From Candidatus Melainabacteria bacterium (GTDB lineage Bacteria; Cyanobacteriota; Vampirovibrionia; 2-02-FULL-35-15), in contig JACPSL010000036.1 of the NCBI GenBank assembly GCA_016193285.1, positions 1-64,000 of the forward strand: 64,000 nucleotides of DNA, written 5' to 3'. The position numbers and the translations under genes were made by a program. The stretch's first letter is position 1, and each line of letters starts with the position of its first letter. Shown piece after piece: positions 1 through 64,000 of this stretch. The notes beneath the pieces were generated by a model that had not been told where the DNA came from, made no database searches, and saw only the letters and a program-made list of their open reading frames with translations.

Positions 1-63
1 GTTGGTGGAACAGAGTATGCCTTTAAGCAATTACAACTACCAATGCCAGGAATTAATATGTAG
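1..63 (+). CDS. C-terminal end of an unidentified protein (partial)
   Basis: Frame 1 is open from the window edge to a TAG at 61-63 and encodes about 20 residues ending in PMPGINM. This is too short to assign a family, and it could be chance. It would be the 3' end of a plus-strand gene converging on aroB. Confidence 0.4.
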   Translation, partial: VGGTEYAFKQLQLPMPGINM

Positions 64-148
64 GCCATCTATTTTTGTTTAAACTTTAATATTTTCAAGA
101 ATTACGCCTTTTCTCGAGATTAATTTTCAAAGTTGCGTTAACTTAAAA

Positions 149-1231
149 TTAAAAAAGTGGTTTTATTTCATTAATAGATATTCCACTTACAATTTTTACT
201 TTTCCAATGTCTTGTGAAGGCAATAGGAACCTAAGTTTTCCACCTTTAATTTTTTTATCAAGCAGCATGGATTGAGTAATTTGATGTATTTTTTTCTTTG
301 AAGAGATTTTAGTTGGCAAGCCATAGTTTTTAATTAACTTTATTATTGAATTCATCTTGTTTTCTGAAATCATATTATGCTTGAAAGCTAATTTACTTGC
401 TAAACACATGCCAATGCTAACTGCTTCACCATGTGTGTATTTTTTATAGTTGTAAGCTTGTTCAATCCCATGAGCAAAGGTATGTCCTAAATTTAAAATT
501 GCTCTTAAGCTTGATTCCTTCTCATCTTTACTAACTATCTTTGCTTTAACTTTACATGAATGAATAATTATTTTTAAAAGTGAATTCATATTTCTTCTTA
601 AAATATTTTTTTTGTTTTTTGTTAGAAAATTAAAAAAATCTCCTTTGTCTAAAAGTGCATACTTAATTACTTCTCCCATGCCAACTAAAAATTCTTTTTC
701 CGAAAGAGTTTTAAGACAATTTGGATCAATTAAAATAATTTTTGGTTGATAAAATGTTCCAAGTAAGTTCTTCCCTTCTTTAATATTGATAGATGTTTTA
801 CCTCCGATTGAAGCATCAACCATACCTAATAAAGTAGTTGGCATACAAATAAAATTAATCCCTCTGTAATATATTGATGCAGCAAATCCAGTAAGATCAC
901 TAATTACACCACCACCAAGTGCACAAAATGTATCGTCCCTTTCAAACTTATTTCTTATTGCATAGTTAATAATTCTTAGAAGGGAATTTAAATTCTTAAA
1001 TTGTTCACCTGAAGGCAGTACTAAAGTAAAAACATTAAAGCCAGCTTTTTTAAGGCTTGTTTTAACTTGTTTTAAAAATATTTTAGGTACTTTGTCTTGA
1101 GTTATAATTAAAATCTTTTTTCCTGTGAATAGTTTTTGAACATAGTCCCCAGAATCTGCTAATAGATTTTGTTTTATGTAGATGTTATAACTTTTTTCTT
1201 TCAAGTTAACTTTAATAATTTCTTCTCTCAT
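149..1231 (-). CDS. aroB: 3-dehydroquinate synthase
   Basis: Second step of the shikimate pathway, converting DAHP to 3-dehydroquinate with NAD and a divalent metal in the cytoplasm. The 360-residue length is normal. The NAD-binding GGGVISDLTGF motif lies at residues 106-116, followed by PTTLLGMVDASIGGKT (131 onward) and the metal-site GHTFAHGIE region. The ATG start is followed by a plausible first beta strand. The gene lies 3 bp downstream of aroK on the same strand, so the two form an aroK-aroB operon. Identity is secure. Confidence 0.97.
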   Translation of the reverse strand: MREEIIKVNLKEKSYNIYIKQNLLADSGDYVQKLFTGKKILIITQDKVPKIFLKQVKTSLKKAGFNVFTLVLPSGEQFKNLNSLLRIINYAIRNKFERDDTFCALGGGVISDLTGFAASIYYRGINFICMPTTLLGMVDASIGGKTSINIKEGKNLLGTFYQPKIILIDPNCLKTLSEKEFLVGMGEVIKYALLDKGDFFNFLTKNKKNILRRNMNSLLKIIIHSCKVKAKIVSKDEKESSLRAILNLGHTFAHGIEQAYNYKKYTHGEAVSIGMCLASKLAFKHNMISENKMNSIIKLIKNYGLPTKISSKKKIHQITQSMLLDKKIKGGKLRFLLPSQDIGKVKIVSGISINEIKPLF

Positions 1232-1234
1232 AGT

Positions 1235-1777
1235 TTAAAAATTGATTTTTTTGTTAGCATCTAAAAGGTTAATAATTTCATCTGCAATTTCATTAATGTT
1301 TTTATTTTCTGTACTTATTTGAAAATCAGCTTGTGCATAAATATATTTTCTTTCATTAAGAATTTCCTCAAGTTTTTTTACAGGCTCTTCATTATCTAAA
1401 AGCAACGGTCTTATTCTTTTACCTGCAATTCTTTCATATAATGTTTCTGGAGATGCATAAAGAGCAATTATCCAACTAGCTTCTTTAAGATATTTAAAGC
1501 TTTCAATGTCTTGTATTGCACCACCACCGGTTGCAATTACTATTCCAACATATTGTGATACTTTCTTAATGATTTCCTTTTCTAGTTTTCTAAAAGTATT
1601 TTCTCCTTCTTTTTCAAAAATTTCAGGAATTGTTTTTCCTGTTTTTCTTTCAATAAGCCTATCTGTATCAATAAATCTTCTGCCAAGTTTTCTTGCAATA
1701 GTTCTGCCTACTGCTGATTTACCTGAACCCATAAGTCCTATAAGTACAATGTTTTTTGCTTCGTCAATAATATCCAT
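1235..1777 (-). CDS. aroK: Shikimate kinase
   Basis: Phosphorylates shikimate at the 3-hydroxyl using ATP. The Walker A motif GLMGSGKS lies at residues 14-21, the shikimate-binding FIDTD at about 35-39, and a GGGA motif near 84. The length (180 aa) is normal for AroK/AroL. First gene of the aroKB pair, with a purine-rich AAGG a few bases before the ATG. A divergent promoter pair separates it from dnaB. Chorismate synthase (aroC) is also in the window, at about 29 kb. Confidence 0.96.
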   Translation of the reverse strand: MDIIDEAKNIVLIGLMGSGKSAVGRTIARKLGRRFIDTDRLIERKTGKTIPEIFEKEGENTFRKLEKEIIKKVSQYVGIVIATGGGAIQDIESFKYLKEASWIIALYASPETLYERIAGKRIRPLLLDNEEPVKKLEEILNERKYIYAQADFQISTENKNINEIADEIINLLDANKKINF

Positions 1778-1801
1778 TTTTAACCTTTCAATTTTACATC
1801 T

Positions 1802-1830
1802 TTTTTACACTTTTTGTTAAGAGAGGTCAA
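1802..1830 (-). promoter_or_regulatory. Candidate sigma70-type promoter for aroK-aroB
   Basis: On the minus strand, TTGACC (1825-1830) is followed by a 17-nt spacer and TAAAAA (1802-1807). Initiation near 1795 would give a leader of about 18 nt containing AAGG before the aroK start. It overlaps the divergent dnaB promoter candidate. Prediction by pattern only. Confidence 0.5.
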
Positions 1831-1840
1831 AGCGTATACT
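1812..1840 (+). promoter_or_regulatory. Candidate promoter for dnaB
   Basis: A good -10 hexamer TATACT lies at 1835-1840 with a weak T-rich -35 around 1812-1817. It would give a leader of about 45 nt ending in a Shine-Dalgarno AGGAG (1882-1886), 5 nt before the dnaB ATG. Confidence 0.4.
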
Positions 1841-1891
1841 AACTAGAGTTAGAGTTATTAATAAGCTAATATTTTACAAACAGGAGTTTAT

Positions 1892-3283
1892 ATGAAAAAT
1901 CAAGAAGAGTATCTTAAAAAAGATAAGAAAAATATTATTGCATTTGGGGAGAATGAAGATAATTATCTTCTTTTGCCTCAATCTCAAGAAGCTGAACAAG
2001 CAGTGCTTGGAGCAATTTTTGCTCAAAGTGATTGCTTAAATAGAATAATTGAAATAATATCTAATCCCAAATCTTTTTATAGACCAGCTCATCAAGTGAT
2101 TTACAGTGCGATTTTAAAACTTTATGACAAGAATGAAGCTATTGATCCTTTAACTGTTTCAGAATATCTTCAAAACAATAATGAGCTTGAAGAAGTAGGA
2201 GGCAGATATTACTTAGGACTTTTATTGTCTCATGCACCACTTGCTGTTAATGCTGAAAGATATGCTCAGATAGTTCTTGAAAAATCAATACTGAGAGAAA
2301 TTATTTTTGCTGGCAATCAAATTTCAAAAGTTGGATATGAAGAAACACAAGCAAGCAGTGCTATTGAAAGATCAGAAAAATTACTTTTTAATTTAATTCA
2401 AAAACAAACAAGCCAAGCTCTGACCCCAATTAGTAGTCTTGTTAATGATACATGGGAAAGACTTGAACAAAGAGAGCAAAAAAAAGGAGAACTATTAGGC
2501 TTGGATACTGGGTTCTATGACTTAAATGCACTGACTTCTGGTTTACAAAAATCAGATTTAATAGTTATAGCAGCACGAACTAGTATGGGTAAAACAGCAG
2601 TTTGTTTAAATATTGCAGAACATGTTGGAGTTGCACTTAAAAAAGTTGTTGCAATTTTTAGTTTAGAAATGTCAAAAGAACAAGTTATTCAAAGAATGGT
2701 TTGTAGTAGAGCAAGTATAGATGCAAATAAAATGAGATTTGGGCAGCTGCAACAAGACGATTGGACAAAACTAGGAGTTGCATTTGGAGAACTTGGCGAT
2801 GCACCAATTTATATTGATGACACTCCTATATCAACAGTAATTGAAATGAAAGCAAAAGCAAGAAGATTAATATCTGAGCTTGGACAAATTGATTTAATTA
2901 TAGTTGACTACTTGCAATTAATAGAAGGACAAAGATCTGATAACAGAGTACAGGAAATCTCTGACATTTCAAGAGGATTAAAAGCTTTTGCTAGAGAACT
3001 TAAAGTTCCAGTTCTTGCTATTAGTCAGCTCTCAAGAGCAGTTGAAGCAAGACAAAACAAAAAACCAATGTTATCTGACTTACGTGAAAGTGGTTCAATA
3101 GAGCAAGATGCAGATATAGTTATGTTTATTTACAGAGATGAATATTATAATCCTGAGACTTCTAGTAAAGGTGAAGCAGAAGTTATTATAGCTAAGCAAA
3201 GAAATGGCCCTACAGGAAAACTAACATTATTATTCCAACCAAACATTACAAAATTCAGAAATCCTGCAAGGACGTTTGTGTAA
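1892..3283 (+). CDS. dnaB: Replicative DNA helicase DnaB
   Basis: Hexameric 5'-3' helicase that unwinds the replication fork and binds primase. The N-terminal DnaB domain spans about residues 28-130. The RecA-like C-terminal ATPase has Walker A ARTSMGKT at 228-235 and Walker B with the LIIVDYLQLI motif near 335. Length 463 is standard and no intein is present. AGGAG sits 5 nt before the ATG, one of the clearer ribosome sites in the window. Its partner DnaG is encoded at 33.0-34.8 kb. Confidence 0.97.
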   Translation: MKNQEEYLKKDKKNIIAFGENEDNYLLLPQSQEAEQAVLGAIFAQSDCLNRIIEIISNPKSFYRPAHQVIYSAILKLYDKNEAIDPLTVSEYLQNNNELEEVGGRYYLGLLLSHAPLAVNAERYAQIVLEKSILREIIFAGNQISKVGYEETQASSAIERSEKLLFNLIQKQTSQALTPISSLVNDTWERLEQREQKKGELLGLDTGFYDLNALTSGLQKSDLIVIAARTSMGKTAVCLNIAEHVGVALKKVVAIFSLEMSKEQVIQRMVCSRASIDANKMRFGQLQQDDWTKLGVAFGELGDAPIYIDDTPISTVIEMKAKARRLISELGQIDLIIVDYLQLIEGQRSDNRVQEISDISRGLKAFARELKVPVLAISQLSRAVEARQNKKPMLSDLRESGSIEQDADIVMFIYRDEYYNPETSSKGEAEVIIAKQRNGPTGKLTLLFQPNITKFRNPARTFV

Positions 3284-3284
3284 A

Positions 3285-4244
3285 TTATTTATGTAACTTT
3301 GCTGTTTTTAAAATAATTTCAACAAGCTCATCATAGTTTATGTCTGCTGCTTTTGCTTGTGCTGGTAAATCACTTAGATCAGTCATTCCAGGTAAAGAAT
3401 TTATTTCAAGTAAGTAAGGTTTATTGTTGTCACTCAATATAAAATCAACTCTTCCAAAAGAAGAACAACCGATGGCATAAAATACTTTTAATGAATCTGA
3501 TTTTATTTTTTTTACAATATCTTTTCTTATTTTTGCTGGTAATAAAAATTCGGTTAATCCTTTAATGTATTTAGCTTGATAATCATAAAATTCATTTTTA
3601 GGCTTTAGTTCTAAAATTGGTAAGACTTTTGGTTTATTATTAATTTCAATAATGCTAACTGTAATTTCTCTGCCTGGAATAAATTCTTCAATTAGATAAT
3701 CACAGTGATTGAAGTCTAATTTGTCTATAATTTTTTCTAATTCTAAAAAACTTTTTATCTTAAATGTATTTATGCTGGAGCCTTCTTCTCTGGGTTTTAA
3801 AAAAATAGCTTTATTTTTTTTGACAAGTTTTTCCCAGATAGTTTTTAAGTTTATTTTTTGTAGATTTGATTTACTAACTAAATAATATGGTGGAGTTAAA
3901 ATACTGAGATTTTGTGCTATTTGTTTTGTAATTAGTTTATCCATTGCAATAGCGCTTCCTAGGATAGAAGAGCCTGTGTAAGGAATCTGTAGCCATTCTA
4001 GTATTCCTTGAATTGCCCCGTCTTCTCCAAACTTTCCATGTGTAATTAAAAATGCAACTTCAATTTGTTTCTTTTTTAAATTAAATAAGTCATCTGTTTT
4101 TTTTATATCAATAAGAAAAGTATTTTTATAACCAAGTCTGATTAGTGCATCAAAACAATTCTTGCCTGATTTAAGTGATATTTCTCTTTCATTAGAAATG
4201 CCACCACATACAACACCAATTCTGGTATTTTTATTAATTCTCAT
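3285..4244 (-). CDS. ddl: D-alanine--D-alanine ligase
   Basis: ATP-grasp ligase that makes D-Ala-D-Ala for peptidoglycan. The N-terminus shows the family pattern GGISNEREISLKSG (about residues 15-28). Mid-protein has FLKPREEGSS and EEFIPGREITVSI, and the C-terminus has RVDFILSDN and the metal-binding EINSLPGMT. The 319-residue length is normal. Its stop lies 1 bp from the convergent dnaB stop. Not linked to other mur genes here. Confidence 0.96.
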   Translation of the reverse strand: MRINKNTRIGVVCGGISNEREISLKSGKNCFDALIRLGYKNTFLIDIKKTDDLFNLKKKQIEVAFLITHGKFGEDGAIQGILEWLQIPYTGSSILGSAIAMDKLITKQIAQNLSILTPPYYLVSKSNLQKINLKTIWEKLVKKNKAIFLKPREEGSSINTFKIKSFLELEKIIDKLDFNHCDYLIEEFIPGREITVSIIEINNKPKVLPILELKPKNEFYDYQAKYIKGLTEFLLPAKIRKDIVKKIKSDSLKVFYAIGCSSFGRVDFILSDNNKPYLLEINSLPGMTDLSDLPAQAKAADINYDELVEIILKTAKLHK

Positions 4245-4266
4245 TCTTAATATTGTAACTTCTTTT

Positions 4267-4286
4267 GGGCGGGTCGCGACCTGCCC
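4267..4286. repeat. GC-rich palindrome between ddl and the DUF39 gene
   Basis: A 20-bp near-perfect inverted repeat (left arm GGGCGGGTCG, centre TCGCGA, one G-T mismatch) stands in a strongly AT-rich divergent intergenic region. Both flanking genes read away from it, so it is not a conventional terminator. It resembles a small repetitive palindromic element. Confidence 0.6.
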
Positions 4287-4301
4287 CTACATCTTGATAC
4301 A

Positions 4302-5471
4302 ATGACTAACATGCAAAGAACCTATGATGAAATAAATGAAAAAATCAAAACCAGTAAAGTAGAGGTTTTAACAGCAGTTGAAGCTAAAGAGTTAATAAAA
4401 GAAAAAGGTGTAGATTATTTTTTTAATAATGTTGATGTTGTTATTTTTGCTAGTTTTGAAATGAATACAAATGCTCTTTTATATTTAAACTTTGGGCAAA
4501 CTGATCCATTGATTTACTTTTTGGAAGCTTATATCAATAATGTTTTTGCTTATCCTGCAAGTCCAACAGATGTGGCTTTGTCTTGTGTTGAAGTATCAAA
4601 GGATAACTTTCAATACGGTGGCGCTCATGTTGTTGAGGATTTAGTAAAAGGCAAAGATGTATATTTAAAAGCAATAGGAAAAAACTTAGAAGTATTTCCA
4701 AACAAAGAATTTGAAACCTGGTTTAATTTAAAAAAGGTAAATCAAGCAAGATTGTTATTAAATCAAGTAATTAATCAAAACAATATTGTTGCAACTAATG
4801 CAGGAGATAAAGATATTAATTCACATATGGGAACTCTTATTGCACATCTTGAAAACTCAACTTTTAATTCTTCAAGTTATTTAAACCCGCTTGTAAATGA
4901 TCCTTACTGTAAAACCATAGGTACAGGAAGCAGGATTTGGATTGGTGGAGGAAGTGGATATGTTATTGGTTATGGATCTAATCATAATCCTTTGCAGAAA
5001 AGGAATGAATATGGTATTCCAATAGGACCTGGCATAACATTGTCAGCAATTGCTGATTTAAATTCAATGAATTCTAAGTGGGTTAGAGGAGGATTCCTGA
5101 AATCATTCGGGCCTGTTCTTTATGTAGGTGTTGGTGTACCAATTCCAATATTAAATAAAGAAATTGCTGAGCAAATTAAAATTACAGATGACAATATACA
5201 TACAACAATAGTTGATTTTTCAATACCAAGGCGGGCAAAACCAACTTTTGGCCAGTGTACATATGCTGAATTAAGAACAAGCACAGTCATTATTAATAAA
5301 AAACCAACCCTATCAGCTCCTATGTCAAGCATGGCATATGCATTTGAGATTTGTGATTTGTTAAAATCTTTAATATTAAACAAGAACTTTTATTTATGTA
5401 AACCCATTGAATCAATTAATATGAATACAGAACTAAAGAAATTAGATGCTAGATTAAGTGAGTTAGTGTAA
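4302..5471 (+). CDS. DUF39 / homocysteine-biosynthesis-type sulfurtransferase
   Basis: Matches the DUF39 (HcyBio) family by GGAHVVEDLVKGKDVYLKA (about residues 107-125), the glycine-rich IGTGSRIWIGGGSGYVIGYG block (about 206-225) and RGGFLKSFGPVLYVGVGVPIP. Family members in methanogens and other anaerobes make homocysteine from aspartate semialdehyde and a sulfur donor. The partner NIL/ferredoxin protein is not adjacent. The position where many members have a DCYP motif reads LEVFP here, so a conserved cysteine may be missing. A second ATG at 4311 is 7 nt after a TACAAT box and may be the true start. Confidence 0.75.
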   Translation: MTNMQRTYDEINEKIKTSKVEVLTAVEAKELIKEKGVDYFFNNVDVVIFASFEMNTNALLYLNFGQTDPLIYFLEAYINNVFAYPASPTDVALSCVEVSKDNFQYGGAHVVEDLVKGKDVYLKAIGKNLEVFPNKEFETWFNLKKVNQARLLLNQVINQNNIVATNAGDKDINSHMGTLIAHLENSTFNSSSYLNPLVNDPYCKTIGTGSRIWIGGGSGYVIGYGSNHNPLQKRNEYGIPIGPGITLSAIADLNSMNSKWVRGGFLKSFGPVLYVGVGVPIPILNKEIAEQIKITDDNIHTTIVDFSIPRRAKPTFGQCTYAELRTSTVIINKKPTLSAPMSSMAYAFEICDLLKSLILNKNFYLCKPIESINMNTELKKLDARLSELV

Positions 5472-5495
5472 GAAGAGAAAAAGGAGAAAGAAAGA

Positions 5496-6512
5496 ATGAG
5501 ATTTTTATTGTCGTTATTGTTTTGTTTTTTAATTTCAGGTTTTTATGTACTGGCAGAAGTTGAAACTCCTGAAACCCTTTCAGAGATTCTTCAGATAAGG
5601 TCTGAAAATGCTTTATTAATAATTGATGTAGCTAAGAAATATCCTGATATTAACTTCTTAAAAGAAGAAAACCCTGACAAAATTGTAATTGAGCTTTTAA
5701 ACAGTAAGTACCATGACTCTTTTAAGTTTGATGATTTTGTTAGAGAGCAAGTACTGTCCATGCTTTCTTTTGTAAGTGATATTTCAGTAAGTGACAGTGC
5801 TAATCAAAAAATTTTAGTAGAACTTAATTTAAAACCTGGCCAAAAGTTTTTACCTAAACTAGCTTCAAAGAAGGATAATGCTGTAAAAATATTGCTACTT
5901 CCAGCTGATGTAGTTATAACTTTAAGAGCTGCAGAACTTTACAACAGGGCAGTAAAAGAACAAAAAGCTAAAAACCTTGAAAGAGCTGAAGAACTATACA
6001 AAGAAGTAATTTCTTTAGATAGTAGTTTATTTCTTGCAAGATTTAATTTAGCAGCAATATACCTTGATACTGCTAAATATGATGAAGCTATTTCTATATT
6101 AAATGGTTTAGTTAATGATATTGAAAAGCAGCCTGGAAGTGAGCCTGATAAAAAAGAAAATTTAATTTTTGTCCATAATGGGCTTGGAATTATTTATTAT
6201 GTTAAAGGTGATCTTGAAAATTCTACCAGTGAGTTTCAACAAATTCTAAAACTAGCGCCCGAGTTCCATGAAGCTTTTTATCATATTGGATTAGTCTATG
6301 AAAAGAAGAAAGATCTTAAACTTGCAAGAAAGAATTTTCAAAGGGCTGTTGACTTAGATAAAAAGTTAGCAGATGCTTATTATCACTTAGGTATGATTGA
6401 TGTAATAGAAAAACATAAAAAAAGTGCTAAGAGTAATTTTAAGAAGGTACTTGAACTAGCTCCTGAAACTGCTCTAGCAAGTTTGTGTAAACAAGAACTA
6501 GAAAAGCTTTGA
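5496..6512 (+). CDS. Exported AMIN-like / TPR-repeat protein
   Basis: Residues 1-20 form a signal peptide (hydrophobic LLSLLFCFLISGFYVLA). Residues 30-130 resemble an AMIN-type beta domain, with a PDKIVIELL strand and a second ILVELNLKPGQ strand. Residues 145-335 carry about five tetratricopeptide repeats. This suggests an envelope scaffold acting in the periplasm. AMIN-like assignment is by pattern and moderate; TPR is clear. It overlaps the next gene by 4 bp (TTGA), so it is likely translated with the LipM-like and bioB genes. Confidence 0.75.
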   Translation: MRFLLSLLFCFLISGFYVLAEVETPETLSEILQIRSENALLIIDVAKKYPDINFLKEENPDKIVIELLNSKYHDSFKFDDFVREQVLSMLSFVSDISVSDSANQKILVELNLKPGQKFLPKLASKKDNAVKILLLPADVVITLRAAELYNRAVKEQKAKNLERAEELYKEVISLDSSLFLARFNLAAIYLDTAKYDEAISILNGLVNDIEKQPGSEPDKKENLIFVHNGLGIIYYVKGDLENSTSEFQQILKLAPEFHEAFYHIGLVYEKKKDLKLARKNFQRAVDLDKKLADAYYHLGMIDVIEKHKKSAKSNFKKVLELAPETALASLCKQELEKL

Positions 6513-7162
6513 TTAAAAAAGAAATAAATTGGTATTTTTTAGACACTGGCTCTAATGATGGTTACTTTAATATGGCTTGTGATAGTTATTTGTTAGAAAG
6601 TTTAATTAATGGTGAACTTAAGTTTCCTGTTTTAAGAGTTTATAGATGGAGTAAACCAACTATTTCAATTGGTTTGAATCAATCCTTCTCTGAATTAAAT
6701 ACTAGTTTTTATACGATTGTTAAACGGATATCTGGTGGACAAGCTGTTTATCATGGTTTGTGTGATGATGAGCTAACTTACAGTATTGTTTTAAATACGA
6801 GTTGTGGAATAAAAAAAATATATTTAGAAATAGGTGAGGTTTTAATTTTGTTTTTAAAGCAATATAGTTTAAATGCACACTTTGGTTATTCAAGTAAAAA
6901 TTATACAAATGATTTTAATTGTTTTAATACTAAGACTGTTGCTGATATTGTAGTAAATGATATAAAAATTATAGGAAGTGCACAATGTAAAAAAGATAAA
7001 TATATTTTACAACATGGTTCAATTAGATTAGATATTATAAGAGATTTATCCGGGAAAGATGTTTCTTTTAATACAGCAGCTAAGAATTTAAAAAAATGCT
7101 TTGAAGAACTTTTACATGTTAGTTTTCTGGATTATAAATTATTAAATAAAATAAATGTATGA
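6509..7162 (+). CDS. LipM-like octanoyl/lipoyl transferase (BPL/LplA/LipB fold)
   Basis: A protein of the biotin/lipoate ligase fold. RISGGQAVYH (73-82) and DELTYS match the substrate loop. CFNTKTVADI with Cys138, then IKIIGSAQ and LQHGSI, match octanoyl-transferase LipM, where that cysteine carries the acyl thioester. At 217 aa it is shorter than typical LipM (about 280), with the C-terminal part reduced. TTG start in a TTGA overlap with the TPR gene; its stop overlaps bioB (ATGA). Co-translation with bioB leaves open a role in biotin rather than lipoate attachment. Confidence 0.75.
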   Translation: MIKKEINWYFLDTGSNDGYFNMACDSYLLESLINGELKFPVLRVYRWSKPTISIGLNQSFSELNTSFYTIVKRISGGQAVYHGLCDDELTYSIVLNTSCGIKKIYLEIGEVLILFLKQYSLNAHFGYSSKNYTNDFNCFNTKTVADIVVNDIKIIGSAQCKKDKYILQHGSIRLDIIRDLSGKDVSFNTAAKNLKKCFEELLHVSFLDYKLLNKINV

Positions 7163-8115
7163 AAACGGTCGCTAGTAGTAAAGAACAATATTCAGTAAGT
7201 GATATAACTGAGATTTATAATTTGCCTCTTTTAGGACTTATCTTTAAAGCACAATCTGTTCATAGAGAATATCAACCAATTAATAAAGTACAGTTATGTA
7301 CCTTAAGTAATATTAAAAGTGGAAATTGTCCTGAAGATTGTAAATATTGCTCACAAAGCTCAAGACACAATACAGACATTGAAAAATATAATCTCTTAGA
7401 TAAGGAAGAAGTTTTAAGACAAGCAAAACTTGCAAAGCAAAATGGAGTAAAAAGATTTTGCATGGGAGCTGCATGGCGTAGTATTCCTAATGATTTTGAG
7501 TTTGATAAAGTACTTGAATTAGTTACAGGGGTTGCAAAATTAAATATTGAAGTTTGTTGTACGCTTGGAATGCTTACTCAAGAGCAAGCTTATAAATTAA
7601 AAGAGGCAGGTCTAACTGCATACAATCATAATTTAGATACATCTGAAAATTTTTACAAAGAAATTACTACAACAAGAAAATATCAAGATAGACTACAAAC
7701 AATTCAATACATTTCAAATGCTGGTATTCGGTTATGTTGTGGAGGTATTCTTGGACTTGGAGAAAGTAAAGAAGACAGAATTGAGTTAATAAAAACTTTA
7801 GCTAATCTGAACCCTCAGCCAGAATCAGTTCCTATAAATGTTTTAGTAAGAATAAAAGGGATACCGCTTTATAAAAATCCTGAAATAGATTCTTTTGAAG
7901 TAATCAGGACAATTGCAATCTCAAGAATATTTATTCCGAAAGCTAAAGTTAGGCTTTCAGCAGGCAGGCTTGAAATGAATCATGAAATGCAGACACTTTG
8001 TTTCTTAGCAGGTGCAAATAGTATTTTTACTGGTGAGAAATTACTTACAACAAAAAACCCTGAGTTTAATAGTGATAGAGAATTATTTAAGAAATTAGGA
8101 TTAGAGTCCATGTAA
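7159..8115 (+). CDS. bioB: Biotin synthase
   Basis: Radical SAM enzyme that inserts sulfur into dethiobiotin. The [4Fe-4S] motif CPEDCKYC provides Cys57, Cys61 and Cys64. The family blocks CMGAAWR, YNHNLDTS and ICCGGILGLGES-like CCGGILGLGES and RLSAGR are all present. Length 318 is normal. Start ATG overlaps the LipM-like stop by 4 bp. No other bio genes are nearby. Confidence 0.96.
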   Translation: MKTVASSKEQYSVSDITEIYNLPLLGLIFKAQSVHREYQPINKVQLCTLSNIKSGNCPEDCKYCSQSSRHNTDIEKYNLLDKEEVLRQAKLAKQNGVKRFCMGAAWRSIPNDFEFDKVLELVTGVAKLNIEVCCTLGMLTQEQAYKLKEAGLTAYNHNLDTSENFYKEITTTRKYQDRLQTIQYISNAGIRLCCGGILGLGESKEDRIELIKTLANLNPQPESVPINVLVRIKGIPLYKNPEIDSFEVIRTIAISRIFIPKAKVRLSAGRLEMNHEMQTLCFLAGANSIFTGEKLLTTKNPEFNSDRELFKKLGLESM

Positions 8116-8122
8116 TCTCTTG

Positions 8123-9265
8123 TTACGCAATCTGTTTTTTAAATCTTTTTATTGCATAGTAGAGAATTATAATTCCATATAAAAGTAAAGGAATTATGTC
8201 ATGTATTAGTTGAATGAAAGTTGCCCCACGTAAAATAATTCCACGCAATATTTCTAAAAAGTAAGTTAGTGGAATAAAATAACCAATTGCACTCATGACT
8301 GGTGGCATATTTTCTCTTGAAAAAATAAAGCCACTAAGTAAAATAGATGGAATAATTACAAGCTGAAGCAGTTGAGTTGCTTGAGCATGATTTTCAGCTG
8401 CAGTTGAAATTAATAATCCAAGAGATAAGCTAGAAAATAAAAATATTGTAGATAAAATAAAAAGCAAAACAATACTTCCATGAATTGGTACCTTAAATAA
8501 AAAAACCATGACCATTGTAACTATAAAAAACTGCATAAACCCAATCATTGCATAAGGTACTAACTTCCCAATTAATAACCCTCCTTGACCAATAGGAGTT
8601 ACCATAAGTTGTTCAAGTGTGCCTTTTTCTTTTTCTTTTACTATTGACAAAGCTGTTAAAAATGTTGTAATTATTTGCATGATAACTCCAAGAAGTCCCG
8701 GGATCATAAAATTAACACTTTTTAAATCAGGGTTAAATAAGACCCTTGTTCTGGGTTCTATTAATCTAGTATTTATTTCATAAAAATCTTCTGTTATTTT
8801 TAAACCAAAACTTTGAATTATAAGACTTGCAGTATTTGAAGCTTGTTGTGCAACTGTTGAATCAGAACCGTCCACTAAGATTTGAATTGAAGTTGGTTTA
8901 TTTGATAAAACATTTGCTTGAAAGTTTTTTGGAATTACAAAACCTGCTTTAACCTTACCTTCTACAATGTTGTTTATTAACTCTTCTTCACCGTCAGGAA
9001 AATATTTAATGTTAAAGTATCTGGAATTTTGAAGCTTCTCTAAAATTAATTTCGAATAATTTGTTTTATCAAAATCTAATACCGCACTTCTAATATTTTT
9101 TATATCCATATCAATTGCAAAGCCATATATTGTTAATTGAATAGCAGGTATTAATAAAGATAAGGAAAGAGTAAGTCTGTCATTTATAATATGAATTATT
9201 TCTTTAAAAACAATAGCTTTAAAGCCCCAAAAGAAAGAATTGTCTTTAAAAAAATTATTTAACAT
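8123..9265 (-). CDS. ABC-2 type transporter permease
   Basis: Membrane component of an exporter. One N-terminal transmembrane helix (about 25-50), a large extracytoplasmic domain (about 50-170, with DGSDSTVAQQASN), then five hydrophobic helices (180-375). This is the ABC2_membrane_3 architecture of YbhS/YbhR and YhhJ proteins. Its start overlaps the ATPase gene stop by 11 bp. A single permease suggests a homodimer. Substrate unknown; drug or envelope-compound export through the nearby TolC-like channel is the likely role. Confidence 0.9.
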   Translation of the reverse strand: MLNNFFKDNSFFWGFKAIVFKEIIHIINDRLTLSLSLLIPAIQLTIYGFAIDMDIKNIRSAVLDFDKTNYSKLILEKLQNSRYFNIKYFPDGEEELINNIVEGKVKAGFVIPKNFQANVLSNKPTSIQILVDGSDSTVAQQASNTASLIIQSFGLKITEDFYEINTRLIEPRTRVLFNPDLKSVNFMIPGLLGVIMQIITTFLTALSIVKEKEKGTLEQLMVTPIGQGGLLIGKLVPYAMIGFMQFFIVTMVMVFLFKVPIHGSIVLLFILSTIFLFSSLSLGLLISTAAENHAQATQLLQLVIIPSILLSGFIFSRENMPPVMSAIGYFIPLTYFLEILRGIILRGATFIQLIHDIIPLLLYGIIILYYAIKRFKKQIA

Positions 9266-9998
9266 TTGATCCTTTTGTTTTTGTAATACTTACAAACAAT
9301 TCTTCTAGTCCTTGTTTTGAGCTTGCAAGTTCAGATGTTATGCCATAAACAATAAGTTTTCCTTCGTGTATATAACCTAGCTTTGTACATCTTTCTGCTT
9401 CATCCATGTAATGGGTTGTTATAAAAAGTGTAAGATTGTCACTCGCAAGTTTAAAAAATAAATCCCACATTTCTTTTCTTGCTACAGGATCAATACCTGC
9501 AGTTGGTTCATCTAAAAATATAATTTTTGGTTTATGAAGTAAAGCACATGCAAATGCAAGTCTTTGTTTAAATCCTCCTGACAGTTTTGCGACTTGTTTG
9601 TTTTCTTCCTCATCAATATGCGTTAATTTCATAACTTCATTTATTCTTTCCTCTTGTTCTTCATTTGGTGTAATTCTATAAAGAATGCTGTAAAATTTTA
9701 AATTTTGTTTTATTGTTAAGTCTTCATAAAGACTAAATTTCTGAGACATGTAACCAATTTCTTTTCTAATCTTTTCTCCTTCAGTTAAAACGCTGTAATT
9801 GTTTACAGTTGCATCTCCTGAAGTGGGTGTAATAAGTCCGCATAAAAGTTTTATTGTTGTTGATTTTCCAGATCCATTTGGGCCAAGAAAACCAAAGATT
9901 TCACCTCTTTTAATTTCAATATTTAAATTATCTACTGCTTTTTTTTTATTAAATTCTTTAGTAAGTAAGTTTGTTTTAATTACAATTTCTGTAGTCAT
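9255..9998 (-). CDS. ABC transporter ATP-binding protein
   Basis: Cytoplasmic ATPase of the exporter. Walker A GPNGSGKST (about 39-47), Q-loop MSQKFSLYEDLT, signature LSGGFKQR (about 138-145), Walker B KIIFLDEPTAGID and H-loop TTHYMDEAE are all present. A single nucleotide-binding domain (247 aa). Lies 5 bp downstream of the HlyD-type gene and overlaps the permease gene, forming a three-gene operon like ybhG-F-S. Confidence 0.95.
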   Translation of the reverse strand: MTTEIVIKTNLLTKEFNKKKAVDNLNIEIKRGEIFGFLGPNGSGKSTTIKLLCGLITPTSGDATVNNYSVLTEGEKIRKEIGYMSQKFSLYEDLTIKQNLKFYSILYRITPNEEQEERINEVMKLTHIDEEENKQVAKLSGGFKQRLAFACALLHKPKIIFLDEPTAGIDPVARKEMWDLFFKLASDNLTLFITTHYMDEAERCTKLGYIHEGKLIVYGITSELASSKQGLEELFVSITKTKGSNVK

Positions 9999-10003
9999 AA
10001 AGT

Positions 10004-11029
10004 TTATAGTTTGACTGTAACGTACATCCCATCTCGTAATTTATTTTCTTGATTTGTAATTTGAATTTTTACTGGATAAACTAATTTTGTTCTTTCTTCA
10101 GGTGTTTGAATATTTCTTGGTGTGTATTCGGCTTGTGCACCAATATAACTTATGTAACCATCAAATAATTCATCCGGAAAACTATCTGCTTTAATTTTTA
10201 CTTTTTGATTTATTTTTGCTTTTGACAGCTTATTTCCTGGTACATATACTCTTACATACATGTCGCTTAGATCAGTAATTGTCAGTAATGGTTGATTAGC
10301 TTTAATAACCTCACCTACTTTTAAATCAAAACTACTAATCTCACCAAACTCTGGTGCAATTACAGTTAGTTCTGAAACATATTTTTCTAATTCTTTTACG
10401 TTTGCTTTGTAGTAGTCAACTTGTGCTAGTAGGGCTTTAACTTGATCTTTTCTTGGACCTTCTTTAATAAGGTCTTCATTTTCTTTTGCTTTAATGAGCT
10501 GTTGTTCAAAGCTGTTTAATTCTTCCTTGGCAACATCTTTTTGTGTTTTAGACTCATCCAGCTTTTGTTTTGAAATGCCACCTTCTTTATATAATTCTTC
10601 CATCCTTTTGTAATCAGCTTCTTCGTTTTGATATTTGCTTTTTGCTTCTTCTACTAATGCTTGAAATTTTACTCTTTCAGCAACTGTCTCATTAATTTCT
10701 TGAGGACGTGCTCCCATTACTAAATCACTTAAATCAAACTGTGCTTTTTGAAGAGATGCTTTTGCTTGATCTAATTGAGCATGTATTTCATCTCCTTCAA
10801 GCTCAAGTAATTTTTGTTCTTGGTTTACTTTGTCTCCTTCCTTTATAAAGATTTTAGATATTCTGCCTGTTACTTTTGAACTTACTTTTATGTCTTTAGC
10901 TTCAATGCTGTTTGACAGGATTAATTTTGTAGAAGAATAGTTTAGCCAAAAGTTATAAGAAAACCAAGCAATAAATCCAAGCAAGACAATTGGCCATATT
11001 TTTAGTATTCTTTGAAATATAGATTGCAT
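10004..11029 (-). CDS. HlyD-family membrane fusion (periplasmic adaptor) protein
   Basis: Adaptor joining an inner-membrane exporter to an outer-membrane channel. One N-terminal anchor helix (about 10-28), a split lipoyl domain (45-85 and about 235-260), a long coiled-coil hairpin (about 85-215) and a beta-barrel domain (255-340, LTITDLSDMYVRVYVPG). Similar in plan to YbhG/EmrA-type adaptors. First gene of the minus-strand exporter operon and divergent from the TolC-like gene, so together they make a tripartite export system. Confidence 0.92.
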   Translation of the reverse strand: MQSIFQRILKIWPIVLLGFIAWFSYNFWLNYSSTKLILSNSIEAKDIKVSSKVTGRISKIFIKEGDKVNQEQKLLELEGDEIHAQLDQAKASLQKAQFDLSDLVMGARPQEINETVAERVKFQALVEEAKSKYQNEEADYKRMEELYKEGGISKQKLDESKTQKDVAKEELNSFEQQLIKAKENEDLIKEGPRKDQVKALLAQVDYYKANVKELEKYVSELTVIAPEFGEISSFDLKVGEVIKANQPLLTITDLSDMYVRVYVPGNKLSKAKINQKVKIKADSFPDELFDGYISYIGAQAEYTPRNIQTPEERTKLVYPVKIQITNQENKLRDGMYVTVKL

Positions 11030-11102
11030 GATTATTTAGACTTTTTTAAGAGGTAGCTGTTTCATAAAGAACTACATCTTCTTATATTCGTCTGTAACTT
11101 TG

Positions 11103-12680
11103 ATGTATTCACACAAACAAATTATATTTCTTTTGGCCTTATTTGTTTTACATAATTTAAGTATTTTGCCGGTTTGTTCACAAGAGGGTGAAAAATTATT
11201 TGGACCAATGAAATTAGAGGCAAGAATTGATGTTCCATTAGAACTTAGTTTAGAAAAAGCATTAAACATTGCTATTTTACAAAACTTAGACATAGCTAAA
11301 GCAAAAAGTCAAAAAGAAATTGACAGGTGGAAATATTGGGAAAACATTGGGAATTGGCTGCCAGATTATAAGTTAGGTCTTTCAGCTCAAAGGTATGATG
11401 GCAGTTTTTTAGTTGGTGGTGTTTTCCCAGTCATGACTCTTACAAGCAGTGTAAACGCTTTTATGAGATTTGATTATAGATTTTTTGAAGGTGGAAAAGG
11501 ATTTTTTAATACACTTGCAGCTAGAAAAGTTTATAAGGCATCTAAAGAAAATTTATTAGCATCGCAAAACAATATACTACTTGAGGTTACAAGAGCTTAT
11601 AACAATCTTTTAAAAGAACAAGCTCAGCTGGATGTTTTGACAAAGGCAGTTGAAGAAGCAAAATCAGAAGTAGAACTTAATACAAATCTTGAAGCTCAAG
11701 GAGTTGGAACAAGGTTTGATGTCTTACAATCAAAATCTCAACTTGCAGAACAAGAGCAAGCTTATATAATTCAACAAGCAAAGCTTCGTGAAGCATCAAT
11801 AAAATTAGCTACTTTATTAAACTTAGAACAAGGTACACACATAAAACCAAATGAAAATGATTTAAAAGTTAAAGACTTATTTGATATTAATAAACCAATA
11901 ACTGAAATAATTAATTTAGCAGTTAAAAATCGTCCAGAAGTTAGAGCTGCTAAATTAGAGTATGGAGCTGGAAAAAATCTTATAGGTGTAGCAACTTCAG
12001 AGTTTTTGCCAAAAGCAAATATTTTTAGTCAGTATGGGGGAACTGGAAATGTGCTATTTCACAGAACAAAAAGAAAAGGTTTTGTACCTGATGCAATTGC
12101 ATTAGATGATACTGGAAGTCCAGTTGCAACCATGATTACAAGAAAAAGAGAATTATTTCAAGCATTTGAACCAGTGCAAGATTTAAGTAATATTACAAAT
12201 GTATCTAATGTAATTAGAGGAGGTGGAGGACCAAGTTCTTTTGTTACTGATGATTCACTAAGGGCAAACAAAAACTATGGAGTACAAGTTGATTGGGATA
12301 TTGCAATGGGACTTGGTGTTACAACTGTTTCTAAAATCAATGAGTCAAGAAATAAAGCCAAATTGCTAGTGACAGATTTTGATATCTTAAATCAAGAGGT
12401 TGAAAAGCAAGTCAGAACTTCATATTTAAATGTTCAAGCTACAAAGCAACTTTTAGAAGTTTCAGAAGCAAGAGTAAGTGCAACAACTGAAGCATTAAAA
12501 ATAGCAAAAGCAAGAATAACAAATGGAATAGGAATAAATACTGAACTCCTCAATGCAGAAAAACAATATGTAGATTCTTTAGCTTATAAAGTTAATTCAA
12601 TTATTGAACATAACAATGCACAAGCTGAACTTTTGTATAGTCTCGGGTTGATTAGTGTGGAGAGATTGTTAGGTAAATAA
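11103..12680 (+). CDS. TolC-family outer membrane efflux protein
   Basis: Outer-membrane channel of a tripartite pump. A signal peptide spans about residues 1-26 (ending in LSILPVCSQ). Two repeats of long amphipathic helices follow (LEKALNIAILQNLDIAKAK... and IINLAVKNRPEVRAAK...), the hallmark of TolC/OEP. ATG at 11103 is preferred to the TTG three bases earlier. An insertion with EAFEPVQDLSNITNV and a glycine-rich stretch (about 340-390) is longer than in TolC. Divergent from the HlyD-type gene with about 70 bp between. Confidence 0.9.
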   Translation: MYSHKQIIFLLALFVLHNLSILPVCSQEGEKLFGPMKLEARIDVPLELSLEKALNIAILQNLDIAKAKSQKEIDRWKYWENIGNWLPDYKLGLSAQRYDGSFLVGGVFPVMTLTSSVNAFMRFDYRFFEGGKGFFNTLAARKVYKASKENLLASQNNILLEVTRAYNNLLKEQAQLDVLTKAVEEAKSEVELNTNLEAQGVGTRFDVLQSKSQLAEQEQAYIIQQAKLREASIKLATLLNLEQGTHIKPNENDLKVKDLFDINKPITEIINLAVKNRPEVRAAKLEYGAGKNLIGVATSEFLPKANIFSQYGGTGNVLFHRTKRKGFVPDAIALDDTGSPVATMITRKRELFQAFEPVQDLSNITNVSNVIRGGGGPSSFVTDDSLRANKNYGVQVDWDIAMGLGVTTVSKINESRNKAKLLVTDFDILNQEVEKQVRTSYLNVQATKQLLEVSEARVSATTEALKIAKARITNGIGINTELLNAEKQYVDSLAYKVNSIIEHNNAQAELLYSLGLISVERLLGK

Positions 12681-12700
12681 GGTTGTATGTTATTATACTA

Positions 12701-12746
12701 CCTTACAATTTATACCCTACTTCCCCTTACAATTAACCTTACAATT
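12701..12746 (+). repeat. CCTTACAATT direct repeats upstream of the GHKL regulator
   Basis: Three exact copies of the decamer CCTTACAATT start at 12701, 12725 and 12737, so spacings are multiples of 12 bp. They lie directly before the ATG at 12756. A fourth copy with one mismatch (CCTTACGATT) is at 13789-13798, just after the gene's stop. The 12-bp phase, slightly more than one helical turn, suggests operator sites, possibly for the gene's own HTH domain. Confidence 0.6.
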
Positions 12747-12755
12747 GAAAATTTT

Positions 12756-13787
12756 ATGAACACAAGGAAATTAATTCTAAAAAAAGTCAAATCAAAGGGA
12801 TTTGTTACTAGTTCAGAAATTGTTAAACTAACTGGTATATCCAGACAAACAATAGCTCAGTATTTTAGAGAACTTATATCAAAAAAAAGACTTATTAAAT
12901 TTGGTTCCACTCATAATGCAAAATACATACAGTATACAAAAAGCAAAAGTTTACATCTTAAAAATTCCAAAGAATCTGTTTTTTCAGCAATATACCTTAA
13001 TAAAGATCTTCAAGAAGATAGAGTCTTTCTAGAAGCATCAATGAAGATGAAATTACAAAAGAAACTCTCAGATAATGTTTATAAAATTGCTCAATTTGCC
13101 TTTACTGAAATGCTGAATAATGTGATTGATCATTCAAGATCAAGAAAAGTAAAAATTTTAATACGATGTTTAAATGGAATATTTGATTTTCAAGTTGATG
13201 ATAAAGGTATTGGTGTATATGAAAATATACGTAAGAAGTTTAAATTAAAAGATCATTTTGAAGCTGTTGAACATTTATTAAAAGGTAAACAAACAACACT
13301 TCCTTCAAAACATTCTGGGCAAGGTATATTTTTTACTTCTAAAATCGCTGATTTGTTTGTTTTAGAAAGTGCTTATTTAAACTTAACCATTAATAACACT
13401 GAAAATGAAGTGTATTTGGATGATCTTAAAATGTTTCATAGAGGTACAAGAGTAATCTTTTCAATAAAACAAAGATCAAGAAAAAATCTTAGGGATTTGT
13501 TTGCACAATTTGAAAGTGATGATTATGAATTTGACAAAACAAAAGTAACTGTCCACCTGTCTCAGAAGCATAATAAACATGTTTCCCGTTCAGAAGCAAA
13601 GAGACTTTTGTTTGGACTTGAAAAGTTTAAAAGGATAGTATTAGATTTTAAAGGAGTAACAGGAATAGGTCAGGGCTTTGCTGATGAAATATTCAGAGTA
13701 TTCAAATCCAATTACCCTGAAATCAAAACAGAAACAATTAATGCTTCACCAAGTGTTGAATACATGATCAAGAGAACAAGAAAATAA
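12756..13787 (+). CDS. HTH - GHKL ATPase - STAS-like (DUF4325) regulatory protein
   Basis: Three modules: an N-terminal winged-helix/HTH (about residues 1-60, SSEIVKLTGISRQTIAQYFREL), a HATPase_c domain (about 90-230: N box EMLNNVIDHS, G1 DDKGIG, G2 HSGQGIFF), and a C-terminal STAS-like DUF4325 domain (about 255-343: FDKTKVTVHLSQ, RIVLDFKGVTGIGQGFADEIFR). No histidine-kinase dimerisation domain is seen, so it may be an anti-sigma-like or DNA-binding ATPase switch. The longer frame upstream merely translates the repeats, so ATG 12756 is chosen. The target is unknown. Confidence 0.75.
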   Translation: MNTRKLILKKVKSKGFVTSSEIVKLTGISRQTIAQYFRELISKKRLIKFGSTHNAKYIQYTKSKSLHLKNSKESVFSAIYLNKDLQEDRVFLEASMKMKLQKKLSDNVYKIAQFAFTEMLNNVIDHSRSRKVKILIRCLNGIFDFQVDDKGIGVYENIRKKFKLKDHFEAVEHLLKGKQTTLPSKHSGQGIFFTSKIADLFVLESAYLNLTINNTENEVYLDDLKMFHRGTRVIFSIKQRSRKNLRDLFAQFESDDYEFDKTKVTVHLSQKHNKHVSRSEAKRLLFGLEKFKRIVLDFKGVTGIGQGFADEIFRVFKSNYPEIKTETINASPSVEYMIKRTRK

Positions 13788-13864
13788 ACCTTACGATTTT
13801 GAATAGCTGGTAGATCTTTAGAAAATGAAGATAATAGTGATAAATCAATACAACCTATATAGTT

Positions 13865-14848
13865 CTAAAATACTGGATCCTTTAGTGGTATCTTAAACCA
13901 AATTCTTAAAAACTCTCGTATTTGGCCAAGTATTCTAATTAACTTAAATTGCCCCCAGGAAGAAATCTTGTCATTTAATAAAATCTTTCCAATAAGAAAG
14001 AAAAGTAAGTAGTAAGGGATTAAAATAAAAACTCTTGTAAGAAATCTAAAAAGATCAAGCACTGGAAAGTTTCTTCCTCCTTTACGAATTGTTGATATTC
14101 CATTTCTATAATGCCAGCTTTTTATAAACTCTTTACTCATTCTGTAAGCTGAAACAGGATGAAAAACAATTGCTTTTGGGTAATAAAAAATTTTTTCACT
14201 ACCTCTTAAAAGTCTTGAACAAAACTCTGTATCTTCACAAGGAATGCCACCATATCCAACTCTTCCTAAGTCTTCTCTAAACTTTCCGTATTTTTGAAAT
14301 AATTCTTTGTTAATCCACATATTTGCACCAATTGGATTTGTTTCTTCTTTTGAAAATGGATAAAGTTTTTCAGTGTCACCATTGTCATGAGCAGGAAATA
14401 TTTTTTGACTTAATGAAAAAAATCCACTTAGATTTATGTAAGAAGGTTTTTCTTTTTCCCAAAGTGGAATTACTTTCCCGCCAAATGCTTTATATGGATA
14501 CTTTTGTAAGGAGTCATTAATTTCTTTTAACCAATTTTTATCAAGCACTATATCATCATCAATAAATACAATTACATTTCCTTTTGCTAAAGAAAGTCCT
14601 TTATTTCTTGAAATTGCTAAACCTTGTTTAGGTTCAAAACAATATTCTATAAAGCTATGATTTTTTTGAAGCTCTAAAATTATTTCTTTTGTTTCATCAG
14701 TTGAATTGTTATTTATTAAAAGTATTTCAATGTTGTCTTTATTCTCTTGAATATTTACTTGTTTAATTAATTCTAAGAGTAGAGGTTTTAATAGTTTTGC
14801 TCTATTATAAGTACAGAGTAAAATCGTTAGATATATTAATTTCTCCAT
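13865..14848 (-). CDS. Family 2 glycosyltransferase with C-terminal membrane segment
   Basis: GT-A fold: N-terminal ILLCTYNRAKLLKPLL, NNNSTDET, the DXD-like metal site FIDDDIVLD (about 94-102), and the acceptor-region ED in PCEDTEFCSRLL. A hydrophobic stretch at about 265-290 (FLTRVFILIPYYLLFFLIG) anchors it to the membrane. It probably adds a sugar to a lipid or polysaccharide; substrate not predictable. Its ATG abuts the divergent mutS ATG with no base between. Confidence 0.88.
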   Translation of the reverse strand: MEKLIYLTILLCTYNRAKLLKPLLLELIKQVNIQENKDNIEILLINNNSTDETKEIILELQKNHSFIEYCFEPKQGLAISRNKGLSLAKGNVIVFIDDDIVLDKNWLKEINDSLQKYPYKAFGGKVIPLWEKEKPSYINLSGFFSLSQKIFPAHDNGDTEKLYPFSKEETNPIGANMWINKELFQKYGKFREDLGRVGYGGIPCEDTEFCSRLLRGSEKIFYYPKAIVFHPVSAYRMSKEFIKSWHYRNGISTIRKGGRNFPVLDLFRFLTRVFILIPYYLLFFLIGKILLNDKISSWGQFKLIRILGQIREFLRIWFKIPLKDPVF

Positions 14849-17464
14849 ATGAATGCTATTAATTTAGAAGAAAAACAAATTACTAAAGATGAGTCTGGCT
14901 GGCCTCGTAACTTAGATCAGTTTACACCACTTATGAGGCAGTTTCTTGAAATTAAATATAAATATGACTTAGACGTATTACTTTTTTTTAGAGTTGGGGA
15001 TTTTTATGAGACATTTTTTGAAGATGCAAAAATTACTTCAAGAGAGTTAGAACTTACTTTAACAGGAAGATCTGAAACAAGTTATCCAACAGGTAGAATA
15101 CCAATGGCAGGAGTACCTGCAAAAGCAGTTATTAATTATGTTTCAAAACTTTTAGATAAGGGTTATAAAGTAGCTATTTGTGAACAAATGGAAGATCCTG
15201 CATTAGCTAAAGGTGTAGTTAAAAGAGAAGTAACAAAACTTTTAACTCCAGGGACACTTTTAGAAACAGATTGGTTACCAAAATCTAGAAACAATTTTAT
15301 TGCTTCGGTTTATAAAGACAAGAAAAAAGAAAAATATGGATTTGCATATGCAGATGTATCTTGTGGAGAATTTTATTTTACAGAATGCAGTTATGATGAA
15401 CTATTATCAGAGCTTAATAGAATAAATCCTTCTGAACTTATAATCCAGACTGTGTATGAGAAAGATCAACATCAAGTAGTAAAAGAAAAAAAATTAAATA
15501 TAGATTTGTATATAAAAGAAAATTGGTTTTGCACTGGCTTAGATAGTGAGTATTTTAATGAAGACTATGCAAGTAAAAGAATTAAAGATGAATTGCAAAT
15601 TCATTCATTGGATAGTCTAGGGGCTGATTTAAATTTAGGAATTATTACAAGTGGTGCAATACTTTCATACATAGATAAAACCCAATTACAGGAAAAACCA
15701 AAGTTTGAAAAAATAATATCTTATAATATTGATTCATTTTTAAGTTTAGATAAATCAACAAGAAAAAATCTAGAATTAACTGAAACTACAAAAGACAAAT
15801 CATACAATGGTTCATTATTATGGTCTATTGATTTTACTAAAACACAAATGGGAAAAAGAAGACTAAGAACATGGATTGAACAGCCTTTACTGGATATAAA
15901 TCAAATAAATGAAAGGTTAAACTGTGTTGAGGAGTTAATAAATAATAAACATGTTTTTTCTGATCTTAATTTAATACTTGAAAAAATATTTGATCTTGAA
16001 AGAATTTGTTCAAGACTACAAGCAAGTGCTGTAAATGCCCGTGAGCTTAATGCCTTAAAAGATTCACTTCAGGAAATACCATCACTAGCATTAAAACTAA
16101 AAGATTTTAAATCACTGTTTTTCCAGAAGATAATAAATTATCCAAAAGAAATTGAGAAAGTAGTTGAGATTATTGAAAGTGCAATCTTAAGTTTTCCTTC
16201 AAATATTTTAACTGAAGGAAATCTTATTAAGCCAGAGTTTAATTTAGAGTTAAAAAAATTAAAAGAAATCATTCAAAACGGTCATAGCTGGCTTAGCTCA
16301 TATGAAATAATTGAAAGGCAAAGAACTAATATAAAAAATTTAAAAGTTGGATTTAACAGATCATTTGGATATTTTATAGAAGTAACTAAAGGAAATTTGT
16401 CATTAGTTCCATCCGATTACATTTGCAGGCAAACAATGACAAACTCATCTAGATTTATTACAAGTGAGTTAAAAGAATTTGAACAAAAAGCATTAAATGC
16501 AGATCAAAAAATAATCTCGTTAGAGTATGAAATATTTTGTCAAGTTAGAGAACAAGTAAGAACTTACTCATCTGTGTTAAGAGAACTTGCATATAATGTT
16601 TCGGTCTTAGACGTTTTATTTTCCTTAGCCCAGGCTGCAGTTATAAATAGTTTTAAAAAACCTGTTCTTGATGATTCAGGAGTAATAGAACTAAAAGCAT
16701 CAAGGCATCCTGTAGTAGAAAAAAAAGTTGGATTTAATAATTTTGTCCCAAATGATTGTTTTCTTGTAGGAGTACATGGCAATGCACCCAAGAATGTTAC
16801 AAATCAGCTTGTGATATTAACTGGCCCAAACATGGCAGGTAAAAGTACTTACATGAGACAAATTGCATTAAATGTAATTCTTGCACAAATCGGATCTTAT
16901 GTACCTTGTAATTATGCAAGAATTGGAGTAGTTGATCAAATATTTACAAGAGTAGGCGCTACTGATGATATTGCTGAAGGTCAATCTACATTTATGGTTG
17001 AGATGACTGAAACAAGTGCAATTTTAAATAAAATGACAGGAAAAAGTTTAATTTTACTTGATGAAGTTGGCAGGGGAACAAGTACTTATGATGGAGTAGC
17101 AATTGCATGGGCATTGGCAGAATATCTTGTTAAAGAAAAAAAACCTAGAACTATTTTTGCAACTCACTTTCATGAGCTAAACGGGCTTGCTGATTTTTAT
17201 TCTTCTATTTCTAATTACCAAGTTACCGTAAAAGAAGAAGAAGGGCATGTAATATTTTTAAGAAAAGTAGTTCCAGGTGGGGCAGACAGAAGTTATGGAA
17301 TAGAAGTTGCAAAAATGGCAGGCTTACCTAAAGAACTTTTAACTCGTGCTCAAACTATTATGAATACAATGTATAACAAAGCTAGGTCAGTAGTTAAAAA
17401 AGAATCAATTAAATCACAAATAGAATCTGGGCAGTTAAGCTTGTTTGGTGAGTTACAACAATAA
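14849..17464 (+). CDS. mutS: DNA mismatch repair protein MutS
   Basis: Mismatch sensor of the MutSL pathway. The mismatch-binding motif FRVGDFYETFFEDA (about 48-61) carries the Phe-x-Glu wedge. Walker A TGPNMAGKST is near 657-666, Walker B LLDEVGRGTST follows, then ATHFHEL. The 871-residue length is standard for MutS1. The start is at the CATATG shared with the glycosyltransferase. Candidate -10 TATATT at 14832-14837 lies inside that opposing gene. mutL is not in the window. Confidence 0.97.
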   Translation: MNAINLEEKQITKDESGWPRNLDQFTPLMRQFLEIKYKYDLDVLLFFRVGDFYETFFEDAKITSRELELTLTGRSETSYPTGRIPMAGVPAKAVINYVSKLLDKGYKVAICEQMEDPALAKGVVKREVTKLLTPGTLLETDWLPKSRNNFIASVYKDKKKEKYGFAYADVSCGEFYFTECSYDELLSELNRINPSELIIQTVYEKDQHQVVKEKKLNIDLYIKENWFCTGLDSEYFNEDYASKRIKDELQIHSLDSLGADLNLGIITSGAILSYIDKTQLQEKPKFEKIISYNIDSFLSLDKSTRKNLELTETTKDKSYNGSLLWSIDFTKTQMGKRRLRTWIEQPLLDINQINERLNCVEELINNKHVFSDLNLILEKIFDLERICSRLQASAVNARELNALKDSLQEIPSLALKLKDFKSLFFQKIINYPKEIEKVVEIIESAILSFPSNILTEGNLIKPEFNLELKKLKEIIQNGHSWLSSYEIIERQRTNIKNLKVGFNRSFGYFIEVTKGNLSLVPSDYICRQTMTNSSRFITSELKEFEQKALNADQKIISLEYEIFCQVREQVRTYSSVLRELAYNVSVLDVLFSLAQAAVINSFKKPVLDDSGVIELKASRHPVVEKKVGFNNFVPNDCFLVGVHGNAPKNVTNQLVILTGPNMAGKSTYMRQIALNVILAQIGSYVPCNYARIGVVDQIFTRVGATDDIAEGQSTFMVEMTETSAILNKMTGKSLILLDEVGRGTSTYDGVAIAWALAEYLVKEKKPRTIFATHFHELNGLADFYSSISNYQVTVKEEEGHVIFLRKVVPGGADRSYGIEVAKMAGLPKELLTRAQTIMNTMYNKARSVVKKESIKSQIESGQLSLFGELQQ

Positions 17465-17482
17465 AGTTTTTTAAAAGGAAGA

Positions 17483-17488
17483 TATAAT
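17483..17488 (+). promoter_or_regulatory. Consensus -10 box TATAAT before the PIN gene
   Basis: A perfect TATAAT sits 10 nt before the ATG at 17499, immediately after mutS. No good -35 is seen. The predicted transcript would have a leader of only a few nucleotides and no Shine-Dalgarno. Confidence 0.45.
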
Positions 17489-17498
17489 ACTTTAATAA

Positions 17499-17972
17499 AT
17501 GCCTGAGAAAATAAAAATTTACATTGATACTTCAGTCTGGAATTTTGCACTTGAAACAAGAGGGGAAGAGAGTTTGCTTGTGCATAAATTTTTGAATGAT
17601 TTTGGTACAAAAGATAATTATAAGTTTTTTATATCAGATCTAGTCTATGGAGAAGTAAATGAAGCTCATGAAGCAAGGATGAGAGATTTGAAAAATCTTC
17701 TAATGTATTATAAAGCAGAGAATTTGGAAATTACTGAAGAGGTCTTTATTCTTTCAGATAAATATCTTTCAAATAATGTAATTCCCAGGAATAGTTTTGG
17801 TGATGCAGTTCATATTGCTGTTGCAACAGTTAGTGGTTGTGAATTCCTTGTTTCATGTAATTATAAGCATATGGTTAGTGCTAAGATTATACGTGGTGTG
17901 CATTTAATTAATCAGAAAGAAGGGCATGATTTGATAGAAATTGTTTCACCGAAAGAATTTGTAGGTGGCTAA
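17499..17972 (+). CDS. PIN-domain protein (VapC-like putative ribonuclease)
   Basis: PIN fold with the acidic metal-binding set Asp10 (YIDTSV), Glu52 (YGEVNEA) and Asp102 (FGDAVHIA), plus SCNYKHM (119-125) at the position of the VapC-type WNxxH motif. Length 157. Probable Mg-dependent RNase; toxin function is inferred from the family. A 49-codon gene with a strong ribosome site follows 14 bp downstream. That order (toxin first) is reversed from classical vapBC. Confidence 0.82.
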   Translation: MPEKIKIYIDTSVWNFALETRGEESLLVHKFLNDFGTKDNYKFFISDLVYGEVNEAHEARMRDLKNLLMYYKAENLEITEEVFILSDKYLSNNVIPRNSFGDAVHIAVATVSGCEFLVSCNYKHMVSAKIIRGVHLINQKEGHDLIEIVSPKEFVGG

Positions 17973-17986
17973 AAATAGGAGGTCTC

Positions 17987-18136
17987 ATGAAAAAAGAAGA
18001 AAATTCTTTAAAATGGATAAGGCAAGTACGAAAAAAGATCAGTAAAAAACTCTTGAGCTTGCCTACTAATGAAGAGCGTGTTAGGTATATAAAAAATAAA
18101 GCAATCTTAAAAGCTAATAAAAGAAAAGTAGGCTGA
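17987..18136 (+). CDS. Small basic protein paired with the PIN gene (putative antitoxin)
   Basis: 49-residue protein: a short acidic N-terminus, then an amphipathic LKWIRQVRKKISKKL helix, LPTNEERVRYIKNKA and a lysine-rich tail. The ribosome site AGGAGG (17978-17983) is the strongest in this area, 3 nt from optimal spacing. It follows the PIN gene by 14 bp, and small proteins with an xxxVRxIRxK...SxEERxxYIxxKA pattern accompany this PIN subgroup in other genomes. Antitoxin role is inferred from context. No VapB DNA-binding fold is visible. Confidence 0.65.
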   Translation: MKKEENSLKWIRQVRKKISKKLLSLPTNEERVRYIKNKAILKANKRKVG

Positions 18137-18137
18137 T

Positions 18138-19751
18138 CTACAACTCTGCTGCTGCAAGTTCTCCGCGTCTTATAATTTCTTCTTTTGTAAGTTTTTCTTC
18201 TTGGCTGATTGATTTATAAAACTCAGAGTCATATCTTCTTGTGCGGACAACTATTGGCATGGGCATTGCATAGCCAAACATTAAAACTTCTTGTTTTGGA
18301 TTTAGTTGTGAAAGTATTGTTTTTAAATTTTCACTGCCTGATTCACCTACAAATACTGCATTTATATCATTTTCATCATTTAAAAGTAATGTTGCTCTTG
18401 TACCAATTTGTGAAAGTACTTCGCTGTCAATTCCTGATGGCCTTTGATCAATAATTAATAAAGTTACATTGTATTTTCTAAGTTCTCTTGCAATTGTTCC
18501 AAAAGTTGAAAACTTAGATACTTGAGAAGATAAAAACTTATGTGCTTCTTCAATAGTGATTACTAACCTCTTAGGTGGCTGGTATTTTGTTCTGTTTAAA
18601 AGATATTGCTCCATCATATCTACATATGCAGCATGAATTTGTCTTGTAATAATGTTTGCAGCTAGAATATAACTTTTTAAATTATTTAAGCGACCAAATT
18701 GTAAGACTATACTTTTTCCGCTTATTAAAAAGTTTAAAATCTTTTTTACACCATCATAACTTGTAACTGGTTTTAAATATTTAACTGAATCTACAAGTGT
18801 ATTTAATTTTCTTTGAAGTGCTAAGACTGATCCTATGTTTGCACCATTTCTTTGACAAAACTCTTCAATTTCTCCAACAGACATTCCACATATTTTTGAA
18901 AACCAGTTTTTATCATGTTCTCTTTGTACTAACCTTGCATGATCAATTGCAGCTTCTGAAAGCCCAAGCTCTCCTTGTAACAGTTCTAAATCTTCTATTT
19001 CAACTTGGTTATAACTAATAGTTAAATCAATTGCATCTTTAAATGTATAGCTTTTATTTTCTGGATCAAGTGTAAAAACTTCAACCTTGTCATTAAATAA
19101 TTGTTTTAATCCTTTAGCTGCTACTAACTCTTCATTTGTACCTTGCCAGCCGTATTCATTATGCATATCAAAAATAAGAATACTTGCTGTGTCTTTTTTT
19201 AAGATGCCAGAAAGTAAGATTCGGCTTAAGAAAGATTTTCCTGTACCTGATTTGCCAAATACTGCATTTGATCTTTGTACAAACTTATCTAAATTAATAC
19301 AGAGTGGAATTTCCATTTCAGCTGGATATCCAATGTGAAAATCATTGTTTAACTTTTCTTCCCTGCCAAATATTTGTTCTATATCTTTTTCAGTTGCTTC
19401 ATAAACACATGAAAAATGAGGAGGAATTGTTTTTACTTTTGGAATTGACTCTTCATGTGTATTTAAATCTGTCATTAAGTAAGGTGTTAAATGAACTAAT
19501 CCATATACAGAAGTTCCTTTTAAAACATCTTTAATAAAGTTTTCTTTTGGAGATGGAATAAAGTTAAATAGTTTGTTATTGCTTGTTTCAAGCTGGATAT
19601 CAGTAACCATAGAAAAATATTTTGTTTTTTCTCCTTCAATAATTACAAACTTTCCAATCCGAAGTTCTTCAATATCAAAATCATTTGATAGCTTTAATAA
19701 AAGTCCTTTTGAAAAAGAACCTGAAACAATTTGTCCAATTAACTTTTTCAT
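18138..19751 (-). CDS. HerA-like ATPase (DUF87 family)
   Basis: N-terminal HAS-barrel-like domain (about 1-110), then a FtsK/HerA RecA-type ATPase with Walker A GKSGTGKS (166-173), Walker B LVITIEEAHKF (about 398-408) and an arginine-rich sensor region IGTRATLLLND. These hexameric motor ATPases translocate DNA, typically with NurA nuclease in archaea; no NurA is adjacent. Length 537 fits bacterial HerA. It converges on the PIN pair, with 1 bp between stops. Role in DNA repair, plasmid transfer or defence is not resolved. Confidence 0.85.
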   Translation of the reverse strand: MKKLIGQIVSGSFSKGLLLKLSNDFDIEELRIGKFVIIEGEKTKYFSMVTDIQLETSNNKLFNFIPSPKENFIKDVLKGTSVYGLVHLTPYLMTDLNTHEESIPKVKTIPPHFSCVYEATEKDIEQIFGREEKLNNDFHIGYPAEMEIPLCINLDKFVQRSNAVFGKSGTGKSFLSRILLSGILKKDTASILIFDMHNEYGWQGTNEELVAAKGLKQLFNDKVEVFTLDPENKSYTFKDAIDLTISYNQVEIEDLELLQGELGLSEAAIDHARLVQREHDKNWFSKICGMSVGEIEEFCQRNGANIGSVLALQRKLNTLVDSVKYLKPVTSYDGVKKILNFLISGKSIVLQFGRLNNLKSYILAANIITRQIHAAYVDMMEQYLLNRTKYQPPKRLVITIEEAHKFLSSQVSKFSTFGTIARELRKYNVTLLIIDQRPSGIDSEVLSQIGTRATLLLNDENDINAVFVGESGSENLKTILSQLNPKQEVLMFGYAMPMPIVVRTRRYDSEFYKSISQEEKLTKEEIIRRGELAAAEL

Positions 19752-19756
19752 TTTAG

Positions 19757-20635
19757 TTAGACCAGGGCAGATAAATCAGAAAAGTACTTTTCATACTTAT
19801 CAAGATGTAATGGCTTTGGATCAGATATCATTGCTCTTACTGTTCTAGCTAGTTCAATAGACTCGCTATTCTCAGAAGGTATATGAATTGTGTCAACATT
19901 TACTCTGATTTTTGTTCTATCTTCACAGCTTATAGTTCCACTTTGAATGATTTCTCTTGCTCTTTTAGCTGAATCACTTAAAAAGTTTTTAGCATCTAAA
20001 TTAGCTCTGTGAGGTAAAACTGTGCCATCTTTTCTGTATCTTCTGTGTACTAAAACTTCTTGTCCCATTTTTATATTTGCTGCTGTACAAGCACCACTTA
20101 AAACAGGACCGCTTAAACCAACTAAAGTTATCCACTTGCTAAATTCTGCTATTGCTTTTGCAACAGTTTCAGTAATTAATGGATCTGTGTAAAGTTGTTT
20201 ATATAAAAAGCCATGAGCTCTGACATGCCTAATCTCAAGTCCTTTTGCATGTAATAAAGCATATAATGCTCCAAGTTGGTAAAGTACTAATGCTCTTAAT
20301 TCATCTACACCAATGTAAATTTCTCTTTGACCATTGCCTGTGAAGTCATTATATCCAATAAGTGCACCAATACTTAAATTATAATCGCTAGCTATGTTAA
20401 TTATTTTAGCCATTGTTAGTGGATCTCCAGCATGAGCTCCACAAGCTATGTTTATAGATGTTACATATGGCAGTATTTTTTCTTCATAAGTATTTTGATA
20501 AATCCCAAATCCTTGTCCTACATTACAATTTAAATCCAGATTTTTTTTTGGAGTAATTAAAGCAGTCTGTGGAAGACTTCTTCGATTGTAGGATCTCTGG
20601 CTTTGTCTTCTTTTAGGATGTGCTCTGTTATACAT
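19757..20635 (-). CDS. LamB/YcsF (PxpA) family protein
   Basis: Family blocks: LDLNCNVGQGFGIY (about 34-47), NIACGAHAGDP (about 63-73) and VRAHGFLYKQLY (about 139-150). PxpA is the 5-oxoprolinase subunit working with PxpB/PxpC, neither of which is adjacent. A motif normally reading GAHPGYPD is GALIGYND here, losing the histidine. A basic, glutamine-rich N-terminal extension of about 30 residues precedes the fold. It may have diverged from oxoprolinase function. Five bases upstream of the HerA-like gene. Confidence 0.75.
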   Translation of the reverse strand: MYNRAHPKRRQSQRSYNRRSLPQTALITPKKNLDLNCNVGQGFGIYQNTYEEKILPYVTSINIACGAHAGDPLTMAKIINIASDYNLSIGALIGYNDFTGNGQREIYIGVDELRALVLYQLGALYALLHAKGLEIRHVRAHGFLYKQLYTDPLITETVAKAIAEFSKWITLVGLSGPVLSGACTAANIKMGQEVLVHRRYRKDGTVLPHRANLDAKNFLSDSAKRAREIIQSGTISCEDRTKIRVNVDTIHIPSENSESIELARTVRAMISDPKPLHLDKYEKYFSDLSALV

Positions 20636-20666
20636 ACTTTCTTTGCTTTTTTAATCTTTTACTCCC

Positions 20667-21626
20667 CTACTTTATAGCTATCTTATCATGTAACCTTTCT
20701 ATATAGCCAATAGCCATTGTACTTGCTAATGAACCATCTGATGCTGCTGTAACAGCTTGTTTTAATGGTGTTTCGCGTACATCACCAGCTGCATATACTC
20801 CAGGAACATTGGTTTCCATTCTTTCATTAGTTATAATTTTTCCACCTTCATCCATTTTTACTTTACCTTTAAAAAGCTCTGTGTTTGGATCTAAACCAAT
20901 GTATATGAATACCCCATCACATTTAAAGTCTTTTTCTTCATTTGTGACTACATTTTTTAATCTTACACTTGTTACTGTGTTACCATCACCTTTTATTTCA
21001 GGTACTGTTGTATTCCAGATTACATTGATTTTTGAATTTTTAAAAGCTCTGTCCTGAATTATTTTTTCTGCTCTAAATTTATCCCTTCTGTGTACAATAG
21101 TTACTTTACTTGCAAACTTTGTTAAAAATATTCCTTCTTCTACCGCTGAATCACCACCACCAACAACAACAAGTTCCTTATCTTTAAAGAATGCTCCGTC
21201 GCACACTGCACAATAACTTACTCCTTTTCCACTATATTCTTTTTCTCCTTTTACTCCAAGTTTTCTGTATTCAGAACCAGTGGCAATTATTAAAACTTTT
21301 GACTTAAAGATCCCTTTGTCTGATTCAACAATTTTTTCCTCACTAGCAAGATCTATGTTAAATATTTCACAGTTTGATATTATTTCGCAGCCAAAACGTT
21401 TTGTTTGTTCTTCCATTGCCTGGGCTATTTGAGGGCCTGTTATGTGATTCATTCCAGGATAGTTTTCAACATCTGTTGTGTTATTTAACTGACCACCTGG
21501 AATTAGTTTTTCTAAAATAACAGTTTTCATATTTCCACGAGAAGCATAAAGTCCAGCTGCTAAGCCTGCCGGCCCTCCGCCAATTATTACTATGTCGTAT
21601 TCCTTATATTGATTGTTAGTTATCAT
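20667..21626 (-). CDS. trxB: Thioredoxin reductase
   Basis: FAD/NADPH disulfide reductase: FAD-binding GGGPAG (16-21), redox-active CAVC (139-142) followed by DGAFF, NADPH-binding GGGDSAVEEG (about 154-163), and C-terminal FAD motif GVYAAGDVRE. Length 319 is standard. Its ATG overlaps the stop of the DUF58 gene (ATGA), so the two are co-transcribed. Confidence 0.96.
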   Translation of the reverse strand: MITNNQYKEYDIVIIGGGPAGLAAGLYASRGNMKTVILEKLIPGGQLNNTTDVENYPGMNHITGPQIAQAMEEQTKRFGCEIISNCEIFNIDLASEEKIVESDKGIFKSKVLIIATGSEYRKLGVKGEKEYSGKGVSYCAVCDGAFFKDKELVVVGGGDSAVEEGIFLTKFASKVTIVHRRDKFRAEKIIQDRAFKNSKINVIWNTTVPEIKGDGNTVTSVRLKNVVTNEEKDFKCDGVFIYIGLDPNTELFKGKVKMDEGGKIITNERMETNVPGVYAAGDVRETPLKQAVTAASDGSLASTMAIGYIERLHDKIAIK

Positions 21627-22537
21627 TTAAAATCGTTTCTTTCAATAATTATATGATTTATACCAATTGTTTGTAAGAGGGAGTTTAGCTTTTCTTGTTT
21701 TTGAGACATTAGGTTTTTATAAGCTTCTTGAACTATTCTGCTATCAGTATTAACAGTAAAATGTTGCTTTGTTTCAGGATCAATTATAGTGGTATATCCA
21801 GCTTTTGGTAGCTTATAATCAATTGGATCATAGATTTGAAATGAAAAAATATTTTGGTTTTGAGATACTTCATAAATTTGTTTTTCCCATCCTTTTAAAT
21901 TTATAAAATCACTAATTATAATTAAAAGTCCTTTTTTACAAAAATACTTTCTTGCAAATTCAAGAGCTTTTGTAATATTTGTATTTGTAGGCTCAGGTAT
22001 GATTTTTTCTTTTAAATTATTAAAGAAGCTAAAAAAAGTTTGAAACATAATGTTTGACTGATTATAAGCACTTGCTAGCGGAAAAAAATAATTAATATCA
22101 CCAGAAAAAAACGCACCACCAATTTTTTCACTAAAATCAGAAGCCAGATTTAATAAAAAAGCAAACAGTTGAATAAAGGTCTCTGACTTACTCCCACAAA
22201 GCATTGAATTACTAATATCAATTAAAAAGAATGTTCTGATTTCTTTTTCTGCAAAATATTCCTTGGTTTGTAATGTACTGGTTTTAGCTGTAGCATTCCA
22301 GCTTATATGTCTTAGGTCATCTCCAATGACATATTCTCTGATTTCATTAAAGTCAAAACCAACTCCACGAGTTGAACTTGTAAATGAACCATGCATTAAT
22401 GCTCCAATCTTTTTAAACTTTCTTTTATTTACATCAATTTGTCTTATGAAATCTTTTAAGGTAGTGGCGTATTGCCATGTGCCACTACAGGATTTCTTTT
22501 GCAATGACCAACTTTTGTATTTCATTTGTTCCTTCAT
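21623..22537 (-). CDS. DUF58 domain protein (von Willebrand A-like)
   Basis: DUF58 signature: RGVGFDFNEIREYVIGDDLRHISWNATAKT (about residues 57-86 in parts), then a MIDAS-like FLIDISNSM and a vWA-like core to residue 290. Such proteins usually pair with MoxR ATPases; none is adjacent. The first ATG (22537) lies 53 bp inside the end of the upstream acyl-CoA dehydrogenase and crosses a hairpin. No later ATG precedes the conserved region, so this start, or a TTG near residue 12, must be used. Confidence 0.82.
   Translation of the reverse strand: MKEQMKYKSWSLQKKSCSGTWQYATTLKDFIRQIDVNKRKFKKIGALMHGSFTSSTRGVGFDFNEIREYVIGDDLRHISWNATAKTSTLQTKEYFAEKEIRTFFLIDISNSMLCGSKSETFIQLFAFLLNLASDFSEKIGGAFFSGDINYFFPLASAYNQSNIMFQTFFSFFNNLKEKIIPEPTNTNITKALEFARKYFCKKGLLIIISDFINLKGWEKQIYEVSQNQNIFSFQIYDPIDYKLPKAGYTTIIDPETKQHFTVNTDSRIVQEAYKNLMSQKQEKLNSLLQTIGINHIIIERNDFK
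22461..22488. repeat. Hairpin at the acyl-CoA dehydrogenase / DUF58 junction
   Basis: Arms GTAGTGGC and GCCACTAC are perfect complements around a 12-nt centre that can pair further (with G-U pairs) to a 4-nt loop. It contains the TAG stop of the dehydrogenase and lies within the DUF58 coding frame. No U-run follows. It could couple or attenuate the two genes, or be an inserted palindromic element read through in frame. Confidence 0.5.
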
Positions 22538-23576
22538 AAATTTCTAACACTTTTGAATCTTTGTAGGCATTAGCTACATATGAATTTTCATATAATCCTT
22601 GTCCTCCTAGAATTTGAACTGCAATTGTTGAGTGTTTCTGGCAAGCACTGGTAGAAAAATATTTTGCCATACTTGAAAGTTTGTTTAAATCTTGTACCTG
22701 ATTTTCTTTTACCCAAGCAGCTTTATATAATAGTAATTTACTTGCATCTAAATCTTTAGCCATATCTGCAATATACCATTGGATTGCTTGGTTTTCAGAG
22801 ATTGGTTTTCCAAATTGGTTTCGTTTTATACTGTGTTTGATTGATTCTTCAAGGATACCTTCTAATAAACCAACTGCTTGTGCAGTGCAATAAATTCTTC
22901 CAAACGTAATTGTAGAAAGTGCAATTTTAATTCCATCTCCAATATCCCCTATCTGGTTTTCGCTTGAGATTTCTAAGTTTTTAATTAATACTTCATTTGA
23001 AGGTGTAATTTTTACTCCAAGCTTAGGAGTATCTTTTAAGATTTCTATTTCTTTAGTCTTTGATGGAATTATAAAACATGTAACTCCTGTTTTATCTCTA
23101 TAAGATTTTGTCTGGGCAAAAGTAATTATTAAATCAGATATAGATGCATTGCTTGCCCAAATCTTGTGTCCATTAAGAATCCATGAATTGTTTTCTTTTT
23201 TTGCACTGGTTTCAATCATGCTTACATCTGAACCTGCATTTGGTTCAGTAATTGAAAAACAAGCAATCATTTCTCCAGAAATTAATTTGTTTAAATATTT
23301 ATTTTTTAAATTATCATTTGCGAACTTTTTAATTATTTCACAAGAGTTAAATTGGGTTAAAAAGAATAATCCAATTCCTGGATTGACTTTGCATATGGCT
23401 TGTATTAATAAAACATTTTTTAAGAGAGAGTTTTCTTTTGAAATAAATGATTCCTTATATAAGGATTGCCAGAAGTTTTTTAAATTAATTTGTTTATTTT
23501 CTTTAAAATAATTGCTTGTAAAATTTTGGACAGTAGTCTTAAATAATTTATCTTGTTCTTGTAATAAAACCTGCAC
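22485..23576 (-). CDS. Acyl-CoA dehydrogenase
   Basis: FAD enzyme of beta-oxidation-type reactions; 363 aa, slightly short. ACAD signatures: CFSITEPNAGSDVSMIETSA (about 103-122), WASNASISD, LGGQGLYENSYVANAYKDSK, and the catalytic-base motif YEGTNEIQ near the C-terminus. GTG start (23574-23576), following a 65-codon gene by 10 bp. Substrate chain length cannot be deduced. One of four family members in the window. Confidence 0.9.
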   Translation of the reverse strand: MQVLLQEQDKLFKTTVQNFTSNYFKENKQINLKNFWQSLYKESFISKENSLLKNVLLIQAICKVNPGIGLFFLTQFNSCEIIKKFANDNLKNKYLNKLISGEMIACFSITEPNAGSDVSMIETSAKKENNSWILNGHKIWASNASISDLIITFAQTKSYRDKTGVTCFIIPSKTKEIEILKDTPKLGVKITPSNEVLIKNLEISSENQIGDIGDGIKIALSTITFGRIYCTAQAVGLLEGILEESIKHSIKRNQFGKPISENQAIQWYIADMAKDLDASKLLLYKAAWVKENQVQDLNKLSSMAKYFSTSACQKHSTIAVQILGGQGLYENSYVANAYKDSKVLEIYEGTNEIQKLVIAKEIL

Positions 23577-23586
23577 AACAGGTAAA

Positions 23587-23784
23587 TTATAACAATAATC
23601 TCTTTTCTAACTCTTCAGATACTTCGTATAAATCAATAAGCAAATTTCCTGTTAGTGAAAAATCTTCAATCTCAGGATCTAAATCTGCTATTTTTTCTTT
23701 CAGTAAAATCAGTCCGCTTAGCAATGTTTTTGTATCAATGTCTTGCCAGCTGTAATATGTTCTTTTTTGAAAGTAATTTGCCAT
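23587..23784 (-). CDS. Small hypothetical protein
   Basis: 65 residues with an aromatic N-terminus (YFQKRTYYSWQDID) and helical leucine- and glutamate-rich remainder ending EELEKRLLL. No family recognised. An AAGGA sequence immediately precedes the ATG and the gene ends 10 bp before the acyl-CoA dehydrogenase, so it is likely co-transcribed. No transmembrane segment. Confidence 0.6.
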   Translation of the reverse strand: MANYFQKRTYYSWQDIDTKTLLSGLILLKEKIADLDPEIEDFSLTGNLLIDLYEVSEELEKRLLL

Positions 23785-23875
23785 TTCCTTAATCTAATCT
23801 TTAACTTTTCCGCGTCTTCTCTCTTTTCATTCCCAAAAATCTGTAAAAAGTGGTATATATAAAAATAAATAGGTC

Positions 23876-23915
23876 GATTAGAGGATTAAGGAATTAAAGA
23901 ATTAAAGAATTAAAG
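23876..23915 (+). repeat. Octamer tandem repeat directly before a start codon
   Basis: Five head-to-tail octamers: GATTAGAG, GATTAAGG and three exact AATTAAAG. They end 4 nt before the ATG at 23920 and replace any normal ribosome site. The same octamer family (RATYARRG) precedes dnaG on the other strand. Copy-number change would shift leader length by 8. Confidence 0.75.
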
Positions 23916-23919
23916 AATC

Positions 23920-24993
23920 ATGGCAACTACAATATATTTAGCAGGACCAGCAACAACAATTAATGATCCATCATTGCCAATATCCACTGACTGGAAAGTA
24001 TATGCTGCAAGTACTTTTTTAAAGTCAGGAATTACTGTGGCTAACCCTATAGAATTAGACTTGTCTGGTTTTATAAAAAGCATTGAAGAAGCAAATAGTA
24101 CAGTTAAATATTCATTGAATTTAATAGATAAAGCAGATTCATTGCTGGCAAATTTACTCCAGGTAACTGAATCAACAACTATGGAAATGTTTTATGCTTA
24201 CAGGCAAGGAAAACAAGTAGTAGTAATTGGGAATGAGCCTTTTAATCCATGGGTTTTATTTCATTCAGAAGCAAGGTTTAAAAAATTAAAAGAAGCACTG
24301 GATTATTTAGTTAATCAAAACAGCGGTCTTGATACTATTACATGGTCTACTCAATTTGAATCCGGGTTAAATAAAAAATCAGAACAATATCCTCCTTATG
24401 GTGAACTTGATTTTGAATATTATGGCGGATCTATTCCTATACTAGTTCTAGCTCCACATGCAACTCACTTTTTTAAAGAAGGAAATTTATATTCATCGGA
24501 GTCATATACTGGTTCGCTTGCTGTTTTACTTCATAAACTTACAGGATGTCATGCACTTATAAATTCTTACTGTATGGTTGTTGATCCTGTTTATTATTTA
24601 AGCTCGCCTTATGTTAATTTTTTAAGCCAGTTAATTAAAAAAGTTAACATGAAATTGGTTTTAATTTTACATGGCATTGAAGATTGGAATAATCCAAATG
24701 AAGTTATTCTTACTAGCTGGAATAAAAGTTCTCTTATTAGTAAGACAGAGTACCTGAACTTATTAGCAAGCATGTTAAAAGTAAAAGATTTTAAAGAAAT
24801 TGGTTTTGATATCCCGGAAATAACATTAAACAATACAAAAACCATCTCTCATTTATTGTTTGAAGATCTTTCAGTTCCTACAATAAGAATTGAAATTCAT
24901 AAAAGGTTTAGATTGCCCAAGCTTCACCCCGCCCTTTATTCAAGTCTTCATACTGCGCTTGCCCAGTTTTTAATGCTTGTTGGAGTGAAATAG
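23920..24993 (+). CDS. Fusion: nucleoside 2-deoxyribosyltransferase-like + N-formylglutamate amidohydrolase-like
   Basis: Residues 1-135 match nucleoside 2-deoxyribosyltransferase: the N-terminal YLAGP (6-10), and TTMEMFYAYRQGKQVVVIG, where Glu corresponds to the catalytic glutamate of the family's GTxxEIGYA motif. Residues about 165-355 resemble N-formylglutamate amidohydrolase: LAPHATHFFKEG, YTGSLAVLLHKLTGCHALIN, LVLILHGIEDW and TIRIEIHKRFR. Both assignments come from motif reading; the second is weaker. The two activities have no obvious common pathway. Its last 46 bp overlap folK on the opposite strand. Confidence 0.65.
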   Translation: MATTIYLAGPATTINDPSLPISTDWKVYAASTFLKSGITVANPIELDLSGFIKSIEEANSTVKYSLNLIDKADSLLANLLQVTESTTMEMFYAYRQGKQVVVIGNEPFNPWVLFHSEARFKKLKEALDYLVNQNSGLDTITWSTQFESGLNKKSEQYPPYGELDFEYYGGSIPILVLAPHATHFFKEGNLYSSESYTGSLAVLLHKLTGCHALINSYCMVVDPVYYLSSPYVNFLSQLIKKVNMKLVLILHGIEDWNNPNEVILTSWNKSSLISKTEYLNLLASMLKVKDFKEIGFDIPEITLNNTKTISHLLFEDLSVPTIRIEIHKRFRLPKLHPALYSSLHTALAQFLMLVGVK

Positions 24994-25448
24994 TACAGTT
25001 CTTCAATGGTTTTATTAAGTATAGGATGTTTAAAATCTTTTTCTATCTCCATAAGCGGAATTAGAACAAAATATCTTTTATGAATCATTGGATGTGGAAT
25101 AGTTAATTCATTTGTTTTAATAATTTTATTTCCATAAAATAAAATATCCAGATCAATTATTCGTGACTTTTTTCTTTGCCGTCTCGCCGTATCCTTCCTT
25201 CCAAGTCTTCTTTCAATCTTCTTACAAAGTCTAAGAAGTTCAAAAGGAGTAAGTGATGTTAAAAGCTTGATTGCCCCATTTAAAAAGTAACCACTCTTAA
25301 CTCCTTCTTGTGGAGGATTTTTTAACATCTTTGAAACTTTAAGTATTTTAATTTCTTTATTGTTTGATAAAAGTTTTAAAGCAATTAAAATATTTTTTTC
25401 TCTATCACCTTTGTTAGTGCCAATACCTAAAAAAGCAATTTGTTTCAT
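24948..25448 (-). CDS. folK: HPPK, 6-hydroxymethyl-dihydropterin pyrophosphokinase
   Basis: Folate pathway kinase. N-terminal FLGIGTNKGDREKNI (about 5-19), the GxFLNGA-type YFLNGAIKL, and the ATP/pterin-site RIIDLDILFYG (about 102-112) followed by TIPHPMIHKRYFVLIPL. Length 166 is normal. Converges with and overlaps the fusion gene. folE is at 39.9 kb. Confidence 0.95.
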   Translation of the reverse strand: MKQIAFLGIGTNKGDREKNILIALKLLSNNKEIKILKVSKMLKNPPQEGVKSGYFLNGAIKLLTSLTPFELLRLCKKIERRLGRKDTARRQRKKSRIIDLDILFYGNKIIKTNELTIPHPMIHKRYFVLIPLMEIEKDFKHPILNKTIEELYYFTPTSIKNWASAV

Positions 25449-25747
25449 AAATGGTTAGACGTATTTTGGTTAAGACTCTTAAGGTAAATTCTTTTAACCT
25501 TTTAATTCTATTAAATCTTTTTAATCTATAAATGCTGTTTAGTAATTTTTTTTAGAAAGATTTAAGAAAGTTTTTCTTTTTTCCCTTGACTCGTAAAGTT
25601 AAGATTTAGTAAAGTGTAAGTATATAGCAATCTGACTTGTAAAGTATTGAAGAATAATATAAAAAAGAAGTATTAAAGAAAACAAGACAGCAGGCTAAAT
25701 AAAAAAATGTCTTTAGAAATATTTTTTAAAGAATAGGAGATAGAAAG
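25449..25747. promoter_or_regulatory. Long AT-rich leader with repeated TGACYYGTAAAGT-type motif
   Basis: No ORF is supported here. Two direct repeats, TGACTCGTAAAGT (25587-25599) and TGACTTGTAAAGT (25633-25645), match at 12 of 13 positions, 46 bp apart. The second overlaps a promoter-like CTGACT (25632-25637), 17-nt spacer, TAATAT (25655-25660). This would give a leader of about 80 nt ending in an AGGAG before the ATG at 25748. The repeats are candidate activator or repressor sites. Confidence 0.5.
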
Positions 25748-26551
25748 ATGAGAGTTAATCAAGCAACTAAAGATGCTGTAGATATAGCACATGCATTACT
25801 AAATGGACAATTTGCAACTGATAAAAAAGATCATAAAGTCGAAGAAGTAAAGCCTGTTGTTGACGCTGAGATTGCTAAGCTTGAGAAAAAAGGTGTTCAT
25901 AAGACTGCCTTGACAGATGACTTCTATAGAGCTTTAGTAGAAGTAGTAAATGGTAATAAGTTAGACGTTGAAGAGACAAAAGTGCAACCACATACTTTAA
26001 AACAATTGGATGTCGATGTTAAAAAATCCAAAGATACTGTATATGAATATGTTCATAATATACCTACTGATGCAGACTATAAATTTAAAACTGATGCAAA
26101 ACCAGTTTTCCAAGATGGTTGTGGAATTAGCTTGGTTGATGGTAGCCTTAAAGTAGAAGACAAAAAACTTATATTTAAGTATAAATGGGATGGAACTACT
26201 TTTGATAAAAGAGCAAATTTTACATTTGAAACAACAGGAAATCCTCCTGGAGTTGATACCTCAAAGTTAACAGGGAATGTTCTTATCCCCAAAAAACCAG
26301 ATGCCCCAAGTGGTGAATGGACATGGCAAGATTATTTAGGGTGGGGACTTGGTGCATTAGGGCTTGTAGCTGGCGGGGTTGGTGTAGCAAAACTAGCTAG
26401 TGATGAGAATTCTGCTCCATGGGGTTTTGCTACTGGAGCAGGTTCACTTTTACTTGGCGGGGCACTTATTGCTAGAGTTCCACAAATTGCAAAAATATTT
26501 GGAGTTGATTTAGAACAAAAATCAACACCTGCTCCTGCTGGTAAGCAGTAA
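25748..26551 (+). CDS. Unrecognised protein with C-terminal membrane hairpin
   Basis: 267 residues. The soluble N-terminal 185 residues are lysine- and aspartate-rich, with a predicted beta section (about 115-180). Two hydrophobic segments follow (about 196-212, LGWGLGALGLVAGGVGVA; about 226-246, GFATGAGSLLLGGALIARV), then a short tail. No signal peptide and no family recognised. An AGGAG ribosome site, a dedicated promoter region and a downstream terminator make it a monocistronic unit. Confidence 0.7.
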   Translation: MRVNQATKDAVDIAHALLNGQFATDKKDHKVEEVKPVVDAEIAKLEKKGVHKTALTDDFYRALVEVVNGNKLDVEETKVQPHTLKQLDVDVKKSKDTVYEYVHNIPTDADYKFKTDAKPVFQDGCGISLVDGSLKVEDKKLIFKYKWDGTTFDKRANFTFETTGNPPGVDTSKLTGNVLIPKKPDAPSGEWTWQDYLGWGLGALGLVAGGVGVAKLASDENSAPWGFATGAGSLLLGGALIARVPQIAKIFGVDLEQKSTPAPAGKQ

Positions 26552-26584
26552 TTAAAAATTTAAAAGGAGGATGATAAGTAAGAT

Positions 26585-26630
26585 TTAAGGATAAAAATTT
26601 CATCCTTAATAAATAATTTTTTATTTTTAT
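26585..26630 (+). terminator. Rho-independent terminator after the 25748 gene
   Basis: An 8-bp stem, TTAAGGAT (26585-26592) with ATCCTTAA (26602-26609), and 9-nt loop are followed by a T-rich tract. It separates the two unrecognised membrane proteins. A bare AGGAGG a little upstream (about 26562) has no start codon at a useful distance. Confidence 0.6.
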
Positions 26631-26654
26631 AATTTTATTTGATATTAGTATTTT

Positions 26655-27902
26655 ATGACATCATCACTTGCAATAAGTAAATATTTTGGAGAAGCATCTA
26701 GTAGTTCTAGTTCGCTCGGGAGGACTGTTCAAGTAGTCCAAGAAAGTGGAAGCGAGTTTATAAGAAGAGCTCCTGGATTTGGTCTTGGGGCAATATGTGT
26801 TGGTACTGGGACTGCAGCACTTGTTACAAGTGGTTTTGCAAAGTCTTTACTGCCTGATAATACAGCAGCAGATAAATTTTCAGTTTTTGGAATGATTGTA
26901 GGTGGAATTCTTGCCATATATGGTCTTGTAAAAATGTGGATTAGCGGGAATAAACAAGAAGTAAGCAATAACACTAGTGAAGCTAAGTATGAAGTAAATT
27001 TAAGTGATAGTGAAATAGATGAGCTAAGTACTACTACTGCTACATTAAGTTCAATAAATCAAGATCCTGTTTTTTCTTTTTCTCGTGACATTGTTGATGT
27101 TGCTAATAATAATCGAAAAGTTGATGCAGAGAAATTATATAAATTGTGGACAAAGGATGAAGGAGTATGTGGCTTTAGGGGCCCAGGTAAGATAGCTTTT
27201 TCAAGTCCAAAAGGTGGTTCGGCTTCTGAACTTACAGATGATGAGTATAGAGACAGACTAGCAGTCTTGATTGGATATATTATGGCAGGTAGATCTGATG
27301 ATACTTTCCTAACTAATATTACCGGTACAAAATTAAAATATTCTGATCTTATTGATCCAACAAAAGGTTGTAAATTCTCTCACTTACTTCCTCATGAGTT
27401 TAATTTAGTTTATATGGCAGCAAGAAACTTTAAAGAAGTATTGAAATCTGATACTAATATTCAAACTATTTTTCAGAATGTTGTTTCAGAGGTAAGTGTT
27501 CCAGGTAGAGATCCAGAATCAAAACTTAAAAATTATGTTAATGCTCATAATTATTTAAGAATACTGAAGTGTTCGATAGACTATGTCTTCAAAGCTGAAG
27601 AAGAACAAACTCTGGATAATGAAAAAGCAAGGAAAGTTGTACTTGTAAGATCTGCTCTTATAACTGGGCTTGGGTTAAAAGGAAATAAAAGCCAAATTAA
27701 TGCTGAGCTAAGAAAAATATTGAATGGTGATGCTCCTGAAAAGAGTCTTGTTGAAAAAATTAATAAATTAGCTGAGTATAAAGTAAGAGATGTTGTAGTA
27801 AACCAGTTACAAGCACAAGGCTATGGAATATCAGATGCAAAAATTGTGTTTGAAGATATCTTTCCTTCAAGTGAAGGCTTTATTGATTTAAAAACACCTT
27901 AG
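26655..27902 (+). CDS. Unrecognised protein with N-proximal membrane segments
   Basis: 415 residues. A Ser-rich N-terminus without a Sec signal, two hydrophobic helices (about 42-65, GFGLGAICVGTGTAALVTSG; about 76-95, FGMIVGGILAIYGLVKMW), then a 300-residue mainly helical soluble domain. The ATG has no Shine-Dalgarno; TAGTAT-like sequence lies just before it. Its stop overlaps queF by 4 bp on the opposite strand. No family recognised. Same style as the 25748 protein (glycine-rich helix pair plus soluble domain). Confidence 0.65.
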   Translation: MTSSLAISKYFGEASSSSSSLGRTVQVVQESGSEFIRRAPGFGLGAICVGTGTAALVTSGFAKSLLPDNTAADKFSVFGMIVGGILAIYGLVKMWISGNKQEVSNNTSEAKYEVNLSDSEIDELSTTTATLSSINQDPVFSFSRDIVDVANNNRKVDAEKLYKLWTKDEGVCGFRGPGKIAFSSPKGGSASELTDDEYRDRLAVLIGYIMAGRSDDTFLTNITGTKLKYSDLIDPTKGCKFSHLLPHEFNLVYMAARNFKEVLKSDTNIQTIFQNVVSEVSVPGRDPESKLKNYVNAHNYLRILKCSIDYVFKAEEEQTLDNEKARKVVLVRSALITGLGLKGNKSQINAELRKILNGDAPEKSLVEKINKLAEYKVRDVVVNQLQAQGYGISDAKIVFEDIFPSSEGFIDLKTP

Positions 27903-28273
27903 TGTTTAGCATGCTTAGCAACTACCGATGTACTTATTCCACCCCTTGAAGTAAAATTTCCAGTTACAGTAATTTGTTTTGGTTTTAAAACTTTTATAAG
28001 ATCATCAAGTATCTTATTTACTGCATATTCATAAAATATTCCCTGGTTTCTGTATTTTAAAAGATAATATTTTAGCGACTTAAGTTCAACGCAGACTTTA
28101 TCCGGGATGTACTCAATAACTATTGTTCCAAAATCTGGCAGGCCTGTTTTAGGACATACTGATGTGTACTCGGGACATGTGATAACAATGTTGTAATCTC
28201 TTTTAGGATAACGGTTTGGAAAGGTTTCTAATGTATTTTTTCTTTTTGTCATTTTGACTAGTTGACCTATCAT
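27899..28273 (-). CDS. queF: NADPH-dependent 7-cyano-7-deazaguanine (preQ0) reductase
   Basis: Queuosine pathway enzyme of the short, FolE-like type. The catalytic Cys40 lies in TSVCPKTGLPDFG, and ELKSLKYYLLKYRNQGIFYE contains the NADPH/substrate residues. The 124-aa length counts from the first ATG; a second ATG (28252, MTKRKNTLE) is equally plausible. queE lies at 36.0 kb and folE at 39.9 kb, giving three pathway steps in the window. Confidence 0.94.
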   Translation of the reverse strand: MIGQLVKMTKRKNTLETFPNRYPKRDYNIVITCPEYTSVCPKTGLPDFGTIVIEYIPDKVCVELKSLKYYLLKYRNQGIFYEYAVNKILDDLIKVLKPKQITVTGNFTSRGGISTSVVAKHAKH

Positions 28274-28290
28274 TATAAACCGTGGATAAT
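28262..28290 (+). promoter_or_regulatory. Strong sigma70-type promoter before the HTH gene
   Basis: TTGACC (28262-28267), a 17-nt spacer and GATAAT (28285-28290). The expected start, 7 nt on, falls at 28297, right before the ATG at 28298, predicting a leaderless mRNA. It overlaps the queF 5' end. Confidence 0.55.
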
Positions 28291-28297
28291 GAATGTT

Positions 28298-28957
28298 ATG
28301 ATTTTTGGTAGAAATAATAAAAACAGTAACAAGAACTTAGAAAAAAGCAGCAACTCTGACAATGAGCTAACTTTAAAAAATGCTTCTAGTAAGCTTGGAA
28401 TTTCTGAGTCAACTGTAAAAAAGTATTTAAAAGATTTTAATTTAGAAACTGAAAAAAGCTCTGGGAGTGGAAATAAGACTGTAGTTTCACAAGATACATT
28501 TCAAGCACTTCAAGAAATTACAAAATTAAGAGCAAATGGTTTGTCTATTCAGGAAATAAAAGAATTAAAGAGCCAGGAACCTTCAAAAAATATTTTAGAT
28601 GAAGTTGAAAGTCAATCATTAAAAGAAAAAGAAAATGATGCTTTAACAAAAGAAGCATTAGAACAAAAGATAGAAGAAGAAAAAGAAAAAATCCCTGAAG
28701 AAGAAATTAGCTCTATAATTGAAGCTGAAGTTGAAGAAGTAGAAGTTCCTGAACAAAGAAAACGAAGAGGTTTTAACTATAGATATGTTGAAAGACAAAT
28801 ATCAAGTGATTCTAAACGAGTATCCTCATTAAGACAAAGACTGCGTAATCCAAATCTTTCAGTTCAGGAAAGATTATTTTTTGAAGAAGCGCTGGAACGT
28901 AGGATATTATTTTTAAACGGATGGAAACATATTCTTAGGTGGGTTTCAACAAAGTAA
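28298..28957 (+). CDS. MerR-type HTH protein with charged coiled coil
   Basis: Residues about 25-80 form a MerR-like helix-turn-helix (LKNASSKLGISESTVKKYLKDFNL; then QEITKLRANGLSIQEIKELK). A glutamate/lysine-rich low-complexity segment follows, then a basic C-terminal domain (about 155-219, RKRRGFNYRYVERQISS and ERLFFEEALERRILFL). Probably a DNA-binding regulator; the target is unknown. Start choice: ATG 28298 or 28289; a TTG farther upstream falls in the promoter. Followed by aroC after 8 bp, so may be co-transcribed. Confidence 0.7.
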   Translation: MIFGRNNKNSNKNLEKSSNSDNELTLKNASSKLGISESTVKKYLKDFNLETEKSSGSGNKTVVSQDTFQALQEITKLRANGLSIQEIKELKSQEPSKNILDEVESQSLKEKENDALTKEALEQKIEEEKEKIPEEEISSIIEAEVEEVEVPEQRKRRGFNYRYVERQISSDSKRVSSLRQRLRNPNLSVQERLFFEEALERRILFLNGWKHILRWVSTK

Positions 28958-28965
28958 TTAAGAGT

Positions 28966-30174
28966 ATGTCAATTAGGTTTCTTACAGCTGGTGAATCACA
29001 TGGTCCTGAACTAAACATTATTGTTGATGGTGTACCAGCTGGACTTGAGCTATTAGCAGAAGATATAAATAAAGACTTGCATCGCCGCCAGAGTGGTTAT
29101 GGCCGTAGTGGAAGAATGAAAATTGAAAAAGATAAAGTTATTTTTACTGGTGGTGTAAGACTTGGAAAAACAATTGGTGGACCTGTTTCAGTAAGAATTT
29201 TAAATAATGATTTTAAGAACTGGGAAATTTCAATGTCCCCTTTTCCGCAGGATATAAATAATCCTGAAATAAAAGAAAAAATAAATTCAACATATATCTC
29301 AAAAGTCAGGCCAGGACATGCAGATTTAGCAGGTGCAATAAAATACGGACATGAAGATGTTAGAAATGTGCTTGAAAGATCAAGTGCTCGTGAAACAACA
29401 AGCAGGGTTGTAGCAGGTTCAATTTGTAAAAAACTTTTAAAAGATTTAGATATTCAGGTTGTAAGTTATGTTTTAAGAATTGGAAGTGTTAGTGTTGAGT
29501 TAAATTCTTTAGGAACAAATTATAAAGAACTATTTAAAAAAGCTGAATCATCAGAAGTTAGATGCCCGGATGTAAAAACTTCAGAGCTTATGAAAAAAGC
29601 AATTGATGAAGCAAAATTAAAAGGTGATACTTTAGGTGGTTTAATTCAAGTTATTGCAGTTGGTGTACCTGTAGGATTAGGCTCTTATATTCAATGGGAT
29701 AAACGTTTAAATGGAAGAATTGCATATGCACTAATGTCAGTTCATACAGTTAAATCTGTTGAAATTGGGCTTGGAAAAGAAGTATCAAAACTATATGGTT
29801 CACAAGCGCATGATCAAATTTATATAGATCCAGAATGGAAAAATGACAAACTTCGTTATAAAAGAAAAACAAATAATGCAGGTGGTATAGAAGGTGGCAT
29901 ATCAAATGGTGAACCTATTGTTTGTACAGTTGCTACAAAGCCAATTCCTACTTTAATTAAACCTCTTGATTCGGTTGACATAAAATCAAAAACCAATGCT
30001 CAGGCTCATTTCGAAAGATCTGATATTTGTGCGGTGCCTGTTACAGGTGTTGTTTTAGAATCAATGTTAGCTTATGTTTTATCAGATGCTCTCTTAGGGA
30101 AATTTGGTGGTGATAGTATGAATGAATTGCTTGATAATTATAAATCCTATCAAAATAAATGTTTTAGTCGTTAA
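28966..30174 (+). CDS. aroC: Chorismate synthase
   Basis: Last shikimate step, EPSP to chorismate with reduced FMN. MSIRFLTAGESHGPEL at the N-terminus, RRQSGYGRSGRMKIEKD, RPGHADLAGAIKYGHEDVRNVLERSSARET and GGIEGGISNGEPI are all diagnostic. ATG 28966 is chosen because MSIRFLTAGESHG aligns with the family start; an upstream GTG adds nine non-conserved residues. Length 402. Confidence 0.96.
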   Translation: MSIRFLTAGESHGPELNIIVDGVPAGLELLAEDINKDLHRRQSGYGRSGRMKIEKDKVIFTGGVRLGKTIGGPVSVRILNNDFKNWEISMSPFPQDINNPEIKEKINSTYISKVRPGHADLAGAIKYGHEDVRNVLERSSARETTSRVVAGSICKKLLKDLDIQVVSYVLRIGSVSVELNSLGTNYKELFKKAESSEVRCPDVKTSELMKKAIDEAKLKGDTLGGLIQVIAVGVPVGLGSYIQWDKRLNGRIAYALMSVHTVKSVEIGLGKEVSKLYGSQAHDQIYIDPEWKNDKLRYKRKTNNAGGIEGGISNGEPIVCTVATKPIPTLIKPLDSVDIKSKTNAQAHFERSDICAVPVTGVVLESMLAYVLSDALLGKFGGDSMNELLDNYKSYQNKCFSR

Positions 30175-30177
30175 TTG

Positions 30178-30906
30178 TTATTTAACAGCAATATGAATTG
30201 CAATAATTCCACCAAAAACATTTTTATAAAAACATTTTTTAAATCCTTTTTGTAACAATAAATCTTTTAATTCTTCTTGTTTGTACCAGCTTAAAAGTGA
30301 AGTAGGGAGATATGTGTAAGCATCTTTGTCTTTTGCAAAGATTTCACCAAGCTTTGGAATAATTTTAAAAAAATAATAATAAAAAACTTTTTCTAAAATA
30401 CGATTTGTTGGATGTCCAAGATCTATACAAGCCAACACTCCGCCTTTAGAAAGTATTTTATAAATAATTTCAATACACCTTTCTTTGTTTACTAAATTCC
30501 TAAGTCCAAATCCAATTGTAATTAAGTCAGCAGAATGATTTTTTAAATCATCTTTTTCAATGTCTAATAATTTTAATGAAATATTTTTTAGTTTTAATTT
30601 GTTTAGCTTGTTTTTTGTAATATCTAACATTTCATTACAATTATCAATGCATGTAATATTTGCCTGTGGACAGTATTTGTTTAATATCATTGCTAAATTA
30701 CCTGTACCAGAACATAGGTCAATAGCGTTTTTAAAATCCTTTTTTTCTTTTAAAGCTAGTTTTATAGTTTTTTCTTTCCATGCTTTATGCATCCCAAAAG
30801 TCATTAAGTTATTTAAAAGATCATACTTATAAGCAATCTTTGCAAACATATGATTTACAAAGATTGATTTGTCTTTTACTTCTGATTGTATTATTGTTTG
30901 TATCAT
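30178..30906 (-). CDS. ubiE: Demethylmenaquinone / ubiquinone methyltransferase
   Basis: SAM-dependent C-methyltransferase for quinone synthesis (menG/ubiE). KIAYKYDLLNNLMTFGMHKAWK (about 23-44), motif I ALDLCSGTGNLA-type AIDLCSGTGNLA, and ITIGFGLRNLVNKE match the family. Length 242. Quinone is the electron carrier expected for the nitrate reductase operon at the window end. Its start lies 3 bp from the divergent TPR gene. Confidence 0.9.
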   Translation of the reverse strand: MIQTIIQSEVKDKSIFVNHMFAKIAYKYDLLNNLMTFGMHKAWKEKTIKLALKEKKDFKNAIDLCSGTGNLAMILNKYCPQANITCIDNCNEMLDITKNKLNKLKLKNISLKLLDIEKDDLKNHSADLITIGFGLRNLVNKERCIEIIYKILSKGGVLACIDLGHPTNRILEKVFYYYFFKIIPKLGEIFAKDKDAYTYLPTSLLSWYKQEELKDLLLQKGFKKCFYKNVFGGIIAIHIAVK

Positions 30907-30909
30907 ACA

Positions 30910-31647
30910 ATGAATGTCATAAAAGAAATTGATGAATTATTGTTTAAAGCATTAACTCTTGTAAGTGAAGATAAATATCAAGATGTACAAGAAGTAGTAG
31001 AATCTGTTTTAAACAATAATAATTATATTAATAAACTTAATTCCCATCATTGGCAATATATAGCTGACATTTACCTTTCAATGGGTAAGCTAGATTTAGC
31101 TTTAAATGCATACTATAAAACAGATAATTTAGCTGGCATTGCATTTACACTAATTTTACAAGGCTCCTTAGATGAAGCAAGTAAAGTATTGTCAAATGCA
31201 TCTGAATCGCCAGCAAAATGCTGGTGTGATTTTTTAATTGATTTATTTTCTAATTCAAAAATTAAACATTGGCCTGCCTTTTTTGTAATTAGGCATTTTA
31301 TAGAATTTACAGTTTATGAATTGCTTCTAACTAATAATTTCAAGTATGTAGATCTGTTTACAAGTAAATTAAATAAATTAATGGAAATTAACTTAGATAG
31401 TGAAAAACTAATTGGTAGTGCTTATTTTCATTATGGTGATCATGAACAAGCAATTAAAATCCTAATGAACGTAATTAAAAGAAATCCGTATGATGGAGAA
31501 GTTTATTTTGTATTAGGTCAGATATATTTAGCAAAGAACTTACCTTATGCAGCTATTCCAATGTTTAATAATGCACTTTTACTTTTACCTAATTATTATC
31601 CGGCTAAAATGTTATTAGAAAAAGCAAATTTAGAAATAAATAAATAA
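30910..31647 (+). CDS. TPR-repeat protein
   Basis: About 245 residues of helical repeats: INKLNSHHWQYIADIYLSMGKLDLALNAY near the start and DGEVYFVLGQIYLAKNLPYAAIPMFNNALLLLP near the end are recognisable tetratricopeptide units. No signal peptide or membrane helix, so probably a cytoplasmic scaffold. ATG 30910 is preferred over an upstream TTG that reads into ubiE. The 3' end overlaps the convergent membrane protein gene by 52 bp. Confidence 0.75.
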   Translation: MNVIKEIDELLFKALTLVSEDKYQDVQEVVESVLNNNNYINKLNSHHWQYIADIYLSMGKLDLALNAYYKTDNLAGIAFTLILQGSLDEASKVLSNASESPAKCWCDFLIDLFSNSKIKHWPAFFVIRHFIEFTVYELLLTNNFKYVDLFTSKLNKLMEINLDSEKLIGSAYFHYGDHEQAIKILMNVIKRNPYDGEVYFVLGQIYLAKNLPYAAIPMFNNALLLLPNYYPAKMLLEKANLEINK

Positions 31648-32090
31648 ATATACTTAGTGGTTTTTATTAAATGTATAAAACCAAGACACATGATGTTTGC
31701 CAGCAGGGTACCAATAAACACAACAAAAAAAACTAGTATGCTGTTTGTACAGTTAAAATTCCCAGCACTAACTGATCTTATTATATTTATAAGTTCAAGA
31801 ATGCTTAGTATTAAGCCAGTGGCTAATATTAAAACACTTGCAATTTTAAATAATGTTTCAAGAGAATTAATAGCCTCATGATTTATAAAATTTTTTTCAG
31901 TAGACAAATTAAACTTTTCTTTTAGTGGAAACAATGTTGAGTCTAAAGTGTGATCGATACTTTCTTCATTAGAAGGGCTATAGTAAGTTCGTTTACCTTT
32001 GTTTTCGTTTTGTTTTTTCTGATTAAATTTTCCTTCTAAAAGAGGACTATGTAATCTTTTAGGATTGGTGTTTGAGTAATTTAAGCTCAT
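31596..32090 (-). CDS. Small membrane protein, unrecognised
   Basis: 164 residues: a hydrophilic basic N-terminus (about 1-75) and two transmembrane helices (about 83-105, IASVLILATGLILSILELI; about 118-145, SILVFFVVFIGTLLANIMCLGFIHLI). It starts 32 bp inside the end of fabD and ends inside the TPR gene on the opposite strand. Such overlaps weaken confidence, but the hydrophobic pattern and ATG support a real gene. Confidence 0.55.
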   Translation of the reverse strand: MSLNYSNTNPKRLHSPLLEGKFNQKKQNENKGKRTYYSPSNEESIDHTLDSTLFPLKEKFNLSTEKNFINHEAINSLETLFKIASVLILATGLILSILELINIIRSVSAGNFNCTNSILVFFVVFIGTLLANIMCLGFIHLIKTTKYIYLFISKFAFSNNILAG

Positions 32091-33018
32091 AGATATTTAT
32101 AAATTCTTGTAAAGAGTTGAGGTCATTTACGTTATAGCAGTCAATACCAGGATTTATTTTTTTTACAAGCCCTGTTAAAATTTTTCCAGGCCCTATTTCA
32201 ATAACTGCTCTAACGTTTTCATTGACGAGATTGTTTATAGTTTGTGTCCATAAAACAGGTGAGATCATTTGTCTTTTTAATTTTTCTTTAATTGATTTAA
32301 AATCTTTATTTGATAAACCATCAATATTTTGAAAGACAGGGACTGTTTGATTATTTACAGGTAATTCAAGTAATTTATCTATCTCTAGAACAAATTTCTT
32401 AGAAGAATCTTCCATGAGAGATGAATGAAATGCACCACTTACAGGTAAGATAATTGTTTTACCACCAAGTAGTTTAACTTTTTCTTCAATATTTTCAAAA
32501 GCTTCTTTTTTTCCTGAAATAACAAGCTGGGTAGGAGAATTATAATTTGCAATAACTAAGTTGTTTTTATCTAGTATTTCTTTTTCTATCTTTTCACTTG
32601 TTAAATTTAAAATTGCAGCCATTTTCCCACCTGGAGCATTTTGCATTAGATTCCCCCTGACTAAAACAAGTTTTATTAAATCTTCAAGTGTAATAAAGTT
32701 TGCAAACCAAAGAGCAGTTAATTCTCCAAGGCTATGGCCGCAAGCTGCATATGGCTTAAAAGGCAAACTTCTTTTTTTTAGTTCTTCAGTTAATAATAAA
32801 GTTAATGCAACAGATACTGCAACAATTGAAATTTGTGTGTTTTTAGTTTGATTTAATTCTTCTTGTGGGCCGTATAAGAAAACATTGCTTATATTTCTAT
32901 TTGCTTGTAAGTTTACTTTATTAAATATATCTTTTGCAATTTCAGTATGTTCATATAAGTCAAGCCCCATCCCTGCTTTTTGAGAACCTTGTCCTGGAAA
33001 TAATACTGCAAAGTACAT
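32059..33018 (-). CDS. fabD: Malonyl-CoA--ACP transacylase
   Basis: Loads malonyl groups onto acyl carrier protein for fatty-acid synthesis. N-terminal FPGQGSQKAGMG (7-18), nucleophile Ser96 in GHSLGE, and VSGAFHSSLM with the catalytic histidine. Length 319 is normal. Five bp downstream of dnaG on the same strand; no other fab genes are nearby. Confidence 0.95.
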   Translation of the reverse strand: MYFAVLFPGQGSQKAGMGLDLYEHTEIAKDIFNKVNLQANRNISNVFLYGPQEELNQTKNTQISIVAVSVALTLLLTEELKKRSLPFKPYAACGHSLGELTALWFANFITLEDLIKLVLVRGNLMQNAPGGKMAAILNLTSEKIEKEILDKNNLVIANYNSPTQLVISGKKEAFENIEEKVKLLGGKTIILPVSGAFHSSLMEDSSKKFVLEIDKLLELPVNNQTVPVFQNIDGLSNKDFKSIKEKLKRQMISPVLWTQTINNLVNENVRAVIEIGPGKILTGLVKKINPGIDCYNVNDLNSLQEFINIYELKLLKHQS

Positions 33019-33023
33019 AGGTT

Positions 33024-34841
33024 TTATTTATTTGTAGTTTTAACTAAACTAATCATTTCAGAAAGTATTTTTGTTTCTTCGTCTTTGTTCTTACATTCTT
33101 TTAATTGACTTGCCAATGATTTTAATTTTTGTTTGTTTGTAATCCACCATTTAATCCATTCTTTTGCTTCAGTTAAAATACGTTTTTTATTTTTAAAATA
33201 TCCACTAGTTTGTTCTTCAGTTTCAATTTTTAATGCTAAATCAGAAATAACATTCATTAAATGCTTATATTCATTAAATTGTATTATTAACTGATTAATA
33301 ACCTCATGTGGCTTAATATTGGTTTGAACCATACTATCTAAAAACTCTTTAATGAGTTTATGTTTTTCATCTATAAATTCAATTTGACTTAGTTCTTTTT
33401 TAATTTCTTCTATATCTGGAAACAAGCTAATGTAAAGAGCTAATAGTTCTGTTTCTGCATGCTGAAATCTTTCAATGGTATGCATCTTAAACATATCCTC
33501 ATCTGGACTTTTTTTTTGTTTTTTTATTCTTAGCTTGTCTTTTAATTTTAAATTTATTAATTCTTCGTTTATACTTAATTTTTGTGAAATGTATTTTATA
33601 TTCTCATTTTGTTCCATTAGATCCTTAATTGAAATTATTATTTCTGTTATTTCATTAAAAATATTTTTCTTAGATATCTCATTTGTTGCATTAAAATATT
33701 CTTTGGAAAGTCTGTCAAATATAAAATGTGTAAGTTTTCCACTGCTTTCAATTTTTTTTCTAATTGAATTAGTGTCTTCTTGATTTAATGATTCATCTAA
33801 ATCTTTTCCTGGCAAGTTAGAAGTAACTCTTAAATCCAAATTTACAAATTTTGTTATTTCCTGGGTAAGTCTAAAAATGTTTTCAACTGCTTTTTTACCT
33901 GCTATGTCAGAATCTAAACATAAATAAACCTTCTTTGAGTCTGTATATTTTGTAAGGAGTCTGGCTTGCCAGGTAGTAAGTGCTGTACCTAAAGGAGCTA
34001 CTGTATTTAGTAAATTATTTTGATGAGCAGTGATTACATCTAAATATCCTTCAGTTAAAATTACATAGTCTAATTTTTTAATTTCATCTTTTGCAAAGTT
34101 TAAACCATATAAACCCTGACCTTTATTAAAGATTAGTGTTTCTGGAGAATTTATATATTTAACATCATCATTTGACAGTGCTCTGCCTCCAAATCCAGTA
34201 ATATTATTTGCTTCATTATATATTGGGAAAATAATTCTATTTCTAAATCTATCGTAGTAACCTTGTTGGTTTTCTTTGATTATAAACAGCCCGGATGCAA
34301 TTATTAATTCATTGGAATATTGCATTTCTTTAGTTAAGTAATTAAGAAGTGAATCCCAACTGTTTTTAGCAAATCCAATTTCATATTTTTCTATAGTTTC
34401 AATAGATAATTTTCGTTTTCCTAATAAGTAGTTAAGTGCTTCTTTGTTTAAGTTATCAAACAAGTTCTTTTTAAAAAAGTCTGATACTATTTTGTTTAAT
34501 TCAAAAAGTTTATTCTTGACTTGGGTTTCAGAGGTGTTTTCATTTCCATATTCAATTTTTAAATTATATTTAAGTGCTAATTCAGGTATAACTTCAGACC
34601 ACTTTTTTTTATTTATAAGTGCATAGAAAGTAATTAGATCTCCTCCAGTTCCACATGAAAAGCATTTAAATATTCCTTTTTGAGGATGTATTTGTAATGA
34701 AGGATGGTGATCGTCATGAAAAGGACATAGTGCAACAAATCCTCTCCCTGATTTTTTTACAGGAATAAATTCAGAAATTAATTCCTGAATTGGTACCTGG
34801 CTTTTTAATTGTTCTATTATTTCTTGAAAATTTTTAATCAC
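33024..34841 (-). CDS. dnaG: DNA primase
   Basis: Makes RNA primers at the fork. CHC2 zinc finger Cys39, His42, Cys60, Cys63 (CPFHDDHHPS... FKCFSCGTGGD), TOPRIM domain with LTEGYLDV and LCLDSDIAGKKA, and a C-terminal helical DnaB-binding region. Length 605 is standard. GTG start (34839-34841). The leader consists of octamer repeats. Confidence 0.96.
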   Translation of the reverse strand: MIKNFQEIIEQLKSQVPIQELISEFIPVKKSGRGFVALCPFHDDHHPSLQIHPQKGIFKCFSCGTGGDLITFYALINKKKWSEVIPELALKYNLKIEYGNENTSETQVKNKLFELNKIVSDFFKKNLFDNLNKEALNYLLGKRKLSIETIEKYEIGFAKNSWDSLLNYLTKEMQYSNELIIASGLFIIKENQQGYYDRFRNRIIFPIYNEANNITGFGGRALSNDDVKYINSPETLIFNKGQGLYGLNFAKDEIKKLDYVILTEGYLDVITAHQNNLLNTVAPLGTALTTWQARLLTKYTDSKKVYLCLDSDIAGKKAVENIFRLTQEITKFVNLDLRVTSNLPGKDLDESLNQEDTNSIRKKIESSGKLTHFIFDRLSKEYFNATNEISKKNIFNEITEIIISIKDLMEQNENIKYISQKLSINEELINLKLKDKLRIKKQKKSPDEDMFKMHTIERFQHAETELLALYISLFPDIEEIKKELSQIEFIDEKHKLIKEFLDSMVQTNIKPHEVINQLIIQFNEYKHLMNVISDLALKIETEEQTSGYFKNKKRILTEAKEWIKWWITNKQKLKSLASQLKECKNKDEETKILSEMISLVKTTNK

Positions 34842-34843
34842 TT

Positions 34844-34875
34844 CAAATTCCCTGATTCTCTAATTCTCTGATCCT
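34844..34875 (-). repeat. Octamer tandem repeat before the dnaG start
   Basis: Plus-strand units CAAATTCC, CTGATTCT, CTAATTCT and CTGATCCT. Read on the coding strand they form AGGATCAG, AGAATTAG, AGAATCAG and GGAATTTG, ending 2 nt before the GTG. The unit family matches the repeat before 23920. It fills the dnaG-argC gap, where a ribosome site would be expected. Confidence 0.65.
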
Positions 34876-34880
34876 CTAGC

Positions 34881-35915
34881 CTACGGTATCTGTCCAATAC
34901 AATCAAGAGCTAAATCTTCTTTAAATCCAAGCATTATATTCATATTTTGAATTGCTTGACCAGAAGCTCCTTTAACCATATTGTCAATAGCACTTACTAC
35001 AATTAATTTTTTTGTTCTCTTGTCTTTTAATACTGAAATATGACAAGTGTTTGTATATTTTACATTTTTTGTATTAGCGTATAGCTCTGTAGGTAAGACT
35101 TTAACAAATCTTTCATTTTTATAATAATTTGAAAATAGTTTTTGAATTTGACTTTGATTTAGATTATCTTCTTTTAAATTAGTATAAATAGTAGATAAAA
35201 TTCCGCGGCTTACAGGTAGTAAATGTGGTGAAAAAGTAATTTTTATTTTTTGTTTTTTAAGAGTCATTTTAGATAATTCAAATTCTATTTCAGGAATATG
35301 TCTGTGTTTTCCAGCAAGCTTATAAGGTGAAAAAGATTCATTAATTTCACAAAACTGTAATTCAGTTTTTGCATGTCTTCCTGCACCACTAATACCGGAT
35401 TTTGAGTCAATGATTATTGAATTTAAATCAATAATATTATTTTTTACGAGTGGTGCTAAAGCAAGAATTACTGATGTTGGGTAGCACCCAGGATTTGCAA
35501 TAATTTGAGAGTTTTTAATTTCTTCTCTATAAATTTCTGATAATCCATATGTTACGTTAATAAATTTATTTTTAGAGACTTTAATTTTTTTTTCTAATCT
35601 AAGATCAGCACTTAAGTCTATTACTTTAATATCATTTTTTATATTTAAAAGTTTAGGTATAAGGTTTTTTGAAAGCTCATTTGGAGTAGCAAAGAATACA
35701 AAATTACAATCTCTTGCTATTTCTTTTAAATTAATAGATTTACATTTATGTTTAATAAAATTAAAAAAAATTGGATAAGTTTCACAATAAGATTTTCCTG
35801 CATGTTGTTCAGAAGATAAATAACTAATCTCAACTTCTGGATGGTTTAGTAGTAGTCTTGTTAAAACTACGCCAGTATAACCAGTAGCTCCTATAATTCC
35901 AATTTTAGATTTCAT
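34881..35915 (-). CDS. argC: N-acetyl-gamma-glutamyl-phosphate reductase
   Basis: Arginine pathway NADPH reductase. N-terminal IIGATGYTGVVLTRLL (7-22), catalytic Cys144 in NPGCYPTSV, then SGISGAGRHAK and HRHIPEIE. Length 344 is normal. Followed by dnaG after the octamer repeat; no other arg genes are nearby. Confidence 0.95.
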   Translation of the reverse strand: MKSKIGIIGATGYTGVVLTRLLLNHPEVEISYLSSEQHAGKSYCETYPIFFNFIKHKCKSINLKEIARDCNFVFFATPNELSKNLIPKLLNIKNDIKVIDLSADLRLEKKIKVSKNKFINVTYGLSEIYREEIKNSQIIANPGCYPTSVILALAPLVKNNIIDLNSIIIDSKSGISGAGRHAKTELQFCEINESFSPYKLAGKHRHIPEIEFELSKMTLKKQKIKITFSPHLLPVSRGILSTIYTNLKEDNLNQSQIQKLFSNYYKNERFVKVLPTELYANTKNVKYTNTCHISVLKDKRTKKLIVVSAIDNMVKGASGQAIQNMNIMLGFKEDLALDCIGQIP

Positions 35916-35968
35916 GAATTTTAATTATAGCTTATAGAAGGCTGAAGATTGATAGAATTATTTGTGCT

Positions 35969-36745
35969 ATGGAAAGTAATGAATGCTGTTACTTAAGCGA
36001 AATATATTCTGCTATTCAAGGTGAAGGACCTTTAGTAGGAGTACGTCAGATATTTATTAGATTTAGTGCTTGTGATTTAAGATGTGTTTGGTGTGATACA
36101 CCTGAAAGCTTGGTTAAAACAGATTCTTGCCAAGTTGAAAACGGTGCTGGCAGTAGATCTTTTGAAAAAGTTCAAAACCCAGTAAGTAAGCCTCAGTTAA
36201 TTTCTTTTATAGAAAAATTATCTCCAGCTCTTCATCAGAGCATTTCACTGACTGGTGGAGAACCGCTTTTACAAAGTAAATTCTTAAGCTTGTTTTTACC
36301 AAATGTTAAACAACAAATAAATTTGCCTGTCTATCTGGAAACCGGAGGACATAGAGTGAATGAATTAAAAGAAATAATTAATTATATTGATTATGTTTCA
36401 ATGGATTTTAAATTACCTAGTTCTTCTAAAACTAGAACTTTATGGAAAGAACATAAAGAGTTTTTAAAAATCTCATTAAGTGCTAAAAATTTACAAAACA
36501 TCTGGGTAAAAATTGTTTTAACTAATGAAACTTCTTTTGGTGAACTGATTCAATCTATTAATATTGTTAAATCTTTAAGTACAGCTGGCAAAAATATTGA
36601 AATTATTTTACAGCCAGTAACTCAAATCAATGGCTCACAACCACCAAGCAAAAAAGATCTTTTAAACATCCACTTAAAATTACTAGAACATTATTCTTAT
36701 ATTCGGATTCTTCCTCAGGTACATAAATTAATTGGGCAAAAATAA
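35969..36745 (+). CDS. queE: 7-carboxy-7-deazaguanine synthase
   Basis: Radical SAM enzyme of queuosine biosynthesis. SEIYSAIQGEGPLVGVRQIFIR at the N-terminus, then the cluster ligands Cys35, Cys39 and Cys42 (CDLRCVWC), and the SAM-binding SLTGGEPLL. At 258 aa it is of the larger type with an insert after the cluster loop. TAGAAT lies 10 nt before the ATG. Its stop falls in a palindrome shared with the pseudopilin terminator region. Confidence 0.92.
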   Translation: MESNECCYLSEIYSAIQGEGPLVGVRQIFIRFSACDLRCVWCDTPESLVKTDSCQVENGAGSRSFEKVQNPVSKPQLISFIEKLSPALHQSISLTGGEPLLQSKFLSLFLPNVKQQINLPVYLETGGHRVNELKEIINYIDYVSMDFKLPSSSKTRTLWKEHKEFLKISLSAKNLQNIWVKIVLTNETSFGELIQSINIVKSLSTAGKNIEIILQPVTQINGSQPPSKKDLLNIHLKLLEHYSYIRILPQVHKLIGQK

Positions 36746-36767
36746 AGGCGAGGTAACCTCGCCTTTA
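36743..36767. terminator. Palindrome between queE and the pseudopilin gene
   Basis: A perfect inverted repeat with 12-nt arms (TAAAGGCGAGGT and complement) around a single A. It begins at the queE TAA and ends 1 bp before the pseudopilin stop. Its position between convergent genes fits a bidirectional terminator, though no long U-run follows on either strand. It may instead be a palindromic element. Confidence 0.55.
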
Positions 36768-37580
36768 CTAGTTTCGTGGGGTTATTTCTACTTCAAATTC
36801 AGACATTGCTCCCATTAAGCCAAATAATACAGATGATTCTTCCAATGAAACTTTTATTTTTATTGGTTTGTCAGTTTTATATTCTTTACCAAAATAAATA
36901 TTTACTTCATTAGTAGTAAATGGATCAGTAAGTGAGTTTGCAAGAAAATTTCCACTAATTGGGATATTTCTACTTTCTTTTTTTAATTTTGCAAAATGAT
37001 CTATAAAAAGTTCATCTTCACTTTCATTGACTGTTGTTTCTTCTTTAGGATTAGCAAAATCCTGCTTAAGAGAATCTATGAATTCTTTATCTTCAGGTAA
37101 TGAAGACTTTTGGATTTCTAGAATTGGTGGAAGAAATGGCCAGCTTTTTTCTTCATCTTCTGTGTAATGTTTGCTTTGATTTAAAAACTTAATTGATTTT
37201 AAAATTAAATATTTTTCTTCTTGTTGAATTCCTTTTATAATGTCTTCTTGTAACCTTTTTGGTTTTGCAAAATAATAAAGTATGTAGTTATAGCTAATTA
37301 CATCTCCGCTAGGTTCAAATATTACTGGTTTTGTAAAGTAAATATAAGGAGAGCTGTCTTTTGCATCATCAGGTAAAGGCACACCAAAAGAAGAGCCTGA
37401 GTTAATAGCAATTCTTTTTTTATTTGCTTCTCTTAGCTCTTCACTGATAGCTTTAATTGCAACTTTTGCTTTTACTTGTAGTAAACCTCTTCCATAACTT
37501 TGGTAAAATAATCTCCAGCCTTGATCAGAGTATGCATACAGCAAGCCTAGTACTATAGCAATGACAGCAATAACTGCCAT
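36768..37580 (-). CDS. Type II secretion / type IV pilus pseudopilin-like protein
   Basis: The annotated ATG gives MAVIAVIAIVLGLLYAY, a pilin N-terminal helix missing its front. Reading upstream in frame adds FSLIET preceded by NNIG, a classic prepilin peptidase site (G before FSLIE) with Glu5. That extension has no ATG, GTG or TTG before an in-frame TAA. The remainder is a 240-residue periplasmic domain resembling minor pseudopilins (SEELREANKKR; long beta C-terminus). No other pilus genes are nearby. See the separate leader feature for the likely frameshift. Confidence 0.75.
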   Translation of the reverse strand: MAVIAVIAIVLGLLYAYSDQGWRLFYQSYGRGLLQVKAKVAIKAISEELREANKKRIAINSGSSFGVPLPDDAKDSSPYIYFTKPVIFEPSGDVISYNYILYYFAKPKRLQEDIIKGIQQEEKYLILKSIKFLNQSKHYTEDEEKSWPFLPPILEIQKSSLPEDKEFIDSLKQDFANPKEETTVNESEDELFIDHFAKLKKESRNIPISGNFLANSLTDPFTTNEVNIYFGKEYKTDKPIKIKVSLEESSVLFGLMGAMSEFEVEITPRN

Positions 37581-37659
37581 CGTTTCAATGAGACTAAATC
37601 CAATGTTGTTTCTTTTAATGATTTCTTTTTTTTATTTCTTTTACCTCTTCAGCTATCAT
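37581..37659 (-). other. Frame-disrupted prepilin leader with A8 tract
   Basis: On the minus strand an ATG (37657-37659) opens MIAEEVKEIKK in a different frame from the pilin body. A run of eight A (T8 at 37626-37633 on the plus strand) separates them. Removing one A joins this leader to EIIKRNNIG and then FSLIET, a normal prepilin. As read, the leader frame stops after 14 codons. This is a real frameshift, slippage site or assembly error. Confidence 0.6.
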
Positions 37660-37720
37660 TTAAAGATAAACCAGATGAGTCCAAAAGTAAATTCTCTATA
37701 AGTCCTATAAGTAAAAAGAA

Positions 37721-38338
37721 ATGAAAAAGCCTAAACCTTACTTTATTGCTGTTACAGGGAATTTTGGTGTTGGTAAAAGTCTTGTTGGGAAAATATTAAA
37801 GGAGCTTAATGTGGCTGTTGTTGATACAGACGAATTAGTAAGAAATATTTTAAAAACAAAAAATAAGACAACAAAAAAAATAGTAGGTATCTTTGGTGAA
37901 AAGATCCTAAACGGAAAGAATAAAAGTAAATATATAGATAGAAAAACCCTTGGCAAACTAGTTTTTAATAACTCGGCTAGAAGAAAAAAACTTGAGTTGA
38001 TTATTCATCCGGAAGTAAGAAAAGAGATTTTTAAGTTAAAAAAAAATACAAACAAAAAAATCATTGCAATGTTAATTCCGCTTTTGTTTGAAACTAAGCA
38101 GCAAAATGATTATGATGAAACATGGTGTGTTGTATGTGACAGGAAAAATCAATATAAGCGGCTTATAAAAAAAGGTTTTTCAATAAGAGAAATAAATCTA
38201 AGACTAAAAGCACAATTACCACAAAATAAAAAATCCAAGTTAGCAAGTTTTGTTATTAATAACTCTGGTACTATCCAAGAAACAAGATCGCAAATCAAAA
38301 CTCGAATAAGTCATATAACGGGTTCTATTAAGCCATAA
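37721..38338 (+). CDS. coaE: Dephospho-CoA kinase
   Basis: Final CoA synthesis step. Walker A GNFGVGKS (about 14-21), DTDELVR (about 36-42), IIHPEVRKEI, and the lid region RLIKKGFSIREINLRLKAQLP. Length 205 is normal. The last 28 bp overlap the convergent hpf gene. Confidence 0.94.
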   Translation: MKKPKPYFIAVTGNFGVGKSLVGKILKELNVAVVDTDELVRNILKTKNKTTKKIVGIFGEKILNGKNKSKYIDRKTLGKLVFNNSARRKKLELIIHPEVRKEIFKLKKNTNKKIIAMLIPLLFETKQQNDYDETWCVVCDRKNQYKRLIKKGFSIREINLRLKAQLPQNKKSKLASFVINNSGTIQETRSQIKTRISHITGSIKP

Positions 38339-38889
38339 TTGCCATCTTTTCTTTTATATATTGTGTTTATTTGATTTGTGTTTGAGTTAATAAATACGTA
38401 GAAATCGTGGCTTATAAGATCAAGGTGTGTTATAGCTTCTTCAGGAGTCATTGGGTGGATGTGAAATTTTTTTGATTTTATTATTTTGCCTTCCTGAAGT
38501 TGATTATTATTAGAGAAGGTTTTACTTTGAATAGTTTCTGGTAATTCTAAATTTGGTAGTGGTCTTTCATTATGTTGATAGCTTCTGTAAACTTTGGATT
38601 TATATTTTTGAAGTTGTCTTTCCAGCTTATCTTCAATAAGATCTATGCTTGCATACATACCTTCACTAGCTTGTTCTGATCGGATGATTTTTCCATCCAA
38701 AAAGATAGTTACTTCAATTACGTTATCATTTGTAATTCTTGGGTTTTTTGCTACGCTAAGCTTAACTTTTACCTCGTGTCCTTTTATAATTGATTCATAG
38801 TGTTTTTCTAGTCTTTTTAATTTGTCTGTTACATAATCTTTAAGTGCTTTTGTAAGTTCAATGTTTTTTCCTTCAATAGATATTTTCAT
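38311..38889 (-). CDS. hpf: Ribosome hibernation promoting factor, long form
   Basis: N-terminal HPF/YfiA domain (about 1-100: MKISIEGKNIELTKALKDYVTDKLKRLEKHYE) and C-terminal dimerisation domain (about 138-190: KKFHIHPMTPEEAITHLDLISHDFYVFIN). Long HPF forms 100S ribosome dimers in stationary phase. Length 192 is typical. Divergent from pdxA with about 40 bp between. Confidence 0.95.
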   Translation of the reverse strand: MKISIEGKNIELTKALKDYVTDKLKRLEKHYESIIKGHEVKVKLSVAKNPRITNDNVIEVTIFLDGKIIRSEQASEGMYASIDLIEDKLERQLQKYKSKVYRSYQHNERPLPNLELPETIQSKTFSNNNQLQEGKIIKSKKFHIHPMTPEEAITHLDLISHDFYVFINSNTNQINTIYKRKDGNYGLIEPVI

Positions 38890-38930
38890 TTGTTTGCCTA
38901 CTTATATATTTTACATGGTAAATTGGTTTT

Positions 38931-39863
38931 GTGGTTAAAGAAAAATATGTAGGTATAACTTATGGTGATCCTGCTGGTATTGGGCCTGAAATACTTTGTA
39001 AAACATTAGGTGAATGGAAAAAAAGAAAGTTTAAACCTACTCCACTTATTATTGATGAATCCGATGTTTTACCTAAGTGCAAAAAACAAAAGCCCTCGAA
39101 ACATTCTGGTTTAATAGCCTACAGATGCTTAAAACAAGCAATTAGTTTGGCTAAAGATAAAAAAATGTCTGCTCTTATTACAGGGCCGGTATCAAAAAAA
39201 TTAATTAACTTGTCAAAAAGCAAATTTAAAGGCCAAACTGAAGAAATTGCAAAAAGCTGTAAGATTCATCCTGATAAAGTAATCATGCTTTTTGTTGCAG
39301 GCGATTTTAAAATTGCTTTATTTACAAGGCATGTTGCTTTAAAAGATGTAAGCAAAAAAATTACAAAGAAAAAACTTTTAAGTTTTTTGCTTTTACTAAA
39401 TAAAGAATTAAAAAAATGGTTTCATATAAAATATCCTAAAATAGCTATATTAGGTTTAAATCCACATGCCAGTGAAGATGGAATGTTTGGGAAGGAAGAA
39501 AAGAAAATAATTACACCAGTAATTAATAAACTAAAGTCTTTTGGTTTAAATCTGTTTGGTCCTTTATCGCCAGATGGAACTTTAGCACAAGCCGGGCAAA
39601 ATTATTTACATAACAAAAGACAAAAATATAATGTGTATGTTTCTTTTTATCATGATCAAGCTCTTCCTCTTTTTAAGGCAGTATGTGGATTTTGTGGTGT
39701 TAATGTAACTCTTGGAGCACCATTTTTAAGAGTTTCTCCTTGTCATGGGACTGCATTTGATATTGCTTTTAAAAGTAAAGCATCTAATCTTAGTTTAGTT
39801 AGTGCAATTAAGTTGGCGGAAAAATTGATTATTAGACCAAAGACCAAAGACCATAGACCATAG
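38931..39863 (+). CDS. pdxA: 4-hydroxythreonine-4-phosphate dehydrogenase
   Basis: Pyridoxal phosphate pathway oxidoreductase. GITYGDPAGIGPEI (about 7-20), ITGPVSKKLI, NPHASEDGMFGKEE with metal ligands, and VSFYHDQALPLFKA. Length 310. GTG start follows an in-frame stop, with no ATG available. The last residues (PKTKDHRP) are encoded by the AGACCAW heptamer array, and the stop TAG lies within it. Confidence 0.93.
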   Translation: MVKEKYVGITYGDPAGIGPEILCKTLGEWKKRKFKPTPLIIDESDVLPKCKKQKPSKHSGLIAYRCLKQAISLAKDKKMSALITGPVSKKLINLSKSKFKGQTEEIAKSCKIHPDKVIMLFVAGDFKIALFTRHVALKDVSKKITKKKLLSFLLLLNKELKKWFHIKYPKIAILGLNPHASEDGMFGKEEKKIITPVINKLKSFGLNLFGPLSPDGTLAQAGQNYLHNKRQKYNVYVSFYHDQALPLFKAVCGFCGVNVTLGAPFLRVSPCHGTAFDIAFKSKASNLSLVSAIKLAEKLIIRPKTKDHRP

Positions 39864-39915
39864 ACCATAGACTACAAGAAGGTCTATAGTCTATAGTCTG
39901 TTGTCTATAGTCTAT
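39834..39915. repeat. Inverted heptamer tandem array between pdxA and folE
   Basis: Six heptamers on the left (two AGACCAA, three AGACCAT, one AGACTAC; 39834-39875), a 5-nt spacer AAGAA, then five complementary-type heptamers (GGTCTAT, AGTCTAT, AGTCTGT, TGTCTAT, AGTCTAT; 39881-39915). The halves can pair as a long imperfect hairpin. Stop codons of both convergent genes lie inside. Resembles short tandemly repeated repetitive (STRR) heptamers known in cyanobacteria, arranged here as a giant palindrome. Confidence 0.85.
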
Positions 39916-40514
39916 TTTCTAATAAGTGATAGCACTTCAGATCTTGATGCCTGATTGGTTTTAAATATTCCACGTAAAACAGAAGTTACTGTTTTACTTC
40001 CTGGTTTTTTAATCCCTCTCATTGACATGCATAAATGTTCTGCTTCAATTACTACAGCAACTCCCATTGGATTTAGTTTTTCTACAATTGCATCTGCTAT
40101 TTGAGTAGTCATTCTTTCTTGGAGTTGTGGTCTTCTTGCTGTTACTTCAACTACTCTTGCTAACTTGCTTAAACCTGTAATAAGTCCTTTATTTGGTAAG
40201 TATGCTACATGAGCAGCTCCAAAAAAAGGAATTAAGTGGTGTTCACACATGCTGTAAAAGTTTATATCTCTAACAAGAATTATCTCATCATGATTTTCTG
40301 TATAAGTTATTGTAATTTCATCTTTTGGATCTTTATTTACACCAGAAAACAATTCTAAATACATTTTTGCTACTCTATCTGGAGTAAGAAGAATTTCTGT
40401 TCTTTCGGGTTTGTTATCAATTACTTTTAGTATTTCACGAACTGCATTTTCAATTACTTCTTTTTTTTCTTTGCACTTTTTATCAACTTCAAGGATTTTG
40501 GTAGTTTCTAACAT
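39912..40514 (-). CDS. folE: GTP cyclohydrolase I
   Basis: Makes dihydroneopterin triphosphate for folate and, in bacteria, queuosine. Zinc and active-site motifs [12 protein letters not shown] (about 109-120), [22 protein letters not shown], and [11 protein letters not shown]. Length 200 is normal. Its TAG stop lies within the heptamer array. Confidence 0.96.
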
Positions 40515-40598
40515 ATTTTTCCTTTTAATGTGTCAATTTTAAATGAGATTTTATTTGGTTAAAGCTAATGTTAATTAAGAATTAATATTTATTTAGTG

Positions 40599-40604
40599 TA
40601 AAAT
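40599..40604 (+). promoter_or_regulatory. -10 box TAAAAT just before ilvN
   Basis: TAAAAT ends 7 nt before the ilvN ATG (40612), the distance at which transcription would begin at or beside the start codon. No ribosome site is present. Confidence 0.45.
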
Positions 40605-40611
40605 AATATCT

Positions 40612-41145
40612 ATGCAACGAGTCTTATCAGTTTTAGTAGAAAATGAATCTGGCGTTTTAACTAGAATAGCTGGTTTATTTTCAAGACGTGGTTTTAATAT
40701 TGAATCATTAACTGTAGGACCAACAGAAAATCCAGCATATGCAAGAATGACAATTACAGTTAATGCAAGTAACTTTGCAATAGAACAAATAACCAAACAA
40801 CTTCATAAACTTATAAATGTCATAAAAATAACTGATCTTACTGAAACTAGTTTTGTTGATCGTGAATTAGCTTTAATAAAAGTTTCATCTACAGCAACTA
40901 CAAGATCAGAAATTATTCAAATAGCAGATTTATTTAGAGGTCATATTGTTGATGTAGCTGAAGATATTTTAATTGTAGAAGTAACTGGTGAGCAAGGAAA
41001 AATAAATGCAATTGTTCATTTGTTAAGTAAGTTTGGTATTAAAGAAATTGCAAGAACTGGCAGAGTAGCTTTATCACGTGGCGTAAGAATTAATGAATCT
41101 CAAATATCCCAAAGGGTACCTCTTAGAATGGTTACCTCAACTTAA
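40612..41145 (+). CDS. ilvN: Acetolactate synthase small (regulatory) subunit
   Basis: Valine-feedback subunit for branched-chain amino-acid synthesis (also named ilvH). The N-terminal ACT domain (RVLSVLVENESGVLTRIAGLFSRRGFNIESLTVG, in parts residues 2-36) and a C-terminal ACT-like half (FVDRELALIKVS, FRGHIVDVAED). Length 177. The catalytic subunit gene is not adjacent, which is unusual. Confidence 0.95.
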   Translation: MQRVLSVLVENESGVLTRIAGLFSRRGFNIESLTVGPTENPAYARMTITVNASNFAIEQITKQLHKLINVIKITDLTETSFVDRELALIKVSSTATTRSEIIQIADLFRGHIVDVAEDILIVEVTGEQGKINAIVHLLSKFGIKEIARTGRVALSRGVRINESQISQRVPLRMVTST

Positions 41146-41221
41146 GGAGCTCTTAACAAAAACCAGCTAATAATTTTTTCTTATAACTTTTTCTTAACTA
41201 AGTTCTGCTTGAATACCTTTA

Positions 41222-41241
41222 CTGAATGTAAAAGCATTCAG
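41222..41241 (+). promoter_or_regulatory. Inverted repeat before the 41271 gene
   Basis: CTGAATG (41222-41228) and CATTCAG (41235-41241) are perfect complements around TAAAAG, 29 nt before the ATG. Could be an operator or a leader hairpin. No regulator is identifiable. Confidence 0.4.
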
Positions 41242-41270
41242 ATTTGTTTTATAAAAGAGAGGCAATAACA

Positions 41271-41972
41271 ATGAGTGAATTAGATGGAATAGGAAATAAT
41301 TATAGTGTTCCTTCTTTACAAGCAACTCCAAAAGCTAGTGAAGTAGAAGCTAAAGATAAGTTAAAAGAAGCAGAGTCTTTAGAAGAAGCTACTAAAGAAC
41401 TTAAAAAGGAGGAAGAAGAGCTTCTTAAAGAAGCAGAAGAAAAGAAGAAAAAAGCTGAAGAAGCACAACTTTTAGAGCAGTACTATAGAGCTGCAGCAGC
41501 AGCGCTTAGAGCCTATGCACAAAAATTAGAACAAAATAATAAAGTCGTTAATGATACAGATAAAGAAATTACTCCGCTTGAACCAATTAATCCAACAATA
41601 AAGGATAAGGTTGAAGCTAAAATAGTTATCCCAAAAGGATTAACTGCTGCTCAGATTATAGAAATAGCTAAGAAATTAGAAAGACAAGCAGAAGTTTATG
41701 GAAAAGAACAAGAAAATTTACGAGACCAGGTTGATAGAATTCTAGAAAAGATAAAGGGTATTCAAGATAAATTAACACAAATAACAGAACTACAAAAGGA
41801 TATAAAAAATGATAATCGTTTAGATGTTCGTATGATGAAGGCAGCAGCATATAGTATGTTAGCCAGACTTAAAGCAGATAAAGAAGTTGAAAAGCTTGAT
41901 CAGCAGTTAAAAGCAGGTGTAGCTCTTTCTCAGCAAAAAGAAGCCGGGGAAAATGCCATGAGATTTAAGTAA
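41271..41972 (+). CDS. Unrecognised coiled-coil protein
   Basis: About 233 residues; almost wholly helical and charged. A Glu/Lys-rich coiled coil (about residues 25-65), an alanine-rich helix with YYRAAAAALRAYAQKL, a proline-containing linker, then a second coiled coil (about 125-185). No signal peptide or membrane segment. ATG 41271 is chosen because AGAGAGG lies 8 nt before it; an upstream TTG adds nine residues. Fifteen bp from the next gene, probably the same transcript. No family recognised. Confidence 0.65.
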   Translation: MSELDGIGNNYSVPSLQATPKASEVEAKDKLKEAESLEEATKELKKEEEELLKEAEEKKKKAEEAQLLEQYYRAAAAALRAYAQKLEQNNKVVNDTDKEITPLEPINPTIKDKVEAKIVIPKGLTAAQIIEIAKKLERQAEVYGKEQENLRDQVDRILEKIKGIQDKLTQITELQKDIKNDNRLDVRMMKAAAYSMLARLKADKEVEKLDQQLKAGVALSQQKEAGENAMRFK

Positions 41973-41987
41973 AAGAAGGAACTTGCT

Positions 41988-42455
41988 ATGTTTATTTTAG
42001 AAATAGATAGAGTTAATAATTTCATTCTAGGATTACCAAGTGGAATTCAAGGAGATTTGAATGGTGATGGGATTCTTGATACAGCACAATTTAGTCTCTC
42101 CTCTCAAGCAGGAAGAGCTGGTACATCATCACAATCTTCTGATAGTGATGATAGAAGGATAGCTGCTGAAGTACAAGCAGAGCTTAGTAGTATTTCGCAA
42201 ACAGTAACAGTGTCAGGTGGTGGCAGTAATGTTCATTCATCAGCACGGCAGGCAGCAGCTGCATATGGAAAAGCGGCTAATGCAGCCAAGAAAGCTGCAA
42301 CAATACAAAATTTGAACATTGCAAATCCTTTAGTATCTATGGCAGTTAGTGCAGTTGCTTTTTTCTCGCAAATGTTTGACATGTGGAACATTTTAATAAA
42401 AGAGAATACAAAGAAATTGAAGGAAAGCGTTGATAGTACACGAGCAGCTAGGTAA
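41988..42455 (+). CDS. Unrecognised small protein with EF-hand-like loop
   Basis: 155 residues. Starts MFILEIDR, similar to the MFILNING start of the 51-residue gene at 43042. A dockerin/EF-hand-like loop GDLNGDGILDTAQF (about 22-35) has the Dx[ND]xDGxxD calcium pattern. A serine/glycine-rich middle follows, then a hydrophobic segment (about 113-130, PLVSMAVSAVAFFSQMF) and a basic tail. AAGGA precedes the ATG. No known family. Confidence 0.65.
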   Translation: MFILEIDRVNNFILGLPSGIQGDLNGDGILDTAQFSLSSQAGRAGTSSQSSDSDDRRIAAEVQAELSSISQTVTVSGGGSNVHSSARQAAAAYGKAANAAKKAATIQNLNIANPLVSMAVSAVAFFSQMFDMWNILIKENTKKLKESVDSTRAAR

Positions 42456-42471
42456 ACCTTCTTTAGATTTT

Positions 42472-42711
42472 TTAAACACTTGCTAGTGTTTGTAGCTTGC
42501 TCTTAAAGATTTTAATGTCAGCTGCAGTTAATGCTGCACCTAAGTCAGCTAATTTCTGACCTTCTAAAGCTTGATAAATAAGCTCACCCTCTCTTTCCAT
42601 ATCTTGAGGAGTTGCTGTTTTATTTAATTTCTTTTGTTGTATATTAACTAACTCATGAGAAGCCATATTGAAAAGTGCTCTTCCTGTGTTAGCTATTGAT
42701 TGTCCATCCAT
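42472..42711 (-). CDS. Unrecognised 79-residue helical protein
   Basis: Entirely helical: an N-terminal ASHELVNIQQKKLNK helix, a TATPQDMEREGELIYQALEG turn-helix, and a C-terminal IKIFKSKLQTLASV. Size and two-helix layout recall secretion needle or rod subunits, but sequence identity is not evident and no secretion apparatus is in the window. AAGGA precedes the ATG by 9 nt. Convergent with the 41988 gene. Confidence 0.6.
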   Translation of the reverse strand: MDGQSIANTGRALFNMASHELVNIQQKKLNKTATPQDMEREGELIYQALEGQKLADLGAALTAADIKIFKSKLQTLASV

Positions 42712-43041
42712 ATTATATTTTCCTTCTTATTCTTAAATATTAGTTTGATCTATAAATAAAAAGCATCTTGTACACTTTTTTTGATAGTTATATTTCTCTG
42801 TTATTTTAAATAAATATTCTGAGAGGTTATTATATGGTTAAATATTTAAAAGCTTATATGTGTAGTTGAATTGAAAAAGATTTAACTAAGTTAAAGCCTC
42901 TTTAAGATGCTGTCATCTTAAAGAGGCTTTAGTATTAATATTCCGAGCTCTTGGATTTAACTCAGATCTACTGAAAGAGTCAATTAAAGGTCGACATGAC
43001 CTACGAGACTTAGTTTTCAATAGACCTTTAAGATTTCAGCT
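42712..43041. other. Gene-free hairpin-rich stretch
   Basis: No ORF worth calling. Contains the 17-bp hairpin listed separately, and an inverted repeat TTAAAGGTC (42984-42992) with GACCTTTAA (43023-43031) across 30 nt that also includes a short AGGTC/GACCT repeat. On the minus strand these follow the 43042 gene, so they may terminate or process its transcript. Confidence 0.5.
42893..42930. terminator. Perfect 17-bp hairpin
   Basis: Arms AAAGCCTCTTTAAGATG (42893-42909) and its exact complement (42914-42930) around CTGT. Calculated by eye it is the strongest hairpin in the window. T-rich sequence follows on the minus strand only after an AACTTAG spacer, so it may be a terminator for the 43042 gene or a stable RNA element. 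Confidence 0.6.
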
Positions 43042-43197
43042 TTAGACTGCTCTTAGTGTACCGAGCGAAGCCTGGAATTGCTTAATGTTTGCTTGTTTTA
43101 TTCCTTCATCAAGCTGTTTCTGTAAGGTTTCTCGTACCTTTGTATCTATCATAGCATCGGCAGCAGATTGCGCACCATTTATATTTAAAATAAACAT
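43042..43197 (-). CDS. Unrecognised 51-residue protein
   Basis: MFILNINGAQSAADAMIDT followed by an amphipathic helix (KVRETLQKQLDEGIKQANIKQF) and LGTLRAV. Strong AAAGGAG ribosome site 9 nt before the ATG. The first four residues and overall style match the 41988 gene product. Short, but the ribosome site and the clean open frame support translation. Confidence 0.55.
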   Translation of the reverse strand: MFILNINGAQSAADAMIDTKVRETLQKQLDEGIKQANIKQFQASLGTLRAV

Positions 43198-43547
43198 AAT
43201 TTTTTCTCCTTTGTTTTAAAGTACTAATTACTTTTTTAGGGACAGCATCAAGTATATGTGAGCACTATTAAAATAAAGTTATGATTAGTACAAATATTTT
43301 GCTGGTATGTAATTTAAGTTAAAAAAATCACTTATAATATTTACTTAACCTCTTCTTAAAAAATTATGGGTTTTTACCTACCGCCTTCCTCGCTCATTCC
43401 TCGCTTGTCAGGCTTTGCAAAGTGCTCTCGGTATGCTTATACCTAACACAATTCAGATTTTACCGAGTTTTTTATAACTTTTGGGATAAAATCTTACTGT
43501 GTAAATAGTTTACTTTGAAATGTTACTCTAGGTAAGCAGTAACAATT
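43198..43547. other. Gene-free region with GC-rich islet, candidate RNA or mlaE leader
   Basis: Mostly AT-rich. A consensus -10 TATAAT (43333-43338) precedes a GC-rich islet (43379-43443). The islet holds a direct repeat TTCCTCGCT (43386-43394 and 43397-43405), a closing pair TACCG/CGGTA (43379-43383 with 43429-43433) and a hairpin GGTAT-GCTT-ATACC (43430-43443). No ORF supported. Either a small RNA or the structured leader of mlaEFD. Confidence 0.45.
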
Positions 43548-44351
43548 ATGGAATCACTTACAAAATTAGGCAAAGAACCACTTATGTGGCTTGTTGAGTT
43601 AGGAGAATCGTTTAAGTTCTTTATAATTGCTTTGGGCTTAATTTTTACTAATAAGTTCTCAAAGAAAGAGTTTATTCGTCAAGCAAGTAAGTTTGGGTTT
43701 GATACTTTGCCTGTAGTGGCAGTTGTAAGTTTTTTTATTGGACTTGCTTTAACACTTCAAATTTCAAAACAACTTATGGGTATTGGAAATACAAGCTCAC
43801 TTGGTACATCTGTTGCAGTTTCAATAGTTAGAGAAATTGGGCCAGTTGTTGCTGGCGTAATGATTGCAGCTCGAATTGGTGGTGCAATGGCAGCAGAAAT
43901 TGCAACAATGAGTGTAACTGAACAAATTGATGCTTTAAGAATTATGAAATTAAACCCAATAAGCTTTCTTTTTGCACCACGCTTACTTGCATCTATGATA
44001 ATGACACCACTTCTTACTGTGTTTGCAATTTATATTGGTAGCTTGGGCGGAATGATTATTGCTATTGTATATGTTCAGTTAGATCCTTATATGTTTTTTG
44101 ATTCTTTTAGATCAGTAGTTGGAAATAGAGACATAGTAATTGCTTTGTTAAAAGCTCTTGTAAATGGTGCATTAGTTGCTACGTTGAGTTGTAGTTTTGG
44201 AATGGAAGCAGCTGGTGGTGCTGCTGGTGTAGGTCAGACTACTACAAAATCTGTTGTATGGGCAATGCTTGGAATATTTTTATTTAATTTCTTAATTACA
44301 AATAGTGTATACTCTGTTGGTAAAGTATTGGATCCAGCATTTGTAAAATGA
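43548..44351 (+). CDS. mlaE: MlaE-type lipid ABC transporter permease
   Basis: Permease of the MCE/Mla phospholipid transport system between inner and outer membrane. Signature VVAVVSFFIGLALTLQ, GPVVAGVMIAARIGGAMAAEIATM and the conserved EQIDALRIMKLNP block (about 60-145). Five hydrophobic helices, 267 aa. Overlaps mlaF by ATGA. First gene of mlaEFD; periplasmic MlaC and lipoprotein MlaA are not adjacent. Confidence 0.94.
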   Translation: MESLTKLGKEPLMWLVELGESFKFFIIALGLIFTNKFSKKEFIRQASKFGFDTLPVVAVVSFFIGLALTLQISKQLMGIGNTSSLGTSVAVSIVREIGPVVAGVMIAARIGGAMAAEIATMSVTEQIDALRIMKLNPISFLFAPRLLASMIMTPLLTVFAIYIGSLGGMIIAIVYVQLDPYMFFDSFRSVVGNRDIVIALLKALVNGALVATLSCSFGMEAAGGAAGVGQTTTKSVVWAMLGIFLFNFLITNSVYSVGKVLDPAFVK

Positions 44352-45064
44352 CCCACCTCATTAAAGTGCAAAATGTAAGTAAGTCTTTTGATGACTTAAA
44401 TGTGTTGAGTAATATTTCCCTGATAGTAAGTTCTGGTGAAAGTGTTGCAATTGTTGGGCCGTCTGGAGTAGGAAAATCTACTTTACTTAGAATCATTTCT
44501 GGATTAGACATTCCAGATGTTGGCAAAGTTACTCTTAATACTGAAAAAATAAGTATGGTTTTTCAATATAGTGCTTTGTTAAATTCTTATACTGTTGGTG
44601 AAAATATATCTTTAGCACTTCATAACGGTAAACTAAGTAAGGAAGAACAACATAATAAAATAATTGAAAAATTACGTTTGGTAGGATTAGAAAGATATAT
44701 AGATTATTTCCCTGATCAATTGTCTGGTGGTCAAAAAAAAAGAATTGGTTTTGCAAGAGCACTTGCAGCAGATCCAGAAGTCATTCTTTATGATGAACCA
44801 ACTTCAGGATTAGATCCAATACTTTCTACTTTAATTGAAGATTATATAAATCAGTTGTCGAATGAATTTAAAGTTGCAAACTTAATAGTAACTCACCAAC
44901 TCTCTACAATAAAAAGAACAGCTCAAAGAGTTATTATGCTTTATAAAGGAAAGATTGTTTGGGAGGGTTCTTCAAAAGACTTTCTAAACTCAGATGATTC
45001 ATATGTGGCTCAATTTGTAAAAGCAGAAGTAAAAGGTCCTTTACTTAATAGCTTGCTAGAATAA
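44348..45064 (+). CDS. mlaF: MlaF-type ABC transporter ATPase
   Basis: ATPase of the Mla system: Walker A GPSGVGKST (about 38-46), signature LSGGQKKRIGFARA (about 126-139), Walker B VILYDEPTSGLDP and H-loop VTHQLSTIKRT. The Q-loop reads MVFQYSALL. 238 aa. Start overlaps the mlaE stop. Confidence 0.93.
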   Translation: MTHLIKVQNVSKSFDDLNVLSNISLIVSSGESVAIVGPSGVGKSTLLRIISGLDIPDVGKVTLNTEKISMVFQYSALLNSYTVGENISLALHNGKLSKEEQHNKIIEKLRLVGLERYIDYFPDQLSGGQKKRIGFARALAADPEVILYDEPTSGLDPILSTLIEDYINQLSNEFKVANLIVTHQLSTIKRTAQRVIMLYKGKIVWEGSSKDFLNSDDSYVAQFVKAEVKGPLLNSLLE

Positions 45065-45084
45065 TAGCTTGTTATAAAGGTAAA

Positions 45085-45693
45085 ATGAGACATATCAGTG
45101 AAATAAAAATCGGTGTATTTGCAATAACGGGTCTTATTTTGCTTGTTTTTGGCTGGGCCTTTTTAAGAGAATTTTCAGTTCAGGTACAACAAAAATTTAC
45201 AGTAGTTTATGATGATGTTGTTGGTTTAACTAAAGGATCTTTTGTAAGAATAAATGGACTAAGAGTTGGCCGGGTTGATAAATTAACCCTTGATACAGAA
45301 AATAATAAGGTATTGATTGATGCTAGAATTCAAATCCCAAAAGTTAATATTCCAAAAGACTCAAAGGTTTATATAAGAACAAGTGGTTATGTTGGTGATA
45401 AATATTTAGATATAGTTCTAGGAATGTCAAAAGTTTACATTATGGATGGAGAGGTGGTTCTTGGTGAACCTGCATTTGATGCATTTCAGTCTCTTGAAAA
45501 AGTTGGTCAGATTTTAAATCAAATTGATTCAAAAACAGTTGGTCAAAATATTCAAGATGTTACAAAAAATGCAAATATTGCAGTAAAGAAAGTAGCTACT
45601 GCAAGTGATGAAGTTTCAATGGCTTTAAATCAAAAATTCTTGTTGCCAAAATTATTATTTGGAAAATTAAAGACTAAAAGAGAAAAAACTTAA
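45085..45693 (+). CDS. mlaD: MlaD-type MCE domain protein
   Basis: One N-terminal membrane anchor (IKIGVFAITGLILLVFGWAFL, in part residues 6-26) followed by a single MCE domain (about 38-115: YDDVVGLTKGSFVRINGLRVGRV). The C-terminal helical tail is short, total 202 aa. Forms the hexameric periplasmic ring on MlaE. The stop overlaps moaE by 4 bp. Confidence 0.9.
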   Translation: MRHISEIKIGVFAITGLILLVFGWAFLREFSVQVQQKFTVVYDDVVGLTKGSFVRINGLRVGRVDKLTLDTENNKVLIDARIQIPKVNIPKDSKVYIRTSGYVGDKYLDIVLGMSKVYIMDGEVVLGEPAFDAFQSLEKVGQILNQIDSKTVGQNIQDVTKNANIAVKKVATASDEVSMALNQKFLLPKLLFGKLKTKREKT

Positions 45694-46067
45694 TCACTTT
45701 CTTTTTTCCAGATCGGTGCCTTAGATTTAATTTCATCAATTAAAAACTTACATGCTTCAAAGGCTTCTTTTCTATGAGTAGAAGTTACACCAATCCAGAT
45801 AGCAACTTCTCCAATTGGTACGTCTCCAATGCGATGAACTACAATTATATGTTTTACATTCCACTTTTTAAAAGCACTGGCTTTAATCTCATCCATAACT
45901 TTTAAAGCCATTGGATAATAACACTCATAAATAACTTTGCTTATTTCTTTACCATGATTAGATTTCCTGATACGACCTTCAAAAGTTACAATACCACCAC
46001 AAGTTTCATCATAAAGTTTCTCTGACAATACTTGAACAGGAATTTTATTTTCTGTAAGCTCTATCAT
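45690..46067 (-). CDS. moaE: Molybdopterin synthase catalytic subunit
   Basis: Adds dithiolene sulfur to precursor Z for Moco. GGIVTFEGRIRKSNHGKEI (about 15-33), HRIGDVPIGEVAIWIGVTSTHRKEAFEACKFLIDEIKSKAPIWKKE are MoaE hallmarks, including the active-site lysine in KxxxPIWKKE. 125 aa. ATG directly follows the moaD stop. Needed for the nitrate reductase at 61-64 kb. Confidence 0.94.
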   Translation of the reverse strand: MIELTENKIPVQVLSEKLYDETCGGIVTFEGRIRKSNHGKEISKVIYECYYPMALKVMDEIKASAFKKWNVKHIIVVHRIGDVPIGEVAIWIGVTSTHRKEAFEACKFLIDEIKSKAPIWKKESD

Positions 46068-46355
46068 TTAACCACCTGATACAAAAGGAAAGAAAGCAAC
46101 TTCATCTCCTTCTTTTACTTTATCTTCAAGTGAAGCATAATTATGATTTATTGCATATAAAGTTGCTTGTGATTTTTTTTCAGCTTTTTCAACGCCTTCA
46201 ATATTATTAAACAATTGATCTCTAATGGTTTTAATTGTTGAACCTTCTTTTACTACTAATTCAATTTTCTCTTTTTTAAAAAGATCTTTCAGAGACGCAA
46301 AAAAAAGCACATGGATTTTTATTGTTGCTATCTCTGTTGCTTTAATGTTCTGCAC
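46068..46355 (-). CDS. moaD: Molybdopterin synthase sulfur-carrier subunit
   Basis: Ubiquitin-like carrier; the C-terminal double glycine of FPFVSGG is the thiocarboxylate site. Core IKIHVLFFASLKDLF. GTG start supported by AAGGAG 8 nt upstream; an ATG 5 nt earlier is out of frame. The 12-residue N-terminal extension before the first strand is unusual. Confidence 0.92.
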   Translation of the reverse strand: MQNIKATEIATIKIHVLFFASLKDLFKKEKIELVVKEGSTIKTIRDQLFNNIEGVEKAEKKSQATLYAINHNYASLEDKVKEGDEVAFFPFVSGG

Positions 46356-46376
46356 TTCATCTTCTCCTTAAAAACA

Positions 46377-48455
46377 TTAATTAGTTAAAGATGTTGCCAG
46401 TGCTTTTTCTTTTCTAAGAACAAAGTGACCACGAAATAAATGTGGGATTAACCATATAAGAAAAGAATATGAGAAGTGAACAAAAAGCATGCTCTCTTGA
46501 ATTGTTGTAGAGATTAATTTAGTTATATTGATGTAAAGAACATTGCCATTTGTAATTTGTTTTCTTGTTTCTTTCCAAAATTCCTCAAATGACTTACGGG
46601 AATATGTTAATGACTGAGAAAAAATATTTTGTTTTTTAAACCAGAGATTTAGCGAAGTAGTTAATTTTTTCCATTCACTTGAAATTGGATTTGTTTTTAA
46701 GAGACTAAGAATAGCACTACAGTAAGCAGATTTTAATTCTTCTATTTTAAGTTCACGCCATTGCTTTGTGTATGCATAACGTTTTTGTAATTCTTTAATT
46801 ACGCATTCTTCCAGGTTACTCCTAGGCCTTGTACGTAACCAAACCTCTTCCATTTCAAGAGCAAGTTTTATCCACAGATTTATGTTTCTATAAATATCTT
46901 TTAATCTTCTAATAAAATGCTTCAAGGGTGGTTCAATCTGGCAGCCAGGCCGACGTTGTAATCTATCTTTAAATCTAAAAATCCCTTCTAACATTGGATG
47001 TCCATTTTCTATAAAGACAGAATTCTTGTAAAAGAGACATTTCATAAAAACTTCCCAGTAATTTTTCTTAGGGACACGTTTTAAAATTTCCACCATGTTT
47101 TCAAGGGAATAAAAAGAAGTCCATGCATTATTATATGCAGCCATTATTTCATCACTAGTCATATTTGGATGCTTTAAGGTAACATGAAAAGAATCATATT
47201 TATTTAAGTCTGGATCAATTGGTACTTCATCTTTTTTAAACTGATTGTGATCTTTTGATCCTGGAAGAGGAGTCATGATAAAAAAGGATGCTTGTTCAGG
47301 ACCTAATTCATTTTTTAAACGTTCAACATCTTCGCGAATAGATTCAGTAGTATCAAAAGGAAAACCAATAATATATGCAATGTGTGTATCAATCTCATGT
47401 TTTCTATATGCAGAAATTAAATTTTTAAATTCTTCCACATGATTATGTTTTTTTCCTGCTGACTGAAGATTATTAGGATTTAAACTTTCCATTCCAATGA
47501 AGACATGTTTACAGCCAGCTTGCCTTGCCTTTTCTATAAAATGTGGGATTTTATCTGATTGAGTGTCTACTTGAATCATAAATTCTATTGGGATTTTTTC
47601 TTGCTCACGAAGCTGAATTAATCCATTAAAAATTGCTTCCCAGTTTTTATTCCTGGAAAAATTGTCATCTGTAAAGAAATAAAAAAGTATTTTATGCTTG
47701 TAATAATTTTCCCTGAGCAAGTCCATGATTTTATTTACATCACGACAACGCATCATACGACCGTGGACATTAACTACTGTACAAAAGGAACAATCAAATG
47801 GGCAGCCACGGCCACAGTCAAGTGTTGTATAGTTAGAAGAAATAAAACGGTTTAAATATTCTTTATTTACATGAGGCATTGGAGCAAAACGAATGTCTGG
47901 AGGTGTACAAAGAAAGTTGTAGATTGGTTTTAGATTATTTTGAAGAGCATCATTTAAAATTGATTCCCACTTTCCTTCAGCTTCACCTGCAATTATAGTT
48001 ACACCAGCATCAATTAATGTTTTTATTTCAGGAGGAAGAACAGGGATCATGCTAACAGAACCACTTACATGAAACCCGCCAATTAATACATCAACCTTGC
48101 CTTTTCTAAACTCAAGTGCTAGATCTGAAGCTCTTGGAAACTGGTTTGATTGAACTCCAACTAAACATACAATAACTTTATTGTCATTTTTTTTACTTTC
48201 TTTAATAATTTTATTAACTTCTACTTTTTGAACACTTTCATCAATTAGTATAATTTTCCACTTCAAATCTTTTCCTAATACTTCTCGCTTACGAACATCC
48301 TCGGTTAAACCAGACAAGCATGCTAGTGTATTGCTTGGCAATATACCTTTCCAGTGTCTAAGTACATAACCATCATCGTCATATTTGGAAGGTTTAATAA
48401 GATAAACTAATAGCTTCTTTTTGGTTTTTATAGCAAATATGTTTTTTATTTTCAT
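46377..48455 (-). CDS. Radical SAM protein with N-terminal cobalamin-binding-like domain
   Basis: Residues about 40-170 resemble a B12-binding/Rossmann domain (VDVLIGGFHVSGS; IIAGEAEG). The radical SAM core has CPFDCSFC with Cys218, Cys222 and Cys225, then FFTDDNFSRN, FIGMESLNP and YIIGFPFDT. A long C-terminal helical region (about 470-692) ends in a hydrophobic segment (SMLFVHFSYSFLIWLIPHLF). Function not assigned. Overlaps the hemerythrin gene (ATGA) and lies 21 bp before moaD. Confidence 0.8.
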   Translation of the reverse strand: MKIKNIFAIKTKKKLLVYLIKPSKYDDDGYVLRHWKGILPSNTLACLSGLTEDVRKREVLGKDLKWKIILIDESVQKVEVNKIIKESKKNDNKVIVCLVGVQSNQFPRASDLALEFRKGKVDVLIGGFHVSGSVSMIPVLPPEIKTLIDAGVTIIAGEAEGKWESILNDALQNNLKPIYNFLCTPPDIRFAPMPHVNKEYLNRFISSNYTTLDCGRGCPFDCSFCTVVNVHGRMMRCRDVNKIMDLLRENYYKHKILFYFFTDDNFSRNKNWEAIFNGLIQLREQEKIPIEFMIQVDTQSDKIPHFIEKARQAGCKHVFIGMESLNPNNLQSAGKKHNHVEEFKNLISAYRKHEIDTHIAYIIGFPFDTTESIREDVERLKNELGPEQASFFIMTPLPGSKDHNQFKKDEVPIDPDLNKYDSFHVTLKHPNMTSDEIMAAYNNAWTSFYSLENMVEILKRVPKKNYWEVFMKCLFYKNSVFIENGHPMLEGIFRFKDRLQRRPGCQIEPPLKHFIRRLKDIYRNINLWIKLALEMEEVWLRTRPRSNLEECVIKELQKRYAYTKQWRELKIEELKSAYCSAILSLLKTNPISSEWKKLTTSLNLWFKKQNIFSQSLTYSRKSFEEFWKETRKQITNGNVLYINITKLISTTIQESMLFVHFSYSFLIWLIPHLFRGHFVLRKEKALATSLTN

Positions 48456-48937
48456 GAAGGGTTACTTATTTGGCAGCAACACTTATAACGTTCTTTCGGA
48501 ATGTTTTTCATTGCTTCAAATATTTCTTTTCTTTCACTTTCCTTAAGTAGTCCATCAATGGACGGATAAAGAATCTTTTCTTCTTTTAAATTATGATGAG
48601 ATAAAGCAGATAAAAGATTTCTTTCTTCAGAATCAGAATTTAAATTATTCTCTTTAATTTTTTCATGTATTTGTTCTAAGAATCCACCTATTTCTATATG
48701 TTCAGATCTCATTACTGCTGTAGGGCCAGCATTAGTCATACCTGTCTTTTTCTCAAAAGCTGGAAATAAAAGATCTTCTTCCCATACTATGTGTCTTTGT
48801 AAACTAGTTTTAAATTCTTTAAAAAGTTCTTTTGCTTGTGAAAAATCACTTTTTTTAAAATTTAGAAAACCTTTAAAAAGGTTATCTAATCTACCATGAT
48901 CTCTACTAAAATATTCTGCGATGCTTTCTACCACCAT
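48452..48937 (-). CDS. Hemerythrin HHE-domain protein
   Basis: Four-helix HHE protein with di-iron ligands: RDHGRLD (about 13-19), LQRHIVWEEDLLFPAFE (about 51-67), MRSEHIEI, and LSHHNLKEEKILYP (about 112-125). 161 aa, ending with CCCQISNPS. Such proteins sense or handle O2/NO or repair iron-sulfur centres. First gene of hemerythrin - radical SAM - moaD - moaE. Confidence 0.88.
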   Translation of the reverse strand: MVVESIAEYFSRDHGRLDNLFKGFLNFKKSDFSQAKELFKEFKTSLQRHIVWEEDLLFPAFEKKTGMTNAGPTAVMRSEHIEIGGFLEQIHEKIKENNLNSDSEERNLLSALSHHNLKEEKILYPSIDGLLKESERKEIFEAMKNIPKERYKCCCQISNPS

Positions 48938-49025
48938 TTCTTCCTCTTTTTCTTCGTCTTCCTTGTTGTTTAGACTATTAAATTATACCTTAAAAAATAA
49001 ATTTGTTTTTAATTCTTTAGTCCGC

Positions 49026-50222
49026 TTAATCTTCATCAAATGGCCAAGATGGTAAGTTCTTTTCAAGAGACTTATCAACTCTATAGCCTAATGCATATTC
49101 AGCTTGTAAAATTGTATGTATTTCACGTGTACCTTCATAAATCAGTGCACCTCTTGAATTACGAAAATGTCTTTCAATATCAAATTCATTTGAGTAGCCA
49201 TATGCTCCTAAAATTTGCATAGCATCATTTGCTGACTCAAAAGCATTATTACAATTAATCCATTTAGCTAATGATGTCTCTCTGGTGTTTCTTTTTCCTT
49301 GATTTTTAAGATAGCCTGAATTATAAATTAATAAGCGTCCAATATCACGAGCACTAACCATTTTTGCAATCATTTGTTGAACAAGTTCATGTTTCCCAAT
49401 TTCTTTTCCAAAGGTTTCTCTCTCATGTGCGTATTTAACACTTGTTTCAAGGCAAGCTTCTATTATCCCAAGAGCTCCAGCTGCTACAGTATAACGCCCA
49501 TTGTCTAATGCACTCATTGCAATCTTAAAACCATCACCTTCTTTTCCAAGAAGATTTTCTTTGGGTACTTTTACATCTTGTAATGAAATATTTCCTGTGT
49601 TTCCTGTTCTAACACCAAGTTTGCCACAAATAGTACTTGTAACAATACCAGGTAAGTTTCTTTCAACTATAAAAGCAGAAATCCCTTTGTATCCTTTGTC
49701 TTTATTTGTGTATGCAAAAATTAAAAAGTTATCAGCAATGTCTGCAAGTGAAATCCATGTTTTCTCACCATTTAAAATATAATAGTTGCCTTGTAGCTTA
49801 GCTGTTGTTTGAATCCCACTAACGTCTGAACCAGCATTAGGTTCTGTAAGTCCAAAGGCTCCTGTCTTTTTACCAATTGCTTGAGGAGTAAGATACTTAA
49901 TTTTTTGTTCTTCATTTCCCCATTGAAGTAAAGTAAGTGAATTTAGTCCAGTGTGAACAGATAGTACTACACGTGCAGAAGAATCAATTTTCTCAAACTC
50001 TAAACAAATGAGACCTAATGAAATATAATCCATTCCAAGTCCGCCGTATTTTTTAGGAATACAAATTCCCAAGAAACCTCCTTCTCCCATTTTTTTTAAA
50101 ACATTGTAATCAGGCTCTGCCTTCTTGTCGCGTTCTTTTAATCCTGGATAAATTTCTCTTTTTGCAAATTCTCTAGCTGAGTTTGCAATTAATAAATGCT
50201 CTTTTGTTAATTCAAAATCCAT
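49026..50222 (-). CDS. Acyl-CoA dehydrogenase (catalytic Glu present)
   Basis: FAD acyl-CoA dehydrogenase, about 398 aa. [37 protein letters not shown], and the catalytic base in YEGTREIH near the C-terminus. Resembles the glutaryl-CoA/short-chain branch. ATG 50222 is used; the frame also contains a TTG 3 bp upstream. Strongly paralogous to the 51766 gene across the aldehyde dehydrogenase gene. Confidence 0.9.
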   Translation of the reverse strand: MDFELTKEHLLIANSAREFAKREIYPGLKERDKKAEPDYNVLKKMGEGGFLGICIPKKYGGLGMDYISLGLICLEFEKIDSSARVVLSVHTGLNSLTLLQWGNEEQKIKYLTPQAIGKKTGAFGLTEPNAGSDVSGIQTTAKLQGNYYILNGEKTWISLADIADNFLIFAYTNKDKGYKGISAFIVERNLPGIVTSTICGKLGVRTGNTGNISLQDVKVPKENLLGKEGDGFKIAMSALDNGRYTVAAGALGIIEACLETSVKYAHERETFGKEIGKHELVQQMIAKMVSARDIGRLLIYNSGYLKNQGKRNTRETSLAKWINCNNAFESANDAMQILGAYGYSNEFDIERHFRNSRGALIYEGTREIHTILQAEYALGYRVDKSLEKNLPSWPFDED

Positions 50223-50274
50223 CAATAATTATAGTAGTATACTATAAGAGGTTAGAGATTAGAGGAGAAAAATA

Positions 50275-51774
50275 ATGGCAGTAAAACAACTTGAACTAAA
50301 CCATGAAGTAGTGAAATTTTTATCCAATGCACCCAAAAAAATGTTAATTAACGGGAAGTTTGTAGAAAGTATTTCGAAAAAAACATTAGATACTATAAAT
50401 CCAGCAACTGGAGAGCTTCTTGTCAAAGTATATGAAGCTTGTAAAGAAGATATTGACCTTGCTGTTAAAGCAGCAAGAGCTGCTTTTGAAGGTCCTTGGA
50501 AAAAAGTAAGTCCGTATCAAAGGCAACAGCTTTTATTAAAACTGGCAGATTTAATTGAAAAAAATGGAGAAGAATTTGCACAGCTTGAATCATTAAACAA
50601 TGGAAAAGCAATTAAAGAAGCTAGAGCTTTAGATATTCCTTTTACAGTTGAGCATATTCGATATTATGCTGGCTGGGCTACAAAAATTCATGGTGAGACA
50701 ATTCCAGTTTCTTGTGGAAATTATTTTAGTTATACTTTACGGGAACCTGTTGGTGTAGTTGGTCAAATTATCCCCTGGAATTTTCCGTTAATTATGTCAG
50801 CCTGGAAAATTGCAGCAGCAATTGCATGTGGATGTTGTGTTGTGTTAAAACCTGCAGAACAAACACCACTTACTGCTCTGAGACTTGGTGAACTTATTAT
50901 GGAAGCAGGATTTCCAGCTGGAGTTATAAATATTTGCCCAGGATATGGACCTACTGCAGGTGCTGCATTAGCAGCTCATTTAGATGTGGATAAAGTTGCA
51001 TTTACTGGAGAAACTTCAACAGGCCGTGAGATTGTAAAAGCTTCAGCAGGAAACTTAAAAAAAGTTTCACTTGAGCTTGGTGGTAAATCACCAAATATTG
51101 TTTTTAGTGATGCTGATATAGACAAAGCTGTTCAAGGAGCTTTTGGTGGTGTGTTTTTTAATCAAGGTCAAGTGTGTTGTGCTGGTTCAAGACTTTTTAT
51201 AGAAAAACCAGTATATGAAAAGTTTGTAGACAAGCTTACTGATATTGTTAGTAAGATGAAGGTTGGACCTGGCTTAGATCCTGAAGTAGACATGGGTGCT
51301 ATTGTAAGTAAAGAACAATTTGAAAAAGTTACAAATTACTTTGAGATTGGTAAAAAAGAAGGAGCAAAAGTAGCATATGGAGGTAATAAAGCAAAAGGTC
51401 CTGGACTAGAAAAAGGATATTTTGTTGAGCCAACAATTTTTTCTAATACTAATAACAAAATGAGAGTTGCCAGGGAAGAAATTTTTGGTCCTGTAATTTG
51501 TGCAATTCCATTTGAAAATATAGATGATGTAGTATCTCAAGGAAATGACACTGTGTATGGTCTTGCAGCAGGCTTATGGACTCAGGACATTAAAAAAGCT
51601 CACAAAGTAGCTAATGCATTAAAAGCAGGAACTGTTTGGATAAATTGTTACTGTGCTTTTGATGTAGCTTCACCATTTGGTGGCTGTAAACAAAGCGGAT
51701 ATGGCCGTGAATGCGGGAAAGATGCTTTAGACCTTTATACTCAGGTCAAAAGTGTTTGGGTTAGTTTAGATTAA
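50275..51774 (+). CDS. NAD-dependent aldehyde dehydrogenase
   Basis: ALDH superfamily, 499 aa. VGVVGQIIPWNFPLIMSAWK, cofactor and catalytic Glu in SLELGGKSPNIVF, catalytic Cys in NQGQVCCAGSR, and PVICAIPFENIDD. Close in pattern to class 1/2 aldehyde dehydrogenases (oxidising aliphatic aldehydes). Upstream TTAGAG/ATTAGAG short repeats precede the start. The stop overlaps the convergent acyl-CoA dehydrogenase by 9 bp. Confidence 0.93.
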   Translation: MAVKQLELNHEVVKFLSNAPKKMLINGKFVESISKKTLDTINPATGELLVKVYEACKEDIDLAVKAARAAFEGPWKKVSPYQRQQLLLKLADLIEKNGEEFAQLESLNNGKAIKEARALDIPFTVEHIRYYAGWATKIHGETIPVSCGNYFSYTLREPVGVVGQIIPWNFPLIMSAWKIAAAIACGCCVVLKPAEQTPLTALRLGELIMEAGFPAGVINICPGYGPTAGAALAAHLDVDKVAFTGETSTGREIVKASAGNLKKVSLELGGKSPNIVFSDADIDKAVQGAFGGVFFNQGQVCCAGSRLFIEKPVYEKFVDKLTDIVSKMKVGPGLDPEVDMGAIVSKEQFEKVTNYFEIGKKEGAKVAYGGNKAKGPGLEKGYFVEPTIFSNTNNKMRVAREEIFGPVICAIPFENIDDVVSQGNDTVYGLAAGLWTQDIKKAHKVANALKAGTVWINCYCAFDVASPFGGCKQSGYGRECGKDALDLYTQVKSVWVSLD

Positions 51775-52911
51775 TTGGTTTGTTCTATATCCTAAAATAT
51801 ACTCAGCTTGAATTAATGTGTGGATCTCTCTTGTAAGTCCATAAATAAGAGCTCCTCTTGCATTTCGAAAGTATCTTTCAATATCAAACTCATTACAGTA
51901 ACCATAAGCTCCTAAAATTTGAAGAGCATCATTAGCTGATTCAAATGCATTGTTACTGTTAATCCATTTTGTTAAAAATGATTCTCTTGTGTTTGCTTTT
52001 CCTGTGTTTTTAAGATATCCAGTATTGTAAATAAGTAGTCGTCCAATATCCCTGGCTGCTACCATTTTTGCAATCATTTGCTTCACAAGTTCATGTCTTC
52101 CAATTTCTTTTCCAAAAGTTTCCCTCTCGTGTGCATATTTGATGCTAGCTTCTAAACATGCTTCAATTATTCCAACTGAACCAGAGCCAATTGTATACAA
52201 ACCATTATTAAGTGCACTCATTGCAACTTTAAGTCCTTCTCCTTCTTCTCCTAATAAATTTTCCTTAGGTACTTTTACATCTTGCAATGAAATGCTGCCT
52301 GTATTTAAAGCTCTTATACCAAGTTTTCCATAAATTGTGCTTGTTGTTACTCCAGGAAAATTTCTTTCTACAATAAAAGCTGATATTCCTTTATTTATTT
52401 TTGCAAAAATTAAAAAATGATGAGCAACATTAGCAAGTGTTATCCAGGTTTTTTCTCCATTTAAAATATAAAAATTATTTTTATATTCTGCCCTCATTTG
52501 AATACCATTTATGTCAGAACCTGCATTTGGTTCAGCCATTGCAAAGGTAGCAATCTTGTCACCTTTTACTTGTGGGATAAGATATTTTCTTTTTTGATTT
52601 TCATTTCCCCATATAAGAAGTGGAATTGAATTAAGTGCTAAATGAGCTGTTAAAATAAAACGACAAGAAGTATCTATTTTTTCAAACTCAAGACAAACAA
52701 GTCCAAGAGAAATATAATCTAATCCTTGTCCATTATATTCTTGTGGGATGCATATACCTAGGAAACCAGCAGCTCCCATTTTTTTAATTATGTTTAGATC
52801 TAGACTTTCGTTTTCATCATATTCTTTTATTTTTGGATAGATTTCTCTTCTAGCAAAATCTTTTGCTGAATTTGCAATTAAGCAATGTTCATTTGTTAAA
52901 TCAATATACAA
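51766..52911 (-). CDS. Acyl-CoA dehydrogenase paralog lacking the catalytic glutamate
   Basis: Closely matches the 49026 protein along its length (LIANSAKDFARREIYP, FAMAEPNAGSDINGIQM, NGEKTWITLANVAHHF, LQILGAYGYCNEFDIERYFRN). The catalytic-base motif YEGTREIH reads YGLTREIH, so the glutamate is lost. Start: TTG at 52909-52911 aligns with the paralog's first residue (MYIDLTNEH versus MDFELTKEH); the frame also runs to a TTG at 52947, which enters a palindrome. May be inactive or have a new role. Confidence 0.85.
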   Translation of the reverse strand: MYIDLTNEHCLIANSAKDFARREIYPKIKEYDENESLDLNIIKKMGAAGFLGICIPQEYNGQGLDYISLGLVCLEFEKIDTSCRFILTAHLALNSIPLLIWGNENQKRKYLIPQVKGDKIATFAMAEPNAGSDINGIQMRAEYKNNFYILNGEKTWITLANVAHHFLIFAKINKGISAFIVERNFPGVTTSTIYGKLGIRALNTGSISLQDVKVPKENLLGEEGEGLKVAMSALNNGLYTIGSGSVGIIEACLEASIKYAHERETFGKEIGRHELVKQMIAKMVAARDIGRLLIYNTGYLKNTGKANTRESFLTKWINSNNAFESANDALQILGAYGYCNEFDIERYFRNARGALIYGLTREIHTLIQAEYILGYRTNQLI

Positions 52912-52946
52912 TTTATGTTGCTGCCTATCTAACGTAACATAGAACA

Positions 52947-52971
52947 AGGGTCAGATCTATATATCTGCCCT
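52947..52971. repeat. Degenerate AGGGTCAGAT palindrome upstream of the porin
   Basis: AGGGTCAGAT pairs with ATCTGCCCT (one T bulged) across CTATAT. The same core GGGTCAGATC occurs perfectly at 54463-54494, so related elements bracket the porin gene 24 bp before and 8 bp after it. Confidence 0.6.
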
Positions 52972-52994
52972 CTGTTTGTTTATAATATAACAAG

Positions 52995-54455
52995 ATGAAA
53001 AGACTTATTATAATTGTTTTAATCTTTTGGTTATTCAGTGCAACTAAAGTTAATGCTCAAACTCAAGCTGTTAATAAAGATACTCAAAAAAATTCTGAAG
53101 GCTGGATTTTGAGTGGTTCTTGGAGGAGTCGTATTGAAGATTGGGATTATTTTGATCCTGGGAAATTAACAAGTGGGGGAAATAATAAATATGTCTTCAA
53201 TGGAAATTTATTTAGGATTAAAGCACTAAATGAAAAAAAATATACTGATACTGCTCTTGAGTTTTCTATCCCTTATTTTATAGCTCTTCCAAACAATGCA
53301 GCAGGACTTCCACCTTTTGGTCCTCTAGGACAAGGTGCTATTTACAGAGGAATAAACCAGGGTAATTTTACAAATATATTTCTTAAACAAGCATATGTAA
53401 AATTTAAAGGTATACCAGAAAAGCATACTAGCTTAAAGCTTGGCAGGTTTGAATTTGGAGATGGCAGTGAAGTTCAAGTCAGTGATAAAACTTTAGATTG
53501 GCTTAAGAAAAATCGGATAAACGAAAGATTAATTGGGAATTTTGGATTTACTCACATACAAAGAAGTTTTGATGGCTTTGAAACAAAATTTGATAATCCT
53601 AATTTAAATGCCACAGTTTTTGGAGCTTTTCCAACTCAAGGTATATTTGATTTACAAGGACATAAGGATATTCCTAAAGTTAGAGTTTTGTACACTGGTT
53701 TAACTAAAAAAGATAAGTCTGAAAAATCAGAAGGAAGACTTTATTATATTTTTTATAATGATGCTCGCAATGATGTGCTCAAAGTTGATAATCGTCCAAT
53801 ACCTGTAAGAACTTTAGATGATCAGGATCTTTATATCCATACATTAGGTGGACATTATATACGGAAGTTTGGTCCTTTTGATTTACTTAGTTGGGGAGCT
53901 CTTCAGGGTGGGGACTGGGGAGTACAAAAACACAGAGCATATGCATGGGATGCTGAAGGTGGTTTTAAACCTCCTAAGTTACCATGGAATCCTTGGCTAA
54001 GAGCTGGATGGACAATTACTTCTGGCGATAATAATCCAACAAATGGAACACATAATACTTTTTTTCAGTTACTTCCTACACCAAGAACCTATGCACGAAC
54101 TCCAATTTTTAATTTAATGAATACAGATGATAAGTTTATTCAGCTTGTTTTTAATCCAAGAAAAAAAATTACTACTCGTATTGATTTTCATAAAATTGAT
54201 TTAAATAAGCCAAAGGATCTTTGGTATTTTGGTGGGGGAGCATTTAGAAATAGTGTTTTTGGATACGGTGGATTACCAAGTGGAGAAAAAAGTGATTTTA
54301 TAAACTTACTTGATTTAAGTTTAGATTATGAAATTACTAAGTTTTTAAATTTTACTTTTTACTTTGGACATGTAATTGGTAAGGATGTTGTAAAAACTAC
54401 ATATCAAGGAAGAAGAGGAAATTATTTTTATTGGGAGATGACAAGAAAGTTTTAG
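52995..54455 (+). CDS. Alginate-export-type outer membrane beta-barrel
   Basis: Signal peptide (residues 1-21, IIIVLIFWLFSATKVNAQ). The mature part is rich in alternating aromatic beta strands: WILSGSWRSRIEDWDYF, TSLKLGRFEFGDGSE, LLSWGALQGGDWG, NPWLRAGWTITSGDNNPTNGTHNTFFQLLPTPRTYA. It ends in YWEMTRKF with a terminal phenylalanine, the BAM-recognition signature. The TxxSGDN...NGTHNTFFQLLPT block matches the alginate_exp family. 486 aa. Substrate is unknown. Confidence 0.82.
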   Translation: MKRLIIIVLIFWLFSATKVNAQTQAVNKDTQKNSEGWILSGSWRSRIEDWDYFDPGKLTSGGNNKYVFNGNLFRIKALNEKKYTDTALEFSIPYFIALPNNAAGLPPFGPLGQGAIYRGINQGNFTNIFLKQAYVKFKGIPEKHTSLKLGRFEFGDGSEVQVSDKTLDWLKKNRINERLIGNFGFTHIQRSFDGFETKFDNPNLNATVFGAFPTQGIFDLQGHKDIPKVRVLYTGLTKKDKSEKSEGRLYYIFYNDARNDVLKVDNRPIPVRTLDDQDLYIHTLGGHYIRKFGPFDLLSWGALQGGDWGVQKHRAYAWDAEGGFKPPKLPWNPWLRAGWTITSGDNNPTNGTHNTFFQLLPTPRTYARTPIFNLMNTDDKFIQLVFNPRKKITTRIDFHKIDLNKPKDLWYFGGGAFRNSVFGYGGLPSGEKSDFINLLDLSLDYEITKFLNFTFYFGHVIGKDVVKTTYQGRRGNYFYWEMTRKF

Positions 54456-54462
54456 TAATAGC

Positions 54463-54494
54463 ATAGGGGTCAGATCCATGGATCTGACCCCTAT
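54463..54494. repeat. Perfect 32-bp palindrome after the porin gene
   Basis: Left half begins ATAGGGGTCAGATCC and the right half is its exact complement (centre CCATGG). A TTTG-rich tract follows, so it could act as a terminator for the porin gene. Its core is shared with 52947-52971. Confidence 0.7.
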
Positions 54495-54620
54495 TTGTTC
54501 AGAGAATAACGTAGCCCTTGGTGCTCCTTAACTATTCATTACGTCCAATCTTAGAAAAAATTTATTTTCATGAAATTGTTATACGGATAATAAGCTTCTT
54601 AACCTGGGTAGGAAGCAAGT

Positions 54621-56222
54621 ATGGCAACAAGGGTTAACCCGATAAATAATAATTCTAATCTTGCAGTCAACTTAGTTCACCCAGGATTCAATGACTTCTT
54701 CAAGTGGATGAATGGAAAATTTAATCCAGAAGAGGCTAAGCAAAAAGGCTATTCAAATCTTTTTATAAAAACAAATGGTCTTATTTTAAATACTACAAAA
54801 TCTATTTGGAGTTTGCATCTTCCCCTACAAATTATTGGTTTATTTAGTGAAAGATTTCAAAAATTAGCAAAAGCATTTTATGGGGTGTGTTGGTCAATTG
54901 TTTATACCTCTCTTAGACCTTTTACTCCTGATAGAAAAACTTTAGGTGGCAATAAAGCTACACCACTTGTAAAAGAAGCATACAACTTAAATGAGCATTT
55001 TAGAGTTGGGATGGGAACAGTAGTTAGTGCACTTTATGGTGGTGGAGCATCTGGAATGTTATGGGGAGCAATTACAGGAGATGATAACTTCTTTGACAAA
55101 TCAGCAAAAGTTTATTCAACAGGAATGTTTAATCAAAATCAGATATTTGGTTCTATGAACCTAGAAAAACTTTTGTCAAGAAAGTTTAATAACAGCAGTG
55201 AACAATTGCCAGCCAAAGTAGACCAAGAACAAACTGGCGTTAAAGAAAAAATGGAGTTTCTTGATGCAGTACTTTTTATTCCAAATGTTATTGCAAGAGG
55301 ATTAGATACTGTGAAACTATTTGGGGGAGAATTAGGTGAAGGGTTACAAAGAAGCATCAATGCATTTGGAAAGTTTTCATATGGAACATGGGCTTGTAGA
55401 TTTGGGGAATTAAAGAAAAAGAAATCTAAAGAAGAAGATGGTTCAGAATATGGTGGAGATTTAGAACCTTTAAATCCAGATTTAGAAGGAGCTGCTGCAA
55501 AAGTTGATAAAACACTAAGAGCTACACAAGAAAAAAGCGCAAAAGTATTTCAAATAGTGATACCAGGACTTTCGTGGACATCTAGTTTACTTGAACTTGT
55601 AGGGCTTCATGAGCTATCTGAAAAAGTATTCAAGTGGGAAGGAATATTAGAAAGATTACATCCGACAATTGCAAGCTGGTGTATACGACATCCAATATTA
55701 AATTTATTTAAGAAAGTTGAAAGTAATCAACAAGAAATACAGAAGGAGGTTCGTGAAGATATATCAATTCATGAACAACATACTGCAACACAAGTTGAAG
55801 AAGAAGAAGAACCAGTTATACTTAGCTTTGTTGAATATGCAAAAAATAAGAGAGATGAAATAGAAAGAAAGAATGGAGAAAGTATGAAAGTTGATTTTAA
55901 TCTGGTTGAACTAGCAAAAACAAGTGGAGTAAACCCGGATCAGTTGAAAGAAGCTCTTAAATATGAGATAGAATTTCAAGGTGGATTGCAACAAAGTGAT
56001 CCTGGTATTGTAAGGCTGATTCAAGAAAATTACCCGGGTGATGTGATTCCTGAAATAGCTGATCGTGCAGATATTAAAACAGAAATTAAAAGAACTGCAG
56101 AAGAAATTGACGTACCTGATTGGATAATTTATCAGGCTCTAAGAATGGAATTGTTGGGTCAAAGAACAGGGTGGCCCGCTGATTATAGAAAGCTCAGAGA
56201 ACGAACCTCTCTCGCTGGTTAA
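54621..56222 (+). CDS. Unrecognised 533-residue protein
   Basis: Asn/Ser-rich N-terminus without a Sec signal (ATRVNPINNNSNLAVN), a semi-hydrophobic region (about 55-110 and 130-150, GVCWSIVYTSLRPF; VVSALYGGGASGMLWGA), then a charged helical C-terminus with acidic low-complexity EEEEEP. Two C-terminal helical repeats (about 410-455 and 490-533). TAGGAAG precedes the ATG. No family recognised. A decayed copy of its C-terminus follows downstream. Confidence 0.65.
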   Translation: MATRVNPINNNSNLAVNLVHPGFNDFFKWMNGKFNPEEAKQKGYSNLFIKTNGLILNTTKSIWSLHLPLQIIGLFSERFQKLAKAFYGVCWSIVYTSLRPFTPDRKTLGGNKATPLVKEAYNLNEHFRVGMGTVVSALYGGGASGMLWGAITGDDNFFDKSAKVYSTGMFNQNQIFGSMNLEKLLSRKFNNSSEQLPAKVDQEQTGVKEKMEFLDAVLFIPNVIARGLDTVKLFGGELGEGLQRSINAFGKFSYGTWACRFGELKKKKSKEEDGSEYGGDLEPLNPDLEGAAAKVDKTLRATQEKSAKVFQIVIPGLSWTSSLLELVGLHELSEKVFKWEGILERLHPTIASWCIRHPILNLFKKVESNQQEIQKEVREDISIHEQHTATQVEEEEEPVILSFVEYAKNKRDEIERKNGESMKVDFNLVELAKTSGVNPDQLKEALKYEIEFQGGLQQSDPGIVRLIQENYPGDVIPEIADRADIKTEIKRTAEEIDVPDWIIYQALRMELLGQRTGWPADYRKLRERTSLAG

Positions 56223-56236
56223 TAATGAAGAATAAC

Positions 56237-56870
56237 AGGCAGTTATACTAAAGTTTGTTCCAAAAGTAGTAGAAGTTGCTCAAGATACAGAAAATACATC
56301 TAATCAAGTAGTAGAAAGAAATGATGATTTAATGAAAGTTACTTTTGACATAGCAAAAACACCAAAGGTAGTAGAACTTTTACAAGGGAAAATCCCACAG
56401 GAGGATACAGTAGGTACTCCAATAGATGATGCGGTTATTACAATGGTAGATGCAGTCGAAGCTGCTGAAGAAGGAATAATTAACTGGGAATCCATTATGT
56501 CTGCTTGCAGAGAAGGAAAAATAAGCAGCACTGTTGTGGAAGAATGTTGGAAACATTTTCCTGTTGATGATCGTTTAGATAATTTGTTTGCACAGGCTAG
56601 AGATGCAGCTTATATGACAGAATTAAAAGAAAAAAGTATTCACCAGTATAATACTGTTCTCAGAGCTTGTGCGAGCTAGCTAGAAGTTAATTTTGAACTA
56701 GGTGAAAAAAGTAAGTTTTGCTTGGAAGAAAGTTTAGATTAGATAATCCAGAACTATATAACCTTGACGGGACTACAAAAATTATTCATGACAAGGTGAA
56801 AATTGAAGAAGAAAAAGACTTGGTTGCTGAAGCTACTTGAGCCAAACTTAGTAGAGAACGAACTGGCGAA
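56237..56870 (+). pseudogene. Decayed tandem copy of the 54621 protein C-terminus
   Basis: Open frame from about 56237 to a stop at 56677-56679, best ATG 56332 (115 codons). Its VERNDDLMKVTFDIAKTPK parallels ERKNGESMKVDFNLVELAKTS of the upstream protein. Beyond the stop, disjointed frames continue (DNPELYNLDG, then KLSRERT), matching the upstream end KLRERTS. Stops and frame changes are visible. The 115-codon piece could still be expressed. Confidence 0.55.
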
Positions 56871-56880
56871 CTGGCGAAAA

Positions 56881-58023
56881 TTACCTTAAAAATATTTCTT
56901 TAGCAATAATGAGTCTTTGTATTTGAGAAGTACCTTCATAGATTTGAAATATTTTTGCATCCCTCATAAGTTTACTAACAGGATATTCGTTTGAGTATCC
57001 GTAACCACCAAGGATTTGTACTGCATCAGTTGTAACTTTCATAACAGTATCTGCAGCAAATCTTTTTGCAAAAGATGCTAACTTTGTATTTCTAATATTA
57101 TTGTCATGTGCCCATGCTGCTTGCCATGTAAGTAGCCTTGCAGCTTCAATCTCAGAAGCCATGTCTGCTATGAGAAAATTAATACCTTCATGCATTGCAA
57201 TAGGTACCCCAAATGAGATTCTTGTTTTTGAGTATTCTATTGCGTGTTCCATAGCTCTTCTGGCAACACCAACAGCATTTGCTGCAATTCCAGGCCTTGT
57301 ATAATCAAAAGCTTTCATTGCAATCTTAAAACCATCACCTTCTTGTCCTAAAAGATTAAACTTAGGTACTTTAACATCTTCAAAAGTAATAGCATGGGTA
57401 GCAGAAGCTCTTTGCCCCATCATGTCTTCTTTTTTACCAATTTTAATACCAGTAGTATCTGCATCTACTATAAAAGCACTTACCCCTTTGTGTCCTTTAG
57501 ACATGTCAGTTTTTGCTAAAACATAAAACCATTTTGCAACACTTGCTCCTGTAATCCATTGTTTTGAACCGTTAATAATATATTCACTCCCAATAAGTTT
57601 TGCTGTAGTTTGAATACCACTAACATCAGATCCAGCTTGTGGTTCAGTTACTGCATAAGATGCAAAAGTTAATTCTTTTGTCATCATACTTAAATATTTT
57701 TTCTTTTGATCTTCACTTCCAGCAATTATTACAGGTGCAGTTGCTAAATGATTTACAGCAAATGCAGTTGTAATGCCTGAACAACCCCAGGAAAGTTCTT
57801 CTGTAATAATTACCTCATCTAAAGCTTTAAGTCCTGGACCATTATATTCAAGTGGTATATTGAGATTCATTAATCCAACTTCAAAAGCTCTTTTAGCAAT
57901 TTCCATAGGAAATTTACCAGTTTTATCATGCTCTTCAGCATGTGGTTGAATTTCTTTGACTGAGAATTCTCTAGCTAATCTTTGAAGTTCTTTTTGTTCA
58001 TCAGTTAAACTAAAGTCAATCAT
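56881..58023 (-). CDS. Acyl-CoA dehydrogenase
   Basis: 380 aa with all ACAD features: [36 protein letters not shown], catalytic base in [15 protein letters not shown]. Similar to short/branched-chain members. It begins 1 bp after the cytochrome c stop, so it is the last gene of the nar-bc operon. That linkage suggests acyl-CoA oxidation supplies electrons to the quinone pool, although ETF genes are not seen. Confidence 0.92.
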
Positions 58024-58024
58024 T

Positions 58025-58642
58025 TTACTCTTTTATATCTTCTCCTAATTCATCTAAAATAGCTTGGTTATGCACTCCTATGAGCCATTGTGCAAAACCA
58101 TAAAATAATAAACCTATTGAAAAGAAAGCAAGGATTATATGATAGAGATTCTTTTTTATATTAGCAATGAAAAGTTTTACTGGATGTCCATCTTCTTTGC
58201 TAGTTGCAAGCGTCCCGTCGAGGTATTCTTCGCTATCGGGAATACCGTCGTTATCTATATCTAACTCGTTTCCTATTTCTTTTGCTAAATTCTCAGGATG
58301 GCTTTTAAGTTTTACAAATCCTTTCTTGCCTAAAATATAAATTAATTTATTTCCAAATTCATTTAAAATAGGACTATTAACTTTTTGGTGTGGTTCAAAA
58401 GCAGTTCTTGCTTCCATTAATTTTTTAAGTTCTTCTTTATTTAGTGATCCAATTTGACCAGGGCCATTCCCATCAGGACCGTCACTGTTTGTATGGCATA
58501 AAGCACAGTTTATATTCCTGCCAGATGTCTTAAGAGAGTATTCATAAAACTCAGAATAAGCATGTGCTTGTAACAAAGGTGTAGCTAAAACAAAAAGCAG
58601 GAAAGAGACTAAAAGAAAGACAAGCTTCACGTTTTTACCCAT
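58025..58642 (-). CDS. Membrane-anchored monohaem cytochrome c
   Basis: Signal peptide (about 1-28), one haem motif CALCH (Cys46, Cys49, His50), an EF-hand-like [13 protein letters not shown] loop (about 127-139), and a C-terminal anchor (about 168-190, [22 protein letters not shown]). 205 aa. No clear Met ligand motif can be assigned. Start overlaps the cytochrome b stop by 8 bp. It would sit in the periplasm as the c-type partner of the bc module. Confidence 0.82.
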
Positions 58643-59732
58643 CTCCTTTTATTAAATGAAAAATCATATCGCCAAATATTGTCATAATTACAAAATAAGA
58701 AAAAGCTAATATTGAAAGAAAAGTAAGCATCTTTCTACTTGTTCCAGCAAATATTTTTGGAACAAGAAATAACACAATAACTATAGTAGTAAGGGCAAGT
58801 ATAATTATCCAAAAAGGTAACAGCTCCATTGGGTAATATACGAAGAAAAAATACCATTCTGGTTTAATTCCTTCAGGTGTTGAACCCGAGGGATTATACG
58901 GCTCCATAAATGGATAAGCAAAAAATGATTCAAAAGGAATTGTAATAGCAAGTACAAATAAAATAAAAAAAGTAACAGTCCATAAGCTAAAATCTTTAAT
59001 TAAGAAATTAGGAAAAAACTTTTCAGAACTTTCAACGCTTCCATCTACCCCTTTACTCATTCCTTGTAATTGAACTGAAAGTAAATGAACTCCTAAAATT
59101 CCAAATATGAGTAATGGAAGAACAACAACATGAATTGAAAAAAACCTGCTTAATGTTTCTTGTCCTACTGTTTGTCCTCCTTGAATTAATTCAATTAACT
59201 TATTAGGTAATTCTGAAAAAGTACCAGGTAAATATGGACTAACTGCACCTATAAACTGTAAGCCAACTTTTGTAGCATTTACTGAAAGCTGATGCCATGG
59301 TAGTAGATAGCCAGTAAATGCAAATATAAAAGTAGTAAATAAAAGAAATACCCCACTCCACCATGTAACTTCTCTAGGTTTTTCAAATGCTTTCATTGCA
59401 AAGGTAGTTAATAAATGTATAATTGCAGCAAGTACCATTATTGAACTACTCCAAGAATGAAGATTTCTTATAACTGCTCCACCAGGTACTTTATCAGAAA
59501 TAAATTTTACAGAATCATATGCTTCTTCTATTGTTGGCTGGTAGTAAAAAAGTAAAAGAAGTCCTGTAATAAGCTGGATGATAAAAAGTAAAAGTGTTAG
59601 GCCACCAAGATAGTATGCCCATTTCATTTTATGATTAGGGACCTCCTTCTTCATAAGCATTGACTGTAAATTCATTTTTTCCAGGGGAAATCTTTCTTGT
59701 ATAAAGTTAGAAATTTGAATTAAAACATTCAT
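58635..59732 (-). CDS. Cytochrome b (fused b6/subunit IV type)
   Basis: Eight-helix cytochrome b, 365 aa. Haem ligands His92, His106, His201 and His216; the 14 residues between the last two are the b6-type spacing rather than the mitochondrial 13. The Qo motif PEWY lies in GIKPEWYFFFVYYPMELLPFW. The N-terminal b6-like and C-terminal subunit-IV-like parts are in one chain. Overlaps narI-Rieske by ATGA. Confidence 0.93.
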   Translation of the reverse strand: MNVLIQISNFIQERFPLEKMNLQSMLMKKEVPNHKMKWAYYLGGLTLLLFIIQLITGLLLLFYYQPTIEEAYDSVKFISDKVPGGAVIRNLHSWSSSIMVLAAIIHLLTTFAMKAFEKPREVTWWSGVFLLFTTFIFAFTGYLLPWHQLSVNATKVGLQFIGAVSPYLPGTFSELPNKLIELIQGGQTVGQETLSRFFSIHVVVLPLLIFGILGVHLLSVQLQGMSKGVDGSVESSEKFFPNFLIKDFSLWTVTFFILFVLAITIPFESFFAYPFMEPYNPSGSTPEGIKPEWYFFFVYYPMELLPFWIIILALTTIVIVLFLVPKIFAGTSRKMLTFLSILAFSYFVIMTIFGDMIFHLIKGDG

Positions 59733-61012
59733 GAAAATTCATTCCTTGGAATATAAACCTTATACTCACTGAATTTTGTTTTATTTATTTTATCTACGTT
59801 AGTTACAATTTTATTGCTTGAATCTTTTAAGACATATTTAATTTGTGAAAGTGGTTTTAGGGCAGGACCGTCAATTACATTTCCTGTTTTAATATCAAAA
59901 TGTGAGATATGACAAGGACAAAGGAGCTTTCCACCTTCAGCTTTACTTATAATTGTGCAACCTAAATGGGGGCATTTTGCAGAGTAAAGCATAGGCAGTC
60001 CGTCTTCTCCCTTAAAAGCAAGCCCAGGCTTCATTTCATAGTCAATAAAATATATGCCTTGATCATTCTTTAAACTTTTTAAATCCGCAATAAAAATAAA
60101 ATCCTTAGTTAATCGCTCATGTTCAAGTTCTTTTTGATAAGCTGCTGCTTTTATTTTTTCTAACCTCTTTTTTAATAGCTCAGCTTTTTCTTTTCTTGAT
60201 AAAGATGGCCCCATAAAAAATGGAATTACTTTGTCTATAATGCCAATAGCTAGAAGTACCATTCCCAGAGTAATACTTAAAATAGCTTTTAAAAAACGTC
60301 TTCTTGTTTCAGCTTGAGTTTTAGCAATCACTACTGCTTTCTTAGGCTCTCTAAAATTCCAAATCACTACTTGAGGTAATCTGTATAAGTACTCAAGTGG
60401 TAATGAAAACATGTGAACAAGCCTTGTAAAAGGAATCAGGAGTATTATTAGCCAAGCTAAAACAATGTGGGATTTAATGACAAAAGGCATATCCTTGACA
60501 TATGAAATATCAGGATTGAAGAATAAAATACTTAACACATAAGGACTAACTGTTCCTGGTGACCATGAAGCTCCCCATTTATATAAGGTAGCAGTTAAAA
60601 TTCCAAGAAATACTTGAACAGTTAAAAGTAGCAAAACTATAAGATCCATTGTTGAAGTAACTGCTTGAATTCTTGGATCCCTTAATCGCCTGATAAAAAG
60701 GATTACTAAACCTAAAAAAGCAAATAGTGCTGCAATTAGTCCCATACTTTCAAAGGTATAAAGTATTCTAATATCTGCAACTAGTGACTGTAAGAATTTT
60801 GGTGCAAAAAAAGCAACTCCATGCCATAAAATAATTAATCCAATACCAAGATGCCAAGGAACTGAACCCCAAAGTAGTTTTTCTTTTTCTAAAAATTGTG
60901 ATGATAAAGATGAAAAACCAAATTTGTTTGAGTTAAATCTATAGATAGATACAAAAATTACAGAAAATAATGCTATGTATGGAAGTCCAATTAAAAGAAA
61001 GAAGTCATGCAT
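59729..61012 (-). CDS. NarI nitrate reductase gamma subunit fused to a Rieske protein
   Basis: Residues 1-220 are a NarI cytochrome b: five helices with haem ligands His54, His64, His182 and His200, matching the E. coli spacing 56/66 and 187/205. Residues 237-243 TRRRFLK form a Tat-like motif before a sixth helix (about 244-267). A helical linker (270-300) leads to a Rieske domain: CPHLGC (Cys347, His349, Cys352) and CPCH (Cys365, Cys367, His368), complete for a 2Fe-2S centre. Both domains appear intact. No stop or frameshift separates them. I know of separate NarI and Rieske subunits in nitrate reductases; this in-frame fusion is the unusual feature. Confidence 0.93.
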   Translation of the reverse strand: MHDFFLLIGLPYIALFSVIFVSIYRFNSNKFGFSSLSSQFLEKEKLLWGSVPWHLGIGLIILWHGVAFFAPKFLQSLVADIRILYTFESMGLIAALFAFLGLVILFIRRLRDPRIQAVTSTMDLIVLLLLTVQVFLGILTATLYKWGASWSPGTVSPYVLSILFFNPDISYVKDMPFVIKSHIVLAWLIILLIPFTRLVHMFSLPLEYLYRLPQVVIWNFREPKKAVVIAKTQAETRRRFLKAILSITLGMVLLAIGIIDKVIPFFMGPSLSRKEKAELLKKRLEKIKAAAYQKELEHERLTKDFIFIADLKSLKNDQGIYFIDYEMKPGLAFKGEDGLPMLYSAKCPHLGCTIISKAEGGKLLCPCHISHFDIKTGNVIDGPALKPLSQIKYVLKDSSNKIVTNVDKINKTKFSEYKVYIPRNEFS

Positions 61013-61559
61013 GTCTTAACTCCTTTACTATACTTAACTCTGCAATTTTTTTTATAGCCGTGAGTAAATATTTATATGGATTTGAATTGTTATTTTTGTT
61101 TTCAAGCTCCTTTAACATTAAATTGATTGGATGAATTACACATTCAGCAAGAAGGGTATTATACTTATCTTTATCATTAAGACTGGAAGCAAGTTTTAAG
61201 ATTTGTGAAATATGATCTGGCAATTCACTGTTGTTGTTTAAATTATTTTCTTTATATGCTTGCTTTAAACGTGTCATGAGAGTACCTCTTTTATAACCAT
61301 CTTCACCAAATATATGAACTCCAATATAAGGAGTACAAGCAGGATTTAATTCAAAAGTTTTTACATAAAGCTCTTGTAATTTTTCTTTTGAATTTTCTTT
61401 TACAAAAGATGAAAATTTATTAAATAGATTTTTAATTTCTTTAACCTCGTTATCAAAATTATTTAACATAGTTTCACAACTATTTAGTAAGTTACAAAAA
61501 CCATCTTGTGGATATTCCAAGAGTTCTGCAAGTGAGTAAAAGTTATTTTTTTGATTCAT
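61005..61559 (-). CDS. narJ: Nitrate reductase molybdenum cofactor assembly chaperone
   Basis: NarJ/TorD-type helical chaperone: LAELLEYPQDGF near the N-terminus, ELYVKTFELNPACTPYIGVHIFGEDGYKRGTLMTRLKQAY in mid-protein, and DHISQILKLASSL. 184 aa. Overlaps narH (TAATG) and the narI-Rieske start (8 bp). Acts on NarG before membrane attachment. Confidence 0.93.
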   Translation of the reverse strand: MNQKNNFYSLAELLEYPQDGFCNLLNSCETMLNNFDNEVKEIKNLFNKFSSFVKENSKEKLQELYVKTFELNPACTPYIGVHIFGEDGYKRGTLMTRLKQAYKENNLNNNSELPDHISQILKLASSLNDKDKYNTLLAECVIHPINLMLKELENKNNNSNPYKYLLTAIKKIAELSIVKELRHA

Positions 61560-63052
61560 TAAAATCCTCTCCTTGGCTCTTTTATCTCTCCATATCCTGT
61601 GCAGCCCTTACAAACTTCTGGTTCTTTAGTAACCATTGCTTCTTCTCTTTGAATTGGTGGTAAGACAAATCTTTCGTTTACAGTTGCAAGAGAAGTTATT
61701 TTATATATTTCTTCAGCTTCATTTTCAGTAAGATATGCTTCTCTCATTATTTCATACACTTTACCGTTATCTAGATCTCCTAACTGCTGCATCCTTTTAA
61801 AATAACGTACAGCCATCATTTTCTTTAATGCATAAGTAATAATTTCTTCATTTCCTGCACTAAATAATTTTGCAAGATATTTTATGGAAAGTCTTGCATG
61901 TTCTAAGCTTGTAAAAAATTCTTTGGCTGAATGATCATATAATCTGTTTACAACTTTTCCTAAAACAGGAAGTAATGGAGGGACATAAAAAAGCATTGGT
62001 GATGTTCTATACTCTGGATGTAATGGTAGAGCTAATTTCCATTCAACAACATATTTATAGACAGGCGAATTACAAGCAGCATCAAGGAAATTGTCACTTA
62101 TTCCATTTGCTTTAGCAGCTTCTATAATCTTTGGATCATATGGATTTAAGATTATTTTTCTTTGAGACTCAACTAAGCTATGTTCTGGAACTTTCATTGC
62201 TTCTTGTATTTGTTCTGCGTCATAAAGTAAAACTCCTAAATATCTTATTCGCCCAACACATGATTGGAAACATGAAGGAGGCTGCCCTGTTTCAAGTCTT
62301 GGATAGCATAATATGCATTTTTCAGCTTTTCCTGTTTTCCAGTTATAATACATTTTTTTGTATGGGCAAGCTACAATACAAGCACGCCAGCCTCTGCATT
62401 TATTCTGATTAACAAGTACAATACCATCTTCTCCTCTTTTATAAAGTGCTCCTGATGGACAAGCTGCTACACAAGAGGGGTTCACACAATGATTACAAAT
62501 TCTTGGGAGATACATCATTGAAATATTTTCAATTTCCATCATTAAGTCTCGTTCATCCTGAGATAAACTTTGAAGATTAGGATCATTTTTTGCATAAAGG
62601 TTTGAGCCACCAAGATCATCATCCCAGTTTGGCCCAGCTTTAATCTCTACTTGTTCTCCTGTTATTTTTGATATTGGAATTGCAGTTGGTTGATCATCAC
62701 TTAAAGGTGCATTAAATAAATCTTCATATTTATATGTCCACGGTTCGTAATAATCATCAAGACCAGGCATATTTGGATCATAAAATAACTGTAATAAACT
62801 TTGTAATTTGTTATCTGTTTTTTTTAGTTTAAGTTTATCTTTAACTAATTCCCATCCACCATTGTACTTTTCTTGATCTTCCCATTTAATAGGGAAACCT
62901 GTTCCTGGCTTGGTTTCTACATTATTCCACCACATATATTCTGTACCTTCACGATCAGTCCAGATATTTTTACAGGAGACACTACATGTGTGACAACCTA
63001 TACATTTATCTAAGTGAAATACTACTCCTACTTGTGCTCTTACATCCGTCAT
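61559..63052 (-). CDS. narH: Nitrate reductase beta subunit
   Basis: Electron-transfer subunit with four Fe-S clusters. Cys17, Cys20, Cys23 and Cys27 (CIGCHTCSVSCKN); CNHCVNPSCVAACP; CRGWRACIVACPYKK with Trp replacing a Cys as in [3Fe-4S] NarH; and CILCYPRLETGQPPSCFQSCVGRIRYLG. 497 aa, within the normal range. Between narG and narJ. Confidence 0.97.
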   Translation of the reverse strand: MTDVRAQVGVVFHLDKCIGCHTCSVSCKNIWTDREGTEYMWWNNVETKPGTGFPIKWEDQEKYNGGWELVKDKLKLKKTDNKLQSLLQLFYDPNMPGLDDYYEPWTYKYEDLFNAPLSDDQPTAIPISKITGEQVEIKAGPNWDDDLGGSNLYAKNDPNLQSLSQDERDLMMEIENISMMYLPRICNHCVNPSCVAACPSGALYKRGEDGIVLVNQNKCRGWRACIVACPYKKMYYNWKTGKAEKCILCYPRLETGQPPSCFQSCVGRIRYLGVLLYDAEQIQEAMKVPEHSLVESQRKIILNPYDPKIIEAAKANGISDNFLDAACNSPVYKYVVEWKLALPLHPEYRTSPMLFYVPPLLPVLGKVVNRLYDHSAKEFFTSLEHARLSIKYLAKLFSAGNEEIITYALKKMMAVRYFKRMQQLGDLDNGKVYEIMREAYLTENEAEEIYKITSLATVNERFVLPPIQREEAMVTKEPEVCKGCTGYGEIKEPRRGF

Positions 63053-63064
63053 TCTTTATAATAT

Positions 63065-63085
63065 AGTTTCAGACAAGCTGAAACT
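63065..63085 (-). promoter_or_regulatory. Intercistronic hairpin between narG and narH
   Basis: AGTTTCAG (63065-63072) pairs with CTGAAACT (63078-63085) around ACAAG. A second inverted pair CAAATCC/GGATTTG and a repeat GACAAATCC lie between it and narG. The narG-narH gap (119 bp) is the widest in an operon otherwise overlapping. Could stabilise or attenuate the transcript. Confidence 0.45.
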
Positions 63086-63171
63086 TCCCGTGACAAATCC
63101 AAGTAGCTTGATCGGATTTGCCAAATAAATTGGACAAATCCTACACTTGCAAGTAAGTTGAAAATGAAGCA

Positions 63172-64000
63172 TTAAAATTTGACCTCCTTAAGCTTTTTAA
63201 CAATTACATGAGTTTCTCTATTAACACCTGGAGGCCCCCAATAGTTAAAAGCATAACTAAACTGAGCATAACCTCCAACCATAAAAATTGGTTTTAGTCT
63301 TATACGGGTTAAACTATTGTGGCCACCTGCTCTTTTCATTCCATATGTTGGTGATTTTGGAACTGAGAGAGTTCTTTCTGGTGAGTGATAAATCATACAA
63401 ATACCTCTTGGAAGTCTTGAACTTACACATGCTCGTGTACACACAACACCATTGTCATTAAAGACTTCAACCCAGTCATTATCTTCTACACCAATTAAAT
63501 CTGCATCCTTATCATTTATCCAAAGCGGTTCAACTCCTCTTGATAAAGTCTTCATGCGAAGAGTATCTCCAAATGTTGAATGTATTCCCCATTTCCCGTG
63601 CGGAGTTAAATAATTTAAAATAATGCTATTACTTCCTTCATTACTTGTTTTTGCAATATCACCGTATGTCATTGCATCTATTCTTGGTTTATGAGTTGGA
63701 AGATGTTCACCAAAAGCTATATATGCTTCATGATCTAAATAAAAATGTTGTCTTCCAGTTAATGTTCTCCATGGAATTCTTTCTTCTACATTAAGTACGT
63801 ATGAAGAATAAGTTCTATTATTGTTTATATTTCCTGACCAAAATGGTGTTGTAAGAATTCTAGTAGGGGCACTAATGATATCTTGAAAGTTAACCCTGAC
63901 TCCTCTAGTATCTTTTGCAAGATGAGTTAAATCTAATCCTGTCTTTTTTGATTCTGCTTCAAATGCCCTGTATGCAAGTTCACCATTAGTTTCTGCTGCA
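63172..64000 (-). CDS. narG: Nitrate reductase alpha subunit, C-terminal part (partial)
   Basis: The frame is open from the right edge through an internal ATG (63672) to the stop at 63172, about 276 residues. [42 protein letters not shown] and MIYHSPERT are diagnostic NarG C-terminal sequence (molybdopterin-binding domain). NarG is usually about 1,200 aa, so roughly the last fifth is present. The N-terminus, with or without a Tat signal, lies beyond the window. Confidence 0.95.

What the first reader, a model, noticed from the sequence alone, without database searches (positions are those of the whole stretch)
41222..43197. Cluster of small unknown proteins with shared style
Four adjacent genes (233, 155, 79 and 51 aa) lack recognisable domains and Sec signals. 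Three have purine-rich ribosome sites, while many neighbours have none. Two begin MFIL. They are helical or coiled-coil and one has an EF-hand-like loop. Together with the 25748, 26655 and 54621 proteins they may be lineage-specific secreted or structural proteins. Similarity in layout to needle/rod/translocator sets is speculative.
Basis: inference. Interest (0 to 1): 0.65.

Follow-up and report, generated by a model that had tools for sequence, protein, structure and literature searches.

The report
Lineage-wide "MFIL" secretion-signal candidate
Two of four small unknown proteins in this genome begin with the same six-residue start (MFIL-x-I) that we find on some two dozen otherwise unlike proteins across one family of non-photosynthetic cyanobacteria, where it is possibly the export tag for a flagellum-type secretion machine that all these genomes carry.

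Summary
The four ORFs are real and look like genes. No Pfam or NCBIfam family matches any of them, and no clear relative of the 155-aa or 79-aa protein turned up in 60 related genomes. The "MFIL" start shared by the 155- and 51-aa proteins is the informative clue. In 11 genomes of the window's family (Caenarcaniphilales-like, class Vampirovibrionia/Melainabacteria), 24 of 74 DNA matches to MF[IL][LF]x[IVM] are starts of ORFs, mostly orphan proteins (19 with a Shine-Dalgarno), against 1 of 29 (0 with SD) in ten genomes of other families. These proteins share little beyond that start: some carry EF-hand/dockerin-like loops (as the 155-aa protein does), many are low-complexity, cysteine is depleted (0.32% vs 1.11%), and some sit in clusters. 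Every family genome has one type III export gate of a divergent flagellar kind, in a class-wide clade apart from ordinary flagellar FlhA. Hydrophobic residues 2-5 are the published N-terminal export signal of early flagellar subunits. Best reading: MFIL is an export signal for this machine and the cluster is one substrate locus. The motif family is well supported; export is inference. Needle/rod/translocator identity is not supported. The 25748, 26655 and 54621 proteins lack the motif.

The parts
41271..41972 (+). P233: 233-aa coiled-coil-type protein (MSELDGIGNNYS...), first gene of a likely two-gene + strand operon with P155
   Evidence: no Pfam/NCBIfam match above noise
41988..42455 (+). 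P155: 155-aa protein, MFILEID start, EF-hand-like loop, Ala-rich and hydrophobic C-terminal helices
   Evidence: local similarity to the dockerin-like modules of MFIF protein L028:7549 in G006, LPSGIQGDLNGDGILD / LPWGIKGDLNHDGQLD, 0 of 200 shuffles as good
41988..42005 (+). codons of the N-terminal signature M-F-I-L-E-I in P155
42054..42089 (+). EF-hand/dockerin-like loop D-L-N-G-D-G-I-L-D-T-A-Q in P155 (position 12 is Q, not D/E)
   Evidence: sequence; loop pattern in 8 of 27 MFIL proteins vs 5 of 169 control proteins
42472..42711 (-). P79: 79-aa all-helical protein, convergent with P155, C-terminal 28 residues resemble those of P51
   Evidence: single-sequence AlphaFold2 helices 3-29, 35-51, 63-78, pLDDT 74; no match in 60 relatives at E<0.1; tail alignment shuffle p = 0.025
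42890..42933 (.). 20-bp inverted repeat (hairpin) between P51 and P79; likely terminator
   Evidence: seen as a self-match
43042..43197 (-). P51: 51-aa protein, MFILNIN start, helical-looking tail ending IKQFQASLGTLRAV like that of P79 (IKIFKSKLQTLASV)
   Evidence: weakest of the four as a gene by codon usage
43180..43197 (-). codons of the N-terminal signature M-F-I-L-N-I in P51

Best explanation
P155 and P51 belong to a family-wide class of otherwise dissimilar proteins whose common feature is the extreme N-terminus M-F-[IL]-[LF]-[QNED]-[IV], usually behind a good ribosome-binding site. (1) Shown: this signature exists and is concentrated on orphan ORFs of this family of non-photosynthetic cyanobacteria, in some genomes in clusters. 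(2) Shown: each of the 11 family genomes searched, this one included, encodes a single divergent flagellar-type FlhA, and this genome has the rest of the export gate. (3) Inferred: the hydrophobic residues 2-4 and 6 act like the N-terminal hydrophobic signal (residues 2-5) that early flagellar subunits need for export, so MFIL proteins are unchaperoned substrates secreted to the cell surface or medium. (4) Inferred: P233 (coiled coil) and P79 (helical, tail like P51) are co-produced partners, that is, co-secreted or assembly partners. The Ca-binding-type loop of P155 and the Cys depletion fit a life outside the cytoplasm.
For: Motif census: 24/74 start-like ORFs in the family vs 1/29 in ten other-family genomes, p = 0.0017; with SD, 19 vs 0, p = 0.0013. 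In G000, 2 of 3 genome-wide matches lie 1.2 kb apart in this cluster. Clusters in G004:C11 (five in 10 kb) and G005:C58. Residue 5 is Q/N/E/D in 26 of 27 proteins but K in 15 of 45 matches that do not start ORFs of 50 aa, so the constraint is on the amino acid; codons vary. Cys 0.32% vs 1.11%, p = 5e-14. Gate: FlhA/SctV + FliI/SctN, FlhB/SctU, FliN/SctQ-FliP-FliQ-FliR, FliJ/SctO and a FlgE/F/G-like protein; FlhA in all 11 family genomes and FliF in the 10 relatives; rod operon FlgF/G-like, FlgB, FlgC, FliE, FliF in G004. Hydrophobic residues 2-5 needed for export of early flagellar subunits: Bryant et al. 2022, PMC8983047.
Against: FliF was not found in the window's own genome; with 96% completeness and 39 contigs a gap is possible, but so is loss. 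The MFIL genes are not next to the export genes. P79 and P233 do not start MFIL. A gate-recognition motif 26 or more residues downstream, the second published signal, was not looked for. The sister families have the same second gate but almost no MFIL start, so the signal would have to be family-specific. P155 and P79 have no clear relatives by ordinary search in 60 genomes, so each is known from one genome. P233 and P51 were not searched for on their own.
Confidence: 0.4

Rival explanations
1. The MFIL start is a real conserved N-terminus but marks another route or role: a short hydrophobic docking, degron or self-assembly strand for intracellular or surface structures, unrelated to the type III gate.
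For: The signature is family-specific while the gate is class-wide. MFIL genes are not linked to gate genes. Cys depletion and low complexity also suit structural or assembly proteins.
Against: EF-hand/dockerin-like loops and Cys depletion favour the outside of the cell. The hydrophobic position 2-5 matches a known type III signal. No Sec or Tat signal is visible by eye in these proteins.
Confidence: 0.32
2. The MFIL start is a translation-initiation effect: AT-rich first codons (ATG TTT ATT TTA) favoured for strong expression in 32-36% GC genomes, with no role in the protein.
For: TTT, ATT/ATA and TTA are the commonest codons at positions 2-4, and most of these genes have SDs.
Against: Codons vary (TTC, ATC, CTA, CTG). 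Lys is avoided at residue 5 although it is the commonest residue there in matches that do not start ORFs. Other-family genomes of similar GC (G013-G016, G019, G020) show only 1 such start. Ordinary window genes do not start this way.
Confidence: 0.1
3. The four genes are a needle/rod/translocator set of an injectisome.
For: A type III gate exists in the genome. P79 is small and all-helical. P155 has long hydrophobic helices.
Against: No match to any needle, rod or translocator model. The cluster lies between ilvH-like and mlaE-like genes, not with the machine. Family relatives have flagellar-type rod genes. P79 has no significant structural match.
Confidence: 0.08
4. Unrelated orphan genes: P155 and P51 share MFIL by chance, and the cluster is a patch of fast-evolving cytoplasmic or prophage-remnant genes.
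For: P155 and P79 have no clear relatives by sequence. The P79-P51 tail similarity is modest.
Against: The census, the clustering in other genomes and the P155 loop similarity to another MFIF protein.
Confidence: 0.1

Closest known systems
Early (rod/hook-class) flagellar type III export substrates, e.g. [quoted passage not shown] 2022, eLife, PMC8983047)
   Same: Hydrophobic residues immediately after Met; no cleavable Sec-like signal by eye; a flagellar-type gate encoded in the same genome
   Different: MFIL proteins have no rod/hook domain, the hydrophobic block is a fixed F-[IL]-[LF]-x-[IV], and a downstream gate-recognition motif was not looked for
Partial flagellar gene sets of Melainabacteria (Soo et al. 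2014, PMC4040986; Utami et al. 2018, PMC5877343)
   Same: The export and basal-body genes seen here are presumably of the same kind as these subsets, reported as unable to encode a functional flagellum in several genomes
   Different: Here they resolve into a separate, class-wide FlhA clade, carried as the only copy by this family, and are tied to candidate substrates
Dockerin / EF-hand (type I dockerin-like) calcium-binding repeats
   Same: P155 and 7 other MFIL proteins carry the D-x-[DN]-x-[DN]-G-x-[ILV]-D type core
   Different: P155 has a single loop with Q at position 12 and no Pfam dockerin/EF-hand match; the others have 2-8 loops and no cohesin partner was looked for

Membership tests
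Type III needle / inner rod proteins (SctF, SctI) | Match to a needle or rod family profile | tested here: not met
   No Pfam match at E<=1 for P79/P51 and no NCBIfam match at E<=0.1
Type III needle / inner rod proteins (SctF, SctI) | Small protein forming a helical hairpin | tested here: inconclusive
   P79 predicted as three helices, pLDDT 74 from a single sequence; no PDB match with E<=0.001
Type III needle / inner rod proteins (SctF, SctI) | Gene linked to type III machinery | tested here: not met
   Window neighbours are ilvH-like and mlaEFD-like genes; gate genes lie on contigs C18, C19 and C25. Note that the gate genes are themselves scattered.
Type III translocators | Hydrophobic helices plus coiled coil | tested here: inconclusive
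   P155 has a long 109-154 helix, partly hydrophobic, and P233 is Lys/Glu-rich coiled-coil type; no profile match
Early flagellar (rod/hook-class) type III substrates | Hydrophobic residues 2-5 | tested here: met
   P155 MFILEI, P51 MFILNI; 27 MFIL proteins in the family. Not met by P79 (MDGQSI) or P233 (MSELDG)
Early flagellar (rod/hook-class) type III substrates | Gate recognition motif >=26 residues downstream | not tested
   Spacing rule read in PMC8983047; no motif scan was made on the MFIL proteins
Early flagellar (rod/hook-class) type III substrates | Rod/hook (Flg_bb_rod, Flg_bbr_C) domain | tested here: not met
   No Pfam match in the four proteins; a different protein, L029:752-1639, has FlgE/F/G-type domains
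Early flagellar (rod/hook-class) type III substrates | Actual export through the gate | not testable with these tools
   Needs a secretion assay
Flagellar-type type III export apparatus (genome level) | FlhA, FlhB, FliI, FliP, FliQ, FliR | tested here: met
   FlhA and FliI score below NCBIfam equivalog cut-offs of both flagellar and injectisome models, the flagellar models scoring higher
Flagellar-type type III export apparatus (genome level) | FliF / SctJ MS ring | tested here: inconclusive
   Not found in G000 but present in all 10 family relatives, one of them a sub-cut-off fragment
Complete flagellum | Flagellin, hook, motor | not tested
Dockerin / EF-hand domain | Match to a dockerin or EF-hand profile | tested here: not met
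   None in P155 at E<=1; only the loop core is present
Sec-secreted proteins | Basic n-region, 8-15-residue hydrophobic core and cleavage site | tested here: inconclusive
   By eye only: MFILEID.., MFILNIN.., MSELDG.., MDGQSI.. lack it; no predictor was run
Type VI / contractile systems | Sheath, tube, baseplate genes | not tested
   No search made

The most novel reading that the evidence does not exclude
A non-canonical flagellar-type type III secretion system runs through non-photosynthetic cyanobacteria, and in Caenarcaniphilales its substrates are a large, fast-evolving set of orphan proteins addressed by a fixed hexapeptide, MF[IL][LF]x[IV]. That would be a short, readable type III export code that lets substrates be predicted from sequence.
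Probability: 0.33. Interest if true: 0.85.

Novelty: new variant of a known kind. Interest (0 to 1): 0.6.

Why it matters
Type III export signals are notoriously hard to define from sequence. A fixed N-terminal hexapeptide shared by dozens of unrelated proteins in one lineage would make substrates predictable. It would also suggest a function for the puzzling partial flagellar gene sets of dark cyanobacteria, which have been read as remains of motility, and would point to a secretion system in a group that includes gut residents and a predator of algae.

Tried and rejected
Pfam and NCBIfam searches of the four proteins gave only noise. Sequence searches of 60 related genomes with P79 and P155 gave weak hits; the P155 hits to G006 and G003 became useful because both matched proteins start MFIF/MFIL. 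A genome-contig scan with P155 found no relative. Single-sequence structure models were too weak to place a fold, and the PDB search with the P79 model was null. P79-P51 similarity was not seen by BLASTP but shows as a modest tail match by local alignment (the stronger p was for a tail picked by eye). An initial idea that the system lacks FliF throughout was rejected: all 10 relatives have it. The idea that the 533-aa protein at 54621 and a 516-aa protein near the FlhA locus are homologues was rejected. The raw number of motif matches is not above the reversed-pattern control; the signal is in what the matches are, not in their count.

Full report
What is there. The four ORFs exist at the stated place: 41271-41972 (+, 233 aa), 41988-42455 (+, 155 aa), 42472-42711 (-, 79 aa) and 43042-43197 (-, 51 aa). 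The first two are 15 bases apart on one strand; the 79-aa gene converges on them; a 20-bp inverted repeat at 42890-42933 separates the 79- and 51-aa genes. Open-frame chances and codon usage support the three longer ORFs and the 51-aa ORF only weakly. All four have an SD core, where about one in five window genes has one. No Pfam or NCBIfam family is matched above noise.

Where it is. The window lies on a 70.7-kb contig of a 1.81-Mb, 39-contig, 96%-complete genome. The nearest FlhA in named genomes is from a 'Candidatus Caenarcanales' bacterium (66% identity), then Gastranaerophilales (45-47%).

The clue that mattered. P155 and P51 both start MFIL-x-I. A pattern with an SD found only three such places in the genome: these two and a 264-aa orphan protein starting MFILLAPTP. 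Weak P155 hits in two relatives turned out to start MFIF and MFIL as well. A frame-blind DNA pattern for MF[IL][LF]x[IVM] was then run over 21 genomes and the surroundings of the matches were fetched and classified. In the 11 genomes of the window's family, 24 of 74 matches are starts of ORFs of at least 50 aa, 19 of them with an SD. In ten genomes of other families it is 1 of 29, and 0 with an SD (p = 0.0017 and 0.0013). The total number of matches does not exceed the reversed-pattern control, so the argument rests on their being gene starts. Several other-family genomes have the same GC, so AT-richness is not the reason. Residue 5 is Q/N/E/D in 26 of 27 proteins although K is common there in matches that do not start ORFs of 50 aa. 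Three of the 27 (L072, L078, L135) failed the strict start test but have an SD and were kept by hand for the composition work; matches count proteins, not independent events, and some cluster members are paralogues.

What the MFIL proteins are. They are mostly unlike each other after the first six residues: low-complexity Gly/Asn/Thr/Pro-rich, coiled-coil, or repeats of EF-hand/dockerin-like loops. Cysteine is 0.32% against 1.11% in control proteins (p = 5e-14), and the loop core occurs in 8 of 27 against 5 of 169. They occur in clusters, for example five in 10 kb on G004:C11 and several on G005:C58, next to other orphan helical proteins, which is the layout of the window cluster. P155's loop region aligns with one repeat of an MFIF protein of G006 (LPSGIQGDLNGDGILD / LPWGIKGDLNHDGQLD; none of 200 shuffles as good).

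The machine. The genome encodes FlhA/SctV and FliI/SctN side by side, FlhB/SctU beside a sigma factor, and a FliN/SctQ-FliP-FliQ-FliR run with a FliJ/SctO-like and a FlgE/F/G-like protein nearby. FlhA and FliI fall below the equivalog cut-offs of both flagellar and injectisome models. FlhA is found once in every family genome (in two of them split over contig ends). Several other families have two: an ordinary flagellar copy and a second one. The family's copies group with the second ones in a clade with full support, though some long branches meet in that tree. FliF is present in all ten relatives but was not found in this genome. In G004 the FliF operon also holds FlgF/G-like, FlgB, FlgC and FliE genes. 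So this is a flagellar-type machine, not an injectisome, in the genomes where the operon could be read. Partial flagellar gene sets in this class have been reported (PMC4040986, PMC5877343). I found no paper that treats them as a secretion system or reports the MFIL start, but the library holds only open-licence papers. Flagellin, hook and motor genes were not searched for, so a complete flagellum is not excluded.

How it probably works. Early flagellar subunits are docked by a gate recognition motif and need hydrophobic residues at positions 2-5 for export (PMC8983047). MFIL places hydrophobic residues at 2, 3, 4 and 6. The simplest account is that it is this family's version of that signal, with orphan proteins as substrates. 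This step is inference: no export was shown, no downstream docking motif was looked for, and the genes are not linked to the machine. P233 and P79 lack the start and are placed with the substrates only by neighbourhood and, for P79, by a modest tail similarity to P51.

Verdict. The motif family itself I hold at about 0.9, its role as a type III export signal at about 0.4.

Noticed in passing
G012, G017, G018 and f1 genomes; L003, L084-L105: Two FlhA lineages in the class: ordinary flagellar copies and a second divergent clade present in at least six families, with its own FliF.
   Followed up: partly
L126:1586-2557 and 3871-4200 (G014, family f5): Orphan proteins within 10 kb of the second-type FliF/FlhA operon share a different N-terminus, MG[ML]xASQxRxLxLxxxxxxxEYxxQ; possibly the export signature of the sister family.
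   Followed up: no
L028:5047-8628 (G006) and L064:1209-5206 (G004): A large protein with a Sec-like start (about 795 aa) is followed by an MFIF protein with EF-hand/dockerin-like repeats in two genomes, suggesting a conserved pair.
   Followed up: no
L018:10353-11432: FlhB/SctU has NPDH where NPTH is usual at the autocleavage site, and is followed by a sigma-70-type factor on the same strand.
   Followed up: no
L025:8665-9435: FliQ/SctS carries a Pro/Gln-rich tail of about 180 residues after the normal 75-residue domain.
   Followed up: no
L030:15740-16759 and window 26655-27902: Orphan proteins with Ser-rich N-termini and a pair of apparent membrane segments resemble each other in layout; function unknown.
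   Followed up: no
window 58025-63672: Nitrate-reductase-like subunits sit directly beside cytochrome b, Rieske-like and cytochrome c genes (identified by eye), suggesting a combined respiratory operon; unusual if the order is strictly anaerobic as reported (PMC5877343).
   Followed up: no
window 43548-45693: An MlaE-MlaF-MlaD-like lipid transport operon lies directly beside the cluster (by eye).
   Followed up: no
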